Part shown: positions 1-34,311 of the stretch, piece by piece
Position numbering within the stretch: the first letter of the stretch is position 1
Layout of the letters: the number at the start of each line of letters is the position of its first letter
Source of the DNA: Terriglobales bacterium
GTDB lineage: Bacteria > Acidobacteriota > Terriglobia > Terriglobales > Acidobacteriaceae
Assembly (NCBI GenBank): GCA_025934025.1
Contig: JAICYU010000015.1
Span: 1 to 34,311, forward strand
Length of the DNA: 34,311 nt
Direction: 5' to 3'
The notes under the pieces: generated by a model
Seen by the model: the letters and a program-made list of their open reading frames with translations, nothing else
Databases searched by the model: none
Told to the model about the DNA's origin: nothing
Position numbers and translations under genes: made by a program

Positions 1-1357
1 CATCAAGCTGCCGAACGGTTTGCACGATCGGCATCAGGTTTCCATCGTTGGCAATCCAGGTCATGGGAGAGTTGTCACTCAGGGCGACCTTGAAGAAACG
101 CGAAACGCTGGCATTGAGGATGCGGAAGCGGTACTTACGGCGCTCCACCTCAAAGTATGGCTTGTAGGCCAGGTTCACGGTCATCACGTCGCCAAGGAAG
201 CCATCGAGGTTGAAGATGTCAAAGAAGAGCTGGCCATCCTGGTCGAAAGCTTTATCGGCCAGCATCAGGTTCACGTCGTAATCCAGGTTGCCCCAGGACT
301 TTGCCGTGCCCGAAGGCAGCCGGAAATTAACGCCGTCATTAATTTCTTCGTTACCGCGATCGAGCGCGCTGTAAATGTTGAACATGGCAGCGTTGCCCTT
401 GTACACGTTCTGTGAAGTGAAGCTGAACATGTGATCGTGGAACCAGTGGGTGCTCATGGTTTCGTGCCAGTCACCCGGAACGCGATAGGTCCCGCCGTTG
501 TCGTCCGGTGCGGCAGCTTTAGGATCTGTACCCAGAGGATTAATGCTGTCGTGTCCGGCGAGAATGATCGGCCAGTGATAGTCGTAGTATTGGCCGGGGA
601 AGAAGAAAGCGCCGGTAAAGCCATCGTTCTCCGCGCCATGGTGGCCGTTGTGCTCATGCGTGGTAATGGTGTGCCGGCCGAAACCGCCGTTCTTGGTTAC
701 GTCAGCAGGAAGCTTGTTGTGATGGCGGAACAGAATCGGCTCGCCGTAACGTCCCAGCACCAACTTCGGCGGAAGCGTGCCGTTAAAGGTCCAGACCTTC
801 AGCGGATCCTGGATCGGCAGCTTGGGATGGAAACGGAATTCGATGTTGCCGTTGGGGTTTGTCTTAGCGCCTTCCTGTGTAACTTCAATGGCCACCTTGG
901 GAAGGAACTCATTCCAACGCTGGTGCGCCCAATCCTGCCCCGGAGGACGTCCTTCACACGGACCTAACACGCCGCCAAGTTCAGGCGCCATCTGGATGGG
1001 AGTTTGATTGGACATTCCGGTCGGGGCCGGCGTGCAGGTCTCAATCGCTTCGCGCTCGAGCACTTCAAATCGCGGAAGCTCCTGAGTGAACGGCTGTGCT
1101 CCGGCGAGCGGGCTGCGCGGAGTTCCGGTGGGAATTCCACTGCCGCCGCTGGCATAGGCGCTCTGAACAAAAGGATTCAAGCCACTGATGGGGGCCAATG
1201 CACCCGCGGAAGAGATGAGGCCCCACTTAATAAGGTCGCGACGTGAAACACGTCCTTGGGAATAGGCTGCTACGATTTCCGCCCGTTCTTTGCGGGCAGA
1301 TTCAGCTTCCCGAACGCGCGCTTTCGAGGCGTCGCTCGGCAGATATATAAAGCTCAT
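1..1357 (-). CDS. Tat-exported multicopper oxidase (C-terminus beyond left edge)
   Basis: Reading the minus strand from the ATG at 1357-1355 gives an open frame of 452 codons that runs off the left edge. An AAGGAG ribosome site lies 10 bases upstream. The N-terminus carries an SRRDLIKWG twin-arginine motif (Arg39-Arg40) and a hydrophobic stretch ending near an AYA site, so folded, copper-loaded export is expected. A cupredoxin domain contains HEHNGHH (from residue 234), and HWFHDH lies near 304-309. These match the first two copper-ligand motifs of three-domain multicopper oxidases of the CotA/bilirubin-oxidase type. The two C-terminal motifs must lie outside the window. The Tat motif is about 38 residues in, which is late; a later start is possible but would lose the good ribosome site. 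The substrate (metal, phenol or bilirubin-like) cannot be told from sequence. Confidence 0.9.
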   Translation of the reverse strand, partial: MSFIYLPSDASKARVREAESARKERAEIVAAYSQGRVSRRDLIKWGLISSAGALAPISGLNPFVQSAYASGGSGIPTGTPRSPLAGAQPFTQELPRFEVLEREAIETCTPAPTGMSNQTPIQMAPELGGVLGPCEGRPPGQDWAHQRWNEFLPKVAIEVTQEGAKTNPNGNIEFRFHPKLPIQDPLKVWTFNGTLPPKLVLGRYGEPILFRHHNKLPADVTKNGGFGRHTITTHEHNGHHGAENDGFTGAFFFPGQYYDYHWPIILAGHDSINPLGTDPKAAAPDDNGGTYRVPGDWHETMSTHWFHDHMFSFTSQNVYKGNAAMFNIYSALDRGNEEINDGVNFRLPSGTAKSWGNLDYDVNLMLADKAFDQDGQLFFDIFNLDGFLGDVMTVNLAYKPYFEVERRKYRFRILNASVSRFFKVALSDNSPMTWIANDGNLMPIVQTVRQLD

Positions 1358-2156
1358 TTCGGCTGCGCTCCTTGTAATTGGCGTACAAATCCGGCGAAGG
1401 CCTGAAGCCAAAGCTCGGGTCAAGCAGCACTGTTCGGAAGCAGTTCGTAAAGAAGGAGATCGCGCGCACAAGCGGTACAGTTCGCCCGGACAAACCGTTT
1501 GCAGGATCGAGATTTGCAAACATCGTGCCAACTGGGATATCGCTTGGCGTGAGATAGCCCGTCTGACGATGATCAGCGCTGGCAACAGTGTGGCGCGCCC
1601 GAATTAGAGACTTCCAAGAAAGGCATTAATTTTTCTAATGGGAGTTAGAGAGTTACCGACAGGGGGTTTTAAGAAGAATGGCCGCCGGCGCGCCAATCGC
1701 CAGCGGCCTCTGTTTCGCCGCTTATGGTATGCAGGTTCGGGCGCAGCGAAATGTTCATCTCGGCAGCCACGGAGCGCCGGATCTGAATCTGAGGTCCCCA
1801 TCCCGCTGATGGAGCCGCCTGATTAAGGCCCGCGTGTGCCCGCGATGCTGCATCTGTACGGCGCTGAAGTTCTTGCTTTCACGTCGCCGGAGATGATTCA
1901 TCCGTCGCGCGGAATCTTACTTGGATAAGGAAACAAAAGTAATAAAACCAAAATTAAAAATTCTAATTTGCTCACCGAAGCAGTCGCCGGAGCGCACGAG
2001 GGCGCGCGAGCGCATGCCGCGCGCAGTGTTTTTAGATGTGAAATCAGCAACTTACAAAGATTGGAGAAATCTTATATTTGTGCTCGCCGAGAGCGCTGAA
2101 GGTCAAGAATGGAAATATATCTTGAGACGACCAATTGTTCTTTTCCTAATCTGAAA
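1358..2156. other. Long intergenic region without a convincing gene
   Basis: About 800 bases separate the multicopper oxidase from the phosphatase gene. Both genes are on the minus strand, so this holds the 3' end of one unit and the promoter of the other. Open frames here are short, lack family resemblance and have no good ribosome sites. One strong hairpin lies at 1680-1708. A distinctly AT-rich block lies at about 1921-1975, followed by GC-rich alternating CG sequence at 2000-2025. I could not identify a promoter with confidence. Confidence 0.6.
1680..1708 (-). terminator. Strong hairpin, possible terminator
   Basis: Arms 1680-1690 and 1698-1708 pair over 11 positions with one mismatch around a 7-base loop. 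Read on the minus strand, the stem is followed by ATTCTTCTTAAAA, which is moderately U-rich. It could therefore end transcription coming from the phosphatase gene. It lies 450 bases beyond that gene's stop, so the assignment is weak. Confidence 0.35.
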
Positions 2157-3896
2157 TCACTTTACCTTCAGCACCACTGCGGTCTGGTCATCAAAGACGG
2201 GCGTTCCAGCGGAAAAATCTGCGGCAGCTTGAAACAATGCGTCCACGATCTGCTGCGCGCTGCCCTGGGCGTTGTGTGAGATTACGTGCTCGATGCGGAC
2301 GCGGCCAAACTGCTCGTCCTTATCGTTGCTGGCGTCAACTATTCCGTCACTGAAGAAGGCGAAGACATCGCCGGAAACAGCATGAATGGTGGTTTCGTCG
2401 TAAGCAACATCAGAAAACATGCCCAACGGCAGGCCTGCGGACTCGATCATATGAGCATGGCCCTCATGGTAATAAATGGGGCGGGGAAGACCGGAGTTGG
2501 CCACGCGCATGGTTCCGCGCTCGTCATCCCATAATGCGCAGCAGAGCACCACGTAATTTGCTCCGAGACGCCGCTGATTCAACGAGTGGTTCACCAATCC
2601 CAGCATTTGCGCGGGAGGAGGCTCACCTGGCGCGACGCTGCGGATGATCCCGCTGACCAAAGCTGCATACAATGCCGCGGGCGCTCCTTTGCCGCTGACG
2701 TCGCTCACGATCATGCAGGCTCGCGGCGGCTTGTAGTCCAGAAAATCGTACATGTCGCCGCCGATGGCGTGCGCGGGAGCAAAGCGTGCGGCCACTTCAG
2801 CCCGTTGCAGACTGGGACACGCAGGCGGCAGCAGATGATGCTGCACCTCCCGCGCCATGGCCAGATCGCGCTCCATGCGGCGTTCTTCCAGGGCGATGCG
2901 CTCATACAACGTGGCGTTCTCAATGGCGATGGCAATCTGCGCGGCCAGCGTGCTTACCGTCCGCAGATGATCTTCATTGAAGAAGTTGCGGCGGGTGTGC
3001 TCGAGATCGAGCACGCCGATGACTTTGTCTTTGTAGATTAATGGTACGCAGAGCTCCGATCGCGTCTCAGGATTGGCCTTGATGTAACGCGGGTCTTTGG
3101 TGACATCGGGAACGAGAATTGGTCGCCGCTCCAGGGCTGCCGCGCCTACCAAGCCGCGGCCCAGCGGGATGTCATGCTTGAGTGGCACGCTTTCTTTGAA
3201 GCGCACAGAAAAGCGATGCACCAGCTTCTGCTTCGGTTCGTCGAGCAGAAGAATCGAGAACATCTGGTAATCAATGATGGTGCGCAGCAAATCGCCCACG
3301 CGCTTGAGAAGCTGATCCAGATTCAGTATTGAGGTAAGCTCGCGGCTGATTTCGTTGAGCAGCCCCAAGGTGTTGGCCTGGCGCAAGACACGGGTGTAAA
3401 GCCGGGCATTTTCCACACTAACGGCAACGCGCGATCCGATTAGCGAAAGCACGCGCGCATGTTCTTCCTTGAAATAACCGGGCTCCTGCGCTTCCAGGTC
3501 CATCACGCCGATCACTTTATTCTTGGTAATCAGCGGGACGGCAAGCTCAGAACGGACGCGCGCCACTGCCTCAATGTAATGCGTTTCCTTGCTCACGTCG
3601 TCCACCAGGATGGCTTGCCGCTCTTTGGCCGCGCGCCCGGTGACTCCTTCGCCAACCTTTACGCGGATGCGCTCGGCGACCTCGGGCAGGTGGCCGATCT
3701 GGAAGCGGAAGCGCAGCTCCTGCGTGCGCTCGTTGAGCAGCAGAATGGAGAAAATCTCATAATCAATCACCCGTTTCACCACCTCGGCCACGCGCTGGAG
3801 CAGCGTGTCCAGATCAAGCGTGGTGTTCAGAACATCCGCGACCTCAATGAGAAGGGATTCAACGTCGGCGAGGTGCGGAGACGCGGGACTGACCAT
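2157..3896 (-). CDS. GAF-GAF-SpoIIE/PP2C serine phosphatase (RsbU-like)
   Basis: The 579-residue product has two GAF sensor domains (about residues 20-165 and 185-330), a short helical linker with the typical AREVQHHLLPP signature, and a C-terminal PP2C-type SpoIIE domain. The phosphatase metal-binding motifs are intact: GGDMYDF, SDVSGKG, FFSDGIVDA and DDQTAVVLKV. Family members dephosphorylate anti-sigma-factor antagonists of the SpoIIAA/RsbV type in response to small ligands or redox signals bound by GAF. No RsbV or RsbW partner lies in the window. No transmembrane segment is seen, so it is cytoplasmic. The chosen ATG (3896-3894) has GGTGGA just upstream; an in-frame GTG three codons earlier (3905) lacks a ribosome site. 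Confidence 0.93.
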   Translation of the reverse strand: MVSPASPHLADVESLLIEVADVLNTTLDLDTLLQRVAEVVKRVIDYEIFSILLLNERTQELRFRFQIGHLPEVAERIRVKVGEGVTGRAAKERQAILVDDVSKETHYIEAVARVRSELAVPLITKNKVIGVMDLEAQEPGYFKEEHARVLSLIGSRVAVSVENARLYTRVLRQANTLGLLNEISRELTSILNLDQLLKRVGDLLRTIIDYQMFSILLLDEPKQKLVHRFSVRFKESVPLKHDIPLGRGLVGAAALERRPILVPDVTKDPRYIKANPETRSELCVPLIYKDKVIGVLDLEHTRRNFFNEDHLRTVSTLAAQIAIAIENATLYERIALEERRMERDLAMAREVQHHLLPPACPSLQRAEVAARFAPAHAIGGDMYDFLDYKPPRACMIVSDVSGKGAPAALYAALVSGIIRSVAPGEPPPAQMLGLVNHSLNQRRLGANYVVLCCALWDDERGTMRVANSGLPRPIYYHEGHAHMIESAGLPLGMFSDVAYDETTIHAVSGDVFAFFSDGIVDASNDKDEQFGRVRIEHVISHNAQGSAQQIVDALFQAAADFSAGTPVFDDQTAVVLKVK

Positions 3897-3997
3897 GGAT
3901 TCCACCGTTCATGATAGCAGGAGAGAAGAGGAGCCTTGGCCGAAAGTCTTGGACTACTAGAGGACCAGGATATTACTGCCGCGGGATTTAAGCACGT

Positions 3998-4645
3998 CTA
4001 GTGGCAGCCCTGTCCATCTGCTTGGGCGCAACAACTTCGCCCTTCCAGAGCTTCTTTCGCCTCGTGGATTACGATCGGCAGGAGTGCAACTGCGGCGACT
4101 GGATCGGCCCAGGAAAGATGCCCGAAAGCGTTGAGCAATAGGCCGCCAAGCGCGATCCAGGCCATATATCCGCAAATCGAACTCTGCGCGGCATCGGCCC
4201 GCAAAGCAGTGCTGTTGGCTGTAGCCGCAAGCTGTCTCTTCCGGCGTGCCAGCCACGGCATTATCACCGCCGCAGCCACAAGAAGTGCGATGCCGGCGTA
4301 ACTTGGCCGCGGCTTCGTCCCCGCTGCGGCAAGCGTATAGAGCGACGCGGCTGCGATGAAAACACCGAGCGCAATCAGCAGCCAGCCCGTAACTCTCGTC
4401 GCGATGATCTCTGCGGTTTCCCGAGAACTGCGGAATCTCCAAAGGACCGCAGCGGCCGACAGCAGTTCGATTGCGCTGTCCCCGCCAAATGCGGCAAGGG
4501 CCACACTGCGGGCGCGAACGGCTGCAAACAGCGCGACGGCAACTTCCACCGACATCCACGCCATCGTGAACCACTGAAGGCGGTTTATGGCGCTGCGGAT
4601 CGTTGCCGTGGCTTGAGTGCCGCCATTTTGTTCCGATTCAAGCAT
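3998..4645 (-). CDS. CDF-like cation transporter, small, with altered metal site
   Basis: A 215-residue membrane protein with about six predicted helices, resembling the transmembrane part of cation diffusion facilitators. Helix 2 carries GGDSAIELLS, equivalent to the DxxxD pair of YiiP/FieF but with Glu second. Helix 5 carries RADAAQSS, where the canonical HxxxD pattern is not visible. The usual cytoplasmic C-terminal domain is missing and is replaced by a tail, RSCCAQADGQGCH, with three Cys and one His. Its ATG overlaps the end of cusA by 8 bases, so the two are co-translated as the last genes of the copper efflux operon. This supports a metal-export role, probably moving metal from cytoplasm to periplasm. 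The substrate is unknown; copper is inferred from context only. Confidence 0.8.
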   Translation of the reverse strand: MLESEQNGGTQATATIRSAINRLQWFTMAWMSVEVAVALFAAVRARSVALAAFGGDSAIELLSAAAVLWRFRSSRETAEIIATRVTGWLLIALGVFIAAASLYTLAAAGTKPRPSYAGIALLVAAAVIMPWLARRKRQLAATANSTALRADAAQSSICGYMAWIALGGLLLNAFGHLSWADPVAAVALLPIVIHEAKEALEGRSCCAQADGQGCH

Positions 4646-7600
4646 GATGTGCCCAGGCTGCTTCGTTCGTCTTCATTAGTGTTCCGCGCCTGAGCGCCCG
4701 CTCTTTCATCAGCACAAAAAAAACAGGCACCAGGATGAGAACGTTGATGGTTGAAGTAATCATTCCGCCGACGATGGGCGCCGCGATCGGCTTCATCACA
4801 TCGGAGCCGATGCCGGTCTCCCACAAAATCGGAATCAAGCTAGCCAGCACAGCGCAGACCGTCATCAATTTCGGACGAAGCCTTTGCACCGCGCCCTCAA
4901 TGGCGGCTTCTGTGACATCGGTCTTGGTAAGCTGCCGCCCTGAAGCAATTCGGCGGTCCAACGCCTCGTGAAGGTAGACCACCATCACCACTCCGGTTTC
5001 CACCGCAATTCCAAACAGAGCGATATAGCCCACCCACACTGCGACACTGAAGTTGTAACCCAGAATCCATTGCAGAATCAGGCCGCCGCTCAGGGCATAT
5101 ACCGTTGGGACAATCAGGACGAACGCCTCTGTGACGGAGTGAAATACCACAAAGAGCAGCAGGAAGATGATGAAAAAGACGATCGGCATGATGAGTTTGA
5201 ATCGCTGTTTGGCACGCAGCTCAAATTCGTACTCGCCCGACCACTGATAGGTGTATCCCGCCGGCAGCTTGAGTTTATGCGCCAAAGTTTGTGAGGCCTG
5301 CTGCACGAAGCCGCCATAATCTTTGGTGTTCAGGTCAATGTAGATGTAGCCGGTCAGTTGTCCGTCTTCGTCGCGGATCATGGCGGGCCCGCGCGAAAAG
5401 GAAATCGTTGCGACTTGTTCGATCGGAATCTGCGCGCCGGAAGGTGTAGCGATGAGAACGCGGCGCAGTTCATCCACATTGTCGCGGAAGTCACGCAAAT
5501 AGCGGACGTTCATGGGGTAGCGTTCACGTCCCTCCACGTTCTCCGCAACATTCATGCCGCCGATGCCGGAGGAAACCGCCTGCTGGACATCGGTTATCGT
5601 TAGTCCGTACTTAGCGGCTTCTGGCCGGTTCACGTCTACATTCACGTAGAAGCCTTGCGCTACGCGCTCCGCGAATACCGACCGCACTTGAGACAAGCCG
5701 GAGAGCGCCTGCTGGATCTGCGATCCGAGCTGCTGAATGCCATCGAGAGACGTGCCCTGGATCTTCATGCCCACAGGTGTTTTGATTCCGGTCAGCGCCA
5801 TATCCAAACGATTCTCGACCGGCATGGTCCAGGTGTTGGTCAGGCCCGGGAACTGGAGCTTCTCGTCCATTTCGCGGATCAGTTTTTCGTAGGTCATCCC
5901 TGCACGCCACTGTGAGCGCGGTTTCAGCATGAGCGTAGTGTCATACATGTCCAGAGGAGCATTGTCGGTCGCGCTGTCGGAACGGCCAACCGCGCCGAAC
6001 ACGCTCGCCACTTCAGGAAACGAGCGCAGAACGCGGTCCTGTTCCTGCAAGAGCTGCGAGGCCTGAGTAATGCCGATTCCCGGAAGAGAAGTCGGCATGT
6101 ACAGTGATGAGCCTTCGTAGAGCGGCGGCATGAACTGGCTGCCCAAACGGAACATCAGCGGGAAAGTGACAATAAGAAAGAGCAAATTGATCAGGAGTGT
6201 TGTCTTTCGGTACTTGAGGCAGAGTCGAAGCGCCGGCAGATAGATGGCTTGAGTGATGCGCGAAATCGGATTCCTGGATTCCGGGCGTAGCTTCCCTTTG
6301 ACGAAGATCACCATGAGAACCGGGACCAGCGTGATTGCCAGCAGAGATGAGAAACCGACGGCGAGAGTCTTGGTCCAGGCCAGCGGCTTAAACATCCTTC
6401 CTTCCTGGGCTTCGAGCAAGAAGACCGGAATGAACGACACTACGATGATGAGCAGAGAAAAGAACAGCGCCGGCCCGACCTGCTTGGCGGCATCAATCAG
6501 AATACGGCGACGAAGTTTTTCACTGACTCTGGCTCGCTCCGCGGTTTCAACCGGCTCGTCGTAGCTCACGTGCTCCGCACCCGCGGTGCTGGCTGGGGCT
6601 GGAGGATGAGCAGGCAGCTCAGACAGATGACGGTACCCGTTCTCGACCATCACAATCGCGGCGTCTACAAGAACTCCAATCGCCAGCGCCAATCCGCCCA
6701 AGGACATGATGTTGGAGCTGACGTGGAGGTAATACATGGGAATGAATGAAGCGATCACCGCAATCGGCAGCGTGATAATCGGAATCAGAGCCGAGCGAAA
6801 GTGAAACAGGAACACAATAATTACCAGGCTGACAATGACGGCCTCTTCAATCAGGTCCCGTTGCAAGGTCGTGATCGAATCCTGAATTAAGCCGGCGCGG
6901 TCATATCCCGCGACCACTTCCACTCCCGGCGGCAGCGAACTCTTGATCTCCGCCAGCTTCTTCTTTACTCCGTCAATTACGGTCAATGCGTTCAGGCCAT
7001 AGCGCATTACAATAATGCCGCCAACGGTTTCACCTTCACCCTGCCACTCCGCCACACCTTCGCGAATATCTGGCCCGAATGAAACCGTACCCAGATCGCG
7101 AATCAGCACTGGCGTCCCGTTTTTCGCCTTGACCGGCACGTTCTCCAGATCAGCCAAAGACTTGAGATAGCCGAGGCCGCGAATGTAGTAGCGCGTTCCG
7201 CTCAACTCCAGCACACGCCCGCCAACCTCATTGGTGCTGGACTTTACGCGATCAATCACGGTGGATAGCGGGATGCCATACGCCAGCAGTTTGTTGGGAT
7301 CGAGCTGGACCTGGTACTGCTTCACGAAGCCGCCAATGCTGGCGACTTCGGCAACGCCGGGAACAGTTTCGAGCTGGTAACGCAAATGCCAGTCTTGCAG
7401 GCTGCGCAAATCGGCCAGGCTGTACCGGTGCGTGTGGTCCACCAGCGCGTACTCGTAAACCCAGCCTGCGCCGGTTGCATCCGGCCCAATCGCCGGGTGA
7501 ACATTGGCGGGCAAACGGCCCTGGATGGTCTGAAGATATTCCAGAACGCGCGAGCGCGCCCAATACATGTCCGTGCCGTCCTCGAAGACTACGAACACAT

Positions 7601-7874
7601 ACGAATCGTTGAACATAGTCTGCTCGCGCACCGCCTTCACCTGAGGCGCGGCCAGCAATGCGGTGACGATTGGGTATGTGACCTGATCTTCAATGATGTT
7701 GGGCGGCTCGCCCTCCCAACTCGTGTGAATAATGACCTGCACGTCGGAGATGTCCGGCAGTGCGTCCAGCGGAATGCGCTGTAGCGACCAGATGCCCGCT
7801 ATCACCAGCAGGAAGGTTCCGGTGAATACCAGGAAGCGGTTGCGCGCGCACCATTCGATGATCCAATTAATCAC
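4638..7874 (-). CDS. cusA: CusA-type heavy-metal RND efflux pump (Cu+/Ag+)
   Basis: The 1078-residue product is a full-length HME-family RND transporter, the proton-driven inner-membrane part of a tripartite pump spanning both membranes. The N-terminus has the family hallmark SWEGEPPNIIEDQVTYPI. Transmembrane helix 4 reads AIGVLVDAAIVMVEN, with Asp404 and Glu411 at the positions of the E. coli CusA proton-relay residues. The three periplasmic methionines that bind Cu+/Ag+ in E. coli CusA (573, 623, 672) are matched by Met593 (SLYMP), Met643 (PLDMY) and Met692 (RLDMA), each offset by 20. This favours monovalent copper/silver over the divalent-metal CzcA type. It starts with GTG one base after the cusB stop, with GGAGGG upstream inside cusB, and overlaps the CDF gene at its 3' end. 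Confidence 0.96.
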   Translation of the reverse strand: MINWIIEWCARNRFLVFTGTFLLVIAGIWSLQRIPLDALPDISDVQVIIHTSWEGEPPNIIEDQVTYPIVTALLAAPQVKAVREQTMFNDSYVFVVFEDGTDMYWARSRVLEYLQTIQGRLPANVHPAIGPDATGAGWVYEYALVDHTHRYSLADLRSLQDWHLRYQLETVPGVAEVASIGGFVKQYQVQLDPNKLLAYGIPLSTVIDRVKSSTNEVGGRVLELSGTRYYIRGLGYLKSLADLENVPVKAKNGTPVLIRDLGTVSFGPDIREGVAEWQGEGETVGGIIVMRYGLNALTVIDGVKKKLAEIKSSLPPGVEVVAGYDRAGLIQDSITTLQRDLIEEAVIVSLVIIVFLFHFRSALIPIITLPIAVIASFIPMYYLHVSSNIMSLGGLALAIGVLVDAAIVMVENGYRHLSELPAHPPAPASTAGAEHVSYDEPVETAERARVSEKLRRRILIDAAKQVGPALFFSLLIIVVSFIPVFLLEAQEGRMFKPLAWTKTLAVGFSSLLAITLVPVLMVIFVKGKLRPESRNPISRITQAIYLPALRLCLKYRKTTLLINLLFLIVTFPLMFRLGSQFMPPLYEGSSLYMPTSLPGIGITQASQLLQEQDRVLRSFPEVASVFGAVGRSDSATDNAPLDMYDTTLMLKPRSQWRAGMTYEKLIREMDEKLQFPGLTNTWTMPVENRLDMALTGIKTPVGMKIQGTSLDGIQQLGSQIQQALSGLSQVRSVFAERVAQGFYVNVDVNRPEAAKYGLTITDVQQAVSSGIGGMNVAENVEGRERYPMNVRYLRDFRDNVDELRRVLIATPSGAQIPIEQVATISFSRGPAMIRDEDGQLTGYIYIDLNTKDYGGFVQQASQTLAHKLKLPAGYTYQWSGEYEFELRAKQRFKLIMPIVFFIIFLLLFVVFHSVTEAFVLIVPTVYALSGGLILQWILGYNFSVAVWVGYIALFGIAVETGVVMVVYLHEALDRRIASGRQLTKTDVTEAAIEGAVQRLRPKLMTVCAVLASLIPILWETGIGSDVMKPIAAPIVGGMITSTINVLILVPVFFVLMKERALRRGTLMKTNEAAWAHHA

Positions 7875-7875
7875 G

Positions 7876-9426
7876 CTACATCCCTCCCGTGGCGTTCACC
7901 GAGAGCTGCTTGCTCACGATCACGGTCCCGTTCTGGCGGGCGACAATGGTGACTTGCCAGGTGCCACCTGATCCCAGGTCACCCTTGCCTTCATATATGC
8001 CATTGCCTTTGTCGGTGAGATCAACCGTGTTTTTCATCGCTGACATCCCCATGGCCGGCATCGCAGGCATGAAGAACGTGACGTTCACCTGCGCGCCGCT
8101 CACGGGAGCACCATTGGCGCCAGTGAGCTTTACCCGGAAGATGTTGCTGCCCTTTTTCGGCGGCGAGGGATCGGTCGTGAGTTCAGCGTTGGCCTGCGGA
8201 GCGCCTGCCGGCCGGTTCATGGCTGCAGCCGCGCCCGCGCCTGGAGGCGGCGGAACGAACGCGCCCGCAGCAGCTTGCAATTGCGCTTCAGAATCAATCA
8301 GGAAGTTGGCGGAAGTAACAATCGAGTCGCCCTGCTTCAAGCCCTTCAGCACGACGTAGCCATCCCCGACGCGCGGTCCCACTTCGATCTGGCGCGGCTC
8401 CAGGTAGCCATTCCCGTGATTCACAAAAGCAAGCTGTCGCGTGCCCGACTGCAACACTGACGAAGCGGGAATCACAAGCTGCGTTCCGATCGGCACAGTC
8501 AAGCTCACATTGACGTACATTCCGGGCTTGAGCAGCAGCCTCGGATTATCGAATACAAGTCGCACCCGCACAGTGCGTGTGGCCGCATCAACCTGCGGCA
8601 GAATCTGCTGCACGCGCCCGCGAAACTGACGGCCAGGGTAGGCATCCACTGAGACGGCTGCGAGATCTCTGGGTTTCAGACGCCCGACATCGGTTTGAAA
8701 AACTTGCGCATAAACCCAGACTTGCGAGAGATCGGCAATCGTGTAGAGCCTGGTTTCGGGCTGTACAAACTGGTTGGGCAGCGCATTGCGTTCCGTGATG
8801 TAGCCGGAGACCGGCGAAGCAAACGTGACATCACGCCGGATTTCTCCGGTCTTTTCAAGACTCGCGATCTCGCTGTCTGGTACGTTCCACTGCCGCAATC
8901 GCTGGCGGGCCGCATCCAGCAGCCAATCGGCCTCATTCGCAGCGTGGCCGGTCTGACTTTGCGCCAGAGTTTGCCTGTTCTTGAGCGCCAGCAGGAACTC
9001 CTGCTCCGTGCTGACCAGGTCCTGGCTGTAAATCGTAAATAGCGGTTGACCTTTGCGGACGTACTGGTAGGTTGCATCCGCGAACACTTTCTGAATCCAG
9101 CCAGGAAAGCGAGTTTGCACATAGGCGAGCCGCTCCTCGTTGACCTCGACGTTGCCAGTGACGCGCACCTCATCCTTCACCGGTTCCCGCCTGACTTGGG
9201 CGAATTTCACGCCAATGCTTTGCAATCGCTGTGGCGAGAGCTGCACCGCAGACAAATTCGGAGCAGCGCTTTCAGACGGCTCGGCTGCGGATTCAGCGGC
9301 AACCGAATTCGCTTGCTGAGCGGATATTGATTGTCCTGTTCGCTTCTGCACCCAGAAATAAATGAGTCCGGCGGCGAGAGCCGCTGCTATCACGGCTGTC
9401 GCGAAAAAGGCCTTGCGGTAGTTCAT
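7876..9426 (-). CDS. cusB: CusB-type periplasmic adaptor with FixH/YtkA-like C-terminal domain
   Basis: The 516-residue membrane-fusion protein has one N-terminal transmembrane helix (about residues 8-28), followed by the lipoyl, alpha-hairpin and beta-barrel regions of HlyD/CusB adaptors (about 60-390). A Pro/Ala linker (about 390-425) leads to an immunoglobulin-like domain of FixH/YtkA type (about 428-512). That domain holds a methionine-rich loop, FMPAMPAMGMSAMKN (residues 452-466), which looks suited to Cu+ binding. The N-terminal methionines used by E. coli CusB are absent, so the C-terminal loop may take over metal presentation to CusA; that is inference. The start ATG overlaps the cusC stop (ATGA), and cusA begins one base after its stop, indicating tight translational coupling. 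Confidence 0.93.
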   Translation of the reverse strand: MNYRKAFFATAVIAAALAAGLIYFWVQKRTGQSISAQQANSVAAESAAEPSESAAPNLSAVQLSPQRLQSIGVKFAQVRREPVKDEVRVTGNVEVNEERLAYVQTRFPGWIQKVFADATYQYVRKGQPLFTIYSQDLVSTEQEFLLALKNRQTLAQSQTGHAANEADWLLDAARQRLRQWNVPDSEIASLEKTGEIRRDVTFASPVSGYITERNALPNQFVQPETRLYTIADLSQVWVYAQVFQTDVGRLKPRDLAAVSVDAYPGRQFRGRVQQILPQVDAATRTVRVRLVFDNPRLLLKPGMYVNVSLTVPIGTQLVIPASSVLQSGTRQLAFVNHGNGYLEPRQIEVGPRVGDGYVVLKGLKQGDSIVTSANFLIDSEAQLQAAAGAFVPPPPGAGAAAAMNRPAGAPQANAELTTDPSPPKKGSNIFRVKLTGANGAPVSGAQVNVTFFMPAMPAMGMSAMKNTVDLTDKGNGIYEGKGDLGSGGTWQVTIVARQNGTVIVSKQLSVNATGGM

Positions 9427-10769
9427 TGCTTCACCTCCGCGCTGTTATCCACTGCGGATTGTCGCGGGATAGGCGCTCCGACCGCCAACTCCAACTCAGC
9501 CATATGCTGCTCAAACTCAGCGATTGCGCGGAAGTAGGCGTAATCCACATCCAGCGTGGTGTTCTGGCTGTCGAGCAGGTTGAGAATGTCCGTGCGGTCG
9601 TTTTCGTAAGCAATGACGGTGGAGTGCAATGTCGCATTCGCCTGAGGCCGCAACGAATTCTGGTAGAGATCAACCAGGCGCTTGGCCGAATTTGCCCGCA
9701 CCAGCGCCTCCTGAATTTCCCGGAACACAAAGAGCCGCGTTGCTTCAAACTCTGCTTGCCGTTCGCTAACCATCGCTTGCGCCTCGCTGATCTCCGAATC
9801 GTGTTTGCGCCGATTCAGCCAGGGCAGCGTGATCGAACCCTCAATCATGTAATTGTTCCGGAATTGCGACCCGCTCGGCATCAGCATGTACCCGGCGCTG
9901 GCGGAAAAGTCAGGCGTGTATTGCTTGCCAGCAAGTGCGACTTCGCCTTTCGCCTGCTTTATAGCGGCCATCGCTGCCGTCAGTTCAGGGCGATTTTGCA
10001 ACGCGAGTTGTTGAAGTTTCCCGGCAGCAGGAATTTCCGCCGGCGCGATGTATTGGCCGGCGACTTCAAGCGGCGAATCAGGACTGCGACCGAGCAGCGT
10101 ATTCAGCGTCGCGCGGCCCAGTTCCGCATCCTGTTCGAGCATCACCAGGTGCTCGATCAGCTTGGTTAAGGCGACCTGCGCCTTCAGCACGTCCTGCTGG
10201 GGCGTCTTTCCAACCGAATACTTGATTCGTGCCGCCTCGAACGCCTGACGCGCAATTGCTACCTGCTGATCGTGTACCCGGAACTCGTCACTGTTGCGCA
10301 AGAGGTCATAGAAAGACTTGCGGACCTCTGCTGAAATTTCTCGCTTCTTCGCTTCGAGTTCGGCTTTCACCACCGTGCCGGCATCGCCCGCGACCTGTGA
10401 GCGCAGCCACCGTTTCCCAGGTCCGGGAAAGCTCTGCCCCACCATGAACATGTTCATGGCGGCGTTGTAATTCCATGGCTGCGCCAGTGGCACCTGCCAG
10501 GAGCGGTATATCAAGGATGGATCGTCGAGCGCGCCCGCGCCTGAGACATGCGCCTCCGCTATCGCCACCTTGCGTGCAGCGACGCGAATTTCGGGATTCG
10601 CTTGCAACGCGATCTGTTCAGCTTGTTCCAGGCTGATAGGCGCCGCCGCCGGATTAGTGCGCGAATGCTGAGCCGGCAACAGGCTGAGCGCTGCCTCATA
10701 TGGATCATCCGCCGCAGCGAGCACCGCAGCAGCAAGACAAAGAAATACACATAGAAAAATGGCTTTCAT
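9423..10769 (-). CDS. cusC: CusC/TolC-family outer-membrane efflux protein
   Basis: The 448-residue product begins with a signal peptide (MKAIFLCVFLCLAAAVLAAA) and has the two repeated outer-membrane-efflux halves of the TolC family. These include ISLEQAEQIALQANPEI near the N-terminus and long coiled-coil helices (for example around KHDSEISEAQAMVSERQAEFEATR). It forms the trimeric channel completing the CusCBA pump. The start was set at the ATG at 10769-10767 because GGAGG lies four bases upstream and a signal peptide follows at once; the frame is open 20 codons further upstream but without support. I see no lipobox, unlike E. coli CusC. The 3' end overlaps cusB by 4 bases. Confidence 0.93.
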   Translation of the reverse strand: MKAIFLCVFLCLAAAVLAAADDPYEAALSLLPAQHSRTNPAAAPISLEQAEQIALQANPEIRVAARKVAIAEAHVSGAGALDDPSLIYRSWQVPLAQPWNYNAAMNMFMVGQSFPGPGKRWLRSQVAGDAGTVVKAELEAKKREISAEVRKSFYDLLRNSDEFRVHDQQVAIARQAFEAARIKYSVGKTPQQDVLKAQVALTKLIEHLVMLEQDAELGRATLNTLLGRSPDSPLEVAGQYIAPAEIPAAGKLQQLALQNRPELTAAMAAIKQAKGEVALAGKQYTPDFSASAGYMLMPSGSQFRNNYMIEGSITLPWLNRRKHDSEISEAQAMVSERQAEFEATRLFVFREIQEALVRANSAKRLVDLYQNSLRPQANATLHSTVIAYENDRTDILNLLDSQNTTLDVDYAYFRAIAEFEQHMAELELAVGAPIPRQSAVDNSAEVKQ

Positions 10770-10798
10770 CGTTCCTCCGCAAAAAAGGCGCCTGGAGA

Positions 10799-10818
10799 GG
10801 CACACCAAGGCGTGTGCC
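10799..10818 (-). promoter_or_regulatory. Hairpin plus U-tract between the leader gene and cusC
   Basis: Arms 10799-10805 (GGCACAC) and 10812-10818 (GTGTGCC) pair perfectly around a 6-base loop. Read on the minus strand the hairpin is followed, after TCTCCAGGCGCC, by six T residues just before the cusC ribosome site. This could partly terminate or process the transcript between the small Cys/Met protein and cusCBA. The U-tract is about 12 bases from the stem, so it is not a classical terminator. Confidence 0.35.
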
Positions 10819-10838
10819 CGAACGGACAAAAGCCAGCG

Positions 10839-11201
10839 CTAAATTCTCAAGATGGAAGAACTGCCGGGTGGGCTCTCAGGAGCCGGATGTAGCTGAAAGA
10901 AAGAAAACTCGCTTTTTGCCAGGGGAGGGTTTGCTAGTTCGACTACCGCTGCTGATGACGCAACCAGCGGCGTCATGTGTGTAGTCGGAACCTGCAACAT
11001 CGGGTCGGGCTGCCGCACTTCTGTCTGGCAGCACGAATGTGAACTCGGCATGTTCATGGAGCCGCACTGCTTTGCCATGTGCTTACAGCATTCGCGCTCC
11101 GCCTGGGTCATCTCGGCAGCAGAGGTGAGGCACGCCATAGCCGGATATCCGAACAGAACAATCAGGAGCAGAGTGCTCGCGAGTTTACGCAGGATTTTCA
11201 A
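10839..11201 (-). CDS. Small exported Cys/Met/His-rich protein heading the copper operon
   Basis: A 120-residue product with an N-terminal signal sequence (MKILRKLASTLLLIVLFGYP, then AMAC) and no family I recognise. The mature part holds a dense cluster of soft-metal ligands: Cys38-Cys39, His41, Met42, Cys46, Met49, Met51, His55 and Cys57-Cys58, with another Cys at 24. The rest is Pro/Ser-rich and probably disordered. The AMAC site could be a weak lipobox or a signal-peptidase I site. It is the first gene of the run into cusCBA (69 bases before cusC), so a periplasmic copper-binding or buffering role is inferred. The start is TTG at 11201; a later Met would lose the signal peptide. Confidence 0.75.
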   Translation of the reverse strand: MKILRKLASTLLLIVLFGYPAMACLTSAAEMTQAERECCKHMAKQCGSMNMPSSHSCCQTEVRQPDPMLQVPTTHMTPLVASSAAVVELANPPLAKSEFSFFQLHPAPESPPGSSSILRI

Positions 11202-11215
11202 GCTTCTGCTAGTTT

Positions 11216-11243
11216 ACTCCGGCCTTCACGCGGCCGGTAGTTA
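11216..11243. promoter_or_regulatory. Inverted repeat upstream of the copper operon
   Basis: Perfect arms CCGGCC (11219-11224) and GGCCGG (11232-11237) flank a 7-base spacer. Flanking ACT and AGT extend the symmetry with a one-base bulge. It lies 15-40 bases before the TTG of the first copper-operon gene, so it could be an operator in the promoter or a hairpin in the 5' untranslated region. No known CueR, CsoR or CopY box was recognised. Confidence 0.3.
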
Positions 11244-11407
11244 TGGCTTATGCCCTAGGTCACTGGAGTAGACAGACCCGAGGATTTGCTCTCAATGCAA
11301 GGGTCAGGGAGTTTTTTGCCAACAAGCCCGCACTAAGATAACTTGGAGTGAACTGCTAGTCCCGCTCCGCCATTGACGCGAGTTAGCCAGAGTACTTTTG
11401 GCGGTTT

Positions 11408-11486
11408 AATTGCCGGGGGGGGGATTGCGAGATAAAATTACGAGCTGTGGGAGTGTGTCACGCCAATTGCCGGGGGGAATTGCGCG
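11408..11486. repeat. Short direct repeat with long G-tracts
   Basis: Two copies of AATTGCC-Gn-(A)ATTGCG lie in the divergent intergenic region: 11408-11429 with nine G and 11465-11484 with six G. They start 57 bases apart, and the second lies about 85 bases before the winged-helix gene start. Together with 11216-11243 they are the only structure I see in the 367-base gap between the divergent copper and KaiC clusters. The G9 run is also a place where read errors are likely. Confidence 0.45.
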
Positions 11487-11568
11487 TCTGCAACACATAC
11501 ATTTTTCCTCTAATATCACTCTTCATCTTGCGCAGCCCAGGACTAACGAGCACGTGTAGGGTGCCGTC

Positions 11569-12003
11569 ATGACCGATAAGCCTTTCAGCAACCGTCAGCA
11601 GCTTGAAGAAATCAGGCGGCTGCTCGCCGGAACTCCAGTCATAAAAGCCGCCTGCGATCTCGATCTGCTGGTATTTCTCCACCGCCATCCGCGAACGCTG
11701 CTAACCAATGAGCAATTGGCCGCTTTTGTGGGATATGAGATGAAACAAGTCGCCAAGGCGATTGACGCGTTCATTGACGCCGGATTTCTGGAGCGCACGC
11801 AAAATCCCAACCACGCCGCGCGCATGTACCTTCTCGTGCTGAACGGCCCGCAGGGCGGAGGACTGAAGAGGTTCTTGCAACTGGCTTCTACGCGGCAGGG
11901 GAGGCGGGAGATTCTCGAGCTTCTTGGTCCCGGGCGACCTCAAACCGAGCCGGTTGACATTTCCAAGAGCAAAGCAAAGCGGAGGCTTCATGCCATCGCC
12001 TGA
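11569..12003 (+). CDS. Small winged-helix protein upstream of the KaiC-like gene
   Basis: A 144-residue soluble protein. Residues about 10-95 look like a winged helix: LLAGTPVIKAACDLDLLVFLHRHP, then LTNEQLAAFVG as helix 2, KQVAKAIDAFIDAGFLER as the recognition helix region, and ARMYLLVL as the wing strand. The C-terminal third is basic (KSKAKRRLH) and lacks a recognisable domain. It starts at ATG 11569 with AGGGTG upstream and ends 23 bases before the KaiC-like gene, so the two are probably co-transcribed. It may be the output or DNA-binding partner of the KaiC/kinase cluster. It is also divergent from the copper operon and could act there. The function is not established. Confidence 0.75.
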   Translation: MTDKPFSNRQQLEEIRRLLAGTPVIKAACDLDLLVFLHRHPRTLLTNEQLAAFVGYEMKQVAKAIDAFIDAGFLERTQNPNHAARMYLLVLNGPQGGGLKRFLQLASTRQGRREILELLGPGRPQTEPVDISKSKAKRRLHAIA

Positions 12004-12026
12004 TTTTCCAAGCACGGAGGGCTTCT

Positions 12027-13559
12027 ATGGCTGAACGCGATCTGGTCAAGACCGGCATTGCCGGACTGGACGACATTCTGTCCGGCGGCATTCCCCGCGG
12101 CAACGTGATCCTGGTGGAAGGCGCAATCGGATGTGGCAAGACCACCATGGGCGTGGAGTTCATATACCGGGGCGCCAGCCAGTTCGATGAGCCCGGCGTT
12201 GTCGTCGTCTTCGAGGTGTCGCCGGACAAGCTCATGCGCGACGCCTTGGGGTTTGGCTGGGACCTGGCCGAGCTGGAGCGGCAGGAACGGCTGAAAATCG
12301 TCTTCACCACCCGCGAAGTTTTGCGGCAGGAGCTACAGCAGGCGGACAGTGTGCTGCTGGAAGAAGCGGCCAAAATCGGTGCGCGGCGCATTTTCATTGA
12401 TGGCGTGGCCCGGCTGGTGGGCGGCAACGGCACGCCAGAGTCACGCTCCGCCTTCCATGTGCTCACTGAGGGCTTGCAGCGCGAAAATCTCACCGCGCTT
12501 CTGGCTGTGGAAGCGTCGTCGCTTAACGGGCATGGGGTCGCATCGCTGCCTGAGGAGTCCATTGCCGATAGCGTGATCCGGCTCAAGATGGAGGACAATC
12601 AGCGCGCCATCTTCCGTTCTCTGGAAGTCGTGAAATCGCGCGGGCAGGATTTTCAGATGGGACGCCACACGTTTCGCATCATTGACCGGCACGGAATTCA
12701 GGTGTACCGGCGCGTCCAGGCGCCTCGGAAAGCGAGCCGCGACCTTGCCGCGGCTTTTGATCCCAAAACGCGAGTTCCCACCGGCACTCCCGGTCTCGAT
12801 GAGATGACGAATGGCGGCTACTTCATCGGCAGCACTACCGTGGTGGCGGGAATCTCCGGCGTAGGCAAGAGCGTGATGGGATTGCAATACATTGCGGAAG
12901 GTGCGCGGCGGGGCGAGCGCAGCCTGATGCTCTCGCTGGACGAGCAGGTGGAACAGATCATGCGCAACGCCGTCACCATCGGCATTGATTTAGAAGGACA
13001 AATGAAAAGCGGCATGGTTCGCGTGGAATATGAACCGCCGCAGGAAATCGAAGTTGATGTGCATTTTCATCACATCGAAGAACTAGTAAAGGAGTTCAAG
13101 CCCAAGCGGGTGCTGATTGACAGCCTCTCCACCTATGGCTCAAGCCTCGGCCCTGGCGGCCGGGTGTTTCGCGACTTCTTCCATGCTCTGGTCGCGCTTA
13201 TGAAAGAATCCAAGATTGCAGCGGTTTATAACCATGAAAATCCTGAGATGCTGGGGATGAATTCGATGATGGGCGACTTCGGCATGAGCTCTCTGGTGGA
13301 CAACATCGTGCTGATGAACTGGGTTGAGTTGGGAGACGCCTTCCGCCTGGGAATGACCATTGCGAAGATGCGGGCGAACCCAGTGGACCGGATCACCCGC
13401 GAATGCGAGATTATGAATGGCAAAGGCATGCGCGTGCTGCCACGGGCGCTGCCTGTGCCCAGGCTGCCATTCTCCTCGTACAGGGGTCTCGTATCGCGCT
13501 CGCCGGAGCGCAGCAGGCGGACGGTCGAGGAGGTTGCTCCTGATGGATCCAGCGAATAA
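12027..13559 (+). CDS. KaiC-like double-domain RecA-fold ATPase
   Basis: A 510-residue protein with two tandem KaiC domains. CI (about residues 7-230) has Walker A GAIGCGKTT (32-40); CII (about 249-472) has GISGVGKSV (275-283). In cyanobacterial KaiC each P-loop is followed by a catalytic Glu pair. Here CI reads FEV (Glu63, then Val64) and CII reads Asp305-Glu306. The region aligning with the KaiC autophosphorylation pair Ser431/Thr432 reads GMSSLVDNIVL, giving Ser421/Ser422. Residues after about 473 are a Pro/Arg/Ser-rich tail. No kaiA or kaiB is present, so a clock role should not be assumed; non-cyanobacterial KaiC proteins act as signalling hubs. AGCACGGAGGG upstream provides the ribosome site. 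The 3' end overlaps the following kinase gene by 17 bases. Confidence 0.92.
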   Translation: MAERDLVKTGIAGLDDILSGGIPRGNVILVEGAIGCGKTTMGVEFIYRGASQFDEPGVVVVFEVSPDKLMRDALGFGWDLAELERQERLKIVFTTREVLRQELQQADSVLLEEAAKIGARRIFIDGVARLVGGNGTPESRSAFHVLTEGLQRENLTALLAVEASSLNGHGVASLPEESIADSVIRLKMEDNQRAIFRSLEVVKSRGQDFQMGRHTFRIIDRHGIQVYRRVQAPRKASRDLAAAFDPKTRVPTGTPGLDEMTNGGYFIGSTTVVAGISGVGKSVMGLQYIAEGARRGERSLMLSLDEQVEQIMRNAVTIGIDLEGQMKSGMVRVEYEPPQEIEVDVHFHHIEELVKEFKPKRVLIDSLSTYGSSLGPGGRVFRDFFHALVALMKESKIAAVYNHENPEMLGMNSMMGDFGMSSLVDNIVLMNWVELGDAFRLGMTIAKMRANPVDRITRECEIMNGKGMRVLPRALPVPRLPFSSYRGLVSRSPERSRRTVEEVAPDGSSE

Positions 13560-14895
13560 CGGGCTCTTCAGCTCCGACCTTTGGCTGCGCGCGCTCGAAA
13601 GTTACGCCTCAGGCACCCACCTGACTGTGAAATTGTTTGACGCGGAAGAGCGCGTGGTCTTCGGCCCGGTGAACCCCACGCCCTTGTTCCAGTTGTTCGA
13701 GCAAAAGGGATACGATCCCGGCATCCTGGCGGAATGCGCGCGCCGCTGCCTGGCACAAACTGATAGCCGGCCTGCGGTGATGGTGTCTCAAGTATCCGGA
13801 TTGACCGCGATCGGCGCCTCGCTGGTGCTGGAAGGCAAGATCGTGGGCGCCGCTGTGGCAGGGTACGCCTTTGTGGACTTCTCCCAGTTATCTGAGGTGC
13901 AGCGCCTGGCGAAGGACGCGGGCATTCAATTTGAGCGGGTCTGGCGGGTGGCCAGAGAGCAGAAGCCCATACCGCAGCACCGGTTAATGCTCAATGGAGA
14001 GCTGTTGCAAGTTCTGGGAGACGCCCTGCTGCGAGAGAATTACCGCACCCGGCAATACGAAGAGGCGGTATTGAAACTGAAAGAGGCGGCAAAGGAAAAA
14101 GACGAGACCCACCGGGAGTTAAGAGAACACGAAGAGCGGCTGCACAAAGCAGAGAAAATGGCAGCGGCCGGTCAGCTTGCCGCCGCGATGGCGCACGAAA
14201 TCAACAATCCGCTGGCGGCAGTCACGAATTCGCTGTACCTGCTGGAAACGCAGACGAATCTGGACCAGACAGCGCGTCTCATGGTTACCACGGCGGCCGC
14301 GGAACTTGCCCGTGTCTCGCGCATCGTGAAGCAGAGTCTTTCATATTACCGGGTGGGAACAGCTCCCCGCGATCTCGATCTGGGCGGGATCGTGCAAGAA
14401 TCTCTGCAAATCTTCAGCGAAAAACTGCGGCGCATTGGCATTGAGGTAAAGACCAGTATTCAAGGCGGCGCGGCGATACTTGGATTCCCTGACGAACTTC
14501 GGCAGGTGATTGACAACCTGCTGCTCAATGCCATGGAAGCTATGCCGTCCGGCGGGGGGCTAAGCATTTCCGTGCGCCGTTCGTTTGACTGGACGCATCG
14601 CCGCCGCAAAGGAGATCACAAGGGCGTGCGGCTCACCATTGCAGATTCAGGATCTGGCATCTCCAAAGAGAATAGCCGTAAAATCTTTGAGCCGTTCTTC
14701 ACCACAAAATTAGATAAGGGAACCGGACTGGGACTGTGGATTTTGCAGGGCATCATCGCCAAACACGAAGGCTCCATGAAGGTGCGAAGTTCCGACGCCG
14801 CCGGTAAAAGTGGAACTGTCATCTCCATATTTCTGCCTTCGCACTCCCGCGCGCTGGAGAAGGCCAAGGCGCCAAATTCCGCATCGGTTGCTTGA
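13543..14895 (+). CDS. Soluble histidine kinase with PocR-like sensor domain
   Basis: The 450-residue product has an N-terminal sensor region (about residues 10-135) resembling PocR-type ligand domains, including ECARRCL and GASLVLEGKIVGAAVAGYAF. A charged coiled coil follows (about 165-205), then HisKA with the H-box AMAHEINNPL (His218) and a HATPase domain with VIDNLLLNAMEAM, DSGSGI, EPFFTTK and GTGLGL. No transmembrane helix is seen, so it senses a cytoplasmic signal. The start at ATG 13543 is chosen because GAGGAGG ends 9 bases upstream; it overlaps the KaiC-like gene by 17 bases, implying translational coupling. The only receiver nearby is the degenerate one on the opposite strand, so its true target is unknown. 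The PocR assignment is tentative. Confidence 0.9.
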   Translation: MDPANNGLFSSDLWLRALESYASGTHLTVKLFDAEERVVFGPVNPTPLFQLFEQKGYDPGILAECARRCLAQTDSRPAVMVSQVSGLTAIGASLVLEGKIVGAAVAGYAFVDFSQLSEVQRLAKDAGIQFERVWRVAREQKPIPQHRLMLNGELLQVLGDALLRENYRTRQYEEAVLKLKEAAKEKDETHRELREHEERLHKAEKMAAAGQLAAAMAHEINNPLAAVTNSLYLLETQTNLDQTARLMVTTAAAELARVSRIVKQSLSYYRVGTAPRDLDLGGIVQESLQIFSEKLRRIGIEVKTSIQGGAAILGFPDELRQVIDNLLLNAMEAMPSGGGLSISVRRSFDWTHRRRKGDHKGVRLTIADSGSGISKENSRKIFEPFFTTKLDKGTGLGLWILQGIIAKHEGSMKVRSSDAAGKSGTVISIFLPSHSRALEKAKAPNSASVA

Positions 14896-14949
14896 TTTTT
14901 CCTCCGCGACCCTACCCGTTGTGACAGTTTGTGAAAACCCTCGCCCACA

Positions 14950-15345
14950 TCATCCGAACAGCCTTTGCAGCAGCTCAAGCAGTTCTTTCGGCTCGTAAGA
15001 AGAAAGCTGGTGGTCAACTCCTTTGCAGTCAAAGTTATGTCCGGCAGGGGAAATCAAGATGACGGGCACCTTTGCCGCGATAGACTTCATCTGCCTCACG
15101 ATTTCCGAGCATTCAATATCTCGGACATCCACATTCAAGACCACGGCGTCAACGTTGGGAAATCTGCGCAGTGTGGCGATGGATTCGGCGCCGCTGTAAC
15201 AGGTAATCACATTGAATTTGGCGGTTTCGAGTACCAGCTTGCGCGATGAGATGCTGCCCGGATGGTCCGGATCAACCACGATGAAAGTCGGCCGAAATAC
15301 CTTCGCGTCTTGCTTCTTCAATATCTGCCGTTCTCCCTCCCGCAT
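14950..15345 (-). CDS. Degenerate response-regulator receiver domain
   Basis: A 131-residue stand-alone receiver-like protein. The fold signature is clear: FIVVDPDHPG at strand 1, VDAVVLNVDV at strand 3, VPVILISPAG at strand 4 and an ELLELLQRLFG end helix. The position that normally holds the phospho-acceptor Asp is Asn71, and the conserved Lys before the last helix is replaced (LSSYEPKELL, Ser116). The acidic pair is present as Asp25/Asp27. It therefore probably cannot be phosphorylated in the usual way and may act as a protein-binding pseudo-receiver. It converges with the KaiC-associated kinase (54-base gap) and lies 118 bases downstream of deoC. The exact start is uncertain; the ATG at 15345 lacks a good ribosome site. 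Confidence 0.8.
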   Translation of the reverse strand: MREGERQILKKQDAKVFRPTFIVVDPDHPGSISSRKLVLETAKFNVITCYSGAESIATLRRFPNVDAVVLNVDVRDIECSEIVRQMKSIAAKVPVILISPAGHNFDCKGVDHQLSSYEPKELLELLQRLFG

Positions 15346-15370
15346 TAATGCAATACGTTTTAGAACTCGT

Positions 15371-15401
15371 CAACGCTGCTTGCGTTGCCTTTTGCGAAAG
15401 G
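15371..15401. other. Two small tandem hairpins between deoC and the receiver gene
   Basis: CAACGC/GCGTTG (15371-15376 and 15382-15387) is immediately followed by CCTTT-TGCG-AAAGG (15388-15401). Neither has a U-tract on either strand. They may be weak terminators or RNA processing sites after deoC. Confidence 0.3.
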
Positions 15402-15463
15402 CGCTCTTGTTAAAGCTTGGTTTCAAGGGGTGAGCAGCAGTAACTGCGACAGATGAGCGGCCT

Positions 15464-16180
15464 CTATCGTCCGTTGGATTCGGGCGCGCCAAGCTCGTGG
15501 AGAATCGCCACGCCAGAACTGGTTCCGATGCGGCTGGCCCCGGCTTCAATCATGGCTTGCGCACTAGCTGCGCTGCGGACACCGCCGGAAGCTTTGACTC
15601 CGGCGCGCTCTCCGACTACACCGCGCATGAGTGTGACATCATCGGCCGATGCGCCACCAAGAAAACCGGTTGCGGTCTTCACGAAATCAGCTCGCGCCGC
15701 AAGGCTGATCTGGCAGGCAACAATCTTCTCTTCCAGGGAAAGGAGCGGAGTTTCAAGAATCACTTTCACAGTGGCGCCGCGGGCATGCGCTACTTCCACC
15801 ACGGCGGAGATATCGTTCTGCGCTATCTGCCGGTCGCCCGATTTAAGCGCGCCGATGTTCATCACCACCTCAAGTTCGTTGGCACCCATGCGAATGGCTT
15901 CTTCCGCTTCAAAACGCTTCACCGTGCTGTGGCTTGCGCCAAGGGGGAAGCCGACGGTGGCTGCCACGCTCACTCCGCTTCTCTCCAACTCAGAAGCCGC
16001 CAGACTGATCCACCACGGATTCACGCAGACCGCCGCAAAGCGAAAATAAACCGCTTCCTTGCACAGCCGGATGATCTGGTCGCGGGTAGCATCAGGTTTG
16101 AGAAGGGTATGGTCAATGCAACCGGCCATGGTTTGCCAGCCGGTCGCCTGGATGTGAGGTTCAGTCAGCAGTGGAGACAT
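15464..16180 (-). CDS. deoC: Deoxyribose-phosphate aldolase
   Basis: The 238-residue TIM-barrel enzyme splits 2-deoxyribose 5-phosphate into acetaldehyde and glyceraldehyde 3-phosphate in deoxynucleoside breakdown. Motifs are clear: IDHTLLKPDAT near residue 22, VCVNPWW, VGFPLG, the Schiff-base lysine in DFVKTATGF (Lys168), the second active lysine in GVKASGG (Lys196), and the phosphate-binding RIGTSSG near the end. The site matching E. coli Asp102 reads NELEVVMN, so a Glu appears where Asp is usual. Length is normal for the family. It lies 60 bases downstream of hpt in a small nucleotide-salvage run. The start ATG has no obvious ribosome site but fits family length. Confidence 0.95.
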   Translation of the reverse strand: MSPLLTEPHIQATGWQTMAGCIDHTLLKPDATRDQIIRLCKEAVYFRFAAVCVNPWWISLAASELERSGVSVAATVGFPLGASHSTVKRFEAEEAIRMGANELEVVMNIGALKSGDRQIAQNDISAVVEVAHARGATVKVILETPLLSLEEKIVACQISLAARADFVKTATGFLGGASADDVTLMRGVVGERAGVKASGGVRSAASAQAMIEAGASRIGTSSGVAILHELGAPESNGR

Positions 16181-16240
16181 CCAAGGCGGATTTTAGCACC
16201 GTCGCCGAAATGTGGAACACAGGAATTGTAAAGGCAGAAA

Positions 16241-16765
16241 TCACACCACGTGCTCGTCTTCCCCAAGAATTCGGATGTCGGGCAGGTTGCGATAGCGCTC
16301 GTCATAATCCAGCCCATAGCCGACCAGAAACTTGTCCGGGACCTTGAAGCCAACGTAGTCGGCCTCGATCGGGGTGCGGCGGCGGGAGGGCTTATCCAGC
16401 AGGGCAGCAATCTTGAACGAGCGCGGCTGGTGCGCTACCAGATGCTTGCGGAGAAAATTCATTGTCAGTCCGGTATCGAGGATGTCTTCCACCAGCACGA
16501 CGTTTTTGTCGCGCAGCGGCGTGATGACATCTTTAATGAGCTGCACCTCGCCACCACTCATCGTGCCTCCGGCATAGCTGCGCACGGCGATGAAGTCGAA
16601 GGTGGCGTCGAGCTGGATTTCCCGCGCCAGATCGCTAAGGAACAGGCATGCACCTTTCAGCACGCCAATCAGGACGACAGTTTCGCCCGCGAAATCGCGC
16701 GTGATCTGCTGGCCGATGGAGGCTACCGCCGAGGCAATCTGGTCACGGGTAAGAAGGACTTCCAT
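16241..16765 (-). CDS. hpt: Hypoxanthine phosphoribosyltransferase
   Basis: The 174-residue product is a full-length purine-salvage transferase that makes IMP or GMP from hypoxanthine or guanine and PRPP. The PRPP-binding loop VVLVEDILDTGLT is intact, as are VLKGACLFLSDL near residue 35, RSYAGGTMSG and the C-terminal FLVGYGLDYDERYRNLPDI. The start ATG lies five bases after the stop of the small CxxC gene, so the two are probably one transcript, followed by deoC. Assignment as hpt rather than gpt rests on these motifs. Confidence 0.96.
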   Translation of the reverse strand: MEVLLTRDQIASAVASIGQQITRDFAGETVVLIGVLKGACLFLSDLAREIQLDATFDFIAVRSYAGGTMSGGEVQLIKDVITPLRDKNVVLVEDILDTGLTMNFLRKHLVAHQPRSFKIAALLDKPSRRRTPIEADYVGFKVPDKFLVGYGLDYDERYRNLPDIRILGEDEHVV

Positions 16766-16770
16766 CGCGC

Positions 16771-16983
16771 TCAGGCCAGCTTACGCCTGCGCTCCCGCGA
16801 CTCCATGGCAGGCTGAGACTTGCCATGGCGCTCCAGCACGGCTCTTCCATCGCCGTTGCAGGAATGGCATTTTCCCGCCGTCACGAGCCTTGCGACAGAG
16901 GCGCTCGCCGCCAGGAAGCGGCCGCACTTCATGCACAATGCTTCCGAAATCCGCCCATCAAGCGACAATACGGCAACATTCAT
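16771..16983 (-). CDS. Small CxxC-CxxC zinc-ribbon-like protein
   Basis: About 70 residues from the ATG at 16983, or 89 from an in-frame TTG at 17040; neither has a good ribosome site. Two pairs of cysteines, CMKC and CHSC about 20 residues apart, form a likely zinc ribbon. The C-terminus is basic (ESRERRRKLA). I recognise no family. It ends five bases before hpt, so it is probably co-transcribed, but nothing ties it to purine salvage. The high Arg/Lys tail would suit nucleic-acid binding, which is only a suggestion. Confidence 0.55.
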   Translation of the reverse strand: MNVAVLSLDGRISEALCMKCGRFLAASASVARLVTAGKCHSCNGDGRAVLERHGKSQPAMESRERRRKLA

Positions 16984-17139
16984 GGACGCCAGCTTTGGGA
17001 TTAATGATAAGAATCTGGCACCTTCCGGCGAGAAAGGCAAATAAAAAAATTCTATGGCACAACACGGCAGGAGAGCTGCTGCGGAAATGGTGCAAACCGG
17101 GGACGCTTGAATCTCGAGACGGTAGTGGCTGACCAGTAA

Positions 17140-17216
17140 TGGTGGGCGGTCACAGACTCGAACTGTGGACCTCCTGCTTGTAAGGCAGGCGCTCTAACCG
17201 GCTGAGCTAACCGCCC
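17140..17216 (-). tRNA. tRNA-Val (anticodon UAC)
   Basis: The minus strand folds as a complete tRNA. A 7-bp acceptor stem GGGCGGT/ACCGCCC is followed by discriminator A and an encoded CCA. The D arm contains TTAGCTCAGCCGGTTAGAGC. The anticodon stem CCTGC/GCAGG encloses loop CTTACAA, giving anticodon TAC. The T arm is CACAG-TTCGAGT-CTGTG. This matches valine tRNA reading GUA and similar codons. Confidence 0.97.
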
Positions 17217-17459
17217 GAAGGCACGCTTCGATCATTATACAAAGGGCCGCAGCGGGGAATGGAGGTTGCGCCGCTCTTGACGGCGAAGCGTCGCGTAGAC
17301 GGGAGTCTCTGCGCTCCAACGCGACGTTGGCGTTCGCTTTTTGGGCTGTTCCCGCGGTGCCCGGGGGGAGGCAGGTTACCAAAGTCACTGTACCAATATT
17401 AAGGCATTCTTATCCCATGTCAGAGTGTGCTACTTTTCAGGCTACCCCCGACCGAAATT

Positions 17460-19496
17460 ATGGCCAGTCTTACAGATAAGCTTCCCACGATCCTTGTATT
17501 AGGTGTGCTGGTGGGAATTTTCATCGCCCTGCGGCGCCACGTGAAGTCGCCGAGGCTGAATCTCTGGATCGCGGCCTGGGGACTGATTTTCATCCATTTC
17601 TGTGTTCAACTTTTCGAACCGGACGACGGCAATCTTTCACCGCTGCTGTTTATCCTGGACCAGGGTTCTTTGCAACTCTCCGCTCTTTTCTTTATCGGTT
17701 CTCTTACATCATTTCTTGAGAGCAGGAAACTCACGGCCGCTCTGCTGACCGTCACCGGCCTTCCGGTATTGGGCTACGTGTTCGCTGAAGCCTACGATTG
17801 CCACTGGCGCAGCGTCTACATCGTGTGCAGCGCTCTGTTGTTCTTAGGAACTCCGCTGTTTGTTGTCCTGGCGCGCAAGCCGAGCTTTAAATCTTCGATC
17901 TGGATCCCGTTTGTCGCTGGTGCGGGCTGCATCAGCATTGCTCATGCGTGGCGTCATGAATACGACTTTGGTTTTTTCGCTGTGCTCACGCTGGCTTTTG
18001 GCATGCCAGGATTTTTGTTTTTCCGGCGTTATACGCGCTGGTCGCCAGGAGTGATCACCAGCGGTGGAGGGTTTCTGCTGTGGGCCACCGTGTTTCCGCT
18101 GGGCCAGTGGCTCTATCTCAATCATCCCAACTTGCATATCAATCCTGAGCTTTTCAATACCCCAAAATTGTTTGTGGCCTTCGGGATGATCGTGACGCTG
18201 CTGGAAGAAAAATCAGAGTATCTGAAAGCAGCGAACCGGCGCGAGCATGAGATCAGCAATCAGATGCAGCGCTTTGCCAGCATCACTTCCCGCTTGCTCA
18301 ATGGAAGCAACCTGATCGGATTGTGCCAGGAAATTGCCCAGGCGTTGAACGAGAGCAGTACGTTTCGCAGGGTGCTGGTTCTTCTGAGCAATGATGGAAA
18401 AACACTGTTCGTTGCCGGACATGCGGGAGCAGACAGCGCCACGCTGGCCCTGGTGCAGCAGAATTGCGCCAAGGTGTGGCGTCTTGAAAGTCTTCCGGGG
18501 ATTTATCAGCGAGGAGGGAGGTTGGGAGAAACCTCAGTCCTGGTGCGCGCGCCGTTTCTCAAGGGCTACGCGACGGTGTCCAGCGATATCGAATATCCGC
18601 AGGACTGCACCTGGCAGAACGGTGACAAAGTGTTTATTCCCCTGCAATCCGCGCGCGGCGCGATCGTTGGCTGCATTTCCATGGACGAGCCGCGAGATCC
18701 CGCCCGTGTCAATGCCGACGAGCTTTCGAATATCGAGATGCTGGCGGGCGACCTTGCCGTCACAGTGGACAATGCCGCGCTCCACCGGCAACTGGTGCGC
18801 TCGGAAAAGCTGGCGGCGATGGGACAACTGGTTGCGGGCGTGGCGCACGAGCTGAACAACCCGCTGACCTCGATCGTCGGCTACTCGGAGCTGATGGCGG
18901 ATGAAATCCAGGAGCCGGCATCGCGTCAGAAGCTGGAGAAGATGATGCGCGAAGCCCAGCGTATGCGACGCATCATCGAGAACCTGCTGCGGTTTGCGCG
19001 GCAAAACAGCGTGGAGAAAAAATCCGCCAACCTGGAAGCCATGCTGAATGACGTGCTGTCATTGCGTGAATACCACATTCGCAGCAACGGCGTGGCGGTG
19101 CAGATTGAAGTTGAGCCACAACTGCCGCAGGTGGCGGTGGACGAAGACCAGTTCAAGCAGATCCTGCTCAATCTGCTCAACAATGCCATTGATGCCCTCG
19201 AGGGCGGACGCGAGAAGCGCATTCACATTCATGCCTCTCGCCGCGATGACCGAGTCGTGCTGCATTTTGACGACACCGGGCCGGGCTTCACCGAGCCGCA
19301 TCGCGTCTTCGATCCTTTCTACACCACCAAACCGGTGGGCAAGGGAACAGGCCTGGGACTCAGCATCTGCTATGGAATTGTGAAAGAGCACGGCGGAGAA
19401 ATCCATGCAGTCAACCTTCAGCCTCGTGGCGCGCGTGTCGCCCTGGAGTTGCCGGTGCAGGCTGCCGTAGCGCTCGAGAACGTGGCTACGGTTTAA
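17460..19496 (+). CDS. Membrane histidine kinase with 7TM-type sensor and GAF domain
   Basis: The 678-residue product begins with about seven hydrophobic segments over residues 8-250, a 7TM-like sensor. A GAF domain follows (about 280-440), then HisKA with GVAHELNNPL (His463) and HATPase with LLNLLNNAIDAL, DDTGPGF, DPFYTTK and GTGLGLSICYG. It is a complete orphan sensor kinase at the inner membrane; no response regulator with an intact Asp is in the window. The ATG at 17460 is preferred over an in-frame GTG at 17427, though the ribosome site is weak for both. A perfect 6-bp hairpin (17316-17330) lies between the divergent tRNA-Val and this gene. The ligand is unknown. Confidence 0.9.
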   Translation: MASLTDKLPTILVLGVLVGIFIALRRHVKSPRLNLWIAAWGLIFIHFCVQLFEPDDGNLSPLLFILDQGSLQLSALFFIGSLTSFLESRKLTAALLTVTGLPVLGYVFAEAYDCHWRSVYIVCSALLFLGTPLFVVLARKPSFKSSIWIPFVAGAGCISIAHAWRHEYDFGFFAVLTLAFGMPGFLFFRRYTRWSPGVITSGGGFLLWATVFPLGQWLYLNHPNLHINPELFNTPKLFVAFGMIVTLLEEKSEYLKAANRREHEISNQMQRFASITSRLLNGSNLIGLCQEIAQALNESSTFRRVLVLLSNDGKTLFVAGHAGADSATLALVQQNCAKVWRLESLPGIYQRGGRLGETSVLVRAPFLKGYATVSSDIEYPQDCTWQNGDKVFIPLQSARGAIVGCISMDEPRDPARVNADELSNIEMLAGDLAVTVDNAALHRQLVRSEKLAAMGQLVAGVAHELNNPLTSIVGYSELMADEIQEPASRQKLEKMMREAQRMRRIIENLLRFARQNSVEKKSANLEAMLNDVLSLREYHIRSNGVAVQIEVEPQLPQVAVDEDQFKQILLNLLNNAIDALEGGREKRIHIHASRRDDRVVLHFDDTGPGFTEPHRVFDPFYTTKPVGKGTGLGLSICYGIVKEHGGEIHAVNLQPRGARVALELPVQAAVALENVATV

Positions 19497-19917
19497 GGTT
19501 TTTTGATCTTCATCAAATCCCATCCGGCCCAAATCACTCCGCTAAGTCGAAGCAGCCAAAATAATCCCGGAAAGATCAGAACGGAGCCGCAACATTGGAA
19601 ATTCTTAATCAGATATTTTCCAAAAACTGTACCGGAACCGGATCGAGCAAAGTTTTTTAAGTGCAGGCGCTAATCGCAAATTAATTTCTAAACAGCAATC
19701 GCGAATTTTCTTTCGCTGAAATTAATTCTCCTAATTTAATAGCTCGCTTATATTTTCGCGGCTACTTTTTACTCAGCTTTCAGCCTCTTCCGGGAACCAC
19801 CTGGCTGAAGTCCAACAGGACCTGCTTCAAAAGCCTCGATCACCGAGCGACGGAAATCCCCCGCCGTGGAGTATCACGCCTGAAGTGTGTCCATCCCCAA
19901 GGAGCACACAAGTTCAA
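19497..19917 (+). promoter_or_regulatory. AT-rich intergenic region with 10-bp inverted repeat
   Basis: This 421-base gap precedes the second multicopper oxidase. It is clearly more AT-rich than its surroundings from 19600 to 19780. A perfect 10-bp inverted repeat, AATTAATTTC (19679-19688) and GAAATTAATT (19718-19727), flanks 29 bases that contain a further small stem GCGAA/TTCGC. TATATT at 19749-19754 could be a -10 element, but the -35 candidate is poor. I see no gene here. Confidence 0.4.
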
Positions 19918-21678
19918 ATGAAAAAGAGTCGACGCGATGTCCTGAAACTGGGCGCGATGGCAGGGGCCGGCATGATTATGCCCACCCTGTCTTCCGCTCA
20001 ATCCATCAACACGCGCGTGCCTGTTCCGGGCGGCATCATGTTCCACGGACATGTTGCCCACCGAACGGCGGCGCAAAAAGCGGCAGCAGCAGCCATCGTC
20101 AATGGCCTCACGCAGTTTGTTGACGAGCTGCCCATCATGCCCGTAATTAAGCCCTCGCCCAACGGAGTTACTCACATCCGCATGCGGCAGGCGCAGCAGA
20201 AGCTTCACCGCGACCTTCCCGCCACAACCATCTGGGGCTACAACGGAATCTATCCGGGCCCGACGATGGAAGTGCGGCGCGGTGTTCCGGTGAAAATCAA
20301 GTATCACAACGATGAGCTTCCCACCATCCATCCTCTACCCGTGGACGTCACCATTCACGGTTCTGAAGCTGACAAGCCGCAGGTCCGCAACGTGGTCCAC
20401 CTGCACGGAGCGAAGATCCTTCCTGAGAGCGATGGCTATCCCGAAGCGTGGAGTTCACCGGATGGCGTTACCGGCCCGGTGCTCTATACATCCGATGCTT
20501 TCGTTTACCCCAACGATCAGCAGTCCACCATGCTCTGGTATCACGATCACACACTTGGCATCACGCGTTTGAACATGATCATGGGTTTGGCCGGAGCCTA
20601 CCTGATTCGCGACGAGGTGGAAGATTCGCTCAACATTCCCAAAGGGCAGTTTGAAATTCCTCTTCTGCTTCAGGACCGCTTGTTCAATGCCGACGGCAGC
20701 TTCCTCTATCCGATCGCCGACGGCGGCACCCACCAGTACTGGATTCCCGAATTCTTCGGCGACACCATGCTGGTGAACGGGAAGGTCTGGCCGGTGCTCG
20801 ATGTCGAGCCTCGGCGCTATCGCTTCCGCATTCTCAACGCCTGCAATGCGCGCTTCCTGAACATGCGTCTTGTGCGCACCACGGCAGATGGCTCGGCCCA
20901 CGGCATGGCGGGTCCGCAGTTCCACGTGATCGGCACCGACGGCGGCCTGCTGCCTGCCCCGGTGGCGCTCACCACCATGCTGCAGCTTCCGGCAGAGCGC
21001 TTCGATGTGATCGTGGACTTCACCGGAAAGCAAGGCCAGTTCTTCGTTTTGAAGAATGACGCTCCGGCGCCGTATCCGGGCGGCGGCGAAGTGGTGCCAA
21101 CGGAGATCATGATGTTCCGTGTCTCCAAGCCGCTTTCGTCGCGCGATACCACGACGATTCCGCATGTGCTGAATCCCGACCCGATGAACCTGAATCCGGC
21201 TTCGGCCACGCGCAACCGCAACCTGGTTCTCACCGAACTGGATCGCGAGTCGGATGGCTTCCCGATCATCGGCCTGCTCGACCAGAAAAACTGGGACGAT
21301 CCTGTAACTGAAGACCCAAAGGCGGGCTCCACGGAAATCTGGAATCTCATCAATGACACGGGCGATGCGCATCCCAAGCACATCCACCTGGTCGAATTTC
21401 AGATCTTGAGCCGTCAGCCCTACGATCAGGATACGTTTGACACCACCGGACAACTGATCTTCACCGGCCCGCCGCAGGCGCCTGCTCCCGAAGAGGTGAA
21501 CGCGGCCAAGGACGTGGTGAAGTCGTTCCCCGGCACGGTAACCAAACTCATCATGAAATTCGATCTTCCCACCGGCACGCAAGTGACGCCGGGGCAGCGG
21601 TTCCGGTACGTGTGGCATTGCCACATCCTGGAACACGAGGACAACGAAATGATGCGTCCTATGGAGATCGTCGGATAG
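19918..21678 (+). CDS. Tat-exported multicopper oxidase (CotA/bilirubin-oxidase type)
   Basis: The 586-residue product starts with a twin-arginine signal, KKSRRDVLKLGAMAGAGM, consistent with export as a folded enzyme to the periplasm. All four copper motifs of a laccase-like oxidase are present: HLHG (161-164), WYHDH (207-211), HPKHIHLVEF, and HCHILEHEDNEMM (from 567), with Met578 as the likely axial type-1 ligand. It should couple oxidation of a substrate (Cu+, metal or phenolic) to reduction of oxygen to water. The ATG at 19918 is chosen because the Tat motif begins there; AAGGAG lies 13 bases upstream, slightly far. The downstream Sco gene and the cus operon suggest copper handling. It is only distantly similar to the oxidase at the left edge. 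Confidence 0.94.
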   Translation: MKKSRRDVLKLGAMAGAGMIMPTLSSAQSINTRVPVPGGIMFHGHVAHRTAAQKAAAAAIVNGLTQFVDELPIMPVIKPSPNGVTHIRMRQAQQKLHRDLPATTIWGYNGIYPGPTMEVRRGVPVKIKYHNDELPTIHPLPVDVTIHGSEADKPQVRNVVHLHGAKILPESDGYPEAWSSPDGVTGPVLYTSDAFVYPNDQQSTMLWYHDHTLGITRLNMIMGLAGAYLIRDEVEDSLNIPKGQFEIPLLLQDRLFNADGSFLYPIADGGTHQYWIPEFFGDTMLVNGKVWPVLDVEPRRYRFRILNACNARFLNMRLVRTTADGSAHGMAGPQFHVIGTDGGLLPAPVALTTMLQLPAERFDVIVDFTGKQGQFFVLKNDAPAPYPGGGEVVPTEIMMFRVSKPLSSRDTTTIPHVLNPDPMNLNPASATRNRNLVLTELDRESDGFPIIGLLDQKNWDDPVTEDPKAGSTEIWNLINDTGDAHPKHIHLVEFQILSRQPYDQDTFDTTGQLIFTGPPQAPAPEEVNAAKDVVKSFPGTVTKLIMKFDLPTGTQVTPGQRFRYVWHCHILEHEDNEMMRPMEIVG

Positions 21679-21701
21679 CACTAGGGCGCAACGAACGAGG
21701 A

Positions 21702-21732
21702 GCGCGGCTCCGGAGATCTTTCGGGGCCGCGC
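21702..21732 (+). terminator. Strong hairpin after the multicopper oxidase
   Basis: Arms 21702-21712 and 21722-21732 pair over 11 positions, one being G-U in RNA, around a 9-base loop. It starts 24 bases after the stop codon. No U-tract follows, so it may be a non-classical terminator or a 3'-end stabiliser. Confidence 0.5.
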
Positions 21733-21860
21733 GGGCCTCGCGTAAATGTTGAGTCCGGTTATTGAAAACCAGCAATCCGGGAAGCTCTAAAATCAGCGGC
21801 AATGAGTGACAGACCATGTCTTTAGAGGTTGCGGAAAAACTCTCATGAAGTTGCAAGAAG

Positions 21861-22044
21861 TGTCAGGGCATGACTTCAGTCGTGCCGAAAAATCATCGAG
21901 ACCTCGGCTTTCAGGCCCTGCTCACTTCGATTATCGGTAGCTGTTTGCAGGGGGTAATTACACTCCTCAATGACATCGGCAGCGGCTAAAGCCGGTCAAG
22001 TTTAAAGGATTGTTTTCGGCAGCGCTAAAGCGCAGCCCTGTTAC
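21861..22044. repeat. Cluster of three related REP-like palindromes
   Basis: Three elements share one layout: TCGGCA, then a 13-base palindromic core with CTxAAG at its centre. In two of them GCCCTG follows. Copy 1 (21861-21892) is on the minus strand with core CGACTGAAGTCAT. Copy 2 (21976-21998) is on the plus strand with core GCGGCTAAAGCCG and lacks the GCCCTG end. Copy 3 (22011-22044) is on the plus strand with core GCGCTAAAGCGCA. They fill much of the 394-base gap between the oxidase and Sco genes. Copies 1 and 3 face each other. The rest of this gap holds no gene I can support. Confidence 0.65.
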
Positions 22045-22072
22045 TCGCTGCACAAGGTCAAGGGAACACATC

Positions 22073-22642
22073 ATGAAAACTGCCATCATCTTTTTTCTTC
22101 TACTCATCGCGTGCGCAACTTTCGTCCATGCTCAATCTGCTTCCTCAACTCCAGTGAAGCTCGCCGTGCCGGATCTCGAAGTCGTGGACCAGGACGGCCA
22201 TCATCTGCATTTCATTTCCGACGTGCTCAAGGGGCGAACCGCTGTCATTAATACGTTCTTCACCAACTGCGCCGCCATCTGTCCGATTACGCAGGAGACA
22301 TTTTCGAAATTGGCGAAATCGCTAAAGAGCCGGTTGGGACGGGATGTGATCCTGGTTTCTATCACTGTTGACCCGGAGCATGACACTCCGCCGCGGATGA
22401 AGACGTGGGGAGAAAAATTTCACGTCGGCAGCGGCTGGGTGCTGCTCAGCGGAAACAAAACGCAAACGGAAGAGCTGCTGAAATCGTTGGGACTGTTCGC
22501 GCCCGGAAACCAGCGTCATCAGACTGCCGTATTGATCGGCAACCAGACCAGCGGTTGGATTCGCGCCAGCGGATTCGCCTCAGAACGGAAGCTTGAAGAA
22601 TTGGTTGATGGTGTCGCGCCTCGCGCAATAGCAGGGAAGTGA
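22073..22642 (+). CDS. Sco1/SenC-type copper chaperone
   Basis: The 190-residue product has an N-terminal export signal; LLIAC14 could be a lipobox, or cleavage may follow VHA20. A thioredoxin-fold Sco domain follows. The copper-binding CxxxC motif is intact (Cys66-AAI-Cys70), as is the distant His (His149 in QRHQTAVLIG) and the VDPEHDTP loop. Sco proteins deliver copper to the CuA site of cytochrome oxidase or act as thiol reductases in the periplasm. No oxidase subunits are nearby; the neighbours are a multicopper oxidase and, further away, cusCBA, so it may serve copper homeostasis. The ATG at 22073 is chosen over an upstream frame extension because AGGGA precedes it and the signal peptide begins there. 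Confidence 0.92.
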   Translation: MKTAIIFFLLLIACATFVHAQSASSTPVKLAVPDLEVVDQDGHHLHFISDVLKGRTAVINTFFTNCAAICPITQETFSKLAKSLKSRLGRDVILVSITVDPEHDTPPRMKTWGEKFHVGSGWVLLSGNKTQTEELLKSLGLFAPGNQRHQTAVLIGNQTSGWIRASGFASERKLEELVDGVAPRAIAGK

Positions 22643-22643
22643 A

Positions 22644-22672
22644 GGCGGCACAGTGCAATCAGGCGTGCCGCC
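22644..22672. terminator. Shared terminator between convergent Sco and peptidase genes
   Basis: Perfect 8-bp arms GGCGGCAC (22644-22651) and GTGCCGCC (22665-22672) enclose a 13-base loop, starting two bases after the Sco stop. On the plus strand a TTTT run follows after about seven bases. Its place between two convergent genes supports a bidirectional terminator. Confidence 0.5.
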
Positions 22673-22708
22673 CTCCAGGTTTTGTGTCTCTCCTCCCACG
22701 CGTTTCAG

Positions 22709-25510
22709 TTACTGCACGGGGTCCCCATCAGCATCAATTTTGTGCACTTCGCCGAGGTTCAACGCGCGAATTCCTGCTTCCACTTTGCTCATGTCGCCCA
22801 CGATCACCCAGATCAAGTGATCCGGGAGGATCATTTTTTTAGCAATCAAGTTCGCCGATTCCGGAGTGACTGCCATGGCTGCCTTGGTGAAAGTGTTGAA
22901 ATAATCATGCGGCAGGTTGTACTCCAGAATCGTGCTGTAAGCTCCGGAGAGCTGCTGCACGGTTTCAAAACGGCCGGACAATCCAAGCGTGGCGTTGGTT
23001 TGCTCGTCTTGAAGCTCCTTTTCTGAGATTGGCTGGGAGCTTGTTATCCCGTGGTACTCCTTCACCAATTCTTCCAGAGACTCCTTCGTCTTGTCGGTCT
23101 GAACGGGAGAGATGCTCAAGTACGGCCGCTGGCCTAGAGCTGCGGGAATGATGCTGAAGACGCCGTACGAATAGTGCTTGTCTTCGCGCAGATTCATGTT
23201 GATGCGCGAACTGAACGTTCCGCCGAAAATGTCATTCACCAGTTCCAGGGGAATCGAGTCCGGATCGTTGCGCGGAGGCGCCAGTTGCGCCGCGGTGATG
23301 ATGCTCTGTCCCGATCCCGGCCGGTCAATCAGATAAACGACATCTTTTTGCGGTTGAGGAACGCTCGCGATCTTCTTTTTCGGGACCTCGCCCGGCTTCC
23401 ATGCCGCAAAGAGCTTCTCCAGCTTGGGAGTGATCTCGGCCAGCGTGGTATCGCCGACGATCAGCAACGTGGAGTTGTTCGGCTTGAACCAGGTGTCGTG
23501 GAACTTGGACAGCTCTTCCCTCGTCATCTTGCTCACGCTGGCTTCGGTTCCTGTCCCGGTAAAGGCAACGCCATAAGGGTGTTCCTTACCGTACAGCAGC
23601 ACAGGCGAAACGCGCAGCGCCATCGCGATGGGAGTGACCTTCTCCCGCTGAATGGCAGCCAGACGTTCTTTTTGCAGCCGGACAAATTCTTTTTCCGGAA
23701 ACGAGGGGTGCAGGATCAGGTCGCTGTAAATCTCCAGCGCCTTATCCATCGTGCCTTTGAGCGTGTTCAGGTTCACAGATGCCCAGTCAAGGTTTGCGCC
23801 GGCATTGAAATTGGCGCTAAGCGATTCCAACTCTTCGCTGATCTTCAAGGAATCGCGTGTCGGCGTGCCTTCTTCGAGCATGCGCTGGGAGAAGCTGGCC
23901 GTGCCGGAAGCGTTGGCAGGATCGGCGGCGTAGCCGCTATCCACCAGCAGAGAGAAGTTCACCACAGGCGCGGTGTGCAGTTCCGCCAGCACGACCTTTA
24001 AGCCATTCGAGAGTTTCGCCCCTTGCATCGCCGGCAGATTTAGTGAGACGGGAGATCCCGGCGCGGGCTCGTGGGAACGGTCAAGTTTGGCGTCGGCTTT
24101 CAGCGCAGTCGGATAAGGCTCGACATCGAGGATGTAATCGCCATCGGAGAGCCAGTCAGTGGCAGCTTTCTTCACGGAAGCAGGAGTAGCTGCCTGCACT
24201 TCCTCAAGGTAGGTCTTGTAGCATTCGGGATTGCCGGTGTAGGTCTGGCAGCGGGCAAGCACGTCACTCTTGCCGCCGAACCCGCCGATGCGCTCCACCA
24301 CGCGGGCGAAGCTGCCGAGAATTTGAGTTTTGGCCAGTTGCAGTTCTTCCGCCGTGGGACCGCTCTTGAGGAAGTTCTGCAATTCTTCGTTAGCGGCGCG
24401 CTCCATCTGTTTCACATCGGCGCCGGGCTTGGCAGTGAGAGTGAAATCAAACTGCCCGCCAATCTCATTGGAGTCGTTGAACGCGGTGGCGCTGGTGGCG
24501 GTCTGGTCCTTGTAGACCAGGCGTTTATAGAGGCGTGAAGTCTTGCCTTGTCCGAGTACGCGGGCAACTAGATCAAGCTGAGCCTCTTCCGGCGACCCGT
24601 ACTGCGGTACGTTCCAAACGCGATAGATGCGGGCTTGCGGAACGCGATCCTGCACCCAGCCGCGATGCGTGCCGGTGCGCTTGGCAATCCAGACTTCTTG
24701 CTTGGCGATGGGAGGCCCGGGAGGAACCTCGCCGTAATACTTTTCAACTTTCTCCCGCGCCACCTCGGGCGTGATATCGCCGGCGATGACTACTGTCGTG
24801 TTGTTAGGACCGTAGTAGGTCTTGAACCATTCCTGCACGTCGTTCATGGACGCAGAGTCCAGGTCCTGCATGGAGCCGATGACTGTCCAGGAGTAAGGAT
24901 GGCTGGCGGGGTAGGTGTTCTCGGCCATGAGCTCATCAACCACGCCATAAGGCTGGTTTTCATCCTGGCGCTTCTCGTTCTGCACTACGCCGCGTTGCAG
25001 GTCAAGCTTCTTCTGGTCGAGCACGCCCAACAGGTGCCCCATGCGGTCGCTTTCCGCGAACAGCACGTAATCAAGCATTGAGGTTGGCACGTTTTCGAAG
25101 TAGTTGGTGCGATCGTTATTCGTGGTGCCGTTCAGGCTGGTAGCTCCAATGCGCTCCATAGCGTTGATGTAGGTGTGATTGAAATTCTGACTGCCGCTGA
25201 ACATCAGGTGCTCGAAGAGATGAGCAAATCCAGTCTTGCCAAGCTTTTCATTCTTGGAGCCCACGTGATACCAGGTATTCACGGCCACGATGGGAGCTTT
25301 GTGGTCTTCATGAACCAGGACCGTCAGCCCGTTCTTGAGCACAAACTTGGTGTACTTGATGTCTGGGATAGGAATGTTGACGCTGGTCGCGACTGCGGCA
25401 GCTTTGCGATGGGCAGCAGGATGAGTCTGGGAATGAAGTGCAGTGAAACTGAAGCTCAGAAACATTAGCGCCATCGCTGCGCGCGCAACATGATTAAGCA
25501 TGCTTCTCAA
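22709..25510 (-). CDS. M16 zinc metallopeptidase, exported, two-repeat form
   Basis: The product of about 933 residues has a signal sequence (MALMFLSFSFTALHSQ) and two M16 (pitrilysin/insulinase-like) halves. The first half is catalytic: the inverted zinc motif HLFEH (His97, Glu100, His101) is followed about 75 residues later by Glu179 in VVQNEKR. The second half (from about residue 490) lacks a zinc motif, as is usual for the partner half that closes the chamber. It probably degrades peptides in the periplasm. The start is set at TTG 25510 because GGAGG lies exactly 7 bases upstream; an ATG three codons later (25501) is the alternative. It converges on the Sco gene. Confidence 0.92.
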   Translation of the reverse strand: MRSMLNHVARAAMALMFLSFSFTALHSQTHPAAHRKAAAVATSVNIPIPDIKYTKFVLKNGLTVLVHEDHKAPIVAVNTWYHVGSKNEKLGKTGFAHLFEHLMFSGSQNFNHTYINAMERIGATSLNGTTNNDRTNYFENVPTSMLDYVLFAESDRMGHLLGVLDQKKLDLQRGVVQNEKRQDENQPYGVVDELMAENTYPASHPYSWTVIGSMQDLDSASMNDVQEWFKTYYGPNNTTVVIAGDITPEVAREKVEKYYGEVPPGPPIAKQEVWIAKRTGTHRGWVQDRVPQARIYRVWNVPQYGSPEEAQLDLVARVLGQGKTSRLYKRLVYKDQTATSATAFNDSNEIGGQFDFTLTAKPGADVKQMERAANEELQNFLKSGPTAEELQLAKTQILGSFARVVERIGGFGGKSDVLARCQTYTGNPECYKTYLEEVQAATPASVKKAATDWLSDGDYILDVEPYPTALKADAKLDRSHEPAPGSPVSLNLPAMQGAKLSNGLKVVLAELHTAPVVNFSLLVDSGYAADPANASGTASFSQRMLEEGTPTRDSLKISEELESLSANFNAGANLDWASVNLNTLKGTMDKALEIYSDLILHPSFPEKEFVRLQKERLAAIQREKVTPIAMALRVSPVLLYGKEHPYGVAFTGTGTEASVSKMTREELSKFHDTWFKPNNSTLLIVGDTTLAEITPKLEKLFAAWKPGEVPKKKIASVPQPQKDVVYLIDRPGSGQSIITAAQLAPPRNDPDSIPLELVNDIFGGTFSSRINMNLREDKHYSYGVFSIIPAALGQRPYLSISPVQTDKTKESLEELVKEYHGITSSQPISEKELQDEQTNATLGLSGRFETVQQLSGAYSTILEYNLPHDYFNTFTKAAMAVTPESANLIAKKMILPDHLIWVIVGDMSKVEAGIRALNLGEVHKIDADGDPVQ

Positions 25511-25688
25511 GGATGGACCTCCGGAGGAAATGCTGTTGATGGTATCAGCCGGAGCAGAGCTGCTCAAAATGAATTTGAAAACGCCGCAAAAGAAATTATC
25601 AAAAGAGCCGGTTGACGATTCTGCGCGAGGCGCGTCACGCATTGGTGGAAGAGGCCATTTATGGCCGTGAAAGGGAATGTGCTATCAG

Positions 25689-25718
25689 CGCGCTTTAGCG
25701 CGGGCTCGCGCTTTTTTT
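25689..25718 (+). promoter_or_regulatory. Leader with two mutually exclusive hairpins and a T7 run
   Basis: CGCGCT-TT-AGCGCG (25689-25702) forms one hairpin. GCGCG-GGCT-CGCGC (25698-25711) forms a second that shares the bases 25698-25702 and is followed directly by seven T. The second has the form of a short intrinsic terminator and the first could act as anti-terminator. The element lies about 50 bases before the GTG of the cytidylate-kinase-like gene. No upstream plus-strand gene needs a terminator here. Confidence 0.4.
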
Positions 25719-25769
25719 GCCCGTTTCGGCAGCTTTGCATCTAAAATCATTGGCCCCAGGAGGGCAGCC

Positions 25770-26399
25770 GTGATCAGGATTGTCACCATTGAACGGGAAT
25801 ATGGCAGCGGTGCGGCAGAAATCGCGGAAATGCTGGCTCAGCAGCTCGGATGGAAGCTCTGGGACAAGGACCTGACCGCGGAGATCGCAAAAATGGCTAA
25901 TTGCCGCCGTTCTGCCGTGGAAGAGCGCGAAGAGCGGCTGGATCCTCTTTATTACCGGCTTACTCGGTCGTTTTGGCGGGGCAGCCATGAGGGCAGCATT
26001 GCGGTTGATCCCCTGCAGATGCTCGATGCGGACAGCATTGTCCGGTTTTCAGAGAAGATCGTGAACCGCGCGGCAGCAGAAGGGAACTGCGTACTTGTGG
26101 GACGAGGGTCGCAGCATTTCTTGCAGGACCGCGATGATACGCTGCGTTTCTTTTTTTATGCTCCGCGAGAGGATAAAGTCGAACGCCTGGTGCGGCAAGG
26201 AACCGTCAGGAAGAACGCCGAGCAACTGATTGATACGGTGGATCGTGAGCGTGCTGCCTTCATCAAAACGTTCTTTCACGTGGAGTGGCCGGACCGTAAC
26301 GTGTACCACGCGATGATGAACACCGCTTCCGGCGACGCTGCCGTGGTGCGAGCTGTCCTCAGCTTTATGCAGACCGAACCGGCGAAACGAGCGGCCTAG
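25770..26399 (+). CDS. Cytidylate-kinase-like protein
   Basis: The 209-residue product belongs to the cytidylate-kinase-like family: it opens with VIRIVTIEREYGSGAAEIAEMLA, an atypical P-loop (EYGSGAAEIA) in place of GxxGxGK, then WDKDLTAEIA. A central block NCVLVGRGSQHFLQD is followed by FYAPREDKVERL. True cytidylate kinase (cmk) has a different P-loop, so this is a paralogue; the substrate is unknown. The GTG at 25770 is preferred because AGGAGG ends six bases upstream; the frame is open 31 codons further, but those codons run through the leader hairpins. It converges on gpsA with a one-base gap. Confidence 0.87.
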   Translation: MIRIVTIEREYGSGAAEIAEMLAQQLGWKLWDKDLTAEIAKMANCRRSAVEEREERLDPLYYRLTRSFWRGSHEGSIAVDPLQMLDADSIVRFSEKIVNRAAAEGNCVLVGRGSQHFLQDRDDTLRFFFYAPREDKVERLVRQGTVRKNAEQLIDTVDRERAAFIKTFFHVEWPDRNVYHAMMNTASGDAAVVRAVLSFMQTEPAKRAA

Positions 26400-26400
26400 A

Positions 26401-27420
26401 TTAGAACCTGTCCTCCGCTTTTCCCGGGCGTGTCATCAATTCGCGAATCGCGTGGTGGGGAGATTTTCCGTCATGCAGGATGGATTGCATCTGCTCGGTA
26501 ATTGGCATTTCCACGTCGTGTTTCTTGGCCAGACCGAGCGCGGCGCTGGTGGTCAACACGCCTTCGGCAACCATGCCGTGCATGCCGGCAATAATTTCCT
26601 TGAGCTGGTTGCCGCGGCCCAGTGCTTCTCCCACGCTCCGATTCCGCGAAAGGCTTCCAGTGCAGGTAAGCACCAGGTCGCCCATGCCGGCCAGCCCTGC
26701 CAGAGTCTGAGGACGCGCTCCACATGCGACCGCCAGGCGCGTGATTTCCGCCAGCCCTCGCGTGATCAGCGCAGCAACGGCGTTGTCGCCAATCTCCAGT
26801 CCCGCGCACACGCCGGCCGCGATGGCGATGACGTTCTTCAGCGCACCGCCCAACTCAACTCCGGTGACATCGTCGTTTAGGTAGATCCTGAAACTCGGAT
26901 CGCTGAATTCCTTCTGCACTCGTGCCGCAAGATTCAAGTCAGGCGATGCAACGGTTACGGCCGCCGGCTTACCGGCAGCCACTTCCTTCGCAAATGATGG
27001 GCCGCTTAATGCAGCGACTTTTGGAGCAAAGCCGCAGTAGCGCTCCACAATTTCGTGGATGACTTCGGTCATCCTCAGCAGGGTTTCGTTTTCCAGGCCC
27101 TTGGTCGCCGAAACAAAGATCATCCGGGGCAGCAGCCATTGCGCCATGTGCTCAAACGTACGCCGGCAATGATGCGAGGGCATCACGCTTACAACGATCT
27201 CGGCATCAGCCAGAGCTTCGCGGAAATCATTGGTAACTGAAACGGCAGATGGGATACAGCAGCCCGGAAGAAAAAGGGAGTTCACGCGGGAACTGCTGAT
27301 GCTCTGGCGGACCTCGGCTTCGAATGCCCAGAGTTTCACCTGGTGTTCTGCATTTCTTGCGGCCACAATGGCCAGGGCGGTCCCCCACGCTCCCGCGCCG
27401 ATCACGGCAACCCGGCTCAC
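26401..27420 (-). CDS. gpsA: Glycerol-3-phosphate dehydrogenase [NAD(P)+]
   Basis: The 339-residue cytoplasmic enzyme reduces dihydroxyacetone phosphate to sn-glycerol 3-phosphate, the backbone for phospholipids. The N-terminal Rossmann motif is VAVIGAGAWGTALA. Family motifs include SATKGLE, LSGPSFAKEVA, the catalytic lysine region GGALKNVIAIAAG and GLAGMGDLVLTC. It starts with GTG at 27420, overlapping the plsY stop (GTGA), with GGAG 8 bases upstream. The frame is open much further upstream but that part lies inside plsY in another frame. Pairing with plsY, which uses the product of this enzyme, fits a phospholipid operon. Confidence 0.96.
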   Translation of the reverse strand: MSRVAVIGAGAWGTALAIVAARNAEHQVKLWAFEAEVRQSISSSRVNSLFLPGCCIPSAVSVTNDFREALADAEIVVSVMPSHHCRRTFEHMAQWLLPRMIFVSATKGLENETLLRMTEVIHEIVERYCGFAPKVAALSGPSFAKEVAAGKPAAVTVASPDLNLAARVQKEFSDPSFRIYLNDDVTGVELGGALKNVIAIAAGVCAGLEIGDNAVAALITRGLAEITRLAVACGARPQTLAGLAGMGDLVLTCTGSLSRNRSVGEALGRGNQLKEIIAGMHGMVAEGVLTTSAALGLAKKHDVEMPITEQMQSILHDGKSPHHAIRELMTRPGKAEDRF

Positions 27421-28061
27421 AGTTGCTTCTCCGCGCCGAACCTGTGCTCGGTTCCCGACAGCAGCCGGCCGATGTTCTGATGATGCTTGGCAATTACCAG
27501 CAGACAGATACCGCAAACCGGGGCCAACGACTGCCACGTTGCGTGATTGAAGAAATATGCCGCTATTGGAAAAGCAATCGCGGCCAGAATGGACCCGAGA
27601 GACACATAGCGAGTGAGAATCACTGTGAGCAAAAAGATTCCCAGTGAGAACACCAGCGCGGTGGGGAACAGGACGACAAAAACGCCGAGGGCAGTCGCCA
27701 CGCCTTTGCCGCCCTTGAAGCGAAGCCATACCGGGAACATGTGGCCGAGAATTGCCGCGAGCGCTGCGGCCGACATCAGTTGGCGCGCTGCGATACACGG
27801 CCCATCAGAGCAGTAGTTCAAGCTTGTCTGGCTGAGGAGCCACGCAACCGCGACGGCCAGGGACCCCTTCAAAGCGTCGAGAACCAGAGTTGCGATTCCA
27901 AGAGCTTTTGCGCCGGAGCGAGCCACATTGGTGGCTCCGATGTTGCCGCTGCCGCTCAGCCGGATGTCCTCTCCGCGAAAAACCTTTACAAGGACAAATC
28001 CAAACGGGATAGAACCGAGAAGATAGGCGATAACGCAAGCAATCAGGTAAAGGATCAGCAT
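27417..28061 (-). CDS. plsY: Acyl-phosphate:glycerol-3-phosphate acyltransferase
   Basis: The 214-residue multi-pass membrane protein transfers an acyl group from acyl phosphate to glycerol 3-phosphate, the first step of phosphatidic acid synthesis. It has the typical start LIACVIAYLLGSIPFGFVL and the three conserved loops: SGSGNIGATNVAR, GHMFPVWLRFKGGKGVATALG and a late loop with AKHHQNIGRLLSG. The ATG at 28061 fits the usual PlsY N-terminus; an in-frame TTG at 28094 would add 11 residues. Neither has a strong ribosome site. It overlaps gpsA by 4 bases, giving stepwise coupling of substrate and acceptor enzymes. Confidence 0.96.
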   Translation of the reverse strand: MLILYLIACVIAYLLGSIPFGFVLVKVFRGEDIRLSGSGNIGATNVARSGAKALGIATLVLDALKGSLAVAVAWLLSQTSLNYCSDGPCIAARQLMSAAALAAILGHMFPVWLRFKGGKGVATALGVFVVLFPTALVFSLGIFLLTVILTRYVSLGSILAAIAFPIAAYFFNHATWQSLAPVCGICLLVIAKHHQNIGRLLSGTEHRFGAEKQL

Positions 28062-28095
28062 GTCAGAGTTTTTGGTTACATACCACGCAGACAAA

Positions 28096-28644
28096 TCAAC
28101 CCAGCGAGAACTTCTCCAGCTTGGTGTACCTCGATCCGCCTTTTCCCAAGTGGCTCTGGAAGAGGAAGAATTCGCGAGCAGTCATTGTACCGAACTGCGG
28201 CGGAGCTTCATGCTCCAGCAAAGGCGCCAACCCTCGTAAGCTCCCCGGAGTTCCTGCACGAGCGAGAGTCAAATGAGGACTATACGGACGCGGTTCACGA
28301 GCAAATCCGTGTTCGGCAAGCTTCTCGTCAATGGGTGCAGCGAGCTGCGGGAGGGCCTCGCCGGCTTGCACGCCGACCCAGAACACCCGGGCTGAGCGCG
28401 AATTCGGAAAGAAGCCAACGCCCTGAAAGTTAATTTCAAAGGTCGGAGATTTCAAGAGAAGCAGTGCGTCTCTTATCTCCGGTAGCTTGTTATCACTTAC
28501 CTCGCCCAGGAATTTCAGGGTGACGTGGAGACCTTCCACTCTGGCCCACCGCGCCTCCGGCGCATACTGCCTCACACGCTCCACGTATTCCGCCATGCGA
28601 CTGCGGATTTCGGACGGAATGTCCAGAGCCACGAAGAGCCTCAT
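28096..28644 (-). CDS. thpR: RNA 2',3'-cyclic phosphodiesterase (2H family)
   Basis: The 182-residue product opens with MRLFVALDIP and carries the two HxT motifs of the 2H phosphoesterase fold: HVTLKFLG (near residue 40) and HLTLARAG (near 125). ThpR (LigT) enzymes hydrolyse 2',3'-cyclic phosphate ends of RNA and can join tRNA halves with a 2'-5' bond in vitro. The start ATG overlaps the cinA stop (ATGA); a longer frame upstream is out of frame inside cinA and is rejected. It is followed by plsY 34 bases later in the same operon. Confidence 0.93.
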   Translation of the reverse strand: MRLFVALDIPSEIRSRMAEYVERVRQYAPEARWARVEGLHVTLKFLGEVSDNKLPEIRDALLLLKSPTFEINFQGVGFFPNSRSARVFWVGVQAGEALPQLAAPIDEKLAEHGFAREPRPYSPHLTLARAGTPGSLRGLAPLLEHEAPPQFGTMTAREFFLFQSHLGKGGSRYTKLEKFSLG

Positions 28645-29891
28645 ACCATCAGCCTGCGGCGCACCAAGTCGAGCGCCTGTTGCGTTGCCCAATGGCGAAT
28701 CCGCTCCCGGTCGCCGGGGTAATTCCGCTCCACTACCTCTGTCCGGGTCTCGTCCGCGACAGATACATAGACGAGCCCGACGGGCTTCTTCTCCGTGCCG
28801 CCACCCGGGCCGGCAACTCCCGTGATGCCGACTCCGAGAGTGGCATTGCAGCGCTTGCGAATTCCTTCCGCCAGCGCTTTTGCCACCTGACTGCTCACCG
28901 CGCCATGTTGCTCGATGAGCGACGAAGGCACATCCGCAAGAGAAGTCTTCAGGCTGTTGGTGTACACCACCGCGCCGCCCAGGAAATATCGCGAACTTCC
29001 GGGGATGGAGGTGATTCGCTCTGCCAGGAGCCCCCCGGTACACGATTCCGCGACCGCCAACGTGGCGCCGCGCATTTGCAGGTAATAGCCGACGATTTGT
29101 TCCAGGCTCTCGCCATTGGCGGAGAACACGGCGTCTTCAAATTCGTCTTCGAGCGCCGCGGCGAGTGAATCAACATTCTTCTGGGCCTGCTGCATCGTCT
29201 CCGCCCTGGAGCGCAGGTGAAATTGCACCTCGCCCGGCGACCCTGCCAGGATGGTGGTTTCCACGTCCGCTCTAGGTTTGTAAATCTTTGCCGCGCGCGC
29301 ATCGGCCGCCGATTCGCCGATCATTGCAATTCGCAGTTCGCGATGCGCGATATAGCGGGCAGGAGTGAGGCGGCTCAGCCGGAACAGTACCTGCTCTTCA
29401 AACATCGCTTTCAATTCATGAGGAGGCCCGGGCAGAAGAATCACGATCGCCTCGCCGCCCGCATCGCTAATGTGGATGAACTGTCCCGGAGCGCTTCCGC
29501 GCGCATTAGGCAGGACCTCCGCTCCTTCAATAACATCGGCCTGCTGCAAATTGTTGTCAGACATCTTCCAGCCGCGGGCGGCAAAGCGGGCACGCAGATC
29601 GGCAATAATCTGTCGGCTCCTGGCCAGCGGCCTCCCCAGCGCGACAGCGACGCACTCGCGCGTGAGATCGTCTTCCGTCGGTCCCAATCCTCCCACGAAA
29701 ATGACAATATCGGCGCGCGAAAGGGCGATTTGAGCTGCGCTGGTAAGATCGGCGCGGCGATCGCCTACAACTGTCTTGAAGCTGACTTCAACGCCCAGCT
29801 CGTTTAACTTGGCCGTCAGATAAAGGGAATCTGTGTCTTGCCGGAAGGGCGTCAGCAATTCTGAGCCGATGGCAATGATCTCTGCGTTCAC
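28641..29891 (-). CDS. cinA: CinA: nucleotide pyrophosphatase/nicotinamide-nucleotide amidase fusion
   Basis: The 416-residue product has the two-domain CinA layout. The N-terminal MoaB/MogA-like domain (about residues 1-170) shows IIAIGSELL, VGGLGPTEDDLT and LLPGPPHELKAMF; it acts on ADP-ribose-type substrates. The C-terminal PncC domain (about 255-412) shows AVAESCTGGLLAERIT, VVYTNSLK and GITGVAGPGGGTEKKPVGLVY, and deamidates nicotinamide mononucleotide. Together they serve NAD recycling. The start is GTG at 29891; the ribosome site is weak but the N-terminus matches the family. The stop overlaps thpR by 4 bases and the upstream NHL gene ends nine bases before. Confidence 0.96.
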   Translation of the reverse strand: MNAEIIAIGSELLTPFRQDTDSLYLTAKLNELGVEVSFKTVVGDRRADLTSAAQIALSRADIVIFVGGLGPTEDDLTRECVAVALGRPLARSRQIIADLRARFAARGWKMSDNNLQQADVIEGAEVLPNARGSAPGQFIHISDAGGEAIVILLPGPPHELKAMFEEQVLFRLSRLTPARYIAHRELRIAMIGESAADARAAKIYKPRADVETTILAGSPGEVQFHLRSRAETMQQAQKNVDSLAAALEDEFEDAVFSANGESLEQIVGYYLQMRGATLAVAESCTGGLLAERITSIPGSSRYFLGGAVVYTNSLKTSLADVPSSLIEQHGAVSSQVAKALAEGIRKRCNATLGVGITGVAGPGGGTEKKPVGLVYVSVADETRTEVVERNYPGDRERIRHWATQQALDLVRRRLMV

Positions 29892-29900
29892 ACCAGAAGT

Positions 29901-30953
29901 TTAAACGAGAGGCAAGGGACGAATTCCCCAGGTGAGATGAAACACGGCATTGGTGGTGGCCAGAACCGCTCCGCCTGTCCGCGTGAATGCCAGCCCGACG
30001 ATGCTGTGCCCCGCAATCGCAAGCGAAGCTTTCTTGTCCGGAGTGATGCGCACCACGCCTCGTTTTCCAGCCAGTGAGGCAGCCACAAAAAGATTTCCTT
30101 GAGCATCGAAGGCAAGCCCCTGCGGCCTGCCCAGGCCGCGGTAGAAAACTTCCACCGTACCGTGCTGGTCCACGGAATAAACAGCGTCAAAGCTGGATGT
30201 GGTAGGGCCGCTGACGTAAAGAGTTCCATCCGGAGAAAAAGCGAGGTGGTAGGCCGCGACGCTGGGCTCGAGCGTGGCGTAAACAAAAATCTGGCGGTCG
30301 GGAGCAATCCGCCAGATGGTACCGCTGCGATCGCCGACGTAAAGGCTGCCCTCGCGATCAAACGCAATGCCGGTGGCTACGCCCATGCCCTCGGCGTAGG
30401 TCGTCATAGCGCCGTTCGGCGCGACGCGATAGACGGCGCCGTCATAGCGCGAAGAGACGTACAACTGCCCTTCACCGTCGAAGGCCATTCCGGTGGCGTT
30501 CATCAGATCAGAGAGAAACGGCTTGACCGTGTAGTTTGTGTCAATCTTGTAGATTGAGACAGGCACCTTCTGGCCCCGGCCGCCGGAGTAGGTGACGTAG
30601 ATATTGCCTTCGAGATCAATCGCAGGATTCGCCACCGGATGCAGGTTTTCCGCCAGGGGCTGAGCGATTTTGACTTCGCGCGAGTTGCTGGAGCGCCCGT
30701 CACTGTGGACCACGACATCGCCGGAGTGCGTGCCATAAGGGACACGCGCCACCAGATAATCTTCTGAACTGATCACGATGGAACCGCGCACTCCAGCAAA
30801 GCTGATTTCAGGACGGGCCAGCATCGGCGGCTTCAAGGATCGGCCTACAATCCGTACCTCGCCTCCGGGCAGCGCCGCGGATGGTTCGATGGCCTCGATA
30901 TAAGGATTGCCATCCACGTTTTTCTTGCCCAGCAAGCTCTCGGAAATGCCCAT
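29901..30953 (-). CDS. IPT/TIG plus NHL-type beta-propeller protein
   Basis: The 350-residue product has an N-terminal IPT/TIG immunoglobulin-like domain (about residues 18-95, with PYIEAIEPSAALPGGEVRIVG) followed by a six-bladed propeller of NHL/SMP-30 type. Blades carry repeats such as GMAFDGEGQLYVSS, GIAFDREGSLYVGD, LAFSPDGTLYVSG and GLAFDAQGNLFVAAS. No signal peptide or membrane helix is visible at the N-terminus, so it may be cytoplasmic. No catalytic residues can be named. It sits between pgpA (7-base gap) and cinA (9-base gap), so it is certainly in the operon. A binding or scaffolding role is possible but unproven. Confidence 0.88.
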   Translation of the reverse strand: MGISESLLGKKNVDGNPYIEAIEPSAALPGGEVRIVGRSLKPPMLARPEISFAGVRGSIVISSEDYLVARVPYGTHSGDVVVHSDGRSSNSREVKIAQPLAENLHPVANPAIDLEGNIYVTYSGGRGQKVPVSIYKIDTNYTVKPFLSDLMNATGMAFDGEGQLYVSSRYDGAVYRVAPNGAMTTYAEGMGVATGIAFDREGSLYVGDRSGTIWRIAPDRQIFVYATLEPSVAAYHLAFSPDGTLYVSGPTTSSFDAVYSVDQHGTVEVFYRGLGRPQGLAFDAQGNLFVAASLAGKRGVVRITPDKKASLAIAGHSIVGLAFTRTGGAVLATTNAVFHLTWGIRPLPLV

Positions 30954-30960
30954 GGAAAAT

Positions 30961-31458
30961 TCAGCGCGCTATGAAATGCAGCCACAACTGGATCAGGACC
31001 AGCGCGTAAAGTCCCGCTCCCACGTCATCCATCATAATGCCTGTTCCGCGTGGGAGCTTTTCCAGACGGCGCAGAGGGAAAGGCTTCAAGATATCGAAGC
31101 CACGAAAAAGTATAAAGCTCGCAATCATGTATTTCCAAACCAACGGCACTGCAATCAGCGCGATCATCTGCCCCGCGACTTCGTCAATCACAACAAAGCC
31201 GGGGTCCTCCACGCCGCTTTCTCTTTCCACTACGGTTGCGGGAGCAATGCCAATGAGGGTGACGGCAATTGCGACGAGAAGACCTGTGAGCAATAGAGAG
31301 CCCTGCGCGAAGACGCTGGCAAAAATCCACCACAGGAGCACGGTCGCTCCGGAAGCCCAGGTCCCTGGCCCCGGACGCATTCGTCCGATATAGAAGAAGG
31401 TGGCGATCAGCCAGGAAAGGCGTGATTTCTTCATAGTGGATCGCGCGGGATCACCCAT
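30961..31458 (-). CDS. pgpA: Phosphatidylglycerophosphatase A
   Basis: The 165-residue membrane protein removes the phosphate from phosphatidylglycerol phosphate to make phosphatidylglycerol. Family motifs are clear: GRMRPGPGTWAS near residue 26, DPGFVVIDEVAGQMIAL (about 85-101), ILFRGFDILKPFPL and a C-terminal GTGIMMDDVGAGLYA. Several hydrophobic segments are present. The ATG at 31458 overlaps the stop of the RHH gene by 8 bases; a second ATG eight codons later (31434) is the alternative. With plsY and gpsA it makes three phospholipid enzymes in one operon. Confidence 0.95.
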   Translation of the reverse strand: MGDPARSTMKKSRLSWLIATFFYIGRMRPGPGTWASGATVLLWWIFASVFAQGSLLLTGLLVAIAVTLIGIAPATVVERESGVEDPGFVVIDEVAGQMIALIAVPLVWKYMIASFILFRGFDILKPFPLRRLEKLPRGTGIMMDDVGAGLYALVLIQLWLHFIAR

Positions 31459-31693
31459 GCAGAGCCCGTTTTCTCACCCGCTGATTCATTTCTTCCCGGC
31501 TGAAGCGGCGGCCCGCTTTCACATGGCTAAGACGCTTCATTAGCGCTTCTATCTGTTGCACATTCCCCGATTGAGCAGTGAACTCCCTCAACCAATCGCG
31601 GAAGGCTTCATTCAGGGTTTTGCACTGCGACCGTGCGACAAGACGAGCTTGTTCAATCAGATCATCGTCTGCGCTGAAAGTGATCTTCTTCAT
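31451..31693 (-). CDS. Ribbon-helix-helix antitoxin-like protein without toxin
   Basis: An 80-residue protein with an N-terminal strand and helix pair typical of VapB/RHH-like regulators: MKKITFSADDDLIEQARLVA followed by CKTLNEAFRDWLREF. The basic C-terminal part (SHVKAGRRFSREEMNQRVRKRA) resembles toxin-neutralising tails. No PIN-domain or other toxin gene is adjacent; the next gene, overlapping by 8 bases, is pgpA. It may be a solitary regulator left after toxin loss or a repurposed operon regulator. The start is the ATG at 31693; the function is inferred from the fold only. Confidence 0.75.
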   Translation of the reverse strand: MKKITFSADDDLIEQARLVARSQCKTLNEAFRDWLREFTAQSGNVQQIEALMKRLSHVKAGRRFSREEMNQRVRKRALHG

Positions 31694-31734
31694 ACTGCCT
31701 TCGGTACGCGAAGATAGCGTAGCACGGCATTTTA

Positions 31735-31974
31735 CTAGGCGCGGTCCTTTGGTGAACCGCTCTCCTTGGAGTCTTCCTTGGCCTGCTCTTCCGCGATGCT
31801 TTCCAGCATTTCCGGATCATTAATGGGAGTGGAAATCACGTAGCCGCCACTGGCCCACTTGCCGAGGTCAATCAGGCGGCAGCGTTCGCTGCAAAAGGGA
31901 AAGTACGGATCCGATTTCAGCACCAGCGTGCGGCAGCTTGGACAGCGCAGGGAACTGATTTTCTTCGTCGCCAT
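31735..31974 (-). CDS. yacG: DNA gyrase inhibitor YacG-type zinc protein
   Basis: The 79-residue product has the four zinc cysteines in the YacG pattern: CPSC near residue 11, then [19 protein letters not shown]. The motif CxxRCxxxDLGxW is diagnostic. YacG binds the GyrB C-terminal region and inhibits gyrase in E. coli; in many bacteria its role is less clear. The acidic C-terminal tail ([14 protein letters not shown]) is typical. It lies 21 bases downstream of rimO and 41 upstream of the RHH gene. Confidence 0.93.
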
Positions 31975-31995
31975 ACAGAGATTAGATGACGCGCT

Positions 31996-33531
31996 TCAGT
32001 CTACGATGCGCGCCACCAGATCATACTCGTGCGCTTCCGTGATCTCGCAGCGGTAGAACTCTCCCGCCGCGAGTTCCTCATGAGGGCCAAAATCGTTGAT
32101 GAAGAGCTTGCCGTCAATTTCAGGAGCGTGCATCTCAGTGCGGCCTTCCCACAACAGATCGGTTTCTTCTGAGGGGCCAAGCGCGAGCACGTCGCATTGC
32201 CGGCCCACCAGCTTGCGCTTGTTCCGTTTGCTGATCGTCTTTTGCATCTGCATCAGCTTGCGGCGGCGAGCTTCAATGGTACGGTGCGGAACTTTGTCGC
32301 CAAGATTATAGGCCGCTGAGCCTTCCTCGTCGGAGTAGCTAAACACCCCGAGCCAGTCAAATTCAACGGCTCTAACAAAGGCATATAGATCTTCAAAATC
32401 CTGTTCGGTCTCGCCGGGAAAGCCGACGAGAAACGAGGTGCGCAGCGTCAAGTTGGGAATGGTGCGCCGCATCTTCTCGATGGACTTCAGGAAGATGTCT
32501 GCTCCAGCGCCCCGTTTCATCCGCTTCAACACGCCGGAAGAGGCATGTTGCAGCGGTACGTCAATATAGGAACAGATCTTTTCGTGTGCGGCGATAGTCT
32601 CCAGCAGCTTGCCTGTGATCTTGTTGGGATAGGCATAAAGAAAGCGTACCCAGCGCAGCTCGCTAATCTGAGCCAGACGCTCCAGGAGCAGAGCCAGACC
32701 ATCTTTCAGTCCCAGGTCTTCTCCATAGCAGGTTGTGTCCTGTCCGATGAGCGTGATCTCGCGAACGCCGCCGCGGGCCAGCCGTTCCGCCTCGGCAATG
32801 ACAGATTCAAAATGGCGGGAGCGAAACTTGCCCCGAAGCTGAGGAATGATGCAGAAGCCGCAAGGATGATCGCATCCTTCAGCAATCTTGATGTATGCCG
32901 ATGCCTTGGGCGTGGCGAGGACGCGCGGCGTGTTCTCGTCGTAAAGGTAGTTGGGCAGATCGGAGATTGCGCCATCCCATTCCGCACGGGAGAAACGGCC
33001 GCTCTGTTCGCGCGCCAAGCCTTCCGCTCGCGACGCGACTCCAGACTTCAGAGCCTGGCTCGCGGACGTGGAATTCAGAATCACGAAAGGCGAGTTTGGC
33101 TCGGACGCCGCGCTGGCCGGTGTTATTCCGGCGGCAGCAAGAATCTGGTCTAACTCTCCCGTGCCAACCACCGCATCCACTTCAGGGATATTCTTCCGGA
33201 TCTCATCGCGATACCGCTCTACAAGGCAACCGGCCACCACAAGTTTCTTCGCTCTGCCGCTGACTTTGTGCCCGGCCATCTCAAGGATGGTATTCACCGA
33301 CTCCTGTTTGGCCGTGTCAATAAACGAGCAGGTATTCACGACAATGATGTCGGCTTCTTCAGCGCGAGCAGTGATGGAAGCGCCTCCGCTCTGGAGCATG
33401 CCCATCATGACCTCGCTATCTACGAGGTTTTTAGGACAGCCAAGGCTGACAAACCCAACCTTCACAGGCGAGGGCTGGGTGGAAGCAGATTTCTCCTCTG
33501 AGGACTCAATTGTGAGGTTCTGAACGGGCAT
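31996..33531 (-). CDS. rimO: Ribosomal protein S12 methylthiotransferase
   Basis: The 511-residue radical-SAM enzyme adds a methylthio group to an Asp of ribosomal protein S12. The N-terminal MTTase domain carries the three cysteines of the auxiliary iron-sulfur cluster (Cys32 in SLGCPKN, Cys68 in VNTCSF, Cys102 in AGCLVERY). The radical-SAM motif is CDHPCGFC (Cys220, 224, 227). A TRAM-type domain closes the protein. The pattern SLGCPKNLVDSE marks RimO rather than MiaB. It is longer than the usual 430-450 residues because of an N-terminal extension and an extra segment of about 55 residues (about 140-195) between the first two domains. Confidence 0.95.
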   Translation of the reverse strand: MPVQNLTIESSEEKSASTQPSPVKVGFVSLGCPKNLVDSEVMMGMLQSGGASITARAEEADIIVVNTCSFIDTAKQESVNTILEMAGHKVSGRAKKLVVAGCLVERYRDEIRKNIPEVDAVVGTGELDQILAAAGITPASAASEPNSPFVILNSTSASQALKSGVASRAEGLAREQSGRFSRAEWDGAISDLPNYLYDENTPRVLATPKASAYIKIAEGCDHPCGFCIIPQLRGKFRSRHFESVIAEAERLARGGVREITLIGQDTTCYGEDLGLKDGLALLLERLAQISELRWVRFLYAYPNKITGKLLETIAAHEKICSYIDVPLQHASSGVLKRMKRGAGADIFLKSIEKMRRTIPNLTLRTSFLVGFPGETEQDFEDLYAFVRAVEFDWLGVFSYSDEEGSAAYNLGDKVPHRTIEARRRKLMQMQKTISKRNKRKLVGRQCDVLALGPSEETDLLWEGRTEMHAPEIDGKLFINDFGPHEELAAGEFYRCEITEAHEYDLVARIVD

Positions 33532-33637
33532 GGAATCTTTCTATTTTAACATTCAGTCCGGACGACGCGTAGCGGCGATGGCCGTGATCATTCACGGGCT
33601 AAGTTGTCCAGCAGTACACGATCAGCATCTTCGGGAC

Positions 33638-34311
33638 CTACTTCTTTCCTGCGATTTCCTCAAACAGTTCCGGCAATTTCTGTGCGTCTTCCGCCGATCC
33701 GTCAAAGCGTGCGCGTTCATAGTGCGCAGTGAACGCGGTCACATCGTTGCGGGTCGAGGCATCGGCAATGGACTCAGCAAATTCCGCGGGCGTTTGGGAA
33801 GGCTCTTTGCGGTAGCCTTTTCGGCCAAGCTTTTTGAGCAGTCGCAGATACCAGAAGCTGGCTGCGGAGCGCGGTGCGCGTTCAGGATTGCGCAGCGTGC
33901 GCACGCGCTGGAAGCTGCGCCACGCTTTGGGAGTGAAGGGAAGCGCCAGCAGAAAAGCGAGGATGATACAGGCCAGCGCCATCTGAGAAGGTTTCAACCG
34001 TCCCAGGCGTTCCTGCAATGATCCCATCGCACGCACAAGGCGGCGATATTTCAACGTGGACCACTGGCGCAAGCTGCTCTGGGCATTTCCGGTGCTGGTG
34101 CTGATCTCGCTGCTCAGTTTCATCTGGTGGCTGAAATCGTAGTTCACCACCCAGTCCCGCCACAGTTCGCCGGCGGCATCCAGATAAAGCGCCATGCGTG
34201 ACCAGCCGCTGCTCCCGATTTCCGCATTTCCCGCCGGTGTAGGATCGAACGTCACCCAGCCTGCTTCAGGAAAGTACGCTTCTACCCAGGAGTGGGCATC
34301 GCTCTCGCGAA
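33638..34311 (-). CDS. Transglutaminase-like/DUF4129 membrane protein (N-terminus beyond right edge)
   Basis: The minus-strand frame is open to the right edge, beginning RESDAHSWVEAYFPEAGW and then VTFDPTP. These are the His and Asp parts of a transglutaminase-like catalytic triad; the Cys would lie outside the window. After a linker come one transmembrane helix (MALACIILAFLLALPF) and a C-terminal cytoplasmic domain resembling DUF4129, including TPAEFAESI and TAFTAHYERARFDG. Such proteins usually also have several N-terminal membrane helices (DUF3488) and sit beside a MoxR ATPase and a DUF58 protein, which cannot be seen here. The gene ends 106 bases before rimO. Confidence 0.85.
   Translation of the reverse strand, partial: RESDAHSWVEAYFPEAGWVTFDPTPAGNAEIGSSGWSRMALYLDAAGELWRDWVVNYDFSHQMKLSSEISTSTGNAQSSLRQWSTLKYRRLVRAMGSLQERLGRLKPSQMALACIILAFLLALPFTPKAWRSFQRVRTLRNPERAPRSAASFWYLRLLKKLGRKGYRKEPSQTPAEFAESIADASTRNDVTAFTAHYERARFDGSAEDAQKLPELFEEIAGKK

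Follow-up and report, generated by a model that had tools for sequence, protein, structure and literature searches.

The partners of KaiC outside cyanobacteria are largely unknown, and a locus in which a KaiC-like ATPase gene lies among other putative signalling genes raises the question of which of these neighbours the ATPase works with. We analysed a stretch of 34,311 nt (contig JAICYU010000015.1, positions 1–34,311), referred to below as the window. All four open reading frames listed in a preliminary description were confirmed at their coordinates: a 144-residue winged-helix protein (wH; 11569–12003, plus strand), a KaiC-like double RecA-fold ATPase (12027–13559, plus strand), a histidine kinase with an N-terminal PocR-type sensor domain (PocR–HK; 13543–14895, plus strand) and a convergent receiver-like protein (14950–15345, minus strand). 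The reported spacing also holds, in that the wH and KaiC genes are separated by 23 nt and the KaiC and kinase genes overlap by 17 nt if the kinase starts at the ATG at 13543. The longest open reading frame of the kinase gene begins upstream of this codon, at 13417; we take 13543 to be the right start, as had been proposed, because the proteins of relatives begin at the corresponding residue and several loci (L014, L015 and L019) keep the 17-nt overlap. The host genome (3.66 Mb, 97% complete) encodes one KaiC of this type, and KaiB, previously noted as missing, is absent from the entire 97%-complete genome.

The arrangement wH–KaiC–PocR was found in 27 further loci in Acidobacteriota, Nitrospirota and Gemmatimonadota, with KaiC proteins 44–83% identical; ten of the 27 were collected only once the pattern had been defined, and three (L045, L046 and L047, which has a 46% KaiC homologue) came from scans of relatives and of the phylum. 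A scan of the KaiC protein against 84,980 species genomes returned 14 loci at 70–83% KaiC identity, from Acidobacteriota, Nitrospira, Gemmatimonadota and one 'Cyanobacteria' metagenome-assembled genome (MAG), and many of the module loci come from MAGs. Of 26 loci that could be tested, 24 have wH immediately before KaiC, and a PocR protein comes immediately after KaiC in 25 of 26. In the ten later loci, wH is present in eight of nine that were testable and PocR is directly downstream in nine; the tenth, L088, has its PocR–HK gene adjacent but divergent, on the other side of KaiC. The gap between wH and KaiC is 14–34 nt in most loci. KaiC and PocR overlap by 4–20 nt in the clade of the window, and the gaps of 3–21 nt belong mostly to a sister clade that has no overlap and mostly a gap of 3–8 nt. 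Because the same order and near-identical spacing recur in many loci with differing flanks, the arrangement of the three plus-strand genes is far beyond chance. The wH–KaiC–kinase module of the preliminary description is thereby borne out in its conserved order, its tight translational spacing and its lack of KaiB.

The module is rare and patchy: KaiC at E ≤ 1e-110 occurs in 4 of 396 phylum genomes and 9 of 399 class genomes, and the module is absent from eight other genomes of the host's genus. In the phylum sample, wH is restricted to genomes carrying module-type KaiC; it is missing in Variovorax and in L096. In L025, a DDE transposase (4703–7317) lies where wH and the 5′ end of KaiC would be expected, and this locus is a decayed module copy that has lost both. 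A single open frame in L023 (1083–2900) joins wH and KaiC but lacks the last part of wH and the first KaiC residues; it is either a genuine gene fusion or a product of misassembly. The contig of L026 (JAIEMQ010000034.1) ends shortly after KaiC; it belongs to the MAG titled Cyanobacteria, which is probably mislabelled, given that G262, the genome that matches it, falls in the phylum of the window. A second KaiC, 28% identical, lies just beyond the module in L016 (10850–13471), after two small, mutually related proteins that belong to no recognized family; we rejected it as a module copy because it lacks the module partners and shares only this low identity.

The surroundings of the module vary. 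In the window, a divergent RND efflux cluster of CusA/CusB/CusC type (4638–11201, minus strand) is preceded by a small exported protein rich in Cys, His and Met (10839–11201), and both are probably metal-related. Efflux genes are also found near L018–L020 and L022, but other neighbourhoods differ by locus, and a link to metal efflux was rejected as a property of the module. A second, multi-domain histidine kinase (17427–19496, plus strand) is encoded at a distance of 2.5 kb, in the same orientation.

Does the receiver belong to this unit? It had been described as a degenerate receiver and as the fourth member of the module, acting as a non-phosphorylated adaptor. The degeneracy is confirmed: the protein scores 29.5 bits, just under the Pfam cut-off of 30.2, and has Asn at the phospho-Asp position. 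Membership could be argued from its position adjoining the module in the host genome and from the receivers linked to the module in most relatives, which are fused to the kinase in L021, L022, L023, L045, L046, L086, L088, L089, L093, L094 and L096 (split in L020) and lie beside it in L016 (convergent), L017 and L025; in L018, L019 and L027 there is no receiver downstream. However, the aligned receivers of these relatives are canonical, mostly fused and not orthologous to that of the window, no homologue of which was found in the module loci. Its homologues, 31–52% identical, occur mostly in genomes without the module; in G049 the module is on contig C286 and the receiver homologue is on another contig, and in one relative a homologue lies near HPRT, which is the other-side neighbour of the window's receiver. 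Since no homologue is found beside the module, the family occurs in module-less genomes and the relatives use canonical receivers, we place this gene outside the module. A receiver is a usual module output, but the one in the window lies there by chance or, at most, was recruited recently. The proposed gene order thus stands for three genes, which recur in 27 loci, whereas the set of four including the receiver was found only in the host genome, and a four-gene module with an Asp-less adaptor, already largely refuted by gene context, is very improbable. The phospho-Asp is absent in five of six homologues of the receiver. This stand-alone family (window 14950–15345; L049–L054), present in about 10% of related genomes, has a conserved RKLVLETAKFNVITAYS stretch and lacks the phospho-Asp in most members.

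The third gene of the module encodes a composite protein in which Pfam recognizes PocR (31.1 bits; cut-off 23.9), HisKA (38 bits) and HATPase_c (78 bits). The PocR-type sensor domain (PF10114) occupies residues 1–168 (13543–14046, plus strand) and is the part conserved with KaiC; the kinase core (14110–14895, plus strand) has HisKA with a MAHEINNPL H-box and HATPase_c, without a fused receiver. All 31 invariant residues of the protein lie within residues 14–160, in the PocR part. With the window as the reference, the complete loci at 70% or more are 70–83% identical in KaiC, 49–84% in PocR (63–84% within the window's clade) and 23–31% in the kinase core; over all module relatives compared, the core is 23–32% identical. 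The low value extends to L014, in which PocR is 84% identical to that of the window and the kinase is of a different class (HisKA_3). In an all-against-all comparison of the kinase cores, L025 and the sister clade have one HisKA(-REC) core in common, 50–64% identical, and no fewer than four further arrangements stand behind PocR in the window's clade: the window's own HisKA, PAS-HisKA_3 in L014 and L016 (68%), the HisKA of L017, L018 and L019 (37–46%), in some cases joined by PAS or GAF, and the HisKA_3-REC of Nitrospira. The window's core is 44–50% identical to a resident kinase family in genomes of the host's bacterial family, and a resident kinase elsewhere in the host genome (G000:C208) is 49% identical to it.

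The simplest reading of these comparisons is that kinase cores have been exchanged repeatedly behind a fixed PocR, and in the host genome with a resident kinase. Because PocR co-varies with KaiC and the kinase core is exchanged, the fixed partnership, as far as sequence conservation indicates, is KaiC–PocR(–wH) and the output is exchangeable, an indication that KaiC communicates with the sensor domain and not with any particular kinase. Co-conservation of PocR and KaiC could reflect operon co-transfer alone; against this, co-transfer would not account for the lack of conservation in the kinase part of the PocR gene. The idea that the gene overlap fixes the stoichiometry between KaiC and the kinase finds no support: the kinase core is the exchanged part, PocR is the conserved partner and the sister clade has no overlap.

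The distribution of the module also bears on how it came to be shared among phyla. The Nitrospira copies are nested inside an otherwise Acidobacteriota clade of the KaiC tree, the KaiC proteins of the window and Nitrospira are 79% identical, and the flanking genes vary from locus to locus; for these reasons, wH–KaiC–PocR is best read as having spread horizontally as a unit. The wH, KaiC and PocR trees are broadly alike, those of wH and PocR being compatible with the KaiC tree and poorly resolved. Carriage of the module by plasmids was considered and rejected, as PLSDB gave no close copy, only Variovorax relatives at 40%. On the Variovorax plasmids, a KaiC that is 40% identical and ends in the same A-loop tail is encoded by a gene overlapping that of a PocR–kinase, without wH; the N termini of their kinases match the module PocR profile at 68–79 bits, and Pfam recognizes PocR in one of the two. 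Variovorax belongs, by general taxonomy, to the same bacterial family as Ramlibacter, which is discussed below. We tentatively raise the possibility that wH–KaiC–PocR is a portable KaiC 'front end' that moves between phyla and plugs into local kinases, these being replaced behind a KaiC-reading PocR. If so, one ATPase or timer state would be wired to different local outputs, and PocR would be a domain that binds KaiC and is not related to the KaiB fold found in SasA.

What could the KaiC-like protein contribute? It contains the KaiC domain PF06745 twice (298 bits; CI, 12045–12713; CII, 12774–13445; both plus strand) and aligns over its full length with cyanobacterial KaiC structures. Both Walker A motifs (GAIGCGKTT and GISGVGKSV) are intact. 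The counterparts of S431 and T432, two adjacent Ser within an MSSLVDN motif, are Ser-Ser in L047 and in all relatives at least 70% identical, and thus by alignment phosphorylatable residues, a pattern described for KaiC2 proteins (PMC5520375). The C-terminal segment PFSSYRGLVSRSPER (13467–13511, plus strand) is the counterpart of the A-loop in alignments with 8zn5, 8jon and 7dy1: its FSxYxGLxSRxPxR stretch aligns with the A-loop region (SFRNFEGIISGTPTR in 7dy1), and F482, S483, L488, R491, P493 and R495 are invariant in 15 sequences, including Variovorax. A reading of the tail as a novel docking motif was rejected, since it aligns with this known KaiC element. Gly takes the place of T426, and the catalytic Glu pairs are replaced by Glu-Val in CI and Asp-Glu in CII; the second catalytic Glu of CI is replaced by Val, Thr or Ile, and the first of CII by Asp. 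Because of these altered pairs, ATPase and kinase activities may differ from those of KaiC. The protein scores 216.6 bits against the clock-KaiC equivalog TIGR02655 (NCBIfam), below its cut-off of 546.25.

Two P-loops, the Ser-Ser pair and a conserved A-loop are what would be expected of a timer, or 'hourglass', in which KaiC slowly autophosphorylates and dephosphorylates without KaiA and KaiB and drives the kinase rhythmically or as an interval timer. Such an hourglass has been proposed for Ramlibacter on the basis of kaiC with a dedicated kinase and no kaiA or kaiB (PMC3164672), and a timer has been shown in part for Rhodopseudomonas. The Gly at the T426 position, the altered catalytic Glu pairs and the absence of KaiB argue against it here, and we regard a timer as unlikely.

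The winged-helix assignment of the first gene was upheld by an AF2 model (14 sequences; pLDDT 79) that has the helix and wing order of MarR. The protein scores 22.8 bits against Pfam MarR, under the cut-off of 24.6, and the top 50 PDB matches of the model are all of MarR type and weak (TM about 0.47; best E 1.6e-3). Most wH homologues are basic by isoelectric point, a feature suggestive of DNA binding, which is plausible for wH. A consensus scan of 11200–11600 found a single σ70-like candidate site (TTGCCG-17-TAAAAT; 11410–11438, plus strand), the spacer of which holds a nine-G run (11415–11423) that is the only G or C run of at least seven in the window by homopolymer count. Runs of 6–11 G lie upstream of the module in the window (11408–11484), L022, L024, L026 and L027, about 60 nt before the wH start in the latter four and, for L026, L027 and the window, inside the predicted σ70 spacer. 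Such runs could conceivably make the promoter phase-variable; a poly-G spacer was rejected as a module feature, being present in 5 of 15 loci against 0.5 expected but in none of nine later loci. A 13-mer, AATTGCCGGGGGG, is also repeated in the window, the genome containing just two exact copies of it, and both Nitrospira copies of the module have a tandem 7-mer, CCGATCT, directly upstream of wH (L020, just before 5569; L021, 1–42).

MarR-type proteins typically autoregulate their operons, which would suit a ligand-gated two-component system in which PocR senses a small metabolite, KaiC serves as a scaffold or ATP-dependent remodeller and does no more than assemble the kinase, and wH keeps the operon repressed as long as the ligand is missing. 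The PocR model (AF2; pLDDT 88.7) has weak fold matches to IclR, LOV, DhaR, CodY and GAF/PAS, and those to the ligand-binding domains of IclR, DhaR, CodY and GAF/PAS point the same way, as does the prediction, given in the title of a reference in PMC5847659, that PocR and MEDS sense simple hydrocarbon derivatives. Against a ligand-gated system, the PocR model has no PDB match at E < 1e-3, and the upstream regions of wH share no operator-like inverted repeat common to the loci, for which reason a candidate wH operator was also rejected. We consider this explanation rather doubtful.

On balance, we think it probable that the locus is a horizontally spread wH–KaiC–PocR signalling unit coupled to interchangeable histidine kinases. 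In such a unit, the KaiC hexamer, in a state that depends on nucleotide or phosphorylation, would bind PocR, perhaps through the A-loop at the CII end, and KaiC-bound PocR would gate the kinase that happens to follow it in the same protein; a small molecule may be a further ligand of PocR. Phosphate would go from the kinase to a receiver; most relatives have one fused to the kinase or next to it, and the host would have to encode it elsewhere. wH, presumably co-translated with KaiC, would most likely regulate its own operon or provide a second output, at the level of transcription. PocR is singled out as the putative KaiC-reading element because evolution kept KaiC, wH and PocR fixed while the kinase was swapped. 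The module yields a small, directly testable protein pair, and its natural kinase chimeras bear on whether kinases can read the state of KaiC without KaiB or a SasA domain, a long-standing question about KaiC systems that lack KaiA and KaiB.

How far is such a unit known? A kaiC–kinase pair of Ramlibacter was described by De Luca et al. 2011 (PMC3164672). In that paper, in which the hourglass was suggested, a kinase gene whose product has a conserved N-terminal domain comes systematically after kaiC, and kaiA and kaiB are missing; Rta_04330 and Rta_04340 of Ramlibacter tataouinensis are co-transcribed, and the N-terminal domain was proposed to bind KaiC. The window has this gene order, with the gene of a kinase that has a conserved N-terminal domain directly after kaiC and no kaiB in the genome, and like Ramlibacter it has a double-domain KaiC with the kinase gene directly downstream. 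Unlike Ramlibacter, in which the phosphosites are mostly SY, TY or SF (PMC3164672), the window has Ser-Ser, its N-terminal domain is recognized as PocR, wH precedes kaiC and the kinase core has been swapped. Given PMC3164672 and the Variovorax plasmid pairs, the KaiC–kinase pairing is known in kind.

With the cyanobacterial KaiABC–SasA–RpaA clock, the module shares the KaiC fold, two nucleotide sites, the A-loop and a KaiC-linked kinase as output; by contrast, the window has no KaiB and no recognized KaiB-like SasA domain, PocR stands in its place and the catalytic Glu residues are altered. Among bacteria other than cyanobacteria, Rhodopseudomonas and Rhodobacter likewise encode KaiC together with a histidine kinase in a single operon, but their kaiC–kaiB–PAS/HK operon has kaiB and a PAS kinase, and the accessible part of PMC4794148 mentions neither wH nor PocR. 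Archaeal KaiC-like ATPases, proposed to be signal-transduction hubs (Makarova et al. 2017, cited in PMC5847659), are combined with many signalling partners as well; their fusion partners are others (REC, HalOD1 and inactivated KaiC forms), whereas the module of the window is bacterial and has near-invariant partners. The literature searched, with subscription papers mostly outside its scope, yielded no description of a wH partner, of PocR as a KaiC-linked domain or of kinase swapping, and a full-text search for PocR and KaiC returned one relevant paper, in which the two are simply listed. Set against these known systems, what is new here is the wH partner, the PocR assignment, the swapping of kinases and the spread of the unit across phyla.
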